From NCBI RefSeq assembly GCF_001542625.1, contig NZ_CP016279.1, forward strand, positions 1,798,001 to 1,862,000: a stretch of DNA of 64,000 nt, in the 5' to 3' direction. Source of the DNA: Streptomyces griseochromogenes (GTDB taxonomy: Bacteria > Actinomycetota > Actinomycetes > Streptomycetales > Streptomycetaceae). How positions within the stretch are numbered: position 1 is the stretch's first letter; the number at the start of each line of letters is the position of its first letter. Positions 1 to 64,000 of this stretch are shown here, piece by piece. The position numbers and the translations under genes are program-made. Under the pieces are notes generated by a model. That model saw nothing but the letters and a program-made list of their open reading frames with translations. It did no database searches and was not told where the DNA came from.

Positions 1-416
1 AGCGCCGGATCACCCATCTGTCGGACGACGCCTTCGCCGCCCATCTGCGGGACCTCGGCGGCACCCCGGCAGAGGTCTTCGACAGCCCTGACCTGATGAG
101 GCTTCTGATGCCCGTGCTCCGTGCCGATTTCGCCCTGTCCGAGGGCTACGGCCACATGGCCGACGATCCGTTGGACTGCCCCGTCACCGCCTTCGGCGGC
201 ACCCAGGACCCGGACGTCTCGGTGGAGGAACTCAGCGCCTGGCAGCGCCACACGCGCGACCGCTGCCGTGTGCGCATGCTCGACGGGGACCACTTCTTCG
301 TCCAGACCGCCCAGACGCAGCTTCTCCAAGTCGTTCGGGAGGAACTCGACCCACACCGCTCCGAAGACCAGCCCCGCTCGATCGCCACCGCATGCCCCGG
401 AGGGAAGCACCGATGA
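1..416 (+). CDS. Type II thioesterase, C-terminal part (5' end outside window)
   Basis: This is an alpha/beta-hydrolase editing thioesterase of the kind that frees stalled acyl groups from carrier proteins of NRPS/PKS lines. Reading is open from base 3 and the 5' part, with the nucleophile Ser, lies outside the window. Visible are the family's acidic catalytic region (GTQDPDV) and the catalytic-His region (GDHFFV), followed by a short tail. The stop overlaps the next start as ATGA, so it is translationally coupled to the O-methyltransferase. Together with the following genes it suggests the downstream edge of a secondary-metabolite cluster. The assignment rests on the C-terminal motifs only. 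Confidence 0.8.
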   Translation, partial: RRITHLSDDAFAAHLRDLGGTPAEVFDSPDLMRLLMPVLRADFALSEGYGHMADDPLDCPVTAFGGTQDPDVSVEELSAWQRHTRDRCRVRMLDGDHFFVQTAQTQLLQVVREELDPHRSEDQPRSIATACPGGKHR

Positions 417-1444
417 CCCCGCCCGCACGCGCCGCAGCTCCCGGTGCCTCGGAACGCATTCTTGTCATGGGCCTCCTGAAAGGAGCTTGGCTCGCCCACG
501 CCTGCTGCACCATCACCGAACTGCGTGTTCCGGACATCCTCGGAGAGAACACCCGCCCGGTGACCGAGATCGCCGCCGAGGCCGGAGCCGACTCCGAGAC
601 CCTCTATCGCGTGCTACGCGCCCTCACCACGGTGGACATCGTCACCGAGTTCCCGGGACGGCGTTTCGCCCTCACACCCGCCGGGTCCCTGCTGCGCTCC
701 GACACCGAGGGGTCCCTGGTGCCCGTCGTCTCCATGGTCCGAGACGAGGTGATGGGACTGTTCGGCGAGCTCACCCACGCCGTCCGAACCGGTGAGCCAG
801 CCTTCGAGAAGATCTACGGCAAGTCGTTCTACGACTACCTCGCCGCGAACCCCGACCGAAACCGCTCGATGACCTCAGGTCTCGCCGCCTCCCGCAGGAT
901 CCCGGCGATGCTGGCATCCTGCAGGTTCGGCGGCGCGCGCATCGTCGCCGACATAGGAGGAGGGAACGGAGCCCTGCTGGCCCGCGTGCTGACGGACCAT
1001 CCCGGCCTGAGGGGAACACTGCTGGAGTTGCCCGAAGCGGCGCGGCATGCCAGGCACGTACTGGCGGAGGAAGGCGTCGCGGACCGAAGCGAGGTCGTCG
1101 AGGGGGACTTCTTCGAAGCCGTCCCGACTGCGGACGTCTACGTGCTCGCCCGGATTCTGCGGAACTGGGACGACGAACGTGCTCTGGCCTTGCTCACGCG
1201 TGTCCGTGAGACCTGCCGCGCCGGGGACCGGCTTCTGCTGTTCGAGAAGGTCATCCCCGACGAGCCCGTCTTCCACCCGGCGAAGATCGACGACCTGCTG
1301 ATGCTCGTTCTCGTCCGCGGCCGTGACCGGACCGAGAGCGAGCACCGCAAACTGCTCGGCACCGCGGGATTCCGCATCCAGGAGGTCCGCACCCCCGTGA
1401 CCGACCTCGACGCCGAAGCGGTCATCGAGGCGGTGGCCGAATAG
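413..1444 (+). CDS. SAM-dependent O-methyltransferase (acetylserotonin/DnrK-like fold)
   Basis: A 343-residue class-2 O-methyltransferase. The N-terminal half is the winged-helix dimerisation region (ETLYRVLRAL; FALTPAG at about 86-91), and the C-terminal half is the Rossmann fold with SAM motif I VADIGGGNG (about 178-186). The start at 413 is chosen over an in-frame ATG at 392 because GGAGG (399-403) lies at proper spacing and the ATG overlaps the thioesterase stop. In this family the general base is usually the His of an L-H-D/N-W motif; here the equivalent reads ILRNWDDE, with Arg in that place. This may mean altered chemistry or a non-methylating paralogue, as known for some members of the family. 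The substrate cannot be told from sequence. Confidence 0.88.
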   Translation: MTPPARAAAPGASERILVMGLLKGAWLAHACCTITELRVPDILGENTRPVTEIAAEAGADSETLYRVLRALTTVDIVTEFPGRRFALTPAGSLLRSDTEGSLVPVVSMVRDEVMGLFGELTHAVRTGEPAFEKIYGKSFYDYLAANPDRNRSMTSGLAASRRIPAMLASCRFGGARIVADIGGGNGALLARVLTDHPGLRGTLLELPEAARHARHVLAEEGVADRSEVVEGDFFEAVPTADVYVLARILRNWDDERALALLTRVRETCRAGDRLLLFEKVIPDEPVFHPAKIDDLLMLVLVRGRDRTESEHRKLLGTAGFRIQEVRTPVTDLDAEAVIEAVAE

Positions 1445-1446
1445 GC

Positions 1447-2706
1447 ATGACGTACCTCTCCGCAGACCGGCTCATCCCTGGCCGGGGTGAACCGGTCGCC
1501 GATGCCGTCCTGGTCATGTCCGAGGGAACCATCACCTACGCCGGTCCCCGGGCGAGCGCGCCACCGCCCGGCCAAGGCGAGGACGTCCTCCATGTTCCCG
1601 TGCTGATGCCGGGGATGTGGGACTGCCACACCCACCTCGTCGGCAGCCGAGCCGGACTCGGTCTCGACGCCGTGCTGCTCACCCCACCGGCCGTGGCCGC
1701 GGCCAGGGCGGTCGGGGATCTCGCTGCCGCACTCGAAGCCGGCATCACGAGTGTGCGCGAACTCGGCGGCTACGGACCTGAACTGGCACAGGCGGTCGCC
1801 GAGGGAAGCGTCATAGGCCCGGACATCTACGGAGCCGGCGCCGCGCTCAGCCCCACCGGCGGACACGGCGACGCCCACCGAGTTCCCTACCCCTGGGTCC
1901 GTGACTGCTCCGAGCGCGGAGGAGTCCTCCAGACCGCCGACGGAGTGGACGAATGCCTCCGAGCTGTCCGGTTGCAGCTAAGGCGGGGCGCACGCGTGAT
2001 CAAAGTGTGCGCCTCCGGCGGTGTGATCAGCGACCTCGACCATCCGGAGCACCGTCAGTTCTCGCCCGCCGAACTGCGGGCCATCGTCGAGGAAGCCGAA
2101 CGCGCCGACCGGATCGTGGCCGCCCACTGCCACGGCAAGGCCGGCATCATGGCGGCCCTCACCGCCGGATGCCGGACCATCGAACACGGCAGCTGCCTGG
2201 ACGAAGAGGCGGCTGCCCTGATGAAGGAGTACGGCGCCGTCCTCGTTCCGACGAGGACCATTTTCGAGGGCATCCTGGCTGCCCGGCACCTGTTGGGCGA
2301 GCAGTCCTACGCCAAGGCCGTCGCCATGGCCGATCGCCACTGGGAAGCCATCGCCACCGCCCACGAGGCAGGCGTACGCATCGCCGCGGGAACGGACCTG
2401 GGAACCAGTAAGCCCGGCACCGCCCTCTCCTGGGGCCGCAACGGCGCAGAGGCGTCCCACCTCGTCGCCGCAGGCCTCACGCCACTCGAGGCGATCGAGG
2501 CCTGCACCGCGAACGGTCCTCTGACGCTCGGTCCCCAGGCCCCCAAGGCCGGGCAGCTCGCAGTCGGCCATCAGGCCGACGCCCTGGCGCTGTCCGCGTG
2601 CCCCCTGGAGGACATCACCATTCTCACCGACCCGCAGCGGATCACCCACGTCTGGAAACACGGCGAACCGGTCAAGCAACCCACGCCGACACAAAGCCTT
2701 GGTTGA
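1447..2706 (+). CDS. Metal-dependent amidohydrolase (imidazolonepropionase / Xaa-Pro dipeptidase-like)
   Basis: A 419-residue amidohydrolase-superfamily protein that starts 2 bp after the methyltransferase stop. The binuclear-metal set is complete: HTH (His61, His63), Lys186 as the probable carboxylated bridging lysine in RVIKVCAS, His227/His229 (AAHCHG), His247 (IEHGS) and Asp317 (AGTDLG). A small N-terminal beta-sandwich (LMPGMWDC) and its C-terminal completion (LAVGHQADAL) frame the barrel. Relatives act as zinc carboxypeptidases or prolidase-like enzymes on N-acyl amino acids. In this operon it may trim or activate a peptide product, or hydrolyse it for self-protection. That role is inference; the fold and metal site are clear. 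Confidence 0.88.
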   Translation: MTYLSADRLIPGRGEPVADAVLVMSEGTITYAGPRASAPPPGQGEDVLHVPVLMPGMWDCHTHLVGSRAGLGLDAVLLTPPAVAAARAVGDLAAALEAGITSVRELGGYGPELAQAVAEGSVIGPDIYGAGAALSPTGGHGDAHRVPYPWVRDCSERGGVLQTADGVDECLRAVRLQLRRGARVIKVCASGGVISDLDHPEHRQFSPAELRAIVEEAERADRIVAAHCHGKAGIMAALTAGCRTIEHGSCLDEEAAALMKEYGAVLVPTRTIFEGILAARHLLGEQSYAKAVAMADRHWEAIATAHEAGVRIAAGTDLGTSKPGTALSWGRNGAEASHLVAAGLTPLEAIEACTANGPLTLGPQAPKAGQLAVGHQADALALSACPLEDITILTDPQRITHVWKHGEPVKQPTPTQSLG

Positions 2707-2818
2707 CTTCAAGCCGACTTGAGGTGGAACGGTGGAACCGCCGCTCGGGCTCAATTCCCCCGCGGGCCCGGGCGGCGTTCGCACAGCTGCCCTCATCCTC
2801 TCCGAAGCAGGAGTACGC

Positions 2819-4390
2819 GTGTCCACACAGCGCCGTCCCGCCGGGCTGATCACGGCCGTCTTCCTCGGAACCTTCATGGCCCTGCTCGACATGAGCGTCG
2901 TCAACGTGGCGCTCCCGGCCATGCAGAGCCACCTGCACGCCCGGATCACGGACATCCAGTGGGTGGTGGACGGCTACACCCTGTGCCTGTCCGCCTTCAT
3001 GCTCACCGGCGGCGCGCTGGGCGACCGCTTCGGGCGCAAGAAGGTCTTCCTGGCCGGCCTCGCCCTGTTCACTCTCAGTTCGGTGCTGTGCGCGGCGGCG
3101 CCCAATACCGCCACCTTGGTGATCGGGCGGCTGCTGCAGGGCACCGGAGCCTCCACCGTCACTCCGGGTGCACTGTCGCTGCTGGCACAGGGATTCCCGG
3201 ACCAGGCCAAGCGGGCGCGGATGATCGGCCTTTGGGGTGCGTGCAGCGCCCTGGCCGTGGTGCTCGGGCCCCTCCTCGGCGGAGCGCTCACGGACTCCGT
3301 CGGCTGGCCCGCCATCTTCCTGATCAACGTGCCCCTCGGCCTCATCGCCCTCACCGCTGGTGTCAAGGGCATCGCCGAGTCCGCCGACCCGGAGCACGCG
3401 GCCACCGACCCCGTCGGCCAGATCCTCGGCATCGTGTGGCTCGCCGCGCTCACCTACGCAGTGAACGAGGCCGGCCGCGACGGCTGGACCGCGACACAGA
3501 ACCTGGTGCTGTTCGCCGTGGCAGCCGTCGCCTTCCTCGCCTTCGTCGCCGTCGAGCGTCGTGTTTCGCGCGCCATGCTGCCGGTCTCGCTCTTCTCCAA
3601 CCAGCGCTTCGTCATCACCAACATCGCGTCGTTCATGCTCGGCTTCGGAGCTTACGGCACCTTCTACCTGCTGTCGCTCTACCTGCAGCAGGTCCAGGGC
3701 ACCAGCGCGGCGATGACCGGCGTGAAGTTCCTCCCGTACTCAGCGGCCATCGCCATCGGCTCGACCCAGGCCGGCAAGCTGACCGCCCGTTTCGGCCCTC
3801 GAGGCGTCATGGTCGCCGGCTACGGCCTGGTCAGCGTCGGCCTGCTGGGCCTGCTCACCCTCACCCCCAGCACTGGCTACGGTCAGGTGGGCGTGCTCTT
3901 CGCGGTTCTCGGCCTGGGCATGGGCCTCGGCATCGCCCCCACCAACGCCGCCGCCATGGCGGCCGTACCCCGGGAGCGGTCGGGCGCGGCCGCCTCCACC
4001 GTCAACGCCACCCGCCAGGTGGGAACGGCCCTGGGTATCGCCGTGCTCGGCTCCCTGCTCAACGCTCGCGCCGAGACCTCGGTCGCCAGCAACCTCGCCC
4101 ACTCCGGCAGCGTGCTCGACCCGAGCGAGCGCAGCACTGCGGCCCACCTCATCGTCACCCAACACGGAGTCGCTCCCTCCCACCTGGGCCTGAACCTCCG
4201 TACAGCACTGCGGTACTTCGCCTCCGGCTTCGTGGACGGACTGCACACCACCCTGCTGGTGGCAGGGGTCGCCACCGCGCTCGCCACCGTCGCGGTCCTC
4301 CTCCGCCTCCGGACGCCCCAGTCCGCGCCCGCCCGGGAGCCGCAGCGCCCCGCAGAGCAGGCGCGAGAGGAAGGGCGGACCAAAGCCTGA
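2819..4390 (+). CDS. MFS drug exporter, DHA2 (EmrB/QacA) family
   Basis: A 523-residue, 14-TM proton-coupled exporter. The start is GTG 2819 with AGGAG 5 bases upstream; the frame is open further 5' but has no ribosome site. It shows motif A (GGALGDRFGRKK) after TM2, the N-terminal D-MSVVNVALP signature of DHA2 pumps, and the antiporter motif with GPLLGGAL. As last gene of the thioesterase-methyltransferase-amidohydrolase run it is the natural export and self-resistance pump for that cluster's product. The cytoplasmic tail after TM14 is rich in Arg, Glu and Pro. Confidence 0.93.
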   Translation: MSTQRRPAGLITAVFLGTFMALLDMSVVNVALPAMQSHLHARITDIQWVVDGYTLCLSAFMLTGGALGDRFGRKKVFLAGLALFTLSSVLCAAAPNTATLVIGRLLQGTGASTVTPGALSLLAQGFPDQAKRARMIGLWGACSALAVVLGPLLGGALTDSVGWPAIFLINVPLGLIALTAGVKGIAESADPEHAATDPVGQILGIVWLAALTYAVNEAGRDGWTATQNLVLFAVAAVAFLAFVAVERRVSRAMLPVSLFSNQRFVITNIASFMLGFGAYGTFYLLSLYLQQVQGTSAAMTGVKFLPYSAAIAIGSTQAGKLTARFGPRGVMVAGYGLVSVGLLGLLTLTPSTGYGQVGVLFAVLGLGMGLGIAPTNAAAMAAVPRERSGAAASTVNATRQVGTALGIAVLGSLLNARAETSVASNLAHSGSVLDPSERSTAAHLIVTQHGVAPSHLGLNLRTALRYFASGFVDGLHTTLLVAGVATALATVAVLLRLRTPQSAPAREPQRPAEQAREEGRTKA

Positions 4391-4470
4391 TCGGCGCCCG
4401 GCGTTCCCGCAACGCCCACGCGTGGCGCCGCAGCACACGTCTACGTGCGGGTGGGAGTTGGCCGGTGGTC

Positions 4471-4735
4471 TCAGGGCTCACGCCGAGGGCGTACTTGTGG
4501 CCGTGCAGGCCGGCTGCGGCGAGGAGCTTGCCAGCGTGGCGGGCGATGGCCTCGGTGGGTGGGGTGACGTTCACGCGGGAGACGACGTAATCGAAGCGAG
4601 CCTGGTCATGGGGCCGCAGGCTTCGACGAGGGTGACGAAGTTGGTGACGGCGTGGATGTCCTCGGCCTCGGCTGCAGCGAGCCACTCGGTGAGTTCGGGG
4701 GGTGCGTCGTACGAGTTTGGACAGACCTTCGCAGC
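4471..4735 (-). pseudogene. Decayed PIN-domain (VapC-type) toxin fragment
   Basis: On the minus strand two frames together give a truncated PIN toxin. One frame has PPELTEWLAAAEAEDIH and VTNFVTLVEACGPMTR. Reading then has to shift frame to continue with ARFDYVVSRV and EAIARHAGKLLAAAGLHGHKY, a layout typical of actinobacterial VapC proteins (TLVEA helix, then I-A-R-x-A-G-x-L-L). The N-terminal Asp segment is missing, having run into the antitoxin remnant, and the C-terminal Asp-Ala segment is lost after HGHKYAL. No intact frame remains, so it is called a pseudogene. Boundaries are approximate. It sits at the join between the biosynthetic genes and core genes. Confidence 0.6.
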
Positions 4736-4895
4736 GTCGCCGCGCAGGACAGCTCGCTCGGCCTCGACGGCGGCCTGGTCGACGGGGCCATGTTCGGCTT
4801 CGGCGTCTTCGATGAGTTCACGTAGCTGGTCGCGTTCCAGTTGGCGCTGGATGAGGGCTTCGACGTCGGGGCCTGTGCCACGAACCTCCGGGCCA
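4736..4895 (-). pseudogene. Remnant of the partner antitoxin (VapB/MazE-like)
   Basis: Minus-strand translation gives DVEALIQRQLERDQ followed by LRELIEDAEAEHGPVDQ and AAVEAERAVLRG. This is the amphipathic C-terminal part seen in Streptomyces antitoxins paired with PIN toxins. No start codon or DNA-binding N-terminus is visible, and the frame runs straight into toxin-derived sequence (PPELTEWL), so a deletion has fused the two. The antitoxin-toxin order on the minus strand is as in intact operons. The evidence is residue pattern and position only. Confidence 0.5.
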
Positions 4896-4946
4896 GAAGA
4901 CCGCCTCGGGGGATTTGCCGGGGACTTTCCGCCGGGTGAGCAGAGA

Positions 4947-4991
4947 AGGCCCTGACAGCGCCGAAAGAAGCGAACGCGCTGGTCAGGGCCT
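4947..4991 (-). terminator. Stem-loop terminator of sdaA
   Basis: Inverted repeat AGGCCCTGAC (4947-4956) with GTCAGGGCCT (4982-4991), extended inward by AGCGC/GCGCT with one bulge. It lies 6 bp after the sdaA stop on the minus strand and is followed on that strand by TTCTCT. Confidence 0.8.
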
Positions 4992-4997
4992 GTTTCC

Positions 4998-6365
<1,368 letters not shown>

Positions 6366-6408
6366 GGGAACTCCTCAATGCGGGGTGGTGCGGGGGTGGT
6401 GCGGGGGT

Positions 6409-6448
6409 GGGGCACCGCGCTCTGTTCTTCCAGTGTGCGCGGTGCCCC
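6409..6448 (-). terminator. Hairpin between glyA and sdaA
   Basis: A 12-bp perfect inverted repeat, GGGGCACCGCGC (6409-6420) with GCGCGGTGCCCC (6437-6448), in the 95-bp gap after the glyA stop. On the minus strand it could end or attenuate glyA transcription before sdaA. Next to it are GTGGTGCGGGG direct repeats. There is no clear U-tract. Confidence 0.65.
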
Positions 6449-6460
6449 GCAAAAGATGAC

Positions 6461-7726
6461 TTACTTGTTCAGAACCGGGTACAGCGGGTGCTTGTCGGCC
6501 AGGGCCTTCACCCGGGCCTTGAGGGCCTCGGCGTCGTAGGACGGCTTCAGCGCCTCGGCGATCACATCCGCGACCTCGGCGAAGTCCTCGGCCGTGAAGC
6601 CGCGGGTCGCGAGGGCGGGCGTGCCGATCCTGAGGCCCGAGGTGACCATCGGGGGACGCGGGTCGTTCGGGACGGCGTTGCGGTTGACCGTGATCCCGAC
6701 CTCGTGGAGACGGTCCTCGGCCTGCTGCCCGTCCAGCTCGGACTCGCGCAGGTCCACCAGGATCAGGTGCACGTCCGTACCGCCGGACAGCACGTTCACG
6801 CCGGCCTCACGGGCGTCGGCGGCGGTCAGCCGCTCGGCGAGGATGCGGGCGCCCTCGACCGTACGGCGCTGGCGCTCCTTGAATTCCTCGCTCGCCGCGA
6901 CCTTGAAGGAGACCGCCTTGGCCGCGATCACGTGCTCCAGGGGACCGCCCTGGAAGCCCGGGAAGACGGACGAGTTCAGCTTCTTCGCGAAGTCCTTCTT
7001 CGCGAGGATGATGCCGCCGCGCGGGCCGCCCAGGGTCTTGTGGGTCGTGGAGGTGACCACGTCCGCGTGCTCGACCGGGTTCGGGTGCAGACCGGCGGCG
7101 ACCAGGCCCGCGAAGTGCGCCATGTCGACCCACAGGTACGCCTCGACCTCGTCGGCGATCCGGCGGAAGGCGGCGAAGTCCAGCTGGCGCGGGTACGCCG
7201 ACCAGCCCGCGATGATCACCTTGGGGCGGTGCTCCTTGGCCAGGCGCTCGACCTCGGCCATGTCGACCAGCCCGGTCTCCACGTCCACGTGGTACGCGAC
7301 CACGTTGAACTGCTTGCCGGAGAAGTTCAGCCGCATCCCGTGGGTCAGGTGGCCGCCGTGCGCCAGGTCCAGGCCGAGGATGGTGTCCCCGGGCTGCGCC
7401 AGCGCGAACAGGGCCGCCTGGTTGGCGGAGGCGCCGGAGTGGGGCTGCACATTGGCGTACTCGGCGCCGAACAGTTCCTTGATCCGGTCGATGGCGATCT
7501 GCTCGGCGACGTCGACGTGCTCGCAGCCGCCGTAGTAGCGGCGGCCCGGGTAGCCCTCGGCGTACTTGTTGGTCAGGACCGAGCCCTGGGCCTCCATCAC
7601 CGCGAGCGGCGCGAAGTTCTCGGAGGCGATCATCTCCAGCGTCGACTGCTGGCGGTGCAGCTCGGCGTCGACCGCGGCGGCGATCTCCGGGTCGAGCTCG
7701 TGCAGGGACGTGTTCAGGACAGTCAT
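6461..7726 (-). CDS. glyA: Serine hydroxymethyltransferase
   Basis: A 421-residue PLP enzyme interconverting serine + THF and glycine + 5,10-methylene-THF in the cytosol. It has the usual N-terminus ([13 protein letters not shown]), the ENFAP substrate loop and [14 protein letters not shown]. The PLP lysine lies in [15 protein letters not shown] and the C-terminal arginine in [10 protein letters not shown]. The ATG has GGAG upstream and lies 14 bp after gcvH. With the glycine cleavage system upstream, methylene-THF released from one glycine can be joined to a second glycine to make serine. The C-terminus is complete. Confidence 0.97.
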
Positions 7727-7740
7727 ACGGCTACGACTCC

Positions 7741-8121
7741 TCAGCCGGCGTTCTGGGCGGTGTACTCGTCGGCGGAGAGCAGGTCGGCCGGCTCCTCGGT
7801 GACGCGGACCTTGAACAGCCAGCCGCCCTCGAAGGGGGCGGAGTTCACCAGCGACGGGTCGTCGACGACGTCCTGGTTGGCCGCGACGATCTCACCGGTG
7901 ACCGGGGAGTACAGGTCGGAGACCGACTTGGTCGACTCCAGCTCGCCGCAGGTCTCGCCCGCGGTCACCGTGTCGCCGACCTCGGGGAGCTGGGCGTAGA
8001 CCACATCGCCGAGCGCGTTGGCCGCGAACTCGGTGATGCCGACCGTCGCGACGCCGTTCTCGTCGGCGGCCGACAGCCACTCGTGCTCCTTGCTGTAGCG
8101 CAGCTGCTGGGGGTTGCTCAT
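7741..8121 (-). CDS. gcvH: Glycine cleavage system H protein
   Basis: A 126-residue lipoyl carrier that shuttles the aminomethyl group from P to T protein. The lipoylation lysine is in [15 protein letters not shown], and the C-terminal half has the usual GGWLFKV turn. Start ATG has AGGAGAATT upstream. It lies between gcvT and glyA. The P protein (gcvP) and lipoamide dehydrogenase are not in this window and must be encoded elsewhere. Confidence 0.97.
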
Positions 8122-8236
8122 GGCCTGAATTCTCCTGTACGCGCGGGAGTGCTGATGAATGGGGGACTACTGGAACTGCTGGTGAGCAGTTGAATGTGCG
8201 CAGGGTCACGTGCCGGGCACGGACCGCGCCCAGTGT

Positions 8237-9364
<1,128 letters not shown>

Positions 9365-9404
9365 CGGTCGGTCGTCTCCCAGGGCAGGTATGACGGGCGA
9401 GGAA

Positions 9405-9620
9405 CGTTCCTCCCCATCTGTCATCGGAACCTGAGAGGTTCGCCGAGACCGCCACAGGGACGATCACGGCTTGCACCTTGGGTGGAGCCACTGACACAGC
9501 GGCCCGCTTTTCAGATGTGCCTCGCCCGCGCGGTAACGGGGCCTGAGAGATTCAAGGGAGGGACTTGCTCCTTCGGCGCCCCAGCGAAGGCTGCTGGGGA
9601 CTCTCCCGCGCGGATTCAAA
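9405..9620 (-). promoter_or_regulatory. Tandem glycine riboswitch upstream of gcvT
   Basis: Read on the minus strand, two glycine aptamers follow each other. The first has GCGGGAGAGTCC, then GCCGAAGGAGCAA and AATCTCTCAGGC. The second has CACCCAAGGTGCAAGCC, then AACCTCTCAGGTTCC and the closing GATGACAGATGGGGA. The CTCTCAGG cores lie at 9543-9550 and 9431-9438. The element ends about 40 bases before the gcvT start. Ligand and ON-switch behaviour are taken from the known family, where glycine activates gcv operons. No promoter consensus upstream of it was convincing. Confidence 0.93.
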
Positions 9621-9796
9621 CGGCCGGTATGCAGTTGGCGGGCACATCATTGCACGCCACACCCCCGCCCGTCAGGGGCCGCATCTGTAACCGACCTGTG
9701 GCAGTACGCGCACCGAACCACCGGACACCGCACATTACCTTCTCTTTACATCCGAAGGGCAGGACCTTTGCAAGCCCACAGGGGAGGACGATCACG

Positions 9797-10471
9797 GTGA
9801 ACAGGACCACGGCCTACGCCACCACCGGCATCGCGGTGCCGGGGCAGCGCTCCGCCCCGGCCCGGGAGCGCTGTGCCGAGCGGCCGGCCCCGGTCGTCCG
9901 CGACCTGCGCGACCGTGCCGGGCGCGGCCCGCACGCCCTGCTCTTCGGCCCCCGTGACCTGGTGGTGATCACCGGCCTGCCCGGCAGCGGCAAGTCCACC
10001 CTGATGAACCGCGCGGTCCGCGGTCACCGCATCGACTCCCAGGACGCCCGTGACCGCTGGGCGGCCCGCCTGCCCCGCCTCCTGCCGTACGCCCTCTACC
10101 GCCCGCTGGTCCGCCTCGCCCACTACGCCGGACTGCGCCGCGCCCTGCGCACCGGCGAGGGAGTCGTCGTGCACGACTGCGGCACCCAGGCCTGGGTGCG
10201 CGCCTGGCTGGCCCGCGAGGCCCGGCGCCGCGGCACCACCCTGCACCTGCTCCTGCTCGACGTGCCGCCCCGGGCGGCCAGGGAGGGCCAGTACGAGCGC
10301 GGCCGGGGCGTGTCCCACTACGCCTTCCGCCGCCACCGCCGCACGGCGGCCCGCCTGCTGCGCGCGGTGGAGCGGGGCGAGCTGCCGGCCGGCTGCGGCT
10401 CGGCGGTGCTGCTGGACCGCGCCGCGGCGGACGTTGTGCACCGCATCGGCTTCGCCGGCCGGTCGGGGTGA
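9797..10471 (+). CDS. P-loop ATPase/kinase-like protein
   Basis: A 224-residue protein with a strong Walker A motif GLPGSGKST about residues 60-68, then a zeta-toxin/adenylate-kinase-like layout: SQDARDRW, an aspartate-containing VVHDCGT strand, an HLLLLDVPP strand and an Arg-rich lid (AFRRHRRTAARLLR). The GTG start has GGGGAGG at 9781-9787. It is divergent from the riboswitch-led operon. Such proteins phosphorylate small molecules or nucleotides; the substrate is unknown. The frame is open far upstream, but that part overlies gcvT and is not coding. Confidence 0.8.
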   Translation: MNRTTAYATTGIAVPGQRSAPARERCAERPAPVVRDLRDRAGRGPHALLFGPRDLVVITGLPGSGKSTLMNRAVRGHRIDSQDARDRWAARLPRLLPYALYRPLVRLAHYAGLRRALRTGEGVVVHDCGTQAWVRAWLAREARRRGTTLHLLLLDVPPRAAREGQYERGRGVSHYAFRRHRRTAARLLRAVERGELPAGCGSAVLLDRAAADVVHRIGFAGRSG

Positions 10472-10561
10472 GGGCGGAGCGGTGTCGTCGGGCCGACCGG
10501 TGTCACAGGCACCCGCTAGCCTTTTGAATCACAGCAGTGGTTCCCGGCAGGCGGCAGGCAG

Positions 10562-11356
10562 ATGGACTTCTCGGCGGCGGACTTCTCCGCGGACATTCCG
10601 GCACAGACACACCCCCACCCGCACAGCGGTTGGCCCGGCAACGAGCTGGAGGAGGTGCTCTCGGCCTCCCTCGGCATACCCTCCGCGGGCGGCCGGATCA
10701 TCGAAGTCCTGAGCCGGAGCTTCCTGTGGATCCCGCTGCCCAACGGCGGCGGACCCGACAGCGGCCCGCTGGACCTGCCCACCATGGACATCGAAGGCCA
10801 GGTCCACGTCCCGGTCTTCAGCTCCGAGGAGCAGCTCCGCCAGGTGACCGGCTCCCACATGTCGTACACCATCGCCCCGGCGGTGGAGTTCGCCCGCGGC
10901 CTGCCCCCGCAGGTCGGCATCGCCGTCAACCCCGACGGCGTGGTCGGCATACCGCTCCCGCCCGAGGCGGTGGCCGAGCTGTGCCGCACGGGCCGCACCC
11001 CGCTGGACGGCCCCAGCAGCGGCGGCCGGGTCCGCCTCTTCGAGCCCGACTGGCAGGACGACCCGGTCGACTTCCTCTCCGCCGCCTCCGCCGAGTTCGC
11101 CGCGACGGGCGTGGTCCTCACCGCCCGCCGCTGCCTGGCCGCCATCGAAACGGCCGACCCGGTGATGTTCGTCGGCGTGGAACTGTCCCAGTGGGAGGGT
11201 GATCTGCGGGCCCTCCCCCTGGAGGCCCTGGGTAAAGCTCTCGGCAAGGTCCCGGTCCGGTGGCCGGTCAACCTGGTCCTCCTGGACGTGGCCGAGGACC
11301 CGGTGGGCCACTGGCTGAAGACAAACGTGCGCCCCTTCTATCAGTACGGCCACTGA
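10562..11356 (+). CDS. SseB-like protein (enhanced serine sensitivity family)
   Basis: A 264-residue cytosolic protein with an SseB N-terminal domain (FLWIPLPNGG; VPVFSSEEQL; YTIAPAVEFARGLP) followed by an SseB C-terminal domain (TARRCLAAIE; VGVELSQWEG; VNLVLLDVAEDP; VRPFYQYGH). In E. coli sseB affects serine sensitivity, but the biochemical role is unknown. Two SseB-like genes in tandem beside a serine-producing glycine cleavage/SHMT operon is suggestive but unproven. The ATG at 10562 has GGCAGGCAG just upstream, and TAGCCT at 10516 is a possible -10. Confidence 0.8.
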   Translation: MDFSAADFSADIPAQTHPHPHSGWPGNELEEVLSASLGIPSAGGRIIEVLSRSFLWIPLPNGGGPDSGPLDLPTMDIEGQVHVPVFSSEEQLRQVTGSHMSYTIAPAVEFARGLPPQVGIAVNPDGVVGIPLPPEAVAELCRTGRTPLDGPSSGGRVRLFEPDWQDDPVDFLSAASAEFAATGVVLTARRCLAAIETADPVMFVGVELSQWEGDLRALPLEALGKALGKVPVRWPVNLVLLDVAEDPVGHWLKTNVRPFYQYGH

Positions 11357-11361
11357 ACGGC

Positions 11362-11425
11362 TTTCAAGGGGCGCGGGGAACTGCGCGGCAAGCCCCCACG
11401 CGCCCGCACCCGCGAACGACCACAA
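11362..11425 (+). repeat. Dispersed intergenic repeat (GGGCGCGGGGAACTGCGCG type)
   Basis: Right after the first SseB stop lies AAGGGGCGCGGGGAACTGCGCG followed by a C-rich half (AAGCCCCCACGCGCCCGC). From memory, near-identical sequences recur in intergenic regions of many Streptomyces genomes. No coding potential is visible. It could be an RNA-stability or termination element. Confidence 0.6.
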
Positions 11426-11491
11426 GGCCCCGACCCACTGGGCGCTTAAGCTGTTCCCGAACGAGGGGCACTCCGAAGAAGGGCAAGACAG

Positions 11492-12304
11492 GTGAGCGCG
11501 AGCCCAAGCGGCAGCGTCGAGCACATGCTGCGCCAGGTCACCCCCGGGCGCTACGACGCCTACGAGGCACTGCTGCGCGCCCTCGCCACCCCTTCCTCCG
11601 GCCAGATCTGGATGCTCCTGTGGCACGGCCAGGCCGGCTCCCCGGACGCCCAGTACGGAAACATGGAGGTCGACGGCTTCAGCTACGCCCCCTGTGTGAC
11701 CTCGGCGCAGGAGCTCTCGGCCAGTGGCTGGAACCGCTCCTATGAAGTGGTCGACGGCCTGGACGTGGCCCGCACCCTCTATCCCGACCACTACGGCCTC
11801 TGGCTCAACCCGCACGCCCCCGGCGGCGGCGTCGGCATCCCCTGGCTGGACCTGCGCCGCATCGCCACCGGTCTGGACCGCCAGCCCGCCGGTCCGCTGA
11901 GTCTCGCGGAACCCGCCATCGAGATCCCGCAGTTCTACGCCCTGCTCGCGCAGCACGCCCATCGCACCCCGGCCCTGCGCGCCCTGCGCCGCGCCTGGGT
12001 GCAGCCCGCGCTCGGGGCGCCGTACCTCGCCATCGGCCTGGACGTGTACGACACCTCGCCGGCCGCGGTCGACTCGGTGCGCGCGATGATGCAGCAGTCC
12101 ATCGGCGCGGTCCCGGAGGGTCTGCCGGTCTCGACGGTCGCGATGACGGACGACTACGACCCGGTCGTGATGTGGATGCGGGCCAGCGCCCGCCCCTTCT
12201 ACGACCGCGAGTCCCACGCGCCCGCGCCCCAGCCCCAGCTCCAGGCATCGCCCCAGGCGCCGGCCGCCGGCTACGGGTACCCGCCCGTCCACGGCGGCTA
12301 CTGA
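11492..12304 (+). CDS. Second SseB-like protein
   Basis: A 270-residue protein sharing the SseB C-terminal domain with its neighbour: GLDVYDTSPAAVDSVR, then STVAMTDDYDPV and ASARPFYDRE match the neighbour's VGVEL, VNLVLLD and VRPFYQY segments. The N-terminal half (MLRQVTPGRYDAYEALL; PCVTSAQELS; GLWLNPHAPGGGVGIP) is the YcgN/SseB-type sensor half. The GTG start has GAAGAAGGG upstream. The last about 25 residues are Pro/Gln/Ala-rich. The pair probably arose by duplication and is separated by an intergenic repeat, so it may not form one transcript. Confidence 0.78.
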   Translation: MSASPSGSVEHMLRQVTPGRYDAYEALLRALATPSSGQIWMLLWHGQAGSPDAQYGNMEVDGFSYAPCVTSAQELSASGWNRSYEVVDGLDVARTLYPDHYGLWLNPHAPGGGVGIPWLDLRRIATGLDRQPAGPLSLAEPAIEIPQFYALLAQHAHRTPALRALRRAWVQPALGAPYLAIGLDVYDTSPAAVDSVRAMMQQSIGAVPEGLPVSTVAMTDDYDPVVMWMRASARPFYDRESHAPAPQPQLQASPQAPAAGYGYPPVHGGY

Positions 12305-12445
12305 TCGACGGGGCCGCGAAGCCCGCTTCTCGGCCCTGAGCGCAGAATGTGCGGGGGCAACGCCGTTCTGCGCGCGTAGACGGCGGCGGTACGTCCGCAA
12401 CCGCGCAAAATCGACGTTCTGTCCCAACTGGACCGCGTCCGAGAG

Positions 12446-12470
12446 CCGTTACCCGTTGTTCGGATAACGG
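12446..12470. promoter_or_regulatory. Inverted repeat upstream of the oligopeptide operon
   Basis: CCGTTA (12446-12451) and TAACGG (12465-12470) form a symmetric site in the 279-bp gap before the permease gene, just upstream of a plausible -10 (CATACT near 12496). Candidate operator. The rest of the gap shows nothing else clear. Confidence 0.4.
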
Positions 12471-12583
12471 AATCCCCCGCACTGCATCACGGTTGCGCAT
12501 ACTTTCGCTGTCAGCTCTGGCGGGTGATCACAACGACGCTGAAGACTCCCGACTCAAGACACGAGGTGGAGATCTCGTGATCG

Positions 12584-13654
12584 ATGGCAAGTCGACAAAG
12601 CCGCAATCCGCGGCAGGCGCAGGCCGGTCACCACCGGCGAGAGGGGTCGCTCACCGTGACCGCACCGATCGAGACCACCGGAGCGGCAGCCGAGGCGCAG
12701 CCGGAGGCTGTGCTGGAGGGTGTCCAGAAGGGGCAGATCGAGGGTCGTTCCCTGGGTCAGATCGCCTGGTCCCGGTTCAAGCGGGACAGAGTCGCCGTCG
12801 CCGGCGGCGTCATCGTGATCCTGCTGATCCTCCTCGCGATCCTCTCGCGCCCCATCCAGGCCATGTTCGGCCTGGACCCCAACGCGTTCCACCAGGACCT
12901 GATCGTGCCCGACACCTCGCTGCCCAAGGGCGGTTGGGGCGGCATGAGCATGGACCACCCGCTGGGTGTGGACCCGAAGTTCGGCCGCGACATCGCCACC
13001 CGCGTCCTGGAAGGCTCCTGGGTCTCGCTGGTGGTCGCCTTCGGCGCCACGATCCTGTCCAACGTCATCGGCGCGATCATGGGTGTCGTCGCCGGCTACT
13101 ACGGCGGCCGGGTCGACTCGATCATCAGCCGGCTGATGGACGTCTTCCTCGCCTTCCCCCTTCTGCTGTTCGCGATCGCCATCTCCGCCACCCTGCAGGG
13201 CGGCGCCTTCGGCCTCAACGGACTGCCGCTCCACCTGAGTGTGCTGATCTTCGTCATCGGCTTCTTCAACTGGCCCTACCTGGGCCGGATCGTGCGAGGC
13301 CAGACCCTCGCCCTGCGTGAGCGCGAGTTCGTGGACGCCGCCCGTGGCATGGGTGCCAAGGGCCCGTACATCCTCTTCCGCGAGCTGATGCCGAACCTGG
13401 TCGGCCCGATCATCGTCTACTCGACGCTGCTCATCCCGACCAACATCCTGTTCGAGGCATCCCTGAGCTTCCTGGGTGTGGGCATCCAGCCCCCGCAGGC
13501 CTCCTGGGGCGGCATGCTCCGGGAAGCCGTCACCTACTACCAGGTCGATCCCCAGTACATGATCGTGCCGGGCCTCGCCATCTTCATCACCGTCCTGGCG
13601 TTCAATCTGCTCGGCGACGGTCTCCGAGACGCTCTCGACCCCCGCAGCCGCTAG
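12584..13654 (+). CDS. Oligopeptide ABC transporter permease (OppC/DppC type)
   Basis: A 356-residue inner-membrane permease with an N-terminal OppC_N region (FKRDRVAVAGGV then a TM helix), a periplasmic loop carrying GRDIATRVLEG, and five further TM helices. The permease EAA loop reads EREFVDAARGMGAKGPYI. An alternative start is GTG 12656, giving a protein beginning VTAPIET, which would fit homologues. It is the first gene of the importer operon; the order permease-binding protein-permease-ATPase-ATPase is unusual, since opp operons often begin with the binding protein. Confidence 0.93.
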   Translation: MASRQSRNPRQAQAGHHRREGSLTVTAPIETTGAAAEAQPEAVLEGVQKGQIEGRSLGQIAWSRFKRDRVAVAGGVIVILLILLAILSRPIQAMFGLDPNAFHQDLIVPDTSLPKGGWGGMSMDHPLGVDPKFGRDIATRVLEGSWVSLVVAFGATILSNVIGAIMGVVAGYYGGRVDSIISRLMDVFLAFPLLLFAIAISATLQGGAFGLNGLPLHLSVLIFVIGFFNWPYLGRIVRGQTLALREREFVDAARGMGAKGPYILFRELMPNLVGPIIVYSTLLIPTNILFEASLSFLGVGIQPPQASWGGMLREAVTYYQVDPQYMIVPGLAIFITVLAFNLLGDGLRDALDPRSR

Positions 13655-13707
13655 GCAGCCCCGAGAGTCCTTCAAGTTTCCGATCAATGGAGGGGAAGCA
13701 GACCATC

Positions 13708-15462
13708 ATGCGAAGGTCAGCGCTGGCCGCGGTCGCGGCCATCGGCTCCGCCAGTCTGCTGGTTGCAGGCTGCAGCAAGGCCGATGACAACAATGACGGT
13801 GGCACTCCGAAGGCGGCCGGTGCCAACAAGGCGACCACGGGTGTCGTCAACGCGTCCGACAAAAAGGGCGGCACGGTCACCTACGAGATGTCGGACGTTC
13901 CGGACTCGTTCGACCCGGGCAACACGTACTACGCGTACATGTACAACTTCAGCCGGCTCTACGCGCGCCCGCTGATGACGTTCCAGCCCGGCCCCGGCGA
14001 GAAGGGCAACACCCTCGTCCCGGACCTCGCCGCGAGCAAGGGCGTCCCGAGCGACGGCGGCAAGACCTGGACGTACAAGCTGCGTTCGGGCCTGAAGTAC
14101 CAGGACGGCTCCCCGATCACCTCGAAGGACGTCAAGTACGCCGTCGAGCGGTCCAACTTCGCGCGTGACGTGCTCTCGCTCGGCCCGAACTACTTCCAGC
14201 AGTTCATGAAGGACGGCGACAAGTACAAGGGTCCGTACAAGGACAAGAGCGCCAAGGGCCTGTCCTCGATCGAGACGCCGGACGCCACCACGATCGTCTT
14301 CCACCTGAACCGCGCCTTCCAGGAGTTCGACTACCTGGTCGCGGCTCCGCAGACGGCTCCGGTGCCGCAGGCCAAGGACGACGGCGTCGACTACGTCAAG
14401 CACATCGTCTCCTCCGGTTCCTACCAGTTCCAGAGCTACGAGGAGGGCAAGCAGGCCGTCCTCGTCCGCAACAAGAACTGGGACCCGAAGACCGACCCGC
14501 TGCGCAAGCAGCTGCCGGACAAGATCGTCGTCAACCTGAAGGTCAACCCGGAGACGATCGACAAGGACCTGCAGTCCGGCGACGCCACCGTCGACCTCGT
14601 CGGCGGCGGTGTCCAGGCCTCCACCCAGGCCCAGCTGATCAACTCGGCCGACGGCAAGGCCGCCACCGACAACACCTACGGTGGCCGCCTGGTCTACATG
14701 GCGATCAACACCAAGGTCGCCCCGTTCGACAAGGTCGAGTGCCGCAAGGCCGTGCAGTACGCCGTCGACAAGGTCTCCGTGCAGACCGCCGAGGGCGGCC
14801 CGATCCGCGGTGAGATCGCCTCCACCGTTCTGCCGCCGGACATCACCGGCTACCAGAAGGCGGACGCCTACCCGTCCGCGGGCAACAAGGGTGACGTCGC
14901 CAAGGCCAAGGAGCAGCTGAAGGCCTGCGGCAAGTCGTCGATCTCGACGAACATCTCGGCGCGCTCCGACCGCCCGCAGGAGATCGACGCGGCCACCGCG
15001 ATCATCAACTCGCTGAAGAAGGTGGGCATCAACGCCACCCTGAAGCAGTACCCGCAGGGCAAGTACTTCACCGACTACGCGGGTGTGCCGAAGTTCACCG
15101 AGAAGCAGAACATCGGCCTGATCATGATGCAGTGGGGCGCCGACTGGCCCTCCGGCTACGGCTTCCTGCAGCAGATCCTGAACGGCAAGGCGATCAGCCA
15201 GTCCGGCAACACCAACCTGTCGCAGTACGACAACAAGAAGGTCAACGACCTGCTCGGCCAGGCCATTGGCACCGAGGACGTCGCCAAGCGCAACGAGCTG
15301 TACGCGCAGATCGACAAGCAGACGATGGACGACGCCGTTCTGGTCCCGCTGACCTACTTCAAGGTCCTGCTGTACCGCTCGCCGTACGCCACCAACGTGG
15401 TCTCCACTGCCGCCTTCAGCGGTCAGTACGACTACCTCAACCTCGGCACCACGAAGAAGTAG
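13708..15462 (+). CDS. Oligopeptide-binding lipoprotein (SBP family 5)
   Basis: A 584-residue solute-binding lipoprotein that delivers peptides to the permease pair. The signal peptide (MRRSALAAVAAIGSASLL) ends in lipobox LVAGC. The family 5 signature region reads TYKLRSGLKYQDGSP with YAVERSNFARD. Start 13708 is chosen over ATG 13687 because GGAGGGG lies at 13689-13695 and the signal peptide begins here. It is followed by a strong intercistronic hairpin, consistent with the binding protein being made in excess over membrane components. The ligand is unknown; similarity extends to dipeptide, oligopeptide and nickel binders. Confidence 0.94.
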   Translation: MRRSALAAVAAIGSASLLVAGCSKADDNNDGGTPKAAGANKATTGVVNASDKKGGTVTYEMSDVPDSFDPGNTYYAYMYNFSRLYARPLMTFQPGPGEKGNTLVPDLAASKGVPSDGGKTWTYKLRSGLKYQDGSPITSKDVKYAVERSNFARDVLSLGPNYFQQFMKDGDKYKGPYKDKSAKGLSSIETPDATTIVFHLNRAFQEFDYLVAAPQTAPVPQAKDDGVDYVKHIVSSGSYQFQSYEEGKQAVLVRNKNWDPKTDPLRKQLPDKIVVNLKVNPETIDKDLQSGDATVDLVGGGVQASTQAQLINSADGKAATDNTYGGRLVYMAINTKVAPFDKVECRKAVQYAVDKVSVQTAEGGPIRGEIASTVLPPDITGYQKADAYPSAGNKGDVAKAKEQLKACGKSSISTNISARSDRPQEIDAATAIINSLKKVGINATLKQYPQGKYFTDYAGVPKFTEKQNIGLIMMQWGADWPSGYGFLQQILNGKAISQSGNTNLSQYDNKKVNDLLGQAIGTEDVAKRNELYAQIDKQTMDDAVLVPLTYFKVLLYRSPYATNVVSTAAFSGQYDYLNLGTTKK

Positions 15463-15490
15463 CAGCCCCGGAAGGCAGGTGAAGGCATTG

Positions 15491-15520
15491 GTGCCCGCGG
15501 GCTTCGCGGCCCGCGGGCAC
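15491..15520 (+). terminator. Perfect intercistronic hairpin between SBP and permease genes
   Basis: GTGCCCGCGGGC (15491-15502), loop TTCGCG, GCCCGCGGGCAC (15509-15520): a 12-bp perfect stem in the 72-bp gap. There is no U-tract, so it is more likely a 3'-end stabiliser or partial terminator that favours binding-protein mRNA over downstream genes. Confidence 0.8.
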
Positions 15521-15534
15521 CAGCGCCGGTCCCC

Positions 15535-16542
15535 GTGATCTCGTACATCCTCCGCCGGACGTTCGCGGCAGTGATCCTGCTGCTGGTCGTCACCGCGGTC
15601 ACCTTCGCCATCTTCTTCCTGCTGCCGCGACTCGCCGGCCAGACAGCGGACCAGTTGGCGCAGCAGTACATCGGCAAGAGCCCGTCGAAGGCGGACATCG
15701 CCGCGGTCAAGCACAACCTCGGTCTGGACCAGCCCGTCTACGTCCAGTACTGGCACTTCATCAAGGGGATCGTGGCCGGCGCCACTTACGACCTCGGCCC
15801 CACCACGGTGCACTGCAACGCACCGTGCTTCGGCTACTCGTTCAAGACCCACCAGGCGGTCTGGCCGCAGCTCACCTCCCGCCTTCCGGTGACCCTCTCG
15901 CTGGCCGCGGGTGCCGCGGTGATGTGGTTGATCTCGGGTGTGGTGATCGGCGTCATCTCCGCCCTGAAGCCGCGCTCGTTCTTCGACCGCACCTTCATGG
16001 GCGTCGCCCTCGCGGGTGTCTCGCTGCCCATGTTCTTCACGGGCAACCTGGCGATCCTGCTCTTCACCTACACCTGGCCGATCTTCGGCCGCACCTACGT
16101 CCCGTTCACCGAGAACCCCTCGCAGTGGGCCAACACCCTCTTCCCCGCGTGGTGTTCGCTCGCGCTCCTGTACTCGGCCATCTACGCGCGGCTCACCCGC
16201 TCGGGCATGCTCGAGACGATGAACGAGGACTTCATCCGCACGGCCCGTGCCAAGGGCCTGCGCGAGCGCAACGTCGTGGTGCGGCACGGACTGCGCGCCG
16301 CCCTCTCCCCGCTCATCACGGTCTTCGGCATGGACCTCGGCCTGCTGCTCGGCGGTGCCGTCATCACCGAGACGGTGTTCTCGCTGCACGGCGTCGGCCA
16401 GTACGCGGTGCAGGCCATCGACGACAACGACCTGCCGCCGATCCTGGGTGTGACCCTGCTGGCCGCACTCTTCGTCGTGATCGCAAATCTCCTGGTGGAC
16501 GTGCTGTACGCGGCCGCCGACCCGCGCGTGAGGCTCTCGTGA
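15535..16542 (+). CDS. Oligopeptide ABC transporter permease (OppB/DppB type)
   Basis: A 335-residue inner-membrane permease starting at GTG 15535. It has the family's N-terminus (YILRRTFAAVILLLVVTAVTF), the NLGLDQPVYVQYW periplasmic segment, six TM helices and an EAA loop (EDFIRTARAKGLRE). The stop overlaps the next GTG by 4 bp (GTGA), so translation is coupled to the first ATPase gene. A Cys-containing insertion (HCNAPCFGYSF) sits in the external loop. It pairs with the OppC-type protein encoded at 12584-13654. Confidence 0.94.
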   Translation: MISYILRRTFAAVILLLVVTAVTFAIFFLLPRLAGQTADQLAQQYIGKSPSKADIAAVKHNLGLDQPVYVQYWHFIKGIVAGATYDLGPTTVHCNAPCFGYSFKTHQAVWPQLTSRLPVTLSLAAGAAVMWLISGVVIGVISALKPRSFFDRTFMGVALAGVSLPMFFTGNLAILLFTYTWPIFGRTYVPFTENPSQWANTLFPAWCSLALLYSAIYARLTRSGMLETMNEDFIRTARAKGLRERNVVVRHGLRAALSPLITVFGMDLGLLLGGAVITETVFSLHGVGQYAVQAIDDNDLPPILGVTLLAALFVVIANLLVDVLYAAADPRVRLS

Positions 16543-17633
16543 CCGAACTCTCCAAGACCGGCGCAGCTGTGGGGGAGCCCACTTCCCCCGGCAAGACGCC
16601 CGAAGCCTTCCTCGAAGTCCGCGACCTCAAGGTGCACTTCCCGACCGACGACGGCCTGGTCAAGTCCGTCGACGGGCTCAGCTTCTCGCTGGAGAAGGGC
16701 AAGACCCTCGCCGTCGTCGGCGAGTCCGGATCCGGCAAGTCGGTGACCTCGCAGGCCATCATGGGTCTGCACCGGCTCGGCACCCGTGGCAAGAACGTGC
16801 AGATGTCCGGCGAGATCTGGCTGGACGGCAAGGAACTGGTCTCCGCCTCCCCGGACGAGGTGCGCAGGCTCCGCGGCCGCGAGATGGCGATGATCTTCCA
16901 GGACCCGCTGTCCGCGATGCACCCGTACTACAAGGTCGGCGACCAGATCGTCGAGGCGTACCGGGTCCACCACAACGTGAGCAAGAAGGTCGCCCGCACC
17001 CGGGCCATCGAGATGCTCGACCGGGTCGGCATCCCCGAGCCCGCCAAGCGCGTCGACGGCTACCCGCACGAGTTCTCCGGCGGTATGCGCCAGCGCGCCA
17101 TGATCGCCATGGCGCTGGTCAACAACCCCGAGCTGCTCATCGCGGACGAGCCGACCACCGCCCTCGACGTGACCGTCCAGGCGCAGATCCTCGACCTGAT
17201 CCGTGACCTGCAGAAGGAGTTCGGCTCCGCGGTCATCATGATCACCCACGACCTGGGTGTGGTCGCCGAGATCGCCGACGACGTCCTGGTGATGTACGGC
17301 GGCCGGTGCGTGGAGCGCGGCCCGGCCGACGAGGTCTTCGAGAAGCCGCAGCACCCGTACACCTGGGGCCTGCTCGGTTCCATGCCCCGCATCGACCGTG
17401 AGACCTCCGAACGGCTCATCCCGGTCAAGGGCCAGCCGCCGAGCCTCATCAACGTCCCCTCGGGCTGTGCCTTCAACCCGCGCTGCCCGTACGCGGACAT
17501 CCCCAAGGGGAACGTCACCCGCACGGTGCGCCCCGAGCTGGAGCAGGTGAGCAGCGGGCACTGGTCCGCATGCCACCTTCCGGCCGAGGACCGTGAGCGG
17601 ATCTGGACCGAAGAGATTGCGCCGAAGCTGTGA
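16539..17633 (+). CDS. Oligopeptide ABC transporter ATPase (OppD/DppD type)
   Basis: A 364-residue nucleotide-binding subunit. Walker A is GESGSGKS, the Q-loop [12 protein letters not shown], the signature [15 protein letters not shown], Walker [13 protein letters not shown] and the H-loop MITHDLG. The C-terminal oligopeptide-ATPase extension with cysteines ([13 protein letters not shown]) is the region that binds Fe-S in some family members. The GTG start overlaps the permease stop and the stop overlaps the next GTG, giving a tightly coupled three-gene run. Confidence 0.95.
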
Positions 17634-18979
17634 GTGAGACGAAGAAGACGGACACCGTCGCCGACGCCGAGGTCCCGCAGCAGGCATCGTCGTCCGAGGA
17701 CCGCGAGGTGCTGCTCAAGGTCGAGGGGCTGACCAAGCACTTCCCGATCAAGAAGGGCATCCTCCAGCGCCAGGTCGGTGCGGTGAAGGCCGTCGACGGC
17801 ATCGACTTCGAGGTGCGCAAGGGCGAGACCCTGGGCGTCGTCGGCGAGTCGGGCTGCGGCAAGTCGACCATGGGCCGGGTCATCACCCGCCTCCAGGACC
17901 CGACCGGCGGCAGGATCACGTTCGAGGGCCAGGACATCACCACGCTGTCCACCGGGCAGATGCGTCCGCTGCGCCGCGACATCCAGATGATCTTCCAGGA
18001 CCCGTACGGCTCCCTGAACCCCCGCCACACCATCGGCTCGATCGTCTCGGCGCCGTTCCGGCTGCAGGGTGTGGAGCCCGAGGGCGGCGTCAAGAAGGAG
18101 GTCCAGCGGCTGCTGTCGCTGGTCGGCCTGAGCCCCGAGCACTACAACCGCTACCCGCACGAGTTCTCCGGCGGTCAGCGCCAGCGCATCGGCATCGCCC
18201 GCGCGCTCGCCCTGAAGCCGAAGCTGGTCGTGGCCGACGAGCCGGTCTCCGCGCTGGACGTGTCCATCCAGGCCCAGGTCGTCAACCTCATGGACGACCT
18301 CCAGGAGGAGCTGGGCCTGACCTACGTGATCATCGCCCACGACCTGTCCGTGGTGCGGCACGTCTCGGACCGGATCGCGGTGATGTACCTCGGCAAGATC
18401 GTCGAGCTGGCCGACCGCTCCTCGCTGTACGAGTCGCCGATGCACCCGTACACCAAGGCGCTCATGTCAGCCGTGCCGGTGCCGGACCCGAAGCGCCGGG
18501 GCCAGAAGAGCGAGCGCATCCTGCTGCGCGGCGATGTGCCCTCGCCCATCGCCCCGCCCTCCGGCTGCCGCTTCCACACCCGTTGCTGGAAGGCGACGCA
18601 GATCTGCAAGACGACCGAGCCGCAGCTGATCGAGCTGAGGCCCGGCCAGCGGGTCGCCTGCCACCACCCGGAGAACTTCGCCGACCAGGCTCCCGAGGAC
18701 ACGGTCCTGCTCACGGCGGCGAAGGAGGCGTCGGAGCTGGTCCCGGACGCGGTGCTGGAGGCGTCGGCGAGCACCTCCGGCGGTTCGGCGGAGAAGGAGC
18801 CGGCGGCCGACGAGACGCCGGTGTCCGAAGAAGCGGCCGCCGCCACAGAGGAAGCCGCCACAGAGGAGGCCGCCGCAGAGGAGGCTTCCGAGGAGACGGC
18901 CTCCGCGGAAGCCGCGTCCACGGAGGAAGCCGAAGCCGAGCCGACGGCGGCCAAGTCCGAGGAGTCGACCGACAAGTAG
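17630..18979 (+). CDS. Oligopeptide ABC transporter ATPase (OppF/DppF type) with acidic tail
   Basis: A 449-residue second ATPase. Walker A is GESGCGKS, the signature [15 protein letters not shown], Walker [13 protein letters not shown], with an H-loop AHDLS and the Cys-containing extension [12 protein letters not shown]. The conserved part ends near residue 345. About 100 extra residues follow that are almost only Ala, Glu, Ser and Thr ([19 protein letters not shown]), which is unusual for OppF. The tail is coded in the same frame with repeated GAGGAGGCC-like codons and probably arose by repeat expansion. It is likely disordered and its role is unknown. Confidence 0.94.
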
Positions 18980-19007
18980 CACATGACAACTGGGCAAAGT
19001 CATGTGC
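18979..19007 (+). terminator. Hairpin at the end of the oligopeptide operon
   Basis: GCACATGAC (18979-18987) pairs with GTCATGTGC (18999-19007) around an 11-nt loop. It begins at the last base of the OppF stop codon. No U-tract follows. Confidence 0.65.
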
Positions 19008-19075
19008 ATGTCCGAGCGGGAGAGTTCAGAGTCGTCCGTGTCCGCATGATCGACACGGGCTCGAAGGGACGACTC

Positions 19076-20467
19076 GTGAAACTCTCCCGTCCGGCACGCT
19101 TAGGAGCCGTCGCCACCGCGGCGGCTTCCTTCTTCGTCGTCGCCGCCTCCTCCGCCCCCACCCCAGGCGCGGCCGGCATCGGCGATTCCTACTTCCCACA
19201 GCTCGGCAACGGCGGCTTCGACGCCCGCCACTACGACCTGGGCATCGCCTACGACCCGGGCAGCGGCCGCCTGGACGGCCGTACGACCCTCACCGCCCGC
19301 GCCACCCAGCACCTCTCCTCGTTCGACCTGGACTTCCAGCAGCTTCGGATCACGAGGGTCGAAGTGAACGGCAGACGCGCCGGATTCACCCGTCACGGCG
19401 ACGAGGTCACCATCACCCCGCGCGACGCGCTCCGCAAGGGCCGGAACTTCACCGTGACCGTCACCTACGGCGGCATACCGAAGCCCCTCGGCGGACCCAT
19501 CGTGTTCGGCTCCAAGTACGGCTGGATGAAGACCGCCGACGGCGTCTTCGTCGGCTGCGAGCCCAACGCCGCCTCCACCTGGTTCCCCTCCAGCGACCAC
19601 CCCTCCGACAAGGCCACCTACGACATCCGGATCAAGGCGCCCAAGGGCCTGACCGGCGTCTCCAACGGCCGGCTCGTGTCGACGTACGACCGGGGCGGCT
19701 CGACGTACACGCACTGGCGGGAGAGCCGGCCGATGGCCACGTATCTCGCCACCGCCACCATCGGGAAGTTCGACGTGCGCACCGGCCGCACCCCGGGCGG
19801 CATCCCGGTCTACGTCGCCGTCGACCCGGCCCTGAAGAACACCAACAAGGTCGACGTGTACGGCGTCACCGCCGCGGCCACCGACTACTGGTCGAAGGTC
19901 TTCGGGCCGTACCCCTTCGAGGAGACCGGCGCGATCGTCGACGATCTGCCCGAGGCCGGGTTCTCCCTGGAGGTGCAGAGCAAGCCCATCTACTCGGGCG
20001 TGCGCAGCGAGACGACCATCGTGCACGAGCTGGCCCACCAGTGGTTCGGCGACTCGGTGAGCGTGGCCCGCTGGAAGGACATCTGGCTCAACGAGGGCTT
20101 CGCCACCTACGCCCAGTGGCTGTGGGCCGAGCACCAGGGCACCCGCACGGCCCACGACTCGTTCCTCGCCGCGTACAACTCCCAGTCCGCCGACGCGGCC
20201 TTCTGGAAGATCAAGGTGGCCGACCCGCAGCGCGACACGATGTTCGCCGACGCCGTCTACGACCGCGGCGCGATGACGCTCCAGATGCTCCGGGAGCGGA
20301 TCGGCGACCGGGCGTTCTTCAAGCTGCTGCCCACATGGACCCGGCTCCACCGGTACGGCAACGCGGACACGTCCGACTTCATCCGCCTCGCCGAGCGGAT
20401 CAGCGGGCAGCAGCTCGACGACCTCTTCGACACCTGGCTGTTCACCACAGGTAAGCCGAGCCTGTAG
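19076..20467 (+). CDS. Secreted M1-family zinc aminopeptidase with a TTA codon
   Basis: A 463-residue exported metallopeptidase. The signal peptide begins VKLSRPARLGAV and ends around APTPGAAG. An N-terminal beta domain (HYDLGIAYDP) precedes the thermolysin-like catalytic domain, with zinc site HELAH (His317, Glu318, His321), third ligand Glu340 in WLNEGFA, and the DRGAMTLQ segment. It is about half the length of PepN, as is usual for secreted Streptomyces versions. GTG 19076 has GAAGGGA upstream; an ATG at 19046 is possible. The ninth codon is TTA (19100-19102), the rare leucine codon read by bldA tRNA, so translation may depend on development. It may produce or degrade peptides handled by the importer upstream. 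Confidence 0.92.
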   Translation: MKLSRPARLGAVATAAASFFVVAASSAPTPGAAGIGDSYFPQLGNGGFDARHYDLGIAYDPGSGRLDGRTTLTARATQHLSSFDLDFQQLRITRVEVNGRRAGFTRHGDEVTITPRDALRKGRNFTVTVTYGGIPKPLGGPIVFGSKYGWMKTADGVFVGCEPNAASTWFPSSDHPSDKATYDIRIKAPKGLTGVSNGRLVSTYDRGGSTYTHWRESRPMATYLATATIGKFDVRTGRTPGGIPVYVAVDPALKNTNKVDVYGVTAAATDYWSKVFGPYPFEETGAIVDDLPEAGFSLEVQSKPIYSGVRSETTIVHELAHQWFGDSVSVARWKDIWLNEGFATYAQWLWAEHQGTRTAHDSFLAAYNSQSADAAFWKIKVADPQRDTMFADAVYDRGAMTLQMLRERIGDRAFFKLLPTWTRLHRYGNADTSDFIRLAERISGQQLDDLFDTWLFTTGKPSL

Positions 20468-20514
20468 GCCTGGCTTTGTAAGGTTCACACCCCTTGACAG
20501 GTGAGAATGTCAGG

Positions 20515-21174
20515 GTGCAGCTCCAGCAACTCTTCAGTCCCTCTGTCCAGCACACGCTCGATGTCATCGGCATCTTCGTGTTCGCGATCTCCGGCGCCCT
20601 GCTGGCCGTCCGGAAGAACTTCGACGTGTTCGGCATGGCCGTGCTCGCCGAGGTCACCGCGCTGGGCGGAGGGCTGTTCCGCGACGTGGTCATCGGGGCC
20701 GTACCCCCGGCGGCCTTCACCGACCTCGGGTACTTCCTCACCCCGCTGATCGCCACGCTCGTCGTCTTCTTCCTGCATCCGCACGTGGAACGCATCCAGG
20801 CGGCGGTCCTCGTCTTCGACGCGGCGGGCCTCGGTCTGTTCTGCGTCACCGGGACGACGAAGGCGTACTCCTACGGCCTCAACCTGACCGCCTCCGCGAC
20901 CCTGGGCCTCGCCACCGCGGTCGGCGGTGGCGTGCTCAGGGACGTGCTCGCCAACGAGGTCCCCTCGCTGCTGCGCTGGGACCGAGACCTGTACGCGGTC
21001 CCGGCGATCGTCGGCGCCACCATGGTGGTGCTGTGCATCCGGTACGACGCGCTGACCCCGTTCACCAGCGGTCTCGCGGTCGTCACCGCTTTTGTCCTGC
21101 GCCTGCTGGCGATGAGGTTCCACTGGCGAGCGCCGCGTGCTTGGAACCGCCGGTCGACGGTGTCCGAGGAGTAG
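20515..21174 (+). CDS. Trimeric intracellular cation channel (TRIC/UPF0126) family membrane protein
   Basis: A 219-residue, seven-helix membrane protein made of two repeats of a TRIC-type unit: FVFAISGALLAVRKNFDVFG then GGGLFRDVVIGAVPPAA, and FCVTGTTKAY then VGGGVLRDVLANEVPS. The paired GG-G-x-x-RDV motifs line the pore in known prokaryotic TRIC potassium channels. Start GTG 20515 is preferred, with AGGTGA at 20499-20504; a TTG at 20494 is an alternative. The 3' end overlaps the convergent esterase gene by 92 bp. Confidence 0.85.
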   Translation: MQLQQLFSPSVQHTLDVIGIFVFAISGALLAVRKNFDVFGMAVLAEVTALGGGLFRDVVIGAVPPAAFTDLGYFLTPLIATLVVFFLHPHVERIQAAVLVFDAAGLGLFCVTGTTKAYSYGLNLTASATLGLATAVGGGVLRDVLANEVPSLLRWDRDLYAVPAIVGATMVVLCIRYDALTPFTSGLAVVTAFVLRLLAMRFHWRAPRAWNRRSTVSEE

Positions 21175-22363
21175 ACCCGGGGGTTCCCGCGGTCCCGGCG
21201 GAACCCGCGGCCCCGGTCAGCGACCGGTCCTGGCCCTTGGCGTGGTTCTGGCCCATCTGCAGCGTCAGCCACCGGAAGACCGTGTCGACCTGGGGCTTCC
21301 ACAGCGTCATGTTGTGCCCGCCCGCGCTGCGCGGCAGGAACTGCACGTGCACGGTCGTCGGCGCCTTGGCGATGGACTCCATGGCCACGCCCGCCTGGTA
21401 GCCGTCGCCGGACTCACCGGAGAAGTACAGCGCGATCCGCGGCGGCGTGGCCGACTTCTTGAGAATCAGGTAAGGGTTGTTCGCGGCGCGCAGGGCGGGG
21501 TTCTGGGCGGCCAGGGAGTTGCGCTCGCCGATCGGGTCGTTGTAGCCGGACATGCTCACCGCGGCCCGGTAGCGGTCCGGGTGCGCCACGGCCAACTTGA
21601 CCGCGCAGTGCGCGCCGGCCGAGTAGCCGCCCACCGCCCAGCCCTGCGGCGCCGGAAGGGCCCGGAAGTTGTCCATGACCATCTTCGGCACATCGATGCT
21701 GAGCCAGGTGTCGGCGTTGACCTGGCCGGGGATGTTGGCGCAGCCGGTGTCGACGCCGGCCAGCAGGTTGGTGCGCGGGGCGACCAGTATGAAGGGGGCC
21801 ACCTGGCCGCTCTGCATCAGCGGCAGCAGCTGCTCGTGCGCCTTCATCGTGCCGAACCAGGCCTTGGCCGAGCCGGGGTAGCCCGGCAGCAGCTCCACGA
21901 CCGGGAACTTCTTGTGACGGTAGGCCGGGTCGTTGTACTGCGGCGGCAGCCAGACGTAGACCTCGGCGTTCACGCCCGACACCCGGCCCTTGAGCTGGGT
22001 CTCCTGCACCCCGCCGGCCGCGTGCATCCCGGGCCCGTCGGCCTGCTTGAAGTCCTGCTTGACCTTGGGCAGCTTCTTGAACGCTATGCCGCCGGTGCCG
22101 TCCCGGCCCAGGTCGGCGGCCTGCTGGACGTGATTGCCGGTGCCGAGCAGGTCGGCCCAGTTGTCGTACAGGTTGTTCTGGTTGTTGACCAGTACGAAGA
22201 CCAGCGTGACGGCCGTGCCCTGGGCGAACAGCAGCATCAGCACGCGGGCCGCGGTACGCAGGGCTTTGGGCCCCCGCATCCTCGACCAGAGGACGAGCGG
22301 CAGTATCAGGGCCACCATGGAGAGCACGATGGTCGTGTAGAGGAACGGAGTCCCGGTGAGGCT
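21083..22363 (-). CDS. Membrane-anchored esterase-D/antigen-85-like alpha/beta hydrolase
   Basis: About 426 residues. Two N-terminal TM helices (FLYTTIVLSMVALILPLVLW; VLMLLFAQGTAVTLVFVLV) are followed by an extracellular esterase domain: YVWLPPQYND, VVELLPGYPGS, nucleophile elbow GGYSAGAHCA, an acidic residue in ALYFSGESGDG and a histidine in RSAGGHNMTLWK. The last about 60 residues are Gly/Ser/Thr/Pro-rich and probably disordered. Start 22363 (MSLTGTP) is favoured because it begins just before the first TM helix; ATG 22417 is the alternative. The substrate is unknown. Confidence 0.83.
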   Translation of the reverse strand, partial: SLTGTPFLYTTIVLSMVALILPLVLWSRMRGPKALRTAARVLMLLFAQGTAVTLVFVLVNNQNNLYDNWADLLGTGNHVQQAADLGRDGTGGIAFKKLPKVKQDFKQADGPGMHAAGGVQETQLKGRVSGVNAEVYVWLPPQYNDPAYRHKKFPVVELLPGYPGSAKAWFGTMKAHEQLLPLMQSGQVAPFILVAPRTNLLAGVDTGCANIPGQVNADTWLSIDVPKMVMDNFRALPAPQGWAVGGYSAGAHCAVKLAVAHPDRYRAAVSMSGYNDPIGERNSLAAQNPALRAANNPYLILKKSATPPRIALYFSGESGDGYQAGVAMESIAKAPTTVHVQFLPRSAGGHNMTLWKPQVDTVFRWLTLQMGQNHAKGQDRSLTGAAGSAGTAGTPGSTPRTPSTGGSKHAALASGTSSPAGAGQKR

Positions 22364-22454
22364 CATGTCCCCATAGAGGGAAATCAGGGGCTCGGGGTTG
22401 TGGACGTGTCCGGACACTTACCGAGAAATTGCCGGAACCTCACCCTGTAGAGGG

Positions 22455-22530
22455 GATCCGGCCGCAACTCGGCGGGGATCCGAACCCTCCCGAGGTGATC
22501 CTGCCGCAACTCGTCATCCGACCGCAACAT
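22455..22530. repeat. Three short direct repeats (ATCCxGxCCGCAAC) in a promoter region
   Basis: GATCCGGCCGCAACTC (22455-22470), GATCCTGCCGCAACTC (22497-22512) and ATCCGACCGCAACAT (about 22516-22530) repeat the core CCGCAAC in one orientation between the divergent esterase and thioesterase genes. They look like repeated regulator half-sites. The regulator is unknown. Confidence 0.5.
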
Positions 22531-22572
22531 ACAAAGCTACCGCTTAGTAATTTCCTGTTGTACCGTTCGCTC

Positions 22573-23469
22573 ATGCCAGAAGCAGCTTCCGCACCCTCTC
22601 CCACTCTCGGCTTCGCTCGAGCGGGGGGACCCGCATCGCGGGCCGTGATCGGCGACAGCGAGTTCGACCGCGACACGGCGGTCACCCGCCGCGAGCCCGG
22701 TGTCTACGACATCGACCTCTCGGCCGGCTGGACCATCTTCGACGCCGTCAACGGCGGCTTCCTGCTGGCCGTCCTCGGCCGGGCCCTCGCGGACGCCCTT
22801 CCGCACCCGGACCCGTTCACCGTCTCCGCGTACTACCTGACCGCGTCGAGGCCCGGTCCGGCGGTCGTCCGCACCCAGACGGTCCGCACCGGCCGCACCC
22901 TCTCCACCGGCCAGGCCTCGCTCTTCCAGTACGACGACGAGGGCAACGAGGTCGAACGCATCCGCGTCCTCGCCTCCTACGGCGACCTCTCCGACCTTTC
23001 CGAGGACGTCCGTACGACGGCGACGCCTCCCGCGATCCCGCCGCTGGAGCAGTGCTTCGGCGCCGACGACGCACCCGAGCCGTTGCCGGGCGGCTCGGCC
23101 ATCGCCGAGCGGCTGATGCTGAAGCTGGACCCGGCCACCCTCGGCTGGGCGGTCGGCGCCCCCTCCGGCAGGGGCGAGATGCGCGCCTGGTTCGGGCTCG
23201 CCGACGGCCGCGACGCCGACCCGCTCTCGCTCCTGCTCGCGGTGGACGCCCTGCCGCCCACCGCCTTCGAGATCGGCATCGAGGGCTGGGTGCCCACGGT
23301 CGAGCTGACCGTCCACGTCCGCCGGCGCCCGGCCCCCGGCCCGCTGCGGGTGTCGATCACCACGCGCAACCTGGCCGGAGGCTTCCTGGAGGAGGACGCC
23401 GAGGTCTGGGACAGCGAAGACCGGCTGGTCGCCCAGTCCCGTCAGCTCGCCCGGGTCAGCCGCGGCTGA
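22573..23469 (+). CDS. Acyl-CoA thioesterase, TesB-like double hotdog
   Basis: A 298-residue thioesterase. The first hotdog has FDAVNGGFLLAVLGRALADA and TVSAYYLTASRPGPA; the second has MRAWFGLADGRDADPLSLLLAVDALPPTAFE and VELTVHVRRRP, with a C-terminal ARVSRG tail. The start ATG 22573 is supported by a TACCGT -10-like box ending 6 bases upstream, which implies a leaderless mRNA. Residues about 7-22 (SPTLGFARAGGPAS) are encoded by a dispersed Streptomyces repeat inserted in frame, so the N-terminus is not ancestral. The acyl substrate is unknown. Confidence 0.85.
   Translation: MPEAASAPSPTLGFARAGGPASRAVIGDSEFDRDTAVTRREPGVYDIDLSAGWTIFDAVNGGFLLAVLGRALADALPHPDPFTVSAYYLTASRPGPAVVRTQTVRTGRTLSTGQASLFQYDDEGNEVERIRVLASYGDLSDLSEDVRTTATPPAIPPLEQCFGADDAPEPLPGGSAIAERLMLKLDPATLGWAVGAPSGRGEMRAWFGLADGRDADPLSLLLAVDALPPTAFEIGIEGWVPTVELTVHVRRRPAPGPLRVSITTRNLAGGFLEEDAEVWDSEDRLVAQSRQLARVSRG
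22590..22639 (+). repeat. Dispersed palindromic repeat inside the thioesterase 5' coding region
   Basis: CTCCCACTCTCGGCTTCGCTCGAGCGGGG-type sequence ending GGACCCGCATCGC. The same element, reverse complemented, occurs at 27247-27295 with about 9 of 10 positions equal. From memory it is one of the common REP-like repeats of Streptomyces. Here it is translated. Confidence 0.8.
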
Positions 23470-23494
23470 GCGACGCGCGCCCCGTCCGGGCCGC

Positions 23495-23625
23495 CTACCG
23501 CTCGTGGACCCCGGCCCCCTCGGGCGCCTCCCGGCGGGCGCCGTAGAAGGCCTCCGCATCACGGGGACGGAAGTCCGGCAGTGCCTGGCGGGCGGTGACG
23601 AGGGCGGACTCGGGCGTGCGGCTGC
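23495..23625 (-). pseudogene. Truncated duplicate of the 3' end of the adjacent DinB-like gene
   Basis: Minus-strand translation (ALVTARQALPDFRPRDAEAF, then YGARREAPEGAGVHER and a stop) repeats, with changes, the intact neighbour's ALATARQVLPDSLPRDAGTPF and ARRRAPEGADVHE. No start or N-terminal part exists. It lies directly downstream of the intact gene, so it is the leftover of a tandem copy. The last Leu-Ala-Ala-Trp helix is lost to a stop. Confidence 0.7.
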
Positions 23626-23664
23626 CGCCGCGTCGCCGGGCCCGCCCCAGGTCTTCGGCCGGGG

Positions 23665-24264
23665 TCACGTCCGGATGAGGGGGGTGCGGCCCAGCCAGGC
23701 GGCCAGCTGCTCGTGGACGTCCGCTCCTTCGGGTGCCCGGCGGCGGGCGGCGAAGGGGGTGCCGGCGTCGCGGGGGAGGGAGTCGGGGAGCACCTGGCGG
23801 GCGGTGGCGAGGGCGAACTCGGCTGCTTCCGGGTCGAGTTCGAGGGGGTGGCCGAGGGCCTCGGCGAGGTCCCAGGTGTGCGTCACGAGTTCCATGACAT
23901 AGCCCGAGAGTGCCGCGTGGCCGGGAGCTTCGCCCCAGGGCACGCGCACCGGGCTCGTCATCCGCTCGTCGGGCTCCCAGGCCTTGAGGACCCGCAGGCG
24001 CACCTCCTCGTAGGCGGCCGCCCAGCCGTCGTCCCGGACTCCCTCGGCGAAGGGATGCACCGCGAGCCCGTCGCCGCCCTCGCCGACCACGGCGATCCGC
24101 AGGGTGCCGCCGACGATGTGGCTCAGCAGGGTCCGTACGTCGAACTCGGCACAGGGCGTCGGGCCGTCGAGCTGCTCGGGACGCACCGTCCCGATGAGCT
24201 CGGCCGCCTGCTCGGTGGCGCGTGCGTAGACGGGGCGCGGGTCGGTGAATCCGGTGGTGGTCAT
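23665..24264 (-). CDS. DinB-like metal-binding protein (TIGR03086 / maleylpyruvate isomerase N-terminal fold)
   Basis: A 199-residue four-helix DinB_2-type protein. It has TPCAEFDVRTLLSHIVGG near residues 36-53 with the first metal His, ELVTHTWDLAEALG with the second His, and a C-terminal helix (QLAAWLGRTP). Proteins of this group use mycothiol or similar thiols, or simply bind a metal; the activity here is unknown. ATG has GGAGAGG upstream. It is divergent from a WYL-domain regulator with a shared 104-bp promoter, the usual arrangement when the regulator controls this gene. Confidence 0.83.
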   Translation of the reverse strand: MTTTGFTDPRPVYARATEQAAELIGTVRPEQLDGPTPCAEFDVRTLLSHIVGGTLRIAVVGEGGDGLAVHPFAEGVRDDGWAAAYEEVRLRVLKAWEPDERMTSPVRVPWGEAPGHAALSGYVMELVTHTWDLAEALGHPLELDPEAAEFALATARQVLPDSLPRDAGTPFAARRRAPEGADVHEQLAAWLGRTPLIRT

Positions 24265-24313
24265 GGTGTGCCTCTCCGTTGGTCGGTACGGAGCGGATCA
24301 TGCGCGGATAACC

Positions 24314-24328
24314 TGACAGAATCCGTCA
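24314..24328. promoter_or_regulatory. TGAC-N7-GTCA operator candidate
   Basis: Palindrome TGACAGAATCCGTCA midway between the divergent DinB-like gene and the WYL regulator. Its position suits control of both by the WYL protein. Confidence 0.55.
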
Positions 24329-24368
24329 ACATTTGCGACCGGATCCGCCGCGGCGGGATTCTGGGGGC

Positions 24369-25349
24369 GTGAAGTCCGACCGGCTGCTGTCGATCCTGCT
24401 GCTTCTGCAGACCCGGGGCCGTGTGCCCGCGCACGAACTCGCCGACCGGCTGGAGGTGTCGGTCCGCACCATCTACCGGGACATCGAGGCGCTGTCGGCC
24501 TCCGGCGTCCCCGTGTACGCCGAGCGCGGGCGGCGCGGCGGCATCGAACTCCTCGCCGGATTCCGTACGGACGTCACCGGCCTGACCGCCGACGAGTCCC
24601 GTGCCCTGTTCATCCTCGCGGCCCAGGGCGCGCACGCCGCCCTCGGTCTGGACGCGGCGCTCGGCTCGGCCCTGCGTAAGGTGATGGCGGCCCTGCCCGC
24701 CCCGCACCGGCCCGCCGCCGAGGTCACCAGCCGGCGCATCCTGGTCGACGCCACCCGCTGGCGCGGCGGCCCGCACCAGAGGGTCGACCTTGAGGTGCTC
24801 CAGGACGCGGTGTTCTGTGACCGGCGGCTGCGGCTGCACTACCGGCACAGCGGGGAGCGGGAGCCCAGGACGTACACCGTGGATCCCTACGGCCTGGTCG
24901 CCAAGGCCGGGGTCTGGTACCTGGTCGCCGACCGGCGCGGCGCGCCCCGGCTCTTCCGGGCCGACCGGGTGCGCTCGGCCCGCCTGCTGGACGAACCGGT
25001 GCGGCGCCGGACCGGTGTGGAACTCGCCGACGTCTGGGAGGTGCTGCGCCGCCAGGTGGAGGAGCGGCCGGAGGACGGGATCGAGGTCACGGTACGGGTG
25101 AGGCGCGAGCGTCTCGACATGTTCCAGCGCATAGCCGCCCCGATGCTGACCGAGCCGCCGGACGACGACGGCGAGAGCGACTGGGTCACCGCCCGGCTGT
25201 CGTACCCGGCCCTGGTCGCGGTGCGTCAACTGCTGGCGTTCGCCGACCAGGTGGAGGTCCTCGACCCGCCCGAGGCCCGCGCGGAACTCGTCCGGGCGGC
25301 GCGTTCCGTCACGGCCTTGTACCAGGCGAAGGACCGCGAGCACGACTGA
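24369..25349 (+). CDS. YafY-type transcriptional regulator (HTH-11 + WYL domain)
   Basis: A 326-residue regulator. The N-terminal winged helix (residues about 1-60) reads LLSILLLLQTRGRVPAHELA, then LEVSVRTIYRDIEAL and AERGRRGGI. A WYL sensor domain follows (LRLHYRHSGE; YTVDPYGLVAKAGVWYLVADR; PRLFRADRV) and then the WCX C-terminal extension. Start GTG 24369 begins exactly with the HTH; the frame is open 36 bases further upstream, but that overlaps the operator. It probably represses itself and the divergent DinB-like gene. The ligand is unknown. Confidence 0.9.
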   Translation: MKSDRLLSILLLLQTRGRVPAHELADRLEVSVRTIYRDIEALSASGVPVYAERGRRGGIELLAGFRTDVTGLTADESRALFILAAQGAHAALGLDAALGSALRKVMAALPAPHRPAAEVTSRRILVDATRWRGGPHQRVDLEVLQDAVFCDRRLRLHYRHSGEREPRTYTVDPYGLVAKAGVWYLVADRRGAPRLFRADRVRSARLLDEPVRRRTGVELADVWEVLRRQVEERPEDGIEVTVRVRRERLDMFQRIAAPMLTEPPDDDGESDWVTARLSYPALVAVRQLLAFADQVEVLDPPEARAELVRAARSVTALYQAKDREHD

Positions 25350-25490
25350 AGTCCCACGTCGGCGGCGGTACTTGGGGCGTGCTTTACCCGATTGACAGGC
25401 GACGGACAGGGCGGGCCCAAGAACGCCCTGGCCGCCGTTGGTTGAGTGGCTCGCCTCAGGAACCCCTCATCTTTCGCGGAGCTGTCTCTC

Positions 25491-25862
25491 ATGAAGCGTG
25501 TACGTCTCCTCCCCGCCGTCGCCCTGCTGGCGCTCTCCCCGCTGCTGCTGACCGCGTGCGGCTCGGGCGACTCGTCCTCCTCGGGCGGCGGCACCTCCGG
25601 ACAGCGGCAGGGCTGCCGGGCCCCGTCCGGCATGCCGACGGGCGGCGCGGGCCGGCGCCGGCCCGGTGGGTCGCCCTCCGGCGCCCCCTCGGGAGCCTCC
25701 ACGGTCAAGCCGTCGGGCCGCCCGAGCGGTGCGCCTTCGGGCATGCCGACCGGCGCGCCGGGTGGGGGTCAGGGCGGTCCCGGGGGCGGTCAGGGCGGCT
25801 GTGGTGGTCCGGGCGGCGGCCGGGCGGCGGGGCAGAGCGGGGGCCGGGATCGGCAGGGCTGA
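25491..25862 (+). CDS. Small Gly/Pro/Ser-rich lipoprotein
   Basis: A 123-residue lipoprotein. The signal peptide (MKRVRLLPAVALLALSPLLL) ends at lipobox LTAC. After a Ser-rich linker the mature part is low-complexity with SGMPTG, SGAPSGA and GGGQGG repeats and two lone Cys. ATG 25491 has GGAG upstream. Repetitive and fast-evolving, it is probably a surface-exposed, unfolded protein. I do not recognise a family. The first in-frame ATG/GTG upstream would destroy the signal peptide. Confidence 0.7.
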   Translation: MKRVRLLPAVALLALSPLLLTACGSGDSSSSGGGTSGQRQGCRAPSGMPTGGAGRRRPGGSPSGAPSGASTVKPSGRPSGAPSGMPTGAPGGGQGGPGGGQGGCGGPGGGRAAGQSGGRDRQG

Positions 25863-25895
25863 CCGGAAGGGAGTGTCGGGAGGGGCGGGAGCGGC

Positions 25896-26525
25896 TCAGT
25901 CCAGCCAGTGCCGCCGGCCGATGGTGATGAGCCGCATCTGCCGGGTGGCCAGCTGGGTGACCCGCTCCCGCTCGTCCTGCGGGGCCTCCAGCGCCTCCAG
26001 GAAGAGGGAGGCGGTGATGAGCATCTGGTCGACGTAGAGGTGCGCGAGCATCAGCAGGTCGTCGTCGTTCCAGCCGTAGGCCTGCGGGTCCTTGGCCAGC
26101 TCGGCCTTCACCTCCTCGGCGAAGCGGGCCAGTTGGTCCCGGATGGCCTCCCGCACCGGCTGGACCCCGCCGTGGCGCTCACGGGCGATGAAGCGGATGT
26201 GGGCGGGGTGGGCGTCCACATGGCGGGCGATCAACTCGATGGCGCGTGTGATGCGTTCCTCGCTGCCGCCCGCCGTGCCCACCGTCGTGCGCACCATCGG
26301 GTGCAGGCTGCCCAGTGCCTCGTCGACCAGGGCCACGCCGAGGTCGGCGGTGGAGCGGAAGTGCCGGTAGAAGGCGGTCGGAGCGACCCCGACGGCACGG
26401 GTGACCTCGCGCAGACCCAGGCTGCTCAGACTCTGCTCCTCCAGCAGTGCGAGCGCCGCGTCCAGGAACGCCTGCCGGGTCTTCTGCTTCTGGGCCTGCC
26501 GGATACCGAGGGGGATGTGACTCAT
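25896..26525 (-). CDS. TetR-family transcriptional regulator
   Basis: A 209-residue repressor. The N-terminal HTH is KTRQAFLDAALALLEEQ, then LGLREVTRAVGVAPTAFYRHF. The C-terminal ligand domain includes RFIARERHGGVQPVREAI, which resembles the fatty-acid/FabR-like branch. It is divergent from two tiny membrane-protein genes. The gap holds a perfect GTGAACA/TGTTCAC palindrome and a repeated ACAACTGTTC, so it probably represses both itself and the small genes. The inducer is unknown. Confidence 0.9.
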   Translation of the reverse strand: MSHIPLGIRQAQKQKTRQAFLDAALALLEEQSLSSLGLREVTRAVGVAPTAFYRHFRSTADLGVALVDEALGSLHPMVRTTVGTAGGSEERITRAIELIARHVDAHPAHIRFIARERHGGVQPVREAIRDQLARFAEEVKAELAKDPQAYGWNDDDLLMLAHLYVDQMLITASLFLEALEAPQDERERVTQLATRQMRLITIGRRHWLD

Positions 26526-26589
26526 GTCATCCAGTTAACAACTGTTCTCTGGAATTTTAAAGCCGCGGGAGGCGCTAGACTCAAAGTCA

Positions 26590-26617
26590 GTGAACAAGTG
26601 TTACTACAACTGTTCAC
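26590..26617. promoter_or_regulatory. TetR operator candidate (GTGAACA-N14-TGTTCAC)
   Basis: Perfect 7-bp arms at 26590-26596 and 26611-26617. The right half contains ACAACTGTTC, which recurs at 26538-26547 next to the regulator's start. Two copies in one divergent promoter fit autoregulation. Confidence 0.65.
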
Positions 26618-26672
26618 CGAAGCTTCACGAGAGGCTTTCACATCAGGCATCCCGGAGGGGGGATCTGAACCC

Positions 26673-26840
26673 ATGGTTTTCCTCGTCGCCGCACTCATGC
26701 TGCTCGGTGTCGTGCTGGGCACCGTGGCCCACGCGCCGCTGGGCGTCACCGCCACCGTGGCCGCCGTCATCGCCGTCTGGCTCGGCATCTTCGCGATTCG
26801 CGAGCGTCAGGGCCGCCGTCGCCGCACTTCGGCCAACTGA
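26673..26840 (+). CDS. Tiny membrane protein (55 aa)
   Basis: Start ATG 26673 with GGAGGGGGG upstream. One or two hydrophobic helices (VFLVAALMLLGVVLGTVAH; VTATVAAVIAVWLGIFAI) are followed by a basic cytoplasmic tail ERQGRRRRTSAN. It is the first gene of a two-gene unit under the divergent TetR. No family recognised. Confidence 0.7.
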   Translation: MVFLVAALMLLGVVLGTVAHAPLGVTATVAAVIAVWLGIFAIRERQGRRRRTSAN

Positions 26841-26873
26841 CCGTCCGTATCGACTTTCCAGGAGCTGAGCACC

Positions 26874-27152
26874 ATGCAACTCACCGCACCGGCCACAGGC
26901 CGCACCGACACCGGCTCACGCACGCGGGACGCCGACGGCATGGCCGTGGCGTCCTTCATCCTCGGCCTTCTCGGCCTGCTCGTCCTCAACGTCTTCCTCG
27001 GCCCGATCGCCATTGTCCTGGCCTCCGTCGCCCTGTGGCGCGGCACCTCCCGCCGCGGCCGCGCATACCTGGGTCTCGGCCTGGGCGTGGCCGACCTGGC
27101 GGTCCTGGTGATCGCCATGCAGATGTCCCACACCGTGTCGTGGAGCCTGTGA
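26874..27152 (+). CDS. DUF4190-like small membrane protein
   Basis: A 92-residue protein with a polar N-terminus of about 20 residues, then two helices in the DUF4190 pattern: GMAVASFILGLLGLLVLNVFLG then the short loop RGTSRRGRAYLGLGLGVADL and a second helix. CAGGAG precedes the ATG. It follows the 55-aa protein by 33 bp and is probably co-transcribed, under TetR control. Confidence 0.8.
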   Translation: MQLTAPATGRTDTGSRTRDADGMAVASFILGLLGLLVLNVFLGPIAIVLASVALWRGTSRRGRAYLGLGLGVADLAVLVIAMQMSHTVSWSL

Positions 27153-27246
27153 GCCCGGGTTCCACGACCTGACGCGGCAGGGCCCCGAGGACGACGGGGC
27201 GCGACCGCACAACTCCCCATCCCGCCGCGGGCAGCCGTTCCGCAGG

Positions 27247-27295
27247 GCGATGGGGGTCCCCCGCTCGAGCGGAGCCGGGAGTGGGGGAGGGTGGG
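27247..27295 (-). repeat. Intergenic copy of the REP-like palindromic repeat
   Basis: Same element as at 22590-22639 in the opposite orientation (GATGGGGGTCCCCCGCTCGAGCGGAG- type, ending GTGGGGGAGGGTGGG). It is self-complementary around CGCTCGAGCG. It lies in the 269-bp gap before the cysteine desulfurase gene, in which the only other signal is the TAGAAT box at 27407-27412. Confidence 0.8.
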
Positions 27296-27421
27296 CACGG
27301 TCTGCGGTGCCGGGTGCGCCGCCACCGACCTCGGGTGCGGCCCACGCATGGCGCCCCTGTGGCCGACGGCAACCACACTCGGCGGAGGCCGACGGCAAGG
27401 GCCCCGTAGAATCGCACCACC

Positions 27422-28591
27422 ATGGCTTACCTCGACCACGCCGCCACGACCCCGATGCTCCCGGAGGCGGCAGAGGCACTGACCGCCCGACTGAGCATCA
27501 CCGGCAACGCGTCCTCCCTGCACGCCTCCGGCCGCCGGGCCCGCCGTACGGTCGAGGAGTCCCGCGAAACCCTCGCGGAAGCGCTGGGCGCCCGCCCCAG
27601 CGAGGTCGTCTTCACCTCGGGCGGCACCGAGGCCGACAACCTCGCGGTGAAGGGCCTGTTCTGGTCCCGCCGCGACGCCGACCCGGCCCGCACCCGCGTC
27701 CTGGCCAGCCCCGTCGAGCATCACGCCGTACTCGACGCCGTGCACTGGCTCGGTGAACACGAGGGCGCCACCGTCGAGTACCTCCCCGTCGACTCCTGCG
27801 GCCGCGTCCACCCCGAGGCCCTGCGCGAGGCGATCTCCCGCAACCCCGACGACGTCGCCCTGGCCACCGTGATGTGGGCCAACAACGAGATCGGCACGAT
27901 TCTGCCGGTGCGTGAACTCGCCGATGTGGCAGCGGAGTTCGACATCCCGCTGCACGCCGACGCGGTCCAGGCCTTCGGTCAGGTTCCGGTCGACTTCGGC
28001 GCCTCGGGCCTCGCCGCGATGACGGTCTCGGGCCACAAGATCGGCGGCCCCTACGGCATCGGCGCGCTGCTGCTCGGCCGCGAGTACACCCCCGTACCCG
28101 TGCTGCACGGCGGCGGCCAGGAGCGCCATGTCCGCTCCGGCACCCTCGACGTCCCGGTCATCGCCTCCTTCGCGGTGGCCGGCCGGCTCGCCGCCGAGCG
28201 GCGCGAGTGGTTCGCCCGCGAGATCGGCGCCCTGCGGGACCAGCTGATCGCCGCCGTCCGTACGGCCGTCCCGGACGCGATCCTGGGCGGCGACCCGGCA
28301 CCCGGGGGCCGTCTCCCGGCCAACGCCCACTTCACCTTCCCCGGCTGCGAGGGCGACTCCCTGCTGCTCCTGCTGGACGCCCAGGGCATCGAGTGCTCCA
28401 CCGGCTCCGCCTGCACCGCGGGTGTGGCCCAGCCCAGCCATGTCCTGCTCGCCATCGGTACCGACCCCGATCTGGCCCGCGGCACCCTGCGCTTCTCCCT
28501 CGGCCACACCTCCACCCAGGCCGACGTGGAGGCGGTCGCCAAGGCCATCGGGCCGGCGGTGGAGCGGGCCCGGGCGGCGGGGCTCAGCTGA
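27422..28591 (+). CDS. Cysteine desulfurase (NifS/IscS family)
   Basis: A 389-residue PLP enzyme releasing sulfur from cysteine as a persulfide. It begins [11 protein letters not shown] and has TSGGTEADN, the VEHHAV segment, MWANNEIG, the PLP lysine in SGHKIGGP and the catalytic Cys in [10 protein letters not shown]. The start lies 9 bases after a TAGAAT box with no ribosome site, so it is probably leaderless. The nearby mnmA needs a sulfur donor, and this order is conserved in actinobacteria, so it probably feeds tRNA 2-thiolation. An iscS label would be plausible but cannot be proved here. Confidence 0.95.
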
Positions 28592-28621
28592 GCGACGGAA
28601 GCGGCCCCGCGGCGCACACGG

Positions 28622-28645
28622 AAAACCCGACCCGCAAGGGTCGGG
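28622..28645 (-). terminator. Rho-independent terminator on the minus strand
   Basis: CCCGACCC-loop-GGGTCGGG with 8-bp stem (28626-28645). On the minus strand it is followed by TTTTCC. It lies just downstream of the TPP-like element, and on the plus strand it could also end the cysteine desulfurase transcript. Confidence 0.75.
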
Positions 28646-28659
28646 CGCACGGAAAACCT

Positions 28660-28785
28660 ACGAGACGGGTTCCCTTCGCCGGTATTGTCCGGATCAGGTG
28701 GCTGGGGGTCGCCTTCCAGTCCAGTACTTGCGACTTTCGGGCCTCTCAGTCCGACCGTCGACGTCGGCCCCAGCGGAAGCCTTGT
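28660..28785 (-). promoter_or_regulatory. TPP (THI-box) riboswitch-like element without a downstream gene
   Basis: Read on the minus strand the thiamin-pyrophosphate aptamer core is recognisable: GGGG then a CCGAC/GTCGG hairpin, GGACTGAGAGG, a GTCGC/GCGAC stem, ACCTGATCCGG, ACAATACCGGCGAAGGGA. The core differs from consensus at one base (GGACAAT for GGRTAAT). A clear closing P1 stem is not found. No thi gene follows: a terminator lies right after it and then the antisense of the cysteine desulfurase gene. It may be a relic or a stand-alone RNA. Of the 309-bp gap, the remainder (28786-28900) shows nothing. Confidence 0.65.
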
Positions 28786-28900
28786 GCCTCTCGCCGAAGT
28801 CGGCTACTCCGCTCGAACTCCCTCACTCGCCCCGTAGGCTCTTTCAGCATAGAACGTCTGTAGCGATCCGGCATGTGGTGAAGCATGATTCTTTGTCCCG

Positions 28901-29584
28901 TTATGCCCCTGCTGCTCTCGCCTGTCGCACCAGCCCCATGTATCGCTTCCAGTCCCAGTGCGGCCCCGGATCGGTGTGGTCCGTCCCCGGCACCTCCACA
29001 TGCCCGATGACGTGCCCCCGGTCCACGGAGATGCCGTAGCGCCCGCATATCGCGGCCGTCAGCCGCGCCGAGGCCGCGTACATCGCGTCCGTGAACGAGG
29101 AGGCGTCCTCCACGAAGCCCTCGTGCTCGATGCCGACGCTGCGCTCGTTGTAGGCCCGGTTGCCCGCGTGGAAGGCCACGTCGAGCTCGCGGATCAGCTG
29201 GGTGATCCGGCCGTCCTTGCGCACGATGTAGTGCGCCGCCGCCCCGTGCGCCGGATCCTGGAAGGCCTTCACCGCGCTGCGGTAGCCGCCCTGCGTGACA
29301 TGGATGACGACCCGGTCGACCGCGTAGTCGTCCGGCCGGTCCGCCCGCCGGTAGTTCGCCGGTGACGCCGCCACCCACCGCGCACCCCTGAAGTCGACGG
29401 CCCCCGCCACCCGGGGCCTCGCCACCCCCGGCAGCCGCCACCACAGATGGGACAGCTCCTGCCGGGCCAGCACGGCCGTGCCCACGGCGGCCGCGGCCCC
29501 GCCGACGAGCAGCGCCCGCCGCCCCAGCCGCCGGTCCGCGTCCCCGCCCGCCGCCTGTGCCGTCCGCCCGGTCGTCGCCCCCAT
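28901..29584 (-). CDS. Tat-exported N-acetylmuramoyl-L-alanine amidase (Amidase_2/PGRP fold)
   Basis: A 227-residue cell-wall amidase. The N-terminus carries a twin-arginine-like segment [12 protein letters not shown] followed by a hydrophobic stretch. The amidase domain has [12 protein letters not shown] (zinc His), [27 protein letters not shown] and [20 protein letters not shown] with the other ligands. It is likely to cut the glycan-peptide bond in peptidoglycan turnover. It is divergent from mnmA, the two starts being 59 bp apart. Confidence 0.9.
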
Positions 29585-29643
29585 GTGATCGTCAACGGAT
29601 GTCCGGCGGCCTCGGTTCCCGCGCCCCGTACCCTGGAAGGGCT

Positions 29644-30771
29644 ATGACTGACACCCCGCAGCGCACCCGCCCCCTCCGCGTCCTCGCCGCCATGTCGGGC
29701 GGTGTGGACTCCGCCGTCGCCGCCGCCCGCGCGGCCGAGGCGGGCCACGACGTGACCGGCGTCCACCTCGCGCTCTCCGCGAACCCCCAATCCTTCCGCA
29801 CCGGCGCGCGGGGCTGCTGCACCATCGAGGACTCGCGCGACGCCCGCCGCGCCGCCGACGTCATCGGCATCCCGTTCTACGTCTGGGACCTCGCCGACCG
29901 CTTCCGGGAGGACGTCGTCGAGGACTTCGTCGCCGAGTACGAGGCGGGCCGGACCCCCAACCCCTGCCTGCGCTGCAACGAGAAGATCAAGTTCGCCGCG
30001 CTGCTGGACAAGGCGCTGGCCCTCGGCTTCGACGCGGTCTGCACCGGTCACTACGCGCAGGTGATCACGCACGAGGACGGCTCCCGCGAACTCCACCGCG
30101 CCTCCGACATGGCCAAGGACCAGTCCTACGTGCTCGGCGTCCTGGACGAGCGGCAGCTCGCCCACGCGATGTTCCCGCTCGGCGACACGGTCACCACCAA
30201 GGAGGAGATCCGCGCGGAGGCCGAGCGCCGGGGCCTGGCCGTCGCCAAGAAGCCCGACTCCCACGACATCTGCTTCATCGCCGACGGCGACACCCAGGGC
30301 TTCCTGGCCAAGCGTCTCGGCACCACGGAGGGCGACATCGTCGACGAGTCCGGCGCCAAGCTGGGCACGCACGAGGGGGCGTACGGCTTCACCATCGGCC
30401 AGCGCAAGGGCCTGCGCATCGGCACCCCGGCCGCCGACGGCAAGCCGCGCTACGTCCTCGACATCTCCCCGGTGAACAACACGGTGACCGTCGGACCGGC
30501 CGCGGCTCTGGACGTCACCGCCCTGACGGCGATCAAGCCGCGCTGGTGCGGCACCGCCCCGGCCGGCCCCGGCACCTACACCGCCCAGCTGCGCGCCCAC
30601 GGCGGCGAGACCGAGGTCACCGCGGAGACGGCCGACGGCGAACTGCGCGTCACCTTCACCGAGCCGGTCCGCGGCGTCGCCCCCGGCCAGGCGATCGTCC
30701 TGTACGACGGCACGCGCGTGGTGGGCTCGGCGACGATCGCGTCGACCACGCGCGCGACAGCGACGGTGTGA
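29644..30771 (+). CDS. mnmA: tRNA-specific 2-thiouridylase
   Basis: A 375-residue enzyme that thiolates U34 of tRNA Lys, Glu and Gln using ATP and a persulfide relay. It has the ATP-PP loop [11 protein letters not shown], catalytic Cys in [12 protein letters not shown] (about residue 108) and the second Cys in DICFI (about 210), plus the C-terminal beta-barrel. Start 29644 is chosen because TACCCT ends 9 bases before it (leaderless); frame-open sequence upstream overlaps the amidase gene. The last codons are duplicated downstream as part of a short repeat array. Confidence 0.96.
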
Positions 30772-30884
30772 CCCTCTGAGCCCGTCGGCGATCGCGTCGA
30801 CCACGCGCGCGACAACCACGGTGTGAACCTCTGAGTCCGGTCACCCGATGACTGTGACCTGCTGAGCCGGGTCACCCGATGACG
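30735..30884. repeat. Tandem duplication of the 3' ends of two convergent genes
   Basis: A 46-bp unit containing the last codons and stop of mnmA (30735-30780, GATCGCGTCGACCACGCG at its start) recurs 55 bp later (30790-30835) with four changes. Then GTCACCCGATGAC, which is the reversed end of the hydrolase gene (Val-Ile-Gly-stop), occurs at 30840-30852 and again at 30871-30883, with GTGACC-CTGAGCCGG linking parts shared by all copies. Confidence 0.8.
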
Positions 30885-31654
30885 AACTCGGCGAGCACGG
30901 GGCCGAGTACGTCGGGCTCCACCATGTGCGTCTGCCCCTCCAGGACGCGGTATTCGCCCTGCGGTGCCGCGTCCGCGACCGCCCGGTTCGCCGCGCGCAT
31001 CCACTCCGGGCTCGCCCCGCCCGCGACCACCAGGACGGGCACGGAGACGGCGGCCAGCCGTTCCCGTGGCAACAGGCCGTCGCCCATGACCGTGTCGTCG
31101 TACGCCAGGCTCGGCGCGACAGCCTCCATGCCCGCCCACATCGGGGACTGGCGGGCGCCCCGGATCATCTCCTCGCCGAGACCCGTCAGCCGCAGGAACA
31201 GTTCCACGGCGTCCCCGCGGCGGCCCTCCGCGAGTGCCGTGCGCAGGTTCTCCTTGTACGCGGCCTCCCGCTCGGCACCGCCGGCCAGGAAGTCCGCGTA
31301 CGGCGCCTCGTACACGGCCGCCCGGCGCACCGGCAGGCCGCTCGCCGCCGCCTCCAGCACCAGCGCGCCGCCCGAGGAGACGCCGAACAGCACCGCGTCG
31401 CCGCCCACCGCGTCGATCAGCGCGGCCAGGTCCTCGACCTCCCGGGCCACCGCGTACGGCGCCGTGTCGCCGCTCCCGCCACGGCCCCGGCGGTCGTAGA
31501 CCACGGCCGCGCACCGGTCGGCGAGCCGGTGGGCGAGGGGCGCCATGGTGCCTCCGGTGGACATCGCGCCGCTCACCAGGATCACCGTCGGCCCCTGGCC
31601 GATCACTTGGTACGCGAGGGAGGTGCCGTCGCGGGAAGTCGTCTTCTTGTCCAT
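30872..31654 (-). CDS. Alpha/beta hydrolase
   Basis: A 260-residue hydrolase. It has GQGPTVILVSGAM (oxyanion strand), YDRRGRGGSGDT, the nucleophile elbow GVSSGGAL (Ser about 95-96), an acid in VPVLVVAGGASP and the His in EGQTHMVEP. No signal peptide; cytosolic. It is convergent with mnmA and divergent from nothing of the same pathway. Its final Val-Ile-Gly-stop is repeated in the array downstream. The substrate is unknown. Confidence 0.88.
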   Translation of the reverse strand: MDKKTTSRDGTSLAYQVIGQGPTVILVSGAMSTGGTMAPLAHRLADRCAAVVYDRRGRGGSGDTAPYAVAREVEDLAALIDAVGGDAVLFGVSSGGALVLEAAASGLPVRRAAVYEAPYADFLAGGAEREAAYKENLRTALAEGRRGDAVELFLRLTGLGEEMIRGARQSPMWAGMEAVAPSLAYDDTVMGDGLLPRERLAAVSVPVLVVAGGASPEWMRAANRAVADAAPQGEYRVLEGQTHMVEPDVLGPVLAEFVIG

Positions 31655-31691
31655 GCCGGTGCAGACTGCCGCACGGCACCGGCCTCATCGG

Positions 31692-32015
31692 TCACGACAC
31701 GTCGACGTCGTAGAAGCAGAAGTGATCCCTGATCTCCGCCACCTCCGGCTTCGGGTCCGGGTACGCCCACACCAGGTCGGGCGCGTCCGGCAGTGACCAG
31801 TAGGAGGCCGTGCCCTTGAAGGGGCAGACCGTGTGCGTCTCGGACGGAGTGAGCAGGTCGAGGCGTACGTCCTCGGCGGGGATGTAGTACCGCACGGGAG
31901 AGCCCGTCTCGCGCAGGACGAGGGGCCGGTCGGTCTCAGCGAGCACCTGGTCGCCGCGTACCGCGCGCACGTGCCGCTCGCTCTTCTCGATGGTGATGCT
32001 GTGTCCGTTGGCCAT
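31692..32015 (-). CDS. DUF427 domain protein
   Basis: A 107-residue single-domain protein with the DUF427 pattern: HSITIEKSERHVRAVRGDQVLAE without gaps, the ETGSPVRYYIPAEDVRLDLL segment, TVCPFKGTASYWSL and VWAYPDPKPE. Nothing is known of its biochemistry; the fold is a small beta-tent. The ATG at 32015 is divergent from the LOG-like gene, whose start is 53 bp away. Confidence 0.85.
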   Translation of the reverse strand: MANGHSITIEKSERHVRAVRGDQVLAETDRPLVLRETGSPVRYYIPAEDVRLDLLTPSETHTVCPFKGTASYWSLPDAPDLVWAYPDPKPEVAEIRDHFCFYDVDVS

Positions 32016-32067
32016 GACAGGAACAGCACCGCAGGGCCGGAAGTTCTTCCCGCGTACGGTGGGGCAC

Positions 32068-32607
32068 ATGAACATCTGCGTCTTCCTCTCCGCGGCCGAT
32101 CTCGACGAGCGATACACGCGCCCCGCGCGCGAGTTCGCGAAACTCCTCGGCAAGGGCGGGCACACCCTGGTGTGGGGCGGTTCCGACGTCGGACTGATGA
32201 AGGTCGTCGCCGACGCTGTGCGGGAGGCGGGCGGCAGGCTGCTCGGCGTCTCGGTCGAGTTCCTGTCGGCGAAGGCGCATCCCGGCGCCGACGAGATGGT
32301 CATCGCCTCCGACCTCGCCGAACGCAAGAAGCTGCTGCTGGAGAAGGCCGACGCGGTGGTGATCATGGTGGGCGGTACCGGGACGCTGGACGAGGCCACC
32401 GAGATCCTGGAGCTGAAGAAGCACGGCCGCACCGACAAGCCGGTGGTGCTGCTGAACACGGCGGGCTTCTACGACGGCCTCGAGACGCAGTTCCGCCGTA
32501 TGGAGGACGAGGGCTTCCTGCCGCGTCCGCTGTCCGAGCTGGTGTTCTTCGCCGAGGACCCGGCGGGCGCGCTCGCCTACCTGGAGGCGTCGTCGCGCAT
32601 CCGGTGA
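32068..32607 (+). CDS. LOG-like (TIGR00730) Rossmann-fold protein
   Basis: A 179-residue protein of the lysine-decarboxylase-like/LOG family. The fold runs from MNICVFLSAADLDERY through LVWGGSDVGLMKVVADAV. The family's P-G-G-x-G-T-x-x-E motif reads VGGTGTLDE here, with Val for Pro, while the catalytic Arg/Glu spacing looks normal. LOG enzymes release cytokinin bases from their riboside monophosphates; in bacteria the natural substrate is often unknown. A TACGGT box ends 7 bases before the ATG, so the mRNA is likely leaderless. Confidence 0.83.
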   Translation: MNICVFLSAADLDERYTRPAREFAKLLGKGGHTLVWGGSDVGLMKVVADAVREAGGRLLGVSVEFLSAKAHPGADEMVIASDLAERKKLLLEKADAVVIMVGGTGTLDEATEILELKKHGRTDKPVVLLNTAGFYDGLETQFRRMEDEGFLPRPLSELVFFAEDPAGALAYLEASSRIR

Positions 32608-32623
32608 TGCGAGCATGGCGGGC

Positions 32624-33313
32624 ATGGCTACTCATGTGATCACCGGGGCCGGTTCCGGCATCGGCGCGGCCGTCGCCCGCCGTCTGCACGCGCGCGGGGA
32701 CGAACTCGTCCTGCACGCGCGCGACGCGGGCCGCGCGAAGGAACTGGCGGCCGAGTTCCCCGGGGCGCGCACCCTGGTCGGCGATCTGTCCGACCCGGAC
32801 AGGCTCTCCTGGGCCTTCTCCCATCAGACGCTCCCGGACCGGATCGACTCGCTGCTCCACATCGCCGGCGTCGTGGACCTCGGTGAGGTCGGCGAGCTGA
32901 CCCCCAAGTCCTGGCGTCACCAGCTCAACGTCAACCTGATCGCCCCCGCCGAGCTGACCCGGCACTTCCTGCCCCAGCTTCGCGCCGCCCAAGGCCATGT
33001 GATCTTCGTCAACTCCGGTGCCGGACTCAACGCCCACGCCGGCTGGTCCGCGTACGCCGCCTCCAAGCACGGCCTCAAGGCCCTCGCCGACTCCCTGCGC
33101 CAGGAGGAGCACGGCAACGGCGTCCGCGTCACGTCCGTCTACCCCGGCCGCACGGCCAGCCCCATGCAGGCCAAGGTCCACCAGCAGGAGGGCAAGGACT
33201 ACGACCCCGCCCGCTGGATCGACCCCGAGTCGGTGGCCACGACGATCCTGATGTCCCTGGACCTCCCGAGGGACGCGGAGATCAACGACATGACGGTGCG
33301 CCCGGGGCGCTGA
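32624..33313 (+). CDS. Short-chain dehydrogenase/reductase
   Basis: A 229-residue classical SDR. It has the cofactor motif TGAGSGIG at the N-terminus, DRIDSLLHIAGV for the N-A-G-like motif, the Ser in VNSGAG and the YAASKHG catalytic pair. The start could also be the ATG at 32615, 9 bases upstream. It lies 16 bp after the LOG-like gene and is likely in one unit with it. NADP preference is suggested by basic residues after the first strand (HARGDE). The substrate is unknown. Confidence 0.88.
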   Translation: MATHVITGAGSGIGAAVARRLHARGDELVLHARDAGRAKELAAEFPGARTLVGDLSDPDRLSWAFSHQTLPDRIDSLLHIAGVVDLGEVGELTPKSWRHQLNVNLIAPAELTRHFLPQLRAAQGHVIFVNSGAGLNAHAGWSAYAASKHGLKALADSLRQEEHGNGVRVTSVYPGRTASPMQAKVHQQEGKDYDPARWIDPESVATTILMSLDLPRDAEINDMTVRPGR

Positions 33314-33339
33314 CCGTGTGGTGGGCAGGTGCTGGGGGT

Positions 33340-33360
33340 CCAGGGGGCGGAGCCCCCTGG
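33340..33360 (+). terminator. Hairpin CCAGGGGGC-GGA-GCCCCCTGG after the SDR gene
   Basis: Nine-bp perfect stem with a 3-nt loop. The surrounding GGGGGTCCAGGGGGCGGAGCC sequence is, from memory, a very common intergenic repeat in Streptomyces and probably works as a terminator. Confidence 0.7.
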
Positions 33361-33382
33361 TGCGGCGGCATACTCTGCCGGG

Positions 33383-34390
33383 GTGAGTGAGAAGAGCGAG
33401 TTCAGGTTCTCCGGAGCCACCGGCGTCGGGTCCATGCCCGGAGGGGACGCGAGGGAGGCCGTCAAGACGGTCACCGGCAGCTTCGAGGACTTTCCGTATC
33501 TGCCCGAGCTCCCCGCCCGAGGCCCCGGCGCCGACATGATCGGCCGTACCGCCGGCATGCTCGTCGAGCTGTACGCGCGCGTGGAGCCCAGCGGCTGGCG
33601 GATCGGGGACCGGCCGGGGCGGGACACCAAGCGGGCCCGGGCCTGGCTGGGCGAGGACCTCGACGCCCTGGAGGAGTTCACCCAGGGCTACGAGGGCGAC
33701 CTCAAGGTGCAGGCGGTCGGACCGTGGACCCTGGCCGCCGCACTGGAGCTGAGGAACGGCGAGGCCGCGCTGTCGGATCCCGGAGCCTGCCGCGACCTCG
33801 CCGCCTCCCTCGGCGAGGGCCTGCGCCTCCACCTCGCCGAGGTACGGCGGCGGATCCCCGGCGCCCGGATCGTCCTCCAGCTCGACGAGCCCTCCCTCAC
33901 CGCCGTACTGCGCGGACAGGTCCGCACCGCCAGCGGCTACCGCACGCATCGGTCCGTGGACCGGCAGATCGTGGAGTCCACCCTGCGGGACGTCATCGGC
34001 GTCCACGACGGCGGACCCGTGGTCGTGCACTCCTGCGCCCCGGACGTCCCCTTCGCCCTGCTGCGACGGGCCGGCGCGGCCGCCGTCTCCTTCGACTTCT
34101 CGCTCCTCACCGAGCGTGACGACGACATCATCGGCGAGGCCGTGGAAGGCGGCACCCGGCTGTTCGCAGGTGTCGTGCCGGGCACGGACGGCCCATTGTC
34201 AGACCCTGCCGGTAGCGTCATGGGTGTCAGGACGCTGTGGCGCAGGCTGGGGCTGCGTCCCGGGCTGCTCGCGGAGGCGGTCACGGTCACCCCGGCGTGC
34301 GGTCTCGCGGGCGCTTCCCCCGCCTACGCGCGCCAGGTGCTCGCCCACTGCGTCCGGGCGGCGAGATCCCTCGCGGACAACCCAGAGTAA
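33383..34390 (+). CDS. MetE-like C-terminal domain protein (methionine synthase family)
   Basis: A 335-residue protein matching the C-terminal, zinc-binding half of cobalamin-independent methionine synthase: GVGSMPGGD, LQLDEPSLTAVL and the zinc ligands HSC (VVVHSCAP) and the Cys of TPACGLAG. It lacks the N-terminal domain of full MetE, so it may transfer methyl groups from a different donor, as in archaeal short forms. Start GTG 33383 lies 6 bases after TACTCT (leaderless). It is 15 bp upstream of ligA and likely co-transcribed with it; the pairing is a chromosomal habit rather than a pathway. Confidence 0.85.
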   Translation: MSEKSEFRFSGATGVGSMPGGDAREAVKTVTGSFEDFPYLPELPARGPGADMIGRTAGMLVELYARVEPSGWRIGDRPGRDTKRARAWLGEDLDALEEFTQGYEGDLKVQAVGPWTLAAALELRNGEAALSDPGACRDLAASLGEGLRLHLAEVRRRIPGARIVLQLDEPSLTAVLRGQVRTASGYRTHRSVDRQIVESTLRDVIGVHDGGPVVVHSCAPDVPFALLRRAGAAAVSFDFSLLTERDDDIIGEAVEGGTRLFAGVVPGTDGPLSDPAGSVMGVRTLWRRLGLRPGLLAEAVTVTPACGLAGASPAYARQVLAHCVRAARSLADNPE

Positions 34391-36604
<2,214 letters not shown>

Positions 36605-36612
36605 CGGTTGAA

Positions 36613-36652
36613 GGCCACCCGTTCGGCGCATATCAGATGCATACGGGTGGCC
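36613..36652 (+). terminator. Hairpin terminator of ligA
   Basis: GGCCACCCGT (36613-36622) with ACGGGTGGCC (36643-36652), starting 8 bp after the ligA stop. No U-tract. The rest of the 262-bp gap shows nothing clear. Confidence 0.7.
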
Positions 36653-36866
36653 CGGGCGCATTCGGGCAACCGTCGACGACCGCTGCCCGAGGAAGCCTTC
36701 CGCGGCCTACTGTTGAGGTGTGCGCCTGCCGTGCCCAGCTGCGGTTGGGGCATCTCCCTGCTGCTCGCCCAGGGCACGGGGAAGGGTTCTTCGACGCGGA
36801 GCCGCTGATGGTTGTCGGGCATCGGGCCGCGTGGCGTGGGCACCGCCGGCTGTGAGAGGGACGGGA

Positions 36867-39101
36867 ATGGAACCGACCGAGAGCGCCGCCCCGGACGCAC
36901 GGCTGCGCCGCCACGCGGGCGCGTGGCGGGGGATCCGGTGGACCTGGCGGTTCGCCGAGCGCACGGGCACCCGCGCACGCCCCGCCGCACCGGGCGGGGC
37001 GACCGAGGCACACACCCCGATCCCGCTGGCCATCGAGCCCGCTCCCGCACTGTCCGGCACCGACTCCGAACGGCACCTTTCCTGGCCCGCGTTGCCCGCG
37101 GCCGTCGTGGCCGCCGCCGGATTCGCCCTGGGCGCGGGCTTCTACCGCGCCTTCACCGGCCACCACGCGCTCTTCCCGTCCGGCACGGTCGGCTGGTCGC
37201 TGGCCGTGCTCACCGGAATCATCGTCGGCCACCTCGTGATGCTCGGCCGCGCCCGCTGGTGGGGCGGCACCGGTTCCGGCGCCGCCCTCACCCTCGCCGT
37301 CCTGCTGCTGTACGGCTGGGTGCCGGCCTGGATGGTCAGCCTGACCGTCGTCGTCCTGGTCGGCATAGCCAGGCGGCACCGCTGGCGGCAGGGCGTGCTG
37401 CACGGCGCCGTGGACATCCTCGGGATCAGCGTCGGTGCCCTGGTGCTCGGTTGCTTCGGACGTGTACCGAGCGTCGAGGAGCCCTGGCGTCCGGACACCT
37501 GGAGCATCGCCACGGCCCCCGAGGTGGTGCTCGTCGCGGCCGCCTACCTCGCGGTGAGCCGCGGCCTGCTGTGGTACCTGCACGCGCCGCGCGGCGGAGG
37601 ACTGCCCACCGTCGCCCGCACCGCTCTGGTCAGACAAGGCCTGGTCGCCGTCGCGCTGCTCGGCATCGCGCCGCTGGTGTGCGTGGTCGCCGACGCCCAG
37701 CCGGTCCTGCTGCCGCTGTTCGCCATCCCGCTGATCGCCCTCGACTCCACCCTGTGGATGGCCCGGGCCCGTGCCGAGGAGCAGCTGCGCGACCCGCTGA
37801 CCGGACTGCCCAACCGGCAGTGGCTGCTGGAGCGCATCTGGACCGCCCTCGACGACGCCGAGCGGATAGGCGCGCGCACCGCGCTCATGCTGATCGACCT
37901 CGACCGTTTCCGGTCGGTGAACGACACCCTCGGTCATCTCGCCGGTGACCGGCTGCTGTTGCAGATAGCCGACCGGCTCCGGCTCGCCCTGCCGCGCGGC
38001 GCGGAGGCCGCCCGGCTCGGCGGTGACGAGTTCGCCGTCTTACTGCCCGTCGCCGACTCCACCACGTCGGCCACGCGGGTCGCCCGCGGCCTCGTCGCCG
38101 CCCTCAGCTCGCCGCTCGACCTCGACGGGCTCACCCTCGTCCTGGAGGCCAGCGCGGGCGTCGCCGTCTTCCCCGATCACGCCCTGGACGCCGAGGGGCT
38201 GCTGCGGCGGGCGGACGTGGCGATGTACCAGGCGAAGCGGGACCGTACGGGCGTCGAGGTCTACGAGTCCAAGCGGGACTCCAACACCCCGGACCGGCTG
38301 GGTCTGCTGGGTGATCTGCGCCGGGCGCTGGACGCGCACGAGGTGCAGCTGCACTACCAGCCCAAGGTCCGCTTCGACGGCCAGGTCGCCGGCCTGGAGG
38401 CGCTGGTGCGCTGGGTGCATCCCGAGCGCGGGAAGGTGCCGCCGGACGAGTTCATAGCGATCGCCGAGTCCTCGGGGCTGATGCCCCATCTGACGGAGTA
38501 CGTGCTGGAGACCGCGCTCGCGCAGGTCGCCCGCTGGCGGGCCCAGGGGCTGTACGTCCCGGTCGCGGTCAACGTCTCCCCGCGCGATGTCCACACACCC
38601 GGTTTCGCGGGCTCGGTCGCCGCGCGCCTGGCCCGGCACGGAGTTCCCGCGGGCGCGCTCCAGCTGGAGATAACCGAGCATGTGCTGCTGGAGGATCCGC
38701 AGCGGGCCGCCGACACCCTCGCCGGGCTCACCGGGCACGGCGTGAAGATGTCCCTGGACGACTTCGGCACCGGGTACTCCTCCCTGGTGCATCTGCGCCG
38801 GCTGCCGGTGAGCGAGCTGAAGATCGACCGGTCCTTCGTGGCCCGGCTGGCCGTGGACACCGAGGACGCCGAGATCGTGCGCTGCACGGTGGACCTGGCG
38901 CACTCGCTGGGGCTGCTCGTCGTCGCCGAAGGGGTGGAGGACGACGAGACGTGGGAGCGGCTGCGGGATCTCGGCTGTGATGCGGTGCAGGGGTGGCTGG
39001 TCGCCGCGGCGATGCCGCCGGAGGAGACGACGGCGTGGCTGCGGGCGAGGGGGTCCCGGGGCTGGCAACGACCGCGCGCCGCGCTGCCGGCCGCCGAATA
39101 G
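36867..39101 (+). CDS. Membrane GGDEF-EAL protein (RmdB-like c-di-GMP phosphodiesterase) with a TTA codon
   Basis: 744 residues. About six TM helices (residues 75-300) are followed by a GGDEF domain (LGGDEF near 384) and an EAL domain (EALVRW near 510; LEITEHVLLED; DDFGTGYSS near 631; ELKIDRSFV). Both catalytic signatures are intact, and the GGDEF lacks an RxxD inhibitory site (RGAE lies one residue off register). Position next to ligA matches what I recall as rmdB (SCO5495) of S. coelicolor, a phosphodiesterase that affects aerial development; that link is from memory. The codon at 38040-38042, in GDEFAVLL, is TTA, implying dependence on bldA tRNA. Start ATG 36867 has GAGAGGGACGGGA upstream. 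Confidence 0.93.
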   Translation: MEPTESAAPDARLRRHAGAWRGIRWTWRFAERTGTRARPAAPGGATEAHTPIPLAIEPAPALSGTDSERHLSWPALPAAVVAAAGFALGAGFYRAFTGHHALFPSGTVGWSLAVLTGIIVGHLVMLGRARWWGGTGSGAALTLAVLLLYGWVPAWMVSLTVVVLVGIARRHRWRQGVLHGAVDILGISVGALVLGCFGRVPSVEEPWRPDTWSIATAPEVVLVAAAYLAVSRGLLWYLHAPRGGGLPTVARTALVRQGLVAVALLGIAPLVCVVADAQPVLLPLFAIPLIALDSTLWMARARAEEQLRDPLTGLPNRQWLLERIWTALDDAERIGARTALMLIDLDRFRSVNDTLGHLAGDRLLLQIADRLRLALPRGAEAARLGGDEFAVLLPVADSTTSATRVARGLVAALSSPLDLDGLTLVLEASAGVAVFPDHALDAEGLLRRADVAMYQAKRDRTGVEVYESKRDSNTPDRLGLLGDLRRALDAHEVQLHYQPKVRFDGQVAGLEALVRWVHPERGKVPPDEFIAIAESSGLMPHLTEYVLETALAQVARWRAQGLYVPVAVNVSPRDVHTPGFAGSVAARLARHGVPAGALQLEITEHVLLEDPQRAADTLAGLTGHGVKMSLDDFGTGYSSLVHLRRLPVSELKIDRSFVARLAVDTEDAEIVRCTVDLAHSLGLLVVAEGVEDDETWERLRDLGCDAVQGWLVAAAMPPEETTAWLRARGSRGWQRPRAALPAAE

Positions 39102-39189
39102 CCTTTCCCCCGCCTGCCCGTTCGACTCGGCCGGATCGTTGCCGTTCCCCGCGTAGTCAGAGGCTGCCGCCGGAGGCGGTCGCCGCTGC

Positions 39190-39768
39190 TCAGTCGCCCG
39201 TGAAGTGGGCGATCAGCAGGGCCAAGCGGCTCTCGTGGCCCTCCTTCGGCAGTCGTCCGCTGCGCATCAGTGTCGTCAGGCCGTGCAGGCCCGACCAGAA
39301 CGTCTCCGTCAGCAGGCCGGGGTCGTCGCCGTCGGCCGCGATCGGCTGGACGGCGAGGAGCAGCTCGCCGAAGGCTTCCCGCAGGGGCGCCGGCGCCTCC
39401 TCGGTGGCGAACGGCAGGTCCACCAGGTGGGTGAACATCGCGTCGTAGAGGGCCGGCCTGCGCCGGGCGAAGGACGTGTACGTCCGCGCCACCTCCGCCA
39501 GCGTCTCCCGGGTGCCGTCGGCCGCCGTGCGCGCCGCCCGCAGCTCCGCCGCCAGGTCGGCGAAGCCCTGCACCGCGACCGCCGCCATGATCGCGTCCTT
39601 GCCCTTGAAGTGGCTGTAGAGGACCGGCTGGCTGTACTCGATCTCGGCGGCCAGCCGGCGCGTGGTCACCGCGTCCCAGCCCTCCGCCTCCGCCAGCTCC
39701 CGCGCGGCCGTCACGATCAGCCGCTCGCGTTCCGCTCGTTCGCGCTCCCGGCGCGTCTGGATCGTCAT
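39190..39768 (-). CDS. TetR-family regulator
   Basis: A 192-residue TetR protein. The HTH reads IVTAARELAEAEGWDAVTTRRLAAEIEYSQPVLYSHFKGKDA. The C-terminal domain with HGLTTLMRSGRLP resembles the WHG group. A TAGAAT box (reverse of 39776-39781) ends 7 bases before the ATG, so the mRNA is leaderless. That box overlaps a CTAGCATTGCTAG palindrome, a strong sign of autoregulation. It is divergent from a DUF4267-cupin pair that it presumably represses. Confidence 0.9.
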   Translation of the reverse strand: MTIQTRRERERAERERLIVTAARELAEAEGWDAVTTRRLAAEIEYSQPVLYSHFKGKDAIMAAVAVQGFADLAAELRAARTAADGTRETLAEVARTYTSFARRRPALYDAMFTHLVDLPFATEEAPAPLREAFGELLLAVQPIAADGDDPGLLTETFWSGLHGLTTLMRSGRLPKEGHESRLALLIAHFTGD

Positions 39769-39778
39769 GGCCGCGATT

Positions 39779-39841
39779 CTAGCATTGCTAGTGATTCTGT
39801 CGTCGCTCTGCTAGCGTAGCTCTTGTGCCTAGCGCTGCTAG
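39779..39841. promoter_or_regulatory. Operator array: CTAGCxxTGCTAG palindromes
   Basis: CTAGCATTGCTAG (39779-39791) and CTAGCGCTGCTAG (39829-39841) share 11 of 13 positions. A related half-site, CTAGCGTAGC, lies at 39811-39820 between them. The set spans both divergent promoters. Confidence 0.78.
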
Positions 39842-39855
39842 CGAGGAGAAGAGAA

Positions 39856-40227
39856 GTGACCGTCACCGCGTACACCCTGGCCGTCGTACTCGATCTGTTC
39901 TGCGTGTTCCTCGGCTACCGGTTCCTGTTCCAGCCCGCCTCCGCCGCGGCCGGCTACGGCGTCCCCGCCCGGCCGGACGGCGACGCGGGCGCCTACCTCA
40001 CGGTCAAGGGCCTCAAGGACGGCACCTTCGGCGTGCTGGGCCTGGTCCTGCTGGCCTTCGCCGGCGCCCGTGCCGAGGCGCTGTTCATGCTCTGCGTGGC
40101 CCTCGTTCCGCTCGGCGACACGCTGATAGTCCTGCGCAACGGCGGTACGAAGGCCGTCGCCTTCGGGATCCACTTCGCCACCGCGATCGTTGTACTGATC
40201 GGTGCCGCGCTGCTCTTCGTCGTCTGA
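39856..40227 (+). CDS. DUF4267-like small membrane protein
   Basis: A 123-residue protein with four TM helices: YTLAVVLDLFCVFLGYRFLF, a GLKDGTFGVLGLVLLAF segment, LFMLCVALVPLGDTLIVL and the C-terminal FGIHFATAIVVLIGAALLFVV. The pattern with YGVPARP in the first loop and KGLKDG is that of DUF4267. GTG 39856 has GAGGAGAAGAGAA upstream. It is first in a unit with the cupin gene and divergent from its likely TetR repressor. Function unknown. Confidence 0.85.
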   Translation: MTVTAYTLAVVLDLFCVFLGYRFLFQPASAAAGYGVPARPDGDAGAYLTVKGLKDGTFGVLGLVLLAFAGARAEALFMLCVALVPLGDTLIVLRNGGTKAVAFGIHFATAIVVLIGAALLFVV

Positions 40228-40259
40228 CCAGGGCACCACCGTCATCAGGGGGTTATGAG

Positions 40260-40754
40260 ATGTCGCTGTTCGTTCCGAAATTCGACGAGTCCGTGATCGT
40301 CCGGGAGGCGGAGGCCGAGGTCGTCGGCCGCGCGCCCACCACCGTGCGGCTGCTGGCCGACAGCAGCCGGACCGGCGGCGCCCTGTCCACCCAGCGCGTC
40401 ACCCTCACGGCGGGTGCCGACGGCGCCAAGCCGCACTGGCACGACAACTCCGCCGAGATGTTCTTCCTGCTCGACGGCGCCGCCGACATCCTCTCCGGCG
40501 AGGACGTCGTCACCGCGGGCCCCGGCGACCTCGTCATCGTCCCGCCCGGCAAGCCCCACGCCTTCGCCGCCGTCCCGGGCGCCGACGCCGACCTGCTCAT
40601 CGTCATCACCCCGGGCGTCGAGCGCTTCGAGTACTTCCGCCATCTGCAGCGCATCGCCCTCGGCGAGGCCACCCCGGAGAGCCTGCTGGAGGTGCAGGAG
40701 CTGTACGACAACCACTTCCTGAGGAGCGAGGTCTGGGACGCGAGGCGACGCTGA
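40260..40754 (+). CDS. Cupin-domain protein
   Basis: A 164-residue single-cupin protein. Cupin motif 1 is KPHWHDNSAEMFFLLDG with metal-type His/Glu residues, and motif 2 is GPGDLVIVPPGKPHAF with the last His. A C-terminal helical tail (FEYFRHLQRI; LEVQELYDNHF) extends past the barrel, as seen in quercetinase-like and AraC-less cupins. ATG 40260 has AGGGGGTTATG upstream. It lies 32 bp after the DUF4267 gene in the TetR-controlled unit. Substrate unknown. Confidence 0.85.
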   Translation: MSLFVPKFDESVIVREAEAEVVGRAPTTVRLLADSSRTGGALSTQRVTLTAGADGAKPHWHDNSAEMFFLLDGAADILSGEDVVTAGPGDLVIVPPGKPHAFAAVPGADADLLIVITPGVERFEYFRHLQRIALGEATPESLLEVQELYDNHFLRSEVWDARRR

Positions 40755-40770
40755 AGGAGTGCTGACGGCA

Positions 40771-40806
40771 GGGCCCCGGTCATCCGTTTCACGGCTACCG
40801 GGGCCC
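40771..40806 (+). terminator. Hairpin after the cupin gene
   Basis: GGGCCCCGGT (40771-40780) pairs with ACCGGGGCCC (40797-40806); 10-bp perfect stem. It separates the TetR-controlled unit from the gat operon, whose probable -10 is TAGGAT at 40813-40818. Confidence 0.75.
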
Positions 40807-40858
40807 GCCCCATAGGATTGGGCCCTAACCACACACACTCACCCCAGAGGATCGCTGC

Positions 40859-41155
40859 ATGCCTGGCATCACGCGCGAGGAGGTCGCCCACCTCGCCCGG
40901 CTGGCGCGTCTGGAGCTGAAGCCCGAAGAACTCGATCACTTCGCAGGCCAGCTGGACGACATCATCGGCGCGGTCGCCCGCGTCAGCGAGGTCGCCGACC
41001 AAGACGTACCGCCGACCTCCCACCCGCTGCCGCTGACGAACGTCATGCGCACGGACGAGGTCCGTCCCTCGCTCACCCCCGAGCAGGCGCTCTCCGGCGC
41101 CCCGGCCCAGGAGCAGCAGCGTTTCAAGGTGCCGCAGATCCTGGGGGAGGACTGA
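40859..41155 (+). CDS. gatC: Asp-tRNA(Asn)/Glu-tRNA(Gln) amidotransferase subunit C
   Basis: A 98-residue stabilising subunit of the transamidosome. It has the usual [52 protein letters not shown] and the C-terminal [11 protein letters not shown]. It is the first gene of gatC-gatA-small gene-gatB. The next start is 2 bp downstream of its stop. Confidence 0.97.
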
Positions 41156-41157
41156 CC

Positions 41158-42647
<1,490 letters not shown>

Positions 42648-42651
<4 letters not shown>

Positions 42652-42887
42652 GTGCACTGAACAAGGCCAAGGGCTTCAAGAAGTCGAAGTCCGGCACGTA
42701 CCTGTCGATGGCCGGGACCGCGTTCGGCGCGTTCGGTGTGGCCAAGCAGATCAAGAAGGCGCGTGCCGAGCACGACACGCTGCGGCTGATCGACGCCACC
42801 GTGTCCGCCGTCGCCATCGTCACCGGCCTCGCCATCCTCTACCGCGAGCTGAAGCGGCTGGGCGACGACGACGTCCTGCTGGGCTGA
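42648..42887 (+). CDS. Small membrane protein between gatA and gatB
   Basis: A 79-residue protein. It has a basic N-terminus ([15 protein letters not shown]), a helix [23 protein letters not shown], then a TM-like [18 protein letters not shown] and an acidic end. The GTG start overlaps the gatA stop and gatB begins 16 bp later, so it is translated inside the gat operon. From memory the same small gene sits here in other streptomycetes. No function recognised; retention in this operon suggests it is real. Confidence 0.75.
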
Positions 42888-42903
42888 GAGGGAAGTTTTC
42901 ACC

Positions 42904-44418
42904 GTGACCACCACGACCGACCTGGTGTCGTACGAGGACGCGCTGGCGTCGTACGACCCCGTCATGGGCCTCGAGGTCCATGTCGAACTCGGCACCAAGA
43001 CCAAGATGTTCTGCGGGTGTTCCACCGAGCTGGGCGCCGAGCCCAACTCGCAGACCTGCCCCACCTGCCTCGGCCTGCCCGGCGCGCTCCCGGTCGTCAA
43101 CGCGACCGGCGTCGAGTCCGCCATCAAGATCGGTCTCGCGCTGAACTGCGAGATCGCCGAGTGGTGCCGCTTCGCCCGGAAGAACTACTTCTATCCGGAC
43201 ATGCCGAAGAACTTCCAGACCTCCCAGTACGACGAGCCGATCGCCTTCAACGGCTACCTCGACGTGCAGCTGGAGGACGGCGAGACCTTCCGCGTGGAGA
43301 TCGAGCGCGCCCACATGGAGGAGGACACCGGCAAGTCGACGCACGTCGGCGGTGCCACGGGCCGCATCCACGGCGCGCAGCACTCGCTCCTCGACTACAA
43401 CCGTGCGGGCATCCCGCTCATCGAGATCGTCACCAAGCCGATCGTCGGTGCCGGCGACCGTGCCCCCGAGGTGGCGAAGGCGTACGTCCGTGAGCTGCGC
43501 GAGCTCATCCGGGCCCTCGGTGTGTCCGAGGCCCGCATGGAGATGGGCCAGATGCGCTGCGACGTGAACTTGTCGCTGCGCCCGCACGGCCGCGAGAAGT
43601 TCGGTACGCGGAGCGAGACGAAGAACGTCAACTCGCTGCGTTCCGTGGAGCGCGCGGCCCGCTTCGAGATCATGCGGCACGCGGCCGTCCTCGGCGGCGG
43701 CGGGACGATCATCCAGGAGACCCGCCACTTCCACGAGGACACGGGGTCGACGACCTCGGGCCGGGTGAAGGAGGAGGCCGAGGACTACCGGTACTTCCCG
43801 GAGCCCGACCTGGTCCCCGTGGCGCCCTCGCGCGAGTGGGTCGAGGAGATCCGCGCCGCGCTGCCGGAGATGCCGCTGGCCCGCCGCACCCGCCTGCTCG
43901 AGGAGTGGGGCGTCTCGGCCACCGACATGCAGGCGATCCTCAACGCCGGCGCGCTGGACCCGATCGTCGCCACGATCGACGCCGGTGCCGACGCGGCCTC
44001 CGCCCGCAAGTGGTGGATGGGCGAACTGGCGCGCAGCGCCAACGAGTCGGGCAAGGCGCTGGACGAGCTGGCCATCACGCCGCAGCAGGTCGCCCGGGTC
44101 ACCGAGCTGGTGACCTCCGGCGACCTGAACGACAAGCTGGCCCGCCAGGTCATCGAGGGCGTCCTCGCGGGCGAGGGCACCCCGGACGAGGTCGTCGAGA
44201 AGCGCGGCCTCAAGGTCGTTTCCGACGACTCGGCCCTTGGCACGGCCGTCGACGAGGCCATCGCCGGCAACCCGGGCATCGCCGACAAGATCCGTGGCGG
44301 CAAGGTGGCCGCGGCCGGCGCCCTGGTCGGCGCGGTCATGAAGGCGACCCGGGGTCAGGCCGACGCGGCCCGCGTCAAGGAACTGATCCTGGAGAAGCTG
44401 GGTGTGAGCGAGGGCTGA
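42904..44418 (+). CDS. gatB: Asp-tRNA(Asn)/Glu-tRNA(Gln) amidotransferase subunit B
   Basis: A 504-residue subunit that phosphorylates and amidates Asp or Glu on misacylated tRNA. It has [20 protein letters not shown] with the first zinc-type Cys pair (FCGC and CPTCLGLPG), [44 protein letters not shown] and the C-terminal tail domain ([19 protein letters not shown]). GTG 42904 is preceded by GAGAGGGAAG. A strong terminator follows. Confidence 0.97.
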
Positions 44419-44438
44419 GCCCCCGCTCGGTACGCGGC

Positions 44439-44473
44439 GTACGGCCCCGGAGGGATGCCCTCCGGGGCCGTAC
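44439..44473 (+). terminator. Strong bidirectional hairpin after gatB
   Basis: GTACGGCCCCGGAGGG (44439-44454), ATG loop, CCCTCCGGGGCCGTAC (44458-44473): a 16-bp perfect stem 20 bp after the gatB stop. It also lies past the 3' end of the minus-strand methyltransferase pseudogene. Confidence 0.88.
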
Positions 44474-44495
44474 CGCTGTCTGCGGCGCCCCGCGC

Positions 44496-45031
44496 CTACC
44501 TGCGGCGTCCGACCACCCGGGCGAACCCGAGCAGGCGCCCCTGGCCGGCGTTGATCAGTTCCACCGAGTCACGTGCCAGGCCGGCCATGAACTCGCTCGG
44601 GCTCTCCTCGGTGGTAGGCGTCGACGGACACGATCGCGTCGAAGGTGCCCTCCCCGAACGGCAGGTCGTGCGCCTCGGCGTAGACGGGTAGCACCCGGTC
44701 GGCCACGCCCGCCTCGGCGAGGCGTACGGCGTTGTCGTCGGGCTTGACCCACAGGTCGGCGGCGGTGACCTGGACGTCGTACTCCCGGGCCAGGAAGACG
44801 GACGTCATGGCACGCCCGCAGCCGAGGTCGAGCACCCGGGCGCCGGGCGCCGGGCGGCAGTTGGCCGAGGCCGAGCGTGGGGGCCGGCCACTCCAGCAGC
44901 CACAGCGCGTGCGGGCCCATCTGGTTGTCGATGGTCCAGCGGGCGTCGTAGCGACCGCTGCGCGGGTAGCGGGGGTGGGTGAGGCGGTCAGCGAGCGAGG
45001 CGTCCGGGGTCCTTGGGGTGATGTCGGACAT
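44496..45031 (-). pseudogene. SAM-dependent methyltransferase pseudogene (7-bp duplication and internal deletion)
   Basis: A normal start (MSDITPRTPDASLADRLT) leads into SGRYDARWTIDNQMGPHALW. At 44838-44851 the heptamer GGGCGCC is present twice and shifts the frame. The other frame then continues the methyltransferase: PGARVLDLGCGRAM (SAM motif I), YDVQVTAADLW, VLPVYAEAHDLPFGEGTFDAIVSVDAYH. After that a second shift joins TEESPSEFMAGLARDSVEL and GFARVVGRRR, a methyltransferase-like C-terminus, with roughly 100 residues of the expected middle missing. An intact relative would be a class I methyltransferase of about 260 residues. Confidence 0.82.
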
Positions 45032-45214
45032 CGTTGAACGGGCTCCTTGGTTCCTTCGTACGGGAGAGGGATGTGTGGGAGCTCGGTCGGACCGTCAAAA
45101 AACGCACCTGCTTCGGTCGGCGGCGATGTGCCGGGAACGGACTGCGGGACGCTGACAGCCGCCCGGGCGCACCGCATCCGAATTGTTCGGCCGTGGGTAC
45201 TACGCTCGGCCGAC

Positions 45215-45580
45215 ATGAGTGGACGCACGGATTCCGGCACCGACACCGACCTCGCCATATCCGAAGCGGAGGGCCTGGTGGACGAGGATCCGGCGGACGG
45301 GGAACCGGGGGACGAAGGCCTGGAGGACCACGGCGGAGAGGCCCGCCGGGCCCGCTGGACGGCGGCCGGCACCGGCGCCCTGCTCACCCTGGCCGGGCTC
45401 GCCGCCGCGCTGCTCCGGCTCACCGGCTCCGAACCGGCCCTCGTGCCCGCCGCCTACGCGCTGGGCGCCGCCGTGTGCGCGTTCGCCGCGTTCCTCGGAT
45501 TCCGCGGCCGTACCCGCCGGGCGCTGTGGCTGCTGATCGTCGGCACCATGATCATGGCTCTCGGAGACCAGTTCGACTGA
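45215..45580 (+). CDS. Small membrane protein with acidic N-terminus
   Basis: A 121-residue protein. The first half is polar and acidic (EAEGLVDEDPADGEPGDEG), then three hydrophobic segments follow (AAGTGALLTLAGLAAALL; VPAAYALGAAVCAFAAFLGF; ALWLLIVGTMIMAL). TACGCT ends 8 bases before ATG 45215, so it is probably leaderless; in-frame sequence further upstream lacks this support. No family recognised. Confidence 0.72.
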   Translation: MSGRTDSGTDTDLAISEAEGLVDEDPADGEPGDEGLEDHGGEARRARWTAAGTGALLTLAGLAAALLRLTGSEPALVPAAYALGAAVCAFAAFLGFRGRTRRALWLLIVGTMIMALGDQFD

Positions 45581-45631
45581 AGTGCCCGCCGGGACGACAG
45601 AGTTCGCCGAATTGTCCTGTGACCTGCCTCG

Positions 45632-45688
45632 CACTCTTGTGGATAACCCCATGAACGCGGCAAACGATCACTTTCGCCTGCAAGAGTG
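45632..45688. promoter_or_regulatory. Distant inverted repeat CACTCTTG / CAAGAGTG
   Basis: Eight-bp arms at 45632-45639 and 45681-45688, 41 bp apart, in the AT-richer region before the MMPL gene. Possible paired operator half-sites or a large hairpin. Confidence 0.35.
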
Positions 45689-45783
45689 TCACCCGATTGC
45701 TCATGCGTTCTTTGCGGGCTGTTCAATTCATGGACGATGGTTCCCGGTCAAAGATCGACGAATCGTCCTCTGGGAGCACGTCC

Positions 45784-48015
45784 GTGGCAGCCCTCGCACG
45801 TTGGTGTGTCCGGCACCGTCTGCTCGTCGTCCTGCTGTGGCTTCTCGCCTTCGGCGGGGTCACCGCGGCCGCCACGGTGGCCGGTTCGGCCTACTCGAAC
45901 GACTACGAGGTCCCCGGCACCGAATCGGGCCATGCCGCCCAGCTGCTCAAGGCGGGGTTCCCGGGCCTGGCCGGTGACAGTGACACCGTCGTCTGGCACA
46001 CCACCGACGGCACCGTCCGCGCGCACGGCGTCGAGCGGACCATGACCCGCACCCTCGACCGGATCGCCGACCTGCCGGGGGTGGCCTCGGTGGCCGGTCC
46101 GTACGGCCGTCACGGCGCCCACCGGATCAGTGCCGACGGCCACACGGCCTACGCCACCGTCACCTTCACCCAGCAGGCCGAGGACATCAAGAAGTCCGAG
46201 GCCGAGGCCGTCGTACACCTGGCCAAGGCCGCCGAGCGCGACGGCCTCGGGGTGGAGTTGGGCGGCAGCGCCATCGGGCTCACCCAGTCCCCCCGTGGGC
46301 ACACGGCCGAGGTGGTCGGCGTGGTCGTCGCCGCGGTCGTGCTGTTCCTCGCCTTCGGCTCGCTCGCCGCCTCCCTGCTGCCGATCGCCACCGCACTGAT
46401 CGGCGTGGGCACGGCGTACGCCGGTATCGGGCTGCTCGGGCACGTCATGACCGTGGCCGACTTCGCGCCCATGCTCGGCATGCTGATCGGGCTCGGCGTC
46501 GGCATCGACTACGCCCTGTTCATCGTGACCCGGCACCGGCGCGGTCTGAAGCGCGGCCTGAGTGTCACCGAGGCCGCGACGAACGCCGTGGCCACCACGG
46601 GACGCGCGGTCGTCTTCGCGGGTGCGACCGTCTGCATCGCCCTGCTGGGCATGGTGACACTGCGCCTGGGCTTCCTCGACGGCGTCGCCGTCGCCGCCTC
46701 GTCGACGGTCGTGCTCACCGTCGCGGCCTCCGTCACCCTGTTGCCCGCCCTGCTGTCCTGGATCGGACCGCGCGCCCTCAGCCGCCGCGAGCGGCGCCGG
46801 CTCGCCAGGCGCGGGCCGCGGCCCGAACTGCCCACCGGTCTCGCCGCCCGCTGGTCCGCGTTCGTGGAACGGCGGCCGGGGCTGCTCGGCTCGCTCGCCG
46901 TCGCCGTCATCGCGCTGCTCGCGCTGCCCACGCTCTCCCTCCGCCTCGGCACCTCCGACCAGGGCAACGATCCCCGCTCGTCCACCACACGGCAGGCCTA
47001 CGACCTTCTCGCGCGGGGCTTCGGGCCGGGAGTGAACGGTCCGCTGACCCTGGTGACGCGCGTCGGCGGCGGCGCCGACGAGCTCGCCCTGGACAGCCTC
47101 GACACCACCCTGCGCGCCACCCCGGGCGTCGCCTCTGCCACCCCCGTCACCTACGACTCCGGCGGCGACACCGCGTATCTGACCGTCGTCCCCGACTCCG
47201 CGCCCCAGTCGCAGCGGACGAGCGACCTCGTCGACCGGCTGCGCGAGCGGGTGCTCCCGCGCGCGGAGACCGGCACCTCACTCGACGTGCACGTCGGCGG
47301 GGTCACGGCGAGCTATGACGACTTCGCGGACGTGATCATCGGCAAACTGCCGTTGTTCGTCGGTGTGGTCATCGGGCTCGGCTGTCTGCTGCTGCTGGTC
47401 GCCTTCCGCTCGCTCGGCATCCCGCTGAAGGCCGGCGTGATGAACATCGCCGCGGTCGCCGCCGCCTTCGGCATCGTCGTCGCCGTCTTCCAGTGGGGCT
47501 GGGGCAGCGAACTGCTCGGGCTCGGCCGCGCGGGCCCCATCGAGCCCTTCCTGCCCGTGATCATGGTCTCGGTCCTGTTCGGGCTCTCCATGGACTACCA
47601 GGTCTTCCTGGTCAGCCGGATGTACGAGGAGTGGCTGGAGACCGGCGACAACCGGCGGGCCGTGCGCGTCGGCCTCGCCGAGACCAGCCGGGTGATCAAC
47701 TCGGCCGCCGTCATCATGATCTCGGTCTTCCTCGCCTTCGTCCTCAGCGGCGACCGGGTGATCGCCATGTTCGGCATCGCGCTCGCCTCCGCCGTCGCCC
47801 TCGACGCCTTCGTGCTGCGCACCCTGCTCGTGCCCGCCCTGATGCATCTGCTCGGCGCCGCCAACTGGTGGCTGCCCGGCTGGCTGGAGCGGAGGCTGCC
47901 GCGCGTCAGCATCGAGCCGCCCGAGTGCCGCGCCGCCCATGAGAGGCTCGTCGAGGTCTCGATGGAGGAACTGCGGGAGGAGCAGCAGCGCGATGTACGC
48001 GATATCCCTGGGTGA
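45784..48015 (+). CDS. MMPL-family RND transporter
   Basis: A 743-residue membrane exporter with the MmpL layout: TM1 LLVVLLWLLAFGGVTAA, an extracellular domain, then five helices with the proton-relay region LIGLGVGIDYALFIVTRHRRG, a second extracellular domain, and a repeated half with FGLSMDYQVFLVSRMYEEW. The paired GIDYALF and SMDYQVF Asp-Tyr motifs mark a full-length pump. Start GTG 45784 has GGGAG upstream; ATG 45730 is possible. Family members export lipids or small molecules. The GNAT gene overlaps its 3' end by 23 bp. Confidence 0.9.
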   Translation: MAALARWCVRHRLLVVLLWLLAFGGVTAAATVAGSAYSNDYEVPGTESGHAAQLLKAGFPGLAGDSDTVVWHTTDGTVRAHGVERTMTRTLDRIADLPGVASVAGPYGRHGAHRISADGHTAYATVTFTQQAEDIKKSEAEAVVHLAKAAERDGLGVELGGSAIGLTQSPRGHTAEVVGVVVAAVVLFLAFGSLAASLLPIATALIGVGTAYAGIGLLGHVMTVADFAPMLGMLIGLGVGIDYALFIVTRHRRGLKRGLSVTEAATNAVATTGRAVVFAGATVCIALLGMVTLRLGFLDGVAVAASSTVVLTVAASVTLLPALLSWIGPRALSRRERRRLARRGPRPELPTGLAARWSAFVERRPGLLGSLAVAVIALLALPTLSLRLGTSDQGNDPRSSTTRQAYDLLARGFGPGVNGPLTLVTRVGGGADELALDSLDTTLRATPGVASATPVTYDSGGDTAYLTVVPDSAPQSQRTSDLVDRLRERVLPRAETGTSLDVHVGGVTASYDDFADVIIGKLPLFVGVVIGLGCLLLLVAFRSLGIPLKAGVMNIAAVAAAFGIVVAVFQWGWGSELLGLGRAGPIEPFLPVIMVSVLFGLSMDYQVFLVSRMYEEWLETGDNRRAVRVGLAETSRVINSAAVIMISVFLAFVLSGDRVIAMFGIALASAVALDAFVLRTLLVPALMHLLGAANWWLPGWLERRLPRVSIEPPECRAAHERLVEVSMEELREEQQRDVRDIPG

Positions 48016-48568
48016 CGACGGCGCCGAACTGCGGCCGCTGGAGGTCTGGCACGCGCCGGAACTCCTCGCCAACATCGACCGGGGACGGGAGTTCATCGGG
48101 CGGCACATCGGTCTGCCGGACGCGGTGCCGGACCTGGACGCGGCCCGTGCCTACCTGAGGTCGTACGCCGACAAGCGGGCCGTCGACGCGGGCAGCCTGC
48201 ACGGCGTCTGGCTGGACGGAAAGCTCGTCGGCGGCCTGCTGTTCCGCGTCTGGGACACCCCGAGCGGGGTCTGCGAGGCCGGCTGCTGGCTGGAACCGGC
48301 GGCGGCCGGGCGGGGCCTGGTCACGCGCGGCATGCGGGTGCTGCTGGACTGGGCGTTCGACGAGCGCGGCATGCACCGCGTGGAGTGGTACGCATCCTCG
48401 GCCAACGAGGGCAGCCTCAAGGTGGCCAGGCGCCTCGGCATGATCCGCGAGGGCGTTCTGCGGGAGAACTATCCGCATCGCGGCGTGCGCACGGACACCG
48501 AGATCTGGGCGGTGCTGGCCCCCGAGTGGCGTGCGGCACGCGCGCGCGGTGCCGAAAACGATCATTAA
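47993..48568 (+). CDS. GNAT acetyltransferase, RimJ/RimL type
   Basis: A 191-residue N-acetyltransferase. It has LRPLEVWHAPELLANIDRG, the conserved WLEPAAAGRGLVTRGMRVLLDWAFDERG with the acetyl-CoA pyrophosphate loop (AAGRGLVTRG), MHRVEWYASSANEGSLKVARRLGM and REGVLRENYPHRG. Start ATG 47993 has GGGAGGAG upstream and lies within the MMPL gene, so the two are translationally linked. The substrate is unknown; it may be a ribosomal N-terminus or a small amine. Confidence 0.9.
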   Translation: MYAISLGDDGAELRPLEVWHAPELLANIDRGREFIGRHIGLPDAVPDLDAARAYLRSYADKRAVDAGSLHGVWLDGKLVGGLLFRVWDTPSGVCEAGCWLEPAAAGRGLVTRGMRVLLDWAFDERGMHRVEWYASSANEGSLKVARRLGMIREGVLRENYPHRGVRTDTEIWAVLAPEWRAARARGAENDH

Positions 48569-48603
48569 GGGACCTCTCAGACTGCGCCCCTACGGTGCCG
48601 GGC

Positions 48604-49197
48604 ATGGCAACGAAGACAGACGACGTCACCAAGACCGACGACGAGCGGGCACCGGAGGAGACAGCGGCCGCCGAGGCCGGGGCGAAGACCGGGCCCGCCG
48701 ATGAGAACGCGGCCGAGGGGCTGACCGAGGAGACCGAGGAGAGCGAGCAGTCCGGGGAGCCGGGGGAGCCCGAAGAGGCCGAGGCGCTTCAGGAGAAGGG
48801 CCCCTCCGGGGTCGGCCAGGGTGCCGCCGCCGTCGTCTCCGCCGCGCTGGGCCTGGTCTCGCTGAGCGGCGGCTGGATCGGCACGGTCGCGGCCGCCCGG
48901 GAGACCCTCGTCGGCCAGCTCCAGACCGCCTCCACCGCGAGCGTCGGCAAGCAGGTCAAGGAGGTCTACGGCGACGCCTGGCACACCACCGCGCTGTGGG
49001 CCGGCCTGTTCGCACTGGCCGCGCTGATCACCGGCGTGGTCGTGCTCGCCCGGCCCGCGTTCGGCGCTCCCGGCCGTCCGCAGGCCGCCTGGATCAAGTC
49101 CGTCGCGTGGGCGGGCGTCTCGCTCGGTGTCCTCGGCCTGCTCCTGGCCGTCCTGAAGTACTCCGACGTCCTGATCGCCCTGCCCTCGACCGGCTGA
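48604..49197 (+). CDS. Membrane protein with long acidic N-terminal tail
   Basis: A 197-residue protein. Residues 1-70 are Glu/Ala/Thr-rich and probably disordered. Three TM segments follow (GVGQGAAAVVSAALGLVSL; TTALWAGLFALAALITGVVVL; SVAWAGVSLGVLGLLLAVL) with a polar loop between the first and second. ATG 48604 lies 7 bases after TACGGT, so it is likely leaderless. No family recognised. Confidence 0.75.
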   Translation: MATKTDDVTKTDDERAPEETAAAEAGAKTGPADENAAEGLTEETEESEQSGEPGEPEEAEALQEKGPSGVGQGAAAVVSAALGLVSLSGGWIGTVAAARETLVGQLQTASTASVGKQVKEVYGDAWHTTALWAGLFALAALITGVVVLARPAFGAPGRPQAAWIKSVAWAGVSLGVLGLLLAVLKYSDVLIALPSTG

Positions 49198-49215
49198 GGA
49201 AACCGCAGGCCGCCA

Positions 49216-49264
49216 GGGGCCTTAGGGAATCCGTGAGCACCTTACGGAGTTCCTGAGGCCCCTT
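49216..49264 (+). terminator. Long imperfect hairpin after the acidic membrane protein gene
   Basis: GGGGCCTTAGGGAATCCGT pairs with ACGGAGTTCCTGAGGCCCC around GAGCACCTT, with a G-U pair and a few mismatches. It begins 18 bp after the stop. Confidence 0.7.
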
Positions 49265-49394
49265 ACGTGTGTCCGGGGCCCGCCGCCCGCCCGAAGATGC
49301 GGAACTCTCCCGATGTGGCGCACCCCCCTGGGAGACGAAGGTGGAGGCATCGCGGAAAGCGAAGCACGACACCACCTCTCCCGAAGGACACACC

Positions 49395-49586
49395 ATGTAT
49401 CAGCTCGAACTCCACCGGCTGCGGACCGCCGAACTGCGCCGCGAGGCCGAACAGGAGCGCCTGGCCCGCGAGGCCGTGCGCTCCCGGCGCACCGCGCGCC
49501 GCGAGGAGGCCGCCCGCCACAGCACCTCGGGTGCCGAGACCCATACCGGCGTCCCCGGCCGTCACCGGCACCCGCGCGCCGCGTGA
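49395..49586 (+). CDS. Small basic helical protein (63 aa)
   Basis: From ATG 49395 with GAAGGA upstream: LELHRLRTAELRREAEQ and ERLAREAVRSRRTARREEA form one long amphipathic, highly charged helix, followed by a short polar tail (ETHTGVPGRHRHPR). It could be a nucleic-acid binding or coiled-coil peptide. It lies between two hairpins upstream of the LuxR-type gene. No family recognised; the small size limits certainty. Confidence 0.55.
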   Translation: MYQLELHRLRTAELRREAEQERLAREAVRSRRTARREEAARHSTSGAETHTGVPGRHRHPRAA

Positions 49587-49638
49587 GCGCGGGGCCGGCG
49601 GAAGGCGGCCGCACGGGGGTCGGCCGCCTTCCGCCCCA

Positions 49639-49673
49639 GGGTCGTACGGCTCTCTCCGAGCGTCGTACGACCC
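49639..49673. promoter_or_regulatory. Inverted repeat GGGTCGTACG / CGTACGACCC before the LuxR-type gene
   Basis: Ten-bp perfect arms at 49639-49648 and 49664-49673, plus a half-copy GTACGACC at 49686-49693. It lies about 75-105 bp upstream of the start, a likely operator for the regulator itself. Confidence 0.55.
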
Positions 49674-49744
49674 TTTCGCCGATCAGTACGACCATCGCAC
49701 CGCGACTGTGGAAAACGGGTGCCTCGCCGTCCGGACCCCGTGCG

Positions 49745-52700
49745 ATGCTCGGGCTCGTGGAGACCAGGACCGTCAGTCCCGTGTTCGTCGGCCGTACCGA
49801 CGAGCTGGACGCGCTGAGCGACGCGCTCGCCCGTGCCCGAGCGGGCGAGCCGCAGGCGCTGCTGCTCGGCGGTGAGGCCGGGGTGGGCAAGACCCGGCTC
49901 GTCGAGGAGTTCGCCGTCGCCGCCCGCCCGGACGCCGTCGTCGCCGTGGGCGGCTGCGTCGAGATCGGCGCCGACGGACTGCCCTTCGCCCCCTTCTCCA
50001 CCGCCCTGCGCGCACTGCGCGAGGCCCTGCCCGAGGAGTTCGCCGCAGCCGGAGCGGGCCAGGAGGAGGAACTGGCCCGGCTGCTGCCCGAGTTGGGGGA
50101 AGCCACCGCCGGCCGCCACGACGAACAGGGCATCGCCCGGCTGTTCGAGCTGACCGTACGGCTGCTGCAGCGGGTCGCCGCCGAGCACCCGGTCGTGCTC
50201 GTCCTGGAGGACCTGCACTGGGCCGACGCCTCCACCCGCAACCTCCTCGCCTACCTCGTGCGGACCCTGCGCACCGGCCGTCTCCTCGTCCTCGCCACCT
50301 ACCGCTCCGACGACATCCACCGCCGCCACCCGCTGCGCCCCCTGCTCGCCGAACTCGACCGGCTGCGCACCGTCCGCCGCCTCGAACTCGCCCGTCTCAC
50401 CCGCGAGGAGGTCGCCCGGCAGATCGCCGGCATCCTCGCCGCCGAGCCCGATCCCGCCCAGGTCGACGACATCTACGAGCGCTCCGACGGCAACGCCTTC
50501 TTCGTGGAGGAACTCGCCGTCGCGGCCTGCGAGGGATGCCGCACCGGCCTGACCGACTCCCTGCGCGATCTGCTCCTGGTCCGGGTCGAGGCCCTGCCCG
50601 AGAGCGCCCAGCGGATCGCCCGGATCGTCGCCGAGGGCGGCTCCACCGTCGAGCACCGGCTGATCGCCGCCGTCGCCCGGCTCGCCGAGGACGACCTCAT
50701 CGAGGCGCTGCGGGCCGCCGTCGGCGCCCACATCCTCACCGCGGCCCCGGACGGCGACGGCTACCGCTTCCGGCACGCCCTGGTCCGCGAGGCCGTCGCC
50801 GACGACCTGCTGCCCGGCGAGCGCTCCCGTCTCAACCGCCGCTACGCCGAGGCCGTGGAGGCCGATCCCGCGCTCGTCCCGGCCGACGCCCGCGTGCTGC
50901 GCCTGGCCAGCTACTGGTACCACGCGGGCGACGCCGCCCGAGCCCTGCCCGCGGTCCTCGACGCCTCCGGCGTGGCCCGCCGCAGGTACGCCCACACCGA
51001 GCAACTGCGGCTGCTGGAGCGCGCGATGGAGCTGTGGGACTCCGCCCCCGACGACGTCCGCTCCGCCCTGCGCGCGGCCGATCACACCGAGGTCTGCCTC
51101 CCGGGCGCCGGCGATCCCGCCACCGCGCTGTGCTACCTCGACCTCATGGCCGAGGCGGCGGCAGCCGGACGCCTGGCCGGCGAGCGCGAACGCGCCCTGA
51201 AGATCACCAAGCGGGCGCTCCGGCTGCTGGAGGACGAACCCGACCCCCTGCGCGCCGCCTGGTTCTGGGTGCAGCGCTCACACCTCGTCCAGGCACAGGC
51301 CCGCGGCGACGGCTGGCAGGAGCTGGCCACCGCACAGGAACTCGTCCGTGGGCTGCCGCCGTCCGAAGTGCACGCGGAGGTGCTGGCCCACGTCGCCACC
51401 TGGCGCATGCTGCACCAGCCCGGACCCGACGCGTTCGCCGCCGCCGAGCGGGCCGTGCAGTACGCGCGGATGGTGGGCGCCCGCGAGATCGAACTGCACG
51501 CCCGGCTCACCCTCGGCGGCCTCATGATCGACGCGGGCGACACCGAGTCCGGGTTCGCCGAGATGTTCCACGTCAAGGAGGACGCGCTCCAAGAAGGCGT
51601 GCGGGGCGTGGCGGGCCGGGCCTTCGTGAATCTGCCGTCCGCGCTGCAGGCCGTCGGCCGCTCCCGGGAGTCCGTGCCCCTGCTGCGCGAAGGCATCGCC
51701 TTCACCCGTGAGTTCGGGCTGCGGGACACCGAGGCATGGGTGTGGGGCAACCTCTCCGACTCGCTGTACGCGATCGGCCGGTGGGACGAGGCCGCGGACG
51801 CCGCCGCGAACGCGCTCCGGACGGGCCACGGCGCCAAACCCCAGGGCTCGGGCGCCCTCCGCCTCGCCCAGCTCGCACTGGCCCGGGGCGACCTCGCCGA
51901 CGCGGCCCGTCACCTGGCCACCGCCGACGCGCGCTACGGCTCCCACGACCCCATGCCCCAGCAGTCGCTGCGGGTGGCCCGTGTCGCCATCGGCGTCGCC
52001 GCCGCACAGGGCCGGATCCACGACGCCCGCGCCGAACTGTCCGGGGTACTGGAGACAGGATTCCCGCCCGGCACCCACCGTTACGCCTGGCCCCTGCTGC
52101 TGGCCGCGGCGACCGCCGAAGCCGACGCCCGCACGCTGCACGCCGCCGCGGCGGACCGCGCCGAGGTCCTCGGCCGCCTGCACGAGACCGCCCGGAAGCT
52201 CACCATCGGCGCGCCCCTGTGGGGGGCCTACGAGCGGTGGATCCGCGCCGAACTCCAGCGGGCCGAGGGCACGGACACCACCGACACCTGGTCGGAGGTG
52301 GTCACCGCCTTCGAGTGCCTGGACCGCCCCTACGACCTGGCCCGCGTCCGGCACCGCCTCGCCCAGGCCCTTCTTGCCGAAGGCGGCGAGGACGAGCGTG
52401 AGCGGGCCGTGGAACTGCTGAGGCTGGCCGGGGCGGTCGCGGACCACCTCGGTGCCCGCCCGCTGGCCGACGAGGTGGCCCGGCTCGCCCGGCGCGCGCG
52501 TCTGACCCTCACCCACGCCCCGCACCAGGCCCTCACGCCCGCCGACCCGGCCGAGGCGCTCGGCCTCACCGGCCGTGAACGGGACGTCCTGCGGCTGGTC
52601 TCGGCCGGCCGTACCAACCGCCAGATAGCCGAGGAACTCTTCATCTCCCCGAAGACGGCCAGCGTCCACGTCTCCAACATCCTGTCCAAGCTCGGCGTCT

Positions 52701-52783
52701 CGGGCCGGGGCGAGGCGGCGGCGGTGGCGCATCGCCTGGGGCTGTTCCCGGCCGAACCGCTCGCCGCCCCGACAGCGGGCTGA
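49745..52783 (+). CDS. Large ATPase-type LuxR-family regulator
   Basis: 1012 residues. The N-terminal AAA-like ATPase has Walker A GGEAGVGKT (42-50) and Walker B VVLVLEDLHWAD (about 150-160). The middle is a long TPR-like helical region (residues 350-880), and the C-terminal LuxR HTH reads LTGRERDVLRLVSAGRTNRQIAEEL, then ISPKTASVHVSNILSKLGVSGR. This is the LAL-like design in which ATP and an unknown ligand control DNA binding. ATG 49745 or GTG 49757 could be the start; neither has a clear ribosome site. Targets are not evident, though an inverted repeat sits just upstream. Confidence 0.9.
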   Translation: MLGLVETRTVSPVFVGRTDELDALSDALARARAGEPQALLLGGEAGVGKTRLVEEFAVAARPDAVVAVGGCVEIGADGLPFAPFSTALRALREALPEEFAAAGAGQEEELARLLPELGEATAGRHDEQGIARLFELTVRLLQRVAAEHPVVLVLEDLHWADASTRNLLAYLVRTLRTGRLLVLATYRSDDIHRRHPLRPLLAELDRLRTVRRLELARLTREEVARQIAGILAAEPDPAQVDDIYERSDGNAFFVEELAVAACEGCRTGLTDSLRDLLLVRVEALPESAQRIARIVAEGGSTVEHRLIAAVARLAEDDLIEALRAAVGAHILTAAPDGDGYRFRHALVREAVADDLLPGERSRLNRRYAEAVEADPALVPADARVLRLASYWYHAGDAARALPAVLDASGVARRRYAHTEQLRLLERAMELWDSAPDDVRSALRAADHTEVCLPGAGDPATALCYLDLMAEAAAAGRLAGERERALKITKRALRLLEDEPDPLRAAWFWVQRSHLVQAQARGDGWQELATAQELVRGLPPSEVHAEVLAHVATWRMLHQPGPDAFAAAERAVQYARMVGAREIELHARLTLGGLMIDAGDTESGFAEMFHVKEDALQEGVRGVAGRAFVNLPSALQAVGRSRESVPLLREGIAFTREFGLRDTEAWVWGNLSDSLYAIGRWDEAADAAANALRTGHGAKPQGSGALRLAQLALARGDLADAARHLATADARYGSHDPMPQQSLRVARVAIGVAAAQGRIHDARAELSGVLETGFPPGTHRYAWPLLLAAATAEADARTLHAAAADRAEVLGRLHETARKLTIGAPLWGAYERWIRAELQRAEGTDTTDTWSEVVTAFECLDRPYDLARVRHRLAQALLAEGGEDERERAVELLRLAGAVADHLGARPLADEVARLARRARLTLTHAPHQALTPADPAEALGLTGRERDVLRLVSAGRTNRQIAEELFISPKTASVHVSNILSKLGVSGRGEAAAVAHRLGLFPAEPLAAPTAG

Positions 52784-52819
52784 CCGTACGCTGGAGAAAA
52801 CCGGCAAGGGGGAGAAACC

Positions 52820-53017
52820 GTGTTCGACGCCTTCGCGGAACTGTTCACGCCCGGACGCAAACACACCCGAGACGAACAGAATCGACTGGAGCTGACCCGG
52901 GAGGACGTCGGGGACGCCGACCCCGGCCGGGGTCCCATAGACCTCGCCTCGGGAAAGGTGGTCGTACGCCCGCCCGCGCCGCCGTCCGCCGAAGCGGAGC
53001 CCGCGGACGACGAGTGA
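52820..53017 (+). CDS. Small DUF6191-like protein
   Basis: A 65-residue protein with an N-terminal amphipathic FDAFAELFTPGRKHTRDEQN and LTREDVGDADPGRGPIDLASGKVVV, then a Pro/Ala/Glu tail. This layout fits the actinobacterial DUF6191 family. GTG 52820 has AAGGGGGAGAAACC upstream. It is convergent with the PQQ-dehydrogenase gene. Function unknown. Confidence 0.7.
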   Translation: MFDAFAELFTPGRKHTRDEQNRLELTREDVGDADPGRGPIDLASGKVVVRPPAPPSAEAEPADDE

Positions 53018-53026
53018 GCGGCGAGG

Positions 53027-54175
53027 CTACTTCACCTCCGCCTCCAGCACCCGGTCGTCCCCCTTCTTCGGCGCACCCCTGCCGTCCGTGTTGCTCGTCA
53101 CCAGCCAGACCTTGCCGCCGCCCGCCGGGGCCACCGTGCGCAGACGGCCGTAGTCGCCGGTGAGGAAGGCCTGCGGGGCCGCCGAGGCCGCGGTGCCCCG
53201 CAGCGGGATGCGCCACAGCCGCTGTCCCTTCAGAGCCGCCATCCAGATCACGCCGTCGACGTAGGCGATACCGCTGGGGGAGGCGTCGTCGGTGTGCCAC
53301 TGGGCGATCGGATTGCGGAAGCCGGCGTGGGAGGACCGGCCCTCGGCCTCGGGCCAGCCGTAATCGCCGCCCGGCACGATCGCGTTCAGCTCGTCCCAGG
53401 TGTCCTGGCCGAACTCGGAGGCGAACAGGCGCTGCCGGGTGTCCCAGGCCAGGCCCTGCACGTTCCGGTGGCCGTACGAGTACACCGCGGAGCCGGGGAA
53501 CGGGTTGCCCGGGGCCGGCTCGCCCTCCGGGGTCATCCGCAGGATCTTGCCGCCCAGGGACTTCGTGTCCTGGGCCAGGCCCCGCTCGCCGCTCTCGCCC
53601 GTGCCCGCGTAGAGCATTCCGTCCGGGCCGAAGGCGATGCGGCCGCCGTTGTGGATGCGCCCCTTGGGGATGCCCTTGAAGACCGTGTCCGGGGCGCCCA
53701 GCTGCTCACCCGCCGGCTTCCGCTCGTCGTACAGCATCCGGACGACGCGGTTGTCCGAGGCGGAGGTGAAGTAGGCGTAGATCATGTGGTCGGAGGAGTA
53801 GCCGGGCGACAGGGCGATGCCCAGCAGGCCGCCCTCGCCGGCCGGGGAGACCCCGGAGACACTGCCCAGCTCGGTCTTCGTGCCCGTCTTCGGGTCGATC
53901 CGGGTGATCGTCCCCTCGTCACGGGAGGAGACCAGCAGCCCGCCGCCCGGCAGTTCGGCCAGCCCCCACGGCGTCTTCAGGCCCTCGGCCACCGTGCGCA
54001 GCACCTTCACCGATCCCTTGGCCGGCGCGGCCGACTCGGTGGCCCGCGCGGCGGGGCCGGTGCCCGGGGCCGTGGTCCCGCCGCCGGTCGGCGAACCCCC
54101 GCCGCGCGAGGCGCAGCCGGCCGTCAGTACGAGCGCGGTCGCGGCCAGTACGGCCGTCACAGCTCGACGTTGCAC
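53027..54175 (-). CDS. PQQ-type glucose/sorbosone dehydrogenase lipoprotein
   Basis: A 382-residue exported beta-propeller protein. The signal peptide VQRRAVTAVLAATALVL ends in lipobox TAGC. A Gly/Thr/Ala linker leads to the GSDH domain: LKTPWGLAELPGGG, EGGLLGIALSPGY, RIHNGGRIAFGPDGMLYAGTG, SYGHRNVQGLAW, DTWDELNAI and WLVTSNTDGR. Start GTG 54175 has GAAGGGACC upstream; ATG 54226 is an alternative that would add 17 residues before the signal. Cofactor and sugar cannot be shown from sequence. Confidence 0.88.
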   Translation of the reverse strand: MQRRAVTAVLAATALVLTAGCASRGGGSPTGGGTTAPGTGPAARATESAAPAKGSVKVLRTVAEGLKTPWGLAELPGGGLLVSSRDEGTITRIDPKTGTKTELGSVSGVSPAGEGGLLGIALSPGYSSDHMIYAYFTSASDNRVVRMLYDERKPAGEQLGAPDTVFKGIPKGRIHNGGRIAFGPDGMLYAGTGESGERGLAQDTKSLGGKILRMTPEGEPAPGNPFPGSAVYSYGHRNVQGLAWDTRQRLFASEFGQDTWDELNAIVPGGDYGWPEAEGRSSHAGFRNPIAQWHTDDASPSGIAYVDGVIWMAALKGQRLWRIPLRGTAASAAPQAFLTGDYGRLRTVAPAGGGKVWLVTSNTDGRGAPKKGDDRVLEAEVK

Positions 54176-54276
54176 GATCAGGTCCCTTCGACGCGGCGGT
54201 GCCGGCGGCAGCCTCTCTCCACTCATACTCCGCTCGCCCTGTACGGGGTTCCCGGTCGTGCGACCCGAACGCGGCG

Positions 54277-55275
54277 TCAGTCCCACGAGCCCCGCGCGGG
54301 CGGCAGCTCGGCGAGCGCCGTCAGGTCCCGCGCGGTCAGCCGTACGTCCACCGCGTCCGCGTTCTCGGTCGCCCACCGGTACCGCTTGGTACCGGGCACC
54401 GGGACGACATGTCTGCCCTGGGCGAGTACCCATGCCAGAGCCACCTGGGCGGGGGTGACCTCCTCCCCGTGGCGGCGTGCCACCCGTCGCAGACCCGCGA
54501 CGATCGGCTGATTGGCGGCCATCATCTCGGCCGTGAAGCGCGGATGGCGGGCGCGCAGGTCGTCGGGTTCGAACCCCTCGCCCGGAGTGAGCGTGCCGGT
54601 CAGGAAGCCGTTGCCCAGGGGCATCGCGGCCAGGAAGCCCACGCCCCGCGCCTCGCACCACGGCAGCAGCGCCTCCAGGGCCTCCGGCGACCACACCGAC
54701 AGCTCGGCCTGCACCGCACTCACCGGGAAGACCTGCTGCGCCCGCTGCAGCTGGCGCAGCGTCGCGTCGTGCAGCCGGGTGCCGGACCGGCGTCCGCCCC
54801 GCGCGCCCACCGCACAGAGCCCCAGCGCCCGCACCTTTCCGGCCCGCACCAGCTCGGCCATCGCGCCCCACGTCTCCTCGATCGGGACCTCGGGGTCGGC
54901 GCGGTGCAACTGGTAGAGGTCGATCACGTCCGTCTGCAGGCGTCGCAGCGAGGCGTCGCAGGCCCGCTTCACATATCCCGGACGGCCGTTGGCCACGATG
55001 TGCTGCTCTCCCACGAGCAGCCCCACCTTCGTCGACACGAAGGCCTCCGCGCGCCGCTCCTTCAGCACCCGGCCCAGCAGCAGCTCGTTGGTGAACGGAC
55101 CGTACATGTCCGCCGTGTCCAGGAGGTTCGAGCCCAGGTCCAGCGCCCGGTGCACGGTCCTGACCGACTCCTCGCCCCGCTGCCTCGACCCGCTGTACGC
55201 CCAGCTCATCGGCATGCACCCGAGTCCGACGGCCCCCACCGCGAGTCCCCCCGCGCCGATCGTCCTGCGCTCCAC
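54277..55275 (-). CDS. Aldo/keto reductase
   Basis: A 332-residue NADPH-dependent AKR with the TIM-barrel signatures GLGCMPMSWAYSG, SNLLDTADMYGPFTNELL (catalytic Asp and Tyr), AFVSTKVGLL (catalytic Lys) and DVIDLYQLHRADPE (His). The C-terminal cofactor region has VPVPGTKRY and ENADAVDVRL. Start GTG 55275 is used because GAGAGGGAGG is upstream and the fold begins there; ATG 55338 would add 21 residues with a less likely composition. It is divergent from the 2-hydroxyacid dehydrogenase. Confidence 0.92.
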   Translation of the reverse strand: MERRTIGAGGLAVGAVGLGCMPMSWAYSGSRQRGEESVRTVHRALDLGSNLLDTADMYGPFTNELLLGRVLKERRAEAFVSTKVGLLVGEQHIVANGRPGYVKRACDASLRRLQTDVIDLYQLHRADPEVPIEETWGAMAELVRAGKVRALGLCAVGARGGRRSGTRLHDATLRQLQRAQQVFPVSAVQAELSVWSPEALEALLPWCEARGVGFLAAMPLGNGFLTGTLTPGEGFEPDDLRARHPRFTAEMMAANQPIVAGLRRVARRHGEEVTPAQVALAWVLAQGRHVVPVPGTKRYRWATENADAVDVRLTARDLTALAELPPARGSWD

Positions 55276-55349
55276 CTGCTCGTGAACCTCCCTCTCCTGA
55301 GCCCCCAACCTAACCTCTGCGCACCGGCCGTCTGACATAGCCTCCTGCC

Positions 55350-56300
55350 ATGACCGCAGACATATGGCTTCCCATCGCGCCGCAGGAGATCGAGGGGCTT
55401 CCCGAGGGGCCCCGGTACCTGTTCTGGGACGGCGGCGAGGAGTTCCCCGGCGACCCGGGCGCCTGCGTCTTCTACGCCGTGCCGTACATGAAGCCGGTCC
55501 GGGTGAGCGTGCGCCCGCTGCCCGCGATGGGCGCGGTCCAGGTCGTGCAGACGCTGTCGGCCGGCGTCGACCATGTGCAGCCGGGTCTGAAGTACCTGCG
55601 CCCGGGGGTGCGGTTGTGCAACGCGCGCGGGGTGCACGAGACGAGCACCGCCGAGCTGACGCTGACGCTGATCCTCGCCTCCCTGCGCGGCGTCCCCGAC
55701 TTCGTGCGGGCCCAGGACCGGGGGGAGTGGCTCGGCGGGTTCCGCCCGGCGCTCGCCGACAAGACGGCCCTCATCGTCGGCTACGGCTCCATCGGGGCCG
55801 CCATCGAGGACCGGCTCGCGCCTTTTGAACTCACGCGGGTGGCGCGCGTCGCGCGCTCAGGGCGCACCACGGCGCGCGGTCCCGTGCACCCGCTCACCGA
55901 ATTGCCCTCTCTGCTTCCGGACGCCGACATCGTGATCCTGTGCACGCCCTTGACGGAGTCCACCAGAGGCCTGGTCAGCGGTGATTTCCTGGGGCGGATG
56001 AAGGACGGCGCGCTGCTCGTGAACGTCGCCCGCGGACCCGTCGTCGACACCAAGGCGCTGCTCGCCGAGCTGGAGAGCGGCCGCATCACCGCGGCACTGG
56101 ACGTGACGGACCCCGAGCCGCTGCCGCCGGGACATCCCTTGTGGCAGACGCCCGGCGTGCTGATCAGCCCGCATGTGGGCGGTCCCACCTCGGCCTTCAT
56201 GCCGCGCGCCAAGCGCCTGCTCGTCGACCAGTTGAACCGCTTCGTGAACCACGAACCCCTGCGGAACGTGATCCTTACGACGGAAGAGAACGGGGCGTAG
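55350..56300 (+). CDS. D-isomer-specific 2-hydroxyacid dehydrogenase
   Basis: A 316-residue NAD(P)-dependent dehydrogenase. The cofactor fold has GYGSIGAAIEDRL, and the catalytic residues are Arg in VNVARGPVVD, Glu in VTDPEPLPPGHPL and His in SPHVGGPT. The N-terminal substrate domain has LSAGVDHVQ and NARGVHETSTAELTL. TAGCCT ends 6 bases before the ATG, indicating a leaderless start. Likely substrate class is glyoxylate/hydroxypyruvate-like, but this is not resolved. Confidence 0.92.
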   Translation: MTADIWLPIAPQEIEGLPEGPRYLFWDGGEEFPGDPGACVFYAVPYMKPVRVSVRPLPAMGAVQVVQTLSAGVDHVQPGLKYLRPGVRLCNARGVHETSTAELTLTLILASLRGVPDFVRAQDRGEWLGGFRPALADKTALIVGYGSIGAAIEDRLAPFELTRVARVARSGRTTARGPVHPLTELPSLLPDADIVILCTPLTESTRGLVSGDFLGRMKDGALLVNVARGPVVDTKALLAELESGRITAALDVTDPEPLPPGHPLWQTPGVLISPHVGGPTSAFMPRAKRLLVDQLNRFVNHEPLRNVILTTEENGA

Positions 56301-56355
56301 ATGCCGGGAGAGAACGGGACTTAGTCCACTTCCGGCACCCTCCGCAACCTTTCGG

Positions 56356-56374
56356 ATGCGGGCCGTACCCGCAT
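56356..56374 (+). terminator. Hairpin ATGCGGG-CCGTA-CCCGCAT
   Basis: Seven-bp perfect stem, 5-nt loop, 56 bp after the dehydrogenase stop. Weak terminator candidate. Confidence 0.45.
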
Positions 56375-56418
56375 ACCCGCTGGTCGTCACGGAGCGTAGA
56401 GAGGCTATGTCCCTGAGT

Positions 56419-56438
56419 GACGATACTGGTGTATCGTC
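56419..56438. promoter_or_regulatory. Palindrome GACGATAC-TGGT-GTATCGTC upstream of the diguanylate cyclase
   Basis: Perfect 8-bp arms around a 4-nt centre, in the 399-bp gap 56301-56699. Candidate repressor or activator site for the GGDEF gene. Apart from this and the hairpin at 56356, the gap shows only frame-open, lower-GC3 sequence just before the GGDEF start. Confidence 0.55.
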
Positions 56439-56699
56439 CCGACAGGGGTTGCGCCGCCTACGTTCGGCGCCGGGGATGGATATTTCAGATTTGTGAGGGG
56501 GGCGACGGGCGATGCACGGCCTATGGACGAACGATCCGACGCGGCGGAGCCGCCGACGGCGACCCTGGCGCGCGGCGGCGCGCAGACGCGGCCATCACAC
56601 GAGCCATCACAGCCACCGCCACCGCAGCCCGGCCGGCCGTCGCAGGCATGTCCTCCGGGACCCACGGGACCCGGGAGCGGCACTGACCGGGAGGCCCCG

Positions 56700-59600
56700 G
56701 TGAACGCGCCGCCCTCCGTGACGACCGTGACGAGCGCCCTGGACGGCTTGGTGCGCGCACCGCTCGCGCCGGGGGCTCCGCCGCAGTCCCGTCCGCCGGC
56801 CGTCGGCGCCGGGTCGCGTCTGGTCCAGCAATTGGTCCTGGCCCTCGTCTGCGGGGCCTACGCCATCGGGTCCACCTTCGACTGGGGCTCGGGCCGCCTC
56901 GCGCTGATCATGGGCGACTTCGGGCTGAGCGCCGCGGCGGGCGCCGCCGCCGTCTCCTGCTTCTGCTACGCCCGCAGCCCGCGGGTCCGCTTCCGGCCGG
57001 CCTGGCTGCTGTTCGCGCTCTCCTCGGCGATGGCGGCCCTGGGCAACGCGGTCTGGGGCTGGTACGAGGTCGTGCTGGGGCGGAGCGTGCCGAGCCCGAG
57101 CTACGCCGACCTGTTCTTCCTGTGCTTCGCGCCGCCCGCCATCGTGGGCCTGCTGGTCCTCGCCAAGCGGCCGATGACCCGGGCGGGCTGGATCTGCCTG
57201 GCGCTGGACGCCTGGCTGATCGGCGGCTCCCTGCTCACCCTGTCCTGGAGCCTCGCGCTCGCCCAGGCGGCGCGGTTCGACGGACCGAGCGTGGCGCACA
57301 CCGCGCTGTCGCTGGCCTACCCACTGCTCGACATCGCGCTCGTCAGCATGGTGCTCGCGCTGCACTTCCGCCGCTCCTCGGGCAACCGCACGGCGGTCAA
57401 CACCGCGATCGGCGCGCTCGCCCTCACCGTGATGTGCGACGCGCTGTTCACCTCGCCGCTGCTGCACAGCAGCTACCGCTCCGGGCAGCTGCTGGACGCG
57501 GGCTGGTTCGCCGGGTCGCTGCTGCTCGCCTACGCCCCCTGGGCCGCTCCGTCGCGTCCGGGAGCACGGGAGGCCGACCGGCACGTACCCGACGGGCACA
57601 CGCGCGTGGTGCACGAGCACGTGCCCGGACAGCGCGGCACAGGCCATCCCCACGTGCCCGCACCCGCCCCCGGAGGCGAACACGGCCGCTACCCGGCCGG
57701 CCGGCCGCTCTCCGGCTCCCTCGCCGCGCTCACCCCGTACCTCGCCGCCGCGGTGTGCACCCTGGGCATCCTGTACAACGTCCTCAACGGCCGCAGGCCC
57801 GACCATGTCGTGCTGATCACCGCAGGCGCCGTCGTACTGGCGCTCGTCATGCGCCAGGGCATCATGCTGCTGGACAACATCACCCTCACCCAGGAACTGG
57901 CGCAGAAGGAGAACCACTTCCGCTCCCTGGTGCAGGGCTCCAGCGACGTCATCATGATCGCCGCACCCAACGGCATCCTCCGGTACGTCTCCCCGGCCGC
58001 CGCCGGGGTCTACGGACGGTCCGCCGAGGATCTGGTGGGTACCGAACTGGCCGGTCTCATCCACCCGGAGGACCTGGGCTGTGTGGTGCACGAGGTGCGC
58101 CGGTTCCTCGCCGTCAGCCCGCTGGAGGAGGCCACCACACGCATCGAGTGCCGCTTCCGCTCCGGGGACGGCGGCTGGCTCAACGTCGAGTCCACCGTCA
58201 ACCGGCACCACGGCGGCCTGATCTTCAACAGCCGGGACGTGACCGAACGGGTGCGGCTGCAGGCCCAGTTGCAGCACAACGCCGAGCACGACCCGCTCAC
58301 CGACCTGCCCAACCGCGCGCTGTTCACCCAGCGCGTCCAGCAGGCCCTCTCCGGCCGCCGCGCCACCGACCGGGGCGCCGCCCTGCGCGGCACCGCCGTT
58401 CTCTTCATCGACCTGGACGGCTTCAAGGCCGTCAACGACACGATCGGGCACCAGGCCGGGGACGAACTGCTCGTCCAGGCCGCCCGCAGGCTCCAGGACG
58501 CCGTCCGGCAGGGGGACACCGCCTCCCGGCTCGGCGGCGACGAGTTCGCGGCCCTGATCGTCGGGGACGGCACCCGTGACCGTGCCGCCCGGGAGCGCAA
58601 CATCCTGGAGCTCGCCGACCGTCTCAGAATGACCCTCTCCCAGCCCTACGCCATCGGCGGCAACGATGTCCGGGTCAACGCCTCCATCGGCGTCGCCTTC
58701 GCCGAACAGGGCCTCGGCGCGGGCGAGCTGCTGCGCAACGCCGACCTCGCGATGTACCGCGCGAAATCGGCCGGCAAGGGCCGCGTCGAGCTGTACAAGC
58801 CGCAGATGCAGCAGGACGTCGTACGCAAGGCGGAGCTGGCCACACGGCTGCGCGCCGCGCTGCACGACGGCGAGTTCGCCCTGCTGCACCAGCCCGTGGT
58901 CTGCCTGGAGAAAGGCCGGATCACATCGGTTTCCGCACAGGCGCGCTGGCGCTCCTCCCAGGGGGTGCTCTTCACCCCGGCCGAGTTCCTGCGGGTGGCC
59001 GAGGACGGCGACAAGACCGCGGAGCTGGACCGCTGGATCCTCCAGGAGGCGGTGGAGCAGGCCGCCGAGCGGGCCGCCACCGGGAACGTGGTGCCGGTGG
59101 CCGTGCGGGTGAGCGCCCGCCGGCTGCTGGACCGCTCGATGCCGCTCGGCTCCGTGGAGGCGCTGCTGACCCGGCACGGGCTGCCGCCCGGCGCGTTGGT
59201 CGTGGAGCTGTCCGGCACCGACCCCATGGCCGCGCTGGACGAGCTGGAGCGGCGTCTGACCGCGCTCAGCCGGCTCGGGGTACGGATCGCCCTGGACGGC
59301 TTCGGCAGCGGCTACGCGGCGATCACGGCCCTCAGAAGGCTCCCCGTCGACATCCTGAAGCTCGACCGCAGCCTGGTCGAGGGGGTCGTGGAGTCCGCTC
59401 GGCTGCACAAGATCACCAGCGGGCTGCTGCGGATCGCCGGCGATCTCGGGCTCCAGTCCGTCGCCGAGGGTGTGGACCTGCCGGAACAGGTCGTCGCGCT
59501 GCGCGCGATGGGCTGCACGCACGGGCAGGGCATGGCGTTCGCGGGGCCGCTGGACGAGTACCGGCTGCGCCGGGCGCTCGGATCCGGTCACTATCCCGTG

Positions 59601-59744
59601 CCGCACGCGCCGGCCGAGCCGGCGTTCGCGGGCGGCGCGCGAGAGCCGCAGGCGCGCGTCGGCGTCGAGAGCGGGGGCGCGCGAAGGTCCGAAGAGCTGA
59701 GCGCGGTCGTCGCCTCGACCCCGACCGCGGCGCCCCGGAGGTGA
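56700..59744 (+). CDS. Membrane PAS-GGDEF-EAL protein with degenerate EAL (CdgC-like diguanylate cyclase)
   Basis: 1014 residues. Eight or more TM helices (residues 40-390) are followed by a PAS domain (about 400-520, SSDVIMIAAPNGILRYVSP), a GGDEF domain with LGGDEF near 611 and an I-site RQGD five residues before GGDEF, and an EAL-like domain. In that domain EALxRW reads SAQARW, E-I-T-E reads ELSGTD and D-D-F-G-T-G-Y reads LDGFGSGY, so phosphodiesterase activity is unlikely. I recall that this position, just before ilvB, holds S. coelicolor SCO5511 (cdgC type). Start GTG 56700 has CGGGAGG upstream; the open sequence back to 56493 has weaker GC3 and no ribosome site. Confidence 0.9.
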   Translation: MNAPPSVTTVTSALDGLVRAPLAPGAPPQSRPPAVGAGSRLVQQLVLALVCGAYAIGSTFDWGSGRLALIMGDFGLSAAAGAAAVSCFCYARSPRVRFRPAWLLFALSSAMAALGNAVWGWYEVVLGRSVPSPSYADLFFLCFAPPAIVGLLVLAKRPMTRAGWICLALDAWLIGGSLLTLSWSLALAQAARFDGPSVAHTALSLAYPLLDIALVSMVLALHFRRSSGNRTAVNTAIGALALTVMCDALFTSPLLHSSYRSGQLLDAGWFAGSLLLAYAPWAAPSRPGAREADRHVPDGHTRVVHEHVPGQRGTGHPHVPAPAPGGEHGRYPAGRPLSGSLAALTPYLAAAVCTLGILYNVLNGRRPDHVVLITAGAVVLALVMRQGIMLLDNITLTQELAQKENHFRSLVQGSSDVIMIAAPNGILRYVSPAAAGVYGRSAEDLVGTELAGLIHPEDLGCVVHEVRRFLAVSPLEEATTRIECRFRSGDGGWLNVESTVNRHHGGLIFNSRDVTERVRLQAQLQHNAEHDPLTDLPNRALFTQRVQQALSGRRATDRGAALRGTAVLFIDLDGFKAVNDTIGHQAGDELLVQAARRLQDAVRQGDTASRLGGDEFAALIVGDGTRDRAARERNILELADRLRMTLSQPYAIGGNDVRVNASIGVAFAEQGLGAGELLRNADLAMYRAKSAGKGRVELYKPQMQQDVVRKAELATRLRAALHDGEFALLHQPVVCLEKGRITSVSAQARWRSSQGVLFTPAEFLRVAEDGDKTAELDRWILQEAVEQAAERAATGNVVPVAVRVSARRLLDRSMPLGSVEALLTRHGLPPGALVVELSGTDPMAALDELERRLTALSRLGVRIALDGFGSGYAAITALRRLPVDILKLDRSLVEGVVESARLHKITSGLLRIAGDLGLQSVAEGVDLPEQVVALRAMGCTHGQGMAFAGPLDEYRLRRALGSGHYPVPHAPAEPAFAGGAREPQARVGVESGGARRSEELSAVVASTPTAAPRR

Positions 59745-59885
59745 CGAGCTGTGGAAAGGGCCGCGGGGGTGTACACCGGAAGGGTGTCCGCCGTCTTCGG
59801 AGGTGGCAGTGCCCTTCGCTCACATAATGAGACTCCCGTCCCACCCACTTGACACGTGGTGCGTGCCGGGGGGAGGGTCAGTGCC

Positions 59886-59927
59886 ATGCGCACCCGAATT
59901 CTCGTACTTGGACAGCGCGTCGGCTGA
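59886..59927 (+). CDS. ilv attenuation leader peptide (MRTRILVLGQRVG)
   Basis: A 13-residue open frame from ATG 59886 with GGGGGGAGG upstream. It contains Ile-Leu-Val-Leu in a row, the amino acids made by the operon, which is the mark of a branched-chain attenuation leader. A terminator with a U-tract lies 55 bp downstream and before ilvB. Ribosome stalling at these codons when aminoacyl-tRNA is short should favour readthrough. Confidence 0.9.
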   Translation: MRTRILVLGQRVG

Positions 59928-59981
59928 GCTGGGACCCACCGGAGGACGATCCGGAATCCCCAGCGACCACACCGGCGCGCT

Positions 59982-60016
59982 CCCCTCGCTTGCCCTACGG
60001 CACGAGGGGTTTTTTG
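59982..60016 (+). terminator. ilvB attenuator (Rho-independent)
   Basis: CCCCTCG (59982-59988) with CGAGGGG (60003-60009), an inner TGCC/GGCA pair, followed by TTTTTT. A canonical U-tract is rare in this window, and its position between the leader peptide and ilvB fits attenuation. Confidence 0.92.
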
Positions 60017-60095
60017 TTGCACGAGCACCTTTCGTGCAGCGCTTGAACTCCGCCCAAACCTCGCAAAAACCCTCAGCATCGAGAAGAGAATGCCG

Positions 60096-61943
60096 ATGAC
60101 CGAGCAGGCCACCGGGGCCCATCCGCAGCCGCGGCCCCGATCCGGAGGACAGCAGTCCGCCCCCGTCGAGCACGTCACGGGTGCGCAGTCCCTCATCCGC
60201 TCCCTCGAGGAGGTCGGCGCTGAGACGGTATTCGGTATCCCCGGCGGCGCGATCCTGCCGGCGTACGACCCGCTGATGGACTCCACCCGGGTGCGCCACG
60301 TCCTGGTCCGCCACGAGCAGGGCGCAGGCCACGCGGCCACCGGCTACGCGCAGGCCACCGGCAAGGTCGGCGTCTGCATGGCGACCTCGGGGCCGGGTGC
60401 CACCAACCTGGTCACGCCGATCGCCGACGCGCACATGGACTCGGTGCCGCTGGTCGCGATCACCGGTCAGGTCGCCTCGAAGTCGATCGGCACGGACGCC
60501 TTCCAGGAGGCGGACATCGTCGGCATCACCATGCCGATCACCAAGCACAACTTCCTGGTCACCAAGGCCGAGGACATCCCGCGGACCATCGCGCAGGCGT
60601 TCCACATCGCCTCCACCGGCCGCCCGGGCCCGGTCCTGGTCGACATCGCCAAGGACGCCCTCCAGGCGAAGACCACCTTCTCCTGGCCGCCGGTCATGGA
60701 CCTGCCCGGCTATCGCCCGGTGACCAAGCCGCACGCCAAGCAGATCCGCGAGGCGGCCAAGCTGATCACCTCCGCCAAGCGGCCCGTCCTCTACGTCGGC
60801 GGCGGCGTCCTCAAGGCCCAGGCCACCGCCGAGCTGAAGGTCCTCGCCGAACTCACCGGAGCGCCCGTCACCACCACCCTGATGGCGCTCGGCGCGTTCC
60901 CCGACAGCCACCCGCTGCACGTGGGAATGCCGGGCATGCACGGTGCGGTCACCGCCGTCACCGCGCTGCAGAAGGCCGACCTGATCGTCGCCCTCGGAGC
61001 CCGCTTCGACGACCGCGTCACCGGCAAGCTGGACAGCTTCGCGCCGTACGCCAAGATCGTCCACGCCGACATCGACCCGGCCGAGATCGGCAAGAACCGC
61101 GCCGCCGACGTGCCGATCGTCGGTGACGCCCGCGAGGTCATCGCCGACCTGGTCCAGGCCGTGCAGAAGGAGCACAGCGAGGGCCACCAGGGCGACTACA
61201 CCGCCTGGTGGAGCGACCTGAACCGCTGGCGCGAGACCTACCCGCTCGGCTACGACCAGCCCGAGGACGGCTCGCTGTCCCCGCAGCAGGTCATCGAGCG
61301 CATCGGGCAGCTCGCTCCCGAGGGCACGATCTTCGCCGCGGGCGTCGGCCAGCACCAGATGTGGTCCGCGCACTTCATCCAGTACGAGAAGCCCGCCACC
61401 TGGCTGAACTCCGGCGGCGCCGGCACGATGGGCTACGCGGTCCCGGCCGCCATGGGCGCCAAGGCCGGACAGCCGGACCACACGGTCTGGGCGATCGACG
61501 GTGACGGCTGCTTCCAGATGACCAATCAGGAGCTGACCACCTGCGCCCTGAACAACATCCCGATCAAGGTCGCCATCATCAACAACGGCGCCCTCGGGAT
61601 GGTCCGCCAGTGGCAGACCCTCTTCTACAACCAGCGTTACTCCAACACCGTGCTGCACTCCGGCCCCGACGACGTCAACCCGGAGGCCAGGGGCACCCGC
61701 GTGCCGGACTTCGTGAAGCTGTCCGAGGCCATGGGCTGCGTGGGCCTGCGCTGCGAGCGCCCGGAGGACCTGGACAAGGTCATCGAAGAGGCGAACTCCA
61801 TCAACGACCGCCCGGTCGTCGTCGACTTCATCGTCCACGAGGACGCGATGGTGTGGCCGATGGTCGCCGCCGGCACCTCCAACGACGAGATCATGGCCGC
61901 CCGGGACGTCCGCCCCGACTTCGGCGACAACGAAGACGACTGA
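60096..61943 (+). CDS. ilvB: Acetolactate synthase large subunit
   Basis: A 615-residue TPP/FAD enzyme making 2-acetolactate or 2-aceto-2-hydroxybutyrate. The N-terminal catalytic Glu is in [14 protein letters not shown], the [12 protein letters not shown] linker follows and the TPP/Mg site is [15 protein letters not shown], then [13 protein letters not shown] 30-residue extension precedes [13 protein letters not shown]. Start 60096 is chosen over 60090 because GAGAAGAGA ends 6 bases upstream. Valine feedback acts through the IlvN subunit encoded next. Confidence 0.97.
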
Positions 61944-61973
61944 CCTTCAACAGGCAAGGAAGAGCAACCAGAC

Positions 61974-63621
<1,648 letters not shown>

Positions 63622-63632
63622 GCCTCGTGTCA

Positions 63633-63664
63633 GGGGGTCGGGGCAGACTGCTCCGGCCCCCTTT
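63633..63664 (+). terminator. Terminator of ilvC
   Basis: GGGGGTCGGGG pairs with CTCCGGCCCCC (two G-U pairs, loop CAGACTG) and is followed by TTT. It starts 12 bp after the ilvC stop. The rest of the 235-bp gap to serA has no obvious feature. Confidence 0.75.
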
Positions 63665-63856
63665 GGCCACTCCGTCCAGCCCCGGACGGGTGATCCTTCC
63701 GCAGAGGCGCAAGACGGTCTCGGCGGCGCCACTACACTGCTGCACAACATACGCGTCAGGCCCACAGCGTCGTGCGTCTTCCGCGGCTAGCCCCCCTCCT
63801 CCGCCTGCGGCCGTCGGGACGGCCGTCCGCATGCATTGGACTAGTGAGGACCTCAC

Positions 63857-64000
63857 GTGAGCTCGAAACCTGTCGTACTCATCGCTGAAGAGCTGTCGCC
63901 CGCGACCGTCGACGCGCTCGGCCCGGACTTCGAGATCCGGCACTGCAACGGAGCCGACCGCGCCGAACTGCTCGCCGCCATCGCCGACGTCGACGCGATC
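63857..64000 (+). CDS. serA: D-3-phosphoglycerate dehydrogenase, N-terminal part (continues past window)
   Basis: The first 48 codons from GTG 63857, with GAGGA upstream: SSKPVVLIAEELSPATV, then LGPDFEIRHCNGADRAELLAAI match the N-terminal substrate domain of type I PGDH. SerA oxidises 3-phosphoglycerate, the first step to serine. The gene is cut by the window end, so catalytic residues and the ACT tail cannot be checked. The serA position after ilvC is the one I remember from other streptomycetes. Confidence 0.9.
   Translation, partial: MSSKPVVLIAEELSPATVDALGPDFEIRHCNGADRAELLAAIADVDAI

Follow-up and report, generated by a model that had tools for sequence, protein, structure and literature searches.

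A TTA codon as a probable bldA-dependent gate on the c-di-GMP phosphodiesterase RmdB of Streptomyces griseochromogenes, and its gain and loss among relatives

Can a single leucine codon decide when an enzyme of c-di-GMP turnover is made? The question is raised by a locus of Streptomyces griseochromogenes at which the reading frame of an RmdB-like protein contains the codon TTA, and it is of interest because control of a c-di-GMP phosphodiesterase by the bldA tRNA joins two developmental systems. We conclude that the codon, number 392 of the gene, is very probably a bldA-dependent translational gate on the phosphodiesterase RmdB. The link between bldA and rmdB is right, yet it was already published in 2020; what is added here are the gains, losses and shifts in position of the TTA among relatives and the contrast with other c-di-GMP genes.

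The features of the locus are given in Table 1; positions are those of the window, by which we mean the whole stretch of 64,000 nucleotides that was analysed. The preliminary description had placed the TTA inside the GGDEF domain of an RmdB-like enzyme, and this is where the bases were found, in frame and within the limits of the Pfam domain. The codon directly follows the sequence GGDEFAV (peptide context GGDEFAV-L-LPVA), and the entire EAL domain lies downstream of it. Both Pfam domains score far above the cut-off. The ATG at 36867 was chosen as the start; an in-frame GTG is located further upstream at 36720.

Table 1. Features of the rmdB-like gene and its TTA codon in the window.
Feature	Position	Strand	Basis
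rmdB-like gene, N-terminal hydrophobic region + GGDEF + EAL, 744 aa	36867..39101	+	open frame
N-terminal hydrophobic region, residues about 76-300	37092..37766	+	hydrophobicity judged by eye
GGDEF domain, residues 308-460, GGDEF motif intact	37788..38246	+	Pfam PF00990, 139.2 bits
TTA (UUA) leucine codon 392 of 744, within GGDEF domain	38040..38042	+	read directly, in frame of 36867-39101
EAL phosphodiesterase domain, residues 483-714, EAL motif intact	38313..39008	+	Pfam PF00563, 244 bits

Judged by its domain order, its ligA-like neighbour and one strong match per genome, the gene is an orthologue of rmdB (SCO5495). A single match at E <= 1e-100 was obtained in 148/150 genomes of the genus (own genome counted), and none in 2 of the 150 same-genus genomes searched. 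In 144 loci of the genus draw the ligA-like neighbour is also present, which we named from its sequence; the names of the genes besides rmdB (ligA, gatA) are all our assignments of this kind. The 80 named relatives, 77 of which are Streptomyces, share 79-93 percent identity with it; S. ghanaensis, S. coelicolor and S. venezuelae are not among these 80 named loci. For the RmdB orthologues SCO5495 and ssfg_02196 the layout 6TM-GGDEF-EAL is listed in a table of PMC7911125, and c-di-GMP phosphodiesterase activity has been reported for RmdB orthologues (PMC7026642, PMC6205966). The same activity is predicted for the protein from S. griseochromogenes, both motifs of which are intact.

That such a gene can be under the control of bldA, as the preliminary description supposed, has been demonstrated by experiment for S. 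ghanaensis. According to Makitrynskyy et al. (2020; PMC7026642), rmdB of this organism (ssfg_02196) contains one TTA, located before the EAL domain. They found hardly any translation of an RmdB-GusA fusion when bldA was mutated, whereas the fusion with TTA changed to CTG was unaffected, and the CTG form could be detected at an earlier time in the wild type. Their report thus covers the need for bldA in translation via the TTA, the phosphodiesterase activity and the effect on c-di-GMP, which increased twofold upon deletion of rmdB (PMC7026642); effects of rmdB on development have also been reported by others. The genes of the two organisms are alike in encoding orthologous membrane-GGDEF-EAL phosphodiesterases and in having one TTA before the EAL domain. 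They differ in that the need for bldA has been measured for the S. ghanaensis gene, whereas gating in our strain is deduced from the homology, the codon and the presence of a gene for tRNA-Leu(UAA); the TTA described for S. ghanaensis would likewise be identical with codon 392.

The gate could operate as follows. The rmdB mRNA would contain one UUA, to be decoded by the bldA tRNA-Leu(UAA), and as long as the mature tRNA is scarce the ribosomes would stop at this codon, arrest being the presumed nature of the block. A stop at codon 392 would leave the EAL domain and the remainder of the GGDEF domain unmade, c-di-GMP would stay high, and BldD and the RsiG-sigmaWhiG complex would be held in the state that blocks sporulation. 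When the bldA tRNA accumulates, full-length RmdB could be formed and c-di-GMP lowered. The GGDEF domain of RmdB from S. venezuelae was reported in 2026 to bind sigmaWhiG and to hinder RsiG (PMC13232838). In a gene with TTA392, both the EAL activity and a complete sigmaWhiG-binding domain may therefore have to await the supply of bldA tRNA.

The genome of S. griseochromogenes yielded 75 tRNA matches above the Rfam cut-off, of which 12 are longer than 80 nt and were all scanned with ARAGORN. Among these 12 is one tRNA-Leu with the anticodon TAA and a cloverleaf fold at C1:9932284-9932367, which from its anticodon we take to be bldA. A second Leu(TAA) was not found in the part of the shorter tRNA matches that was scanned, nor among eight weak ones, and the tRNA-Leu(UAA) gene is apparently present in a single copy. 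No tRNA-Leu(CAA) was seen at a convincing score among the tRNA matches scanned, a weak candidate being located at G000:C1 4542795-4542877. If tRNA-Leu(CAA) were truly absent, UUG codons would also rely on the UAA tRNA; it is more likely that the search missed it.

How widespread is the codon? TTA was found at codon 392 in 51/153 readable orthologues of the same genus and in 2/55 of other genera of the family (55 examined of 65 genomes with a match); L196, a partial gene in which codon 392 is unreadable, was dropped. Because 51/153 orthologues of the genus have TTA at the homologous codon, an assembly error at 38040-38042 is unlikely. In the genus draw, from which loci L197-L199, L201, L205 and L221 were left out as repeats of genomes already drawn, a TTA is present in 75/147 readable rmdB genes, 49/147 having it at codon 392 and 26/147 elsewhere without TTA392, and is absent from 72/147; these counts refer to the aligned region and leave out any TTA in the variable N-terminus ahead of it. 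The number of TTA codons per TTA-bearing gene is one in 73/75, two in one gene and three in one gene. The gene with three, from Streptomyces locus L178, has all of them in the membrane region and a TTG at codon 392. In the 80 named loci, a set selected for closeness, TTA392 is present in 43 and a TTA elsewhere in 5 others. The proposal of bldA control via the TTA, supported by the experiment in S. ghanaensis, does not therefore extend to the whole genus: about half of the sampled Streptomyces have the codon and half have not, so that neither bldA-gating nor its absence can be transferred from one species to another. The groups with and without TTA in rmdB constitute a natural experiment on the purpose of the gate.

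Two published surveys are relevant here. Chandra and Chater (2013; PMC4255298, Table 2) listed a TTA for SCO5495 (rmdB) in 7/14 Streptomyces and in the Kitasatospora setae orthologue. Their list concerns the same gene, and 7/14 is close to our 75/147; it differs in counting a TTA anywhere in the gene, with codon 392 not separated. Among the TTA codons of conserved position in a survey of 213 species (PMC10327506) is one of a diguanylate phosphodiesterase gene (S. coelicolor FQ762_RS28405) at nt 1171-1173, which is codon 391, one off codon 392 in our numbering. This is probably the same site. Half or more of the species possessing the gene have it according to that survey, as compared with 49/147 here, a difference that sampling or orthologue grouping may explain. 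In the same survey the average number of TTA-bearing ORFs per Streptomyces genome is 177 (PMC10327506).

Against the background of other genes the TTA content of rmdB is high. In the window, an in-frame TTA is present in 2/40 gene-like ORFs (called heuristically by codon-position GC). In the genus draw we counted 77 TTA per 15,521 Leu codons of rmdB, and in the same loci none in ligA (144 loci, 8,723 Leu codons), none in gatA (127 loci, 5,324 Leu codons) and none in ORF 33329-34390 (114 loci, 4,188 Leu codons); loci covering more than 80 percent of the gene numbered 114, 110 and 110, respectively. For 77/15,521 versus 0/18,235 in the three nearby genes the Fisher test gives 9e-27 with relatedness ignored, and most of our p values likewise count related genomes as independent. 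The contrast is also seen with enzymes of the same kind. Four other GGDEF(-EAL) genes of the genome have a TTA in 0/30, 0/30, 2/30 and 0/30 matching genomes and rmdB in 16/31 (2/120 copies versus 16/31; Fisher 2e-11), these draws comprising 31 genomes with one lacking a match each time and some matches spanning only part of the protein. In S. griseochromogenes itself six further matching genes are free of TTA over the stretch that was examined. With 75/147 in rmdB, none in the nearby genes and 2/120 in the c-di-GMP genes, a TTA as mere background is ruled out.

The history of the codon was reconstructed on a tree of 207 rmdB sequences from which codon 392 was excluded and L239, with an extracted frame of 21 nt, was dropped. 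By parsimony TTA392 was gained at the base of a Streptomyces lineage of 64 tips, 51 of which keep it, with 11 losses; the base node of the lineage has a low support of 0.117. A separate, second gain is common to two members of another genus (L224 and L227). Each of these two genes has, in addition to the TTA at codon 392, a second TTA elsewhere. The tree of rmdB plus ligA again gave a group of 64 tips, 51 with TTA, and 10 losses, and its bootstraps gave exactly two gains of TTA392 in 14/20 and three to seven in the remaining six. Most simply, TTA392 would have arisen on two occasions, in a single Streptomyces lineage and in a second genus. When the gains of minor Leu codons (TTG, CTA, CTT or TTA) are ranked by the tips that retain them, the one following the 51-tip gain of TTA392 comprises 8 tips. 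Within the lineage 0.345 of the pairs differ at codon 392, whereas for 69 invariant Leu columns the mean is 0.313, and at position 365 a TTG, acquired via several gains, is found in 19/64 tips. Because codon 392 is no more uniform than the average Leu codon and because of TTG365, the unusual feature is only the persistence of a TTA; the uniformity of codon 392 is ordinary for its lineage. Another TTA is present in 2/13 lineage tips without TTA392 and in 0/51 with it (Fisher 0.039, from few cases).

The 26 genes with a TTA elsewhere add 14 sites to codon 392, all within aligned positions 76 to 340. The 147 genes together have 28 TTA codons at positions other than 392, of which 27 are upstream of it, at least 26 of them at aligned positions 76-289, so that the N-terminal hydrophobic region holds most of the alternative codons; the lone one downstream belongs to a gene with a further TTA upstream and is situated in a C-terminal extension, and in the 147 genes of the genus there is no TTA in the aligned part past residue 468. 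On the 207-tip tree 34/40 gains of TTA occurred upstream of residue 469, versus 22/39 for CTA (p 0.007), 94/169 for CTT (p 0.0005) and 217/357 for TTG (p 0.003); five of the six downstream TTA gains are in other genera. Because TTA gains shift in position and concentrate upstream of residue 469, what matters would, most simply, be that some TTA precedes the EAL domain, and the pattern fits, we infer, selection favouring a TTA somewhere in front of the catalytic domain and not one exact codon. Counting against such selection are the 72/147 genes without TTA, the replacement TTA in just 2/13 and the bias of TTA toward the front of genes, which is described as a general streptomycete trend (PMC4255298). 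We regard it as possible, at somewhat less than even chances, that rmdB is the chosen entry point of bldA among the c-di-GMP enzymes, the gate being kept while its codon turns over like binding sites in promoters. In the literature passages searched no published account of shifting TTA positions in rmdB was found.

Could synonymous drift in a gene under weak constraint have left the codon behind as a neutral remnant, without any regulatory role? The 10-11 losses of TTA392 inside its own lineage, the many orthologues lacking a TTA (72/147) and a variation of codon 392 about equal to that of other Leu codons of the lineage speak for drift. CTA, however, which is the second Leu codon ending in A, is only one third as frequent in the rmdB genes (25 versus 77) and has no front bias, being spread over three regions as 9, 4 and 12, and from the frequencies of TTG and CTA only 0.78 TTA would be expected where 77 were observed. 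Moreover, gains of other minor Leu codons each persist in 8 tips at most, and in S. ghanaensis the change of TTA to CTG was reported to give an earlier, bldA-independent RmdB, an effect measured in that organism. Drift is therefore a very unlikely explanation.

Still less probable is that a slow codon helps RmdB to fold or to enter the membrane during translation, with no part played by bldA as a developmental signal. The codon does follow the membrane region and lies within the GGDEF domain, and a single site is retained across a large lineage; in relatives, however, TTA is found at 15 aligned positions from 76 to 392, which suits a presence anywhere upstream better than a pause at a single structural site, and translation of the CTG version was reported to be normal in the bldA mutant of S. 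ghanaensis (PMC7026642). A pause at one fixed place was rejected, since the TTA positions shift among relatives. On the opposite strand, an antisense open frame (38040-39068, minus) terminates exactly at 38040 with the TAA that mirrors the TTA, and one might ask whether the TTA matters there. A TAA on the other strand, however, accompanies every in-frame TTA, and the window is rich in long frames on both strands; we rejected an antisense role, which we consider extremely improbable. A bldA-dependent gate on RmdB remains the reading that we prefer.

The best known TTA-gated developmental gene is adpA. It resembles rmdB in having one UUA codon and bldA-dependent translation (PMC4255298), but its TTA is reported for all streptomycetes analysed there (PMC4255298), whereas in rmdB a TTA is present in about half and at shifting positions.

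About 17 kb downstream of rmdB, the window contains a second GGDEF-EAL gene (56493-59744, +; Pfam), which has a PAS domain and is CdgC-like; it has no TTA in the stretch examined, and 2/30 of its relatives have one. The other TTA-bearing gene-like ORF of the window (18983-20467, +), with a Pfam match to peptidase family M1, has its TTA at codon 40 (19100-19102).
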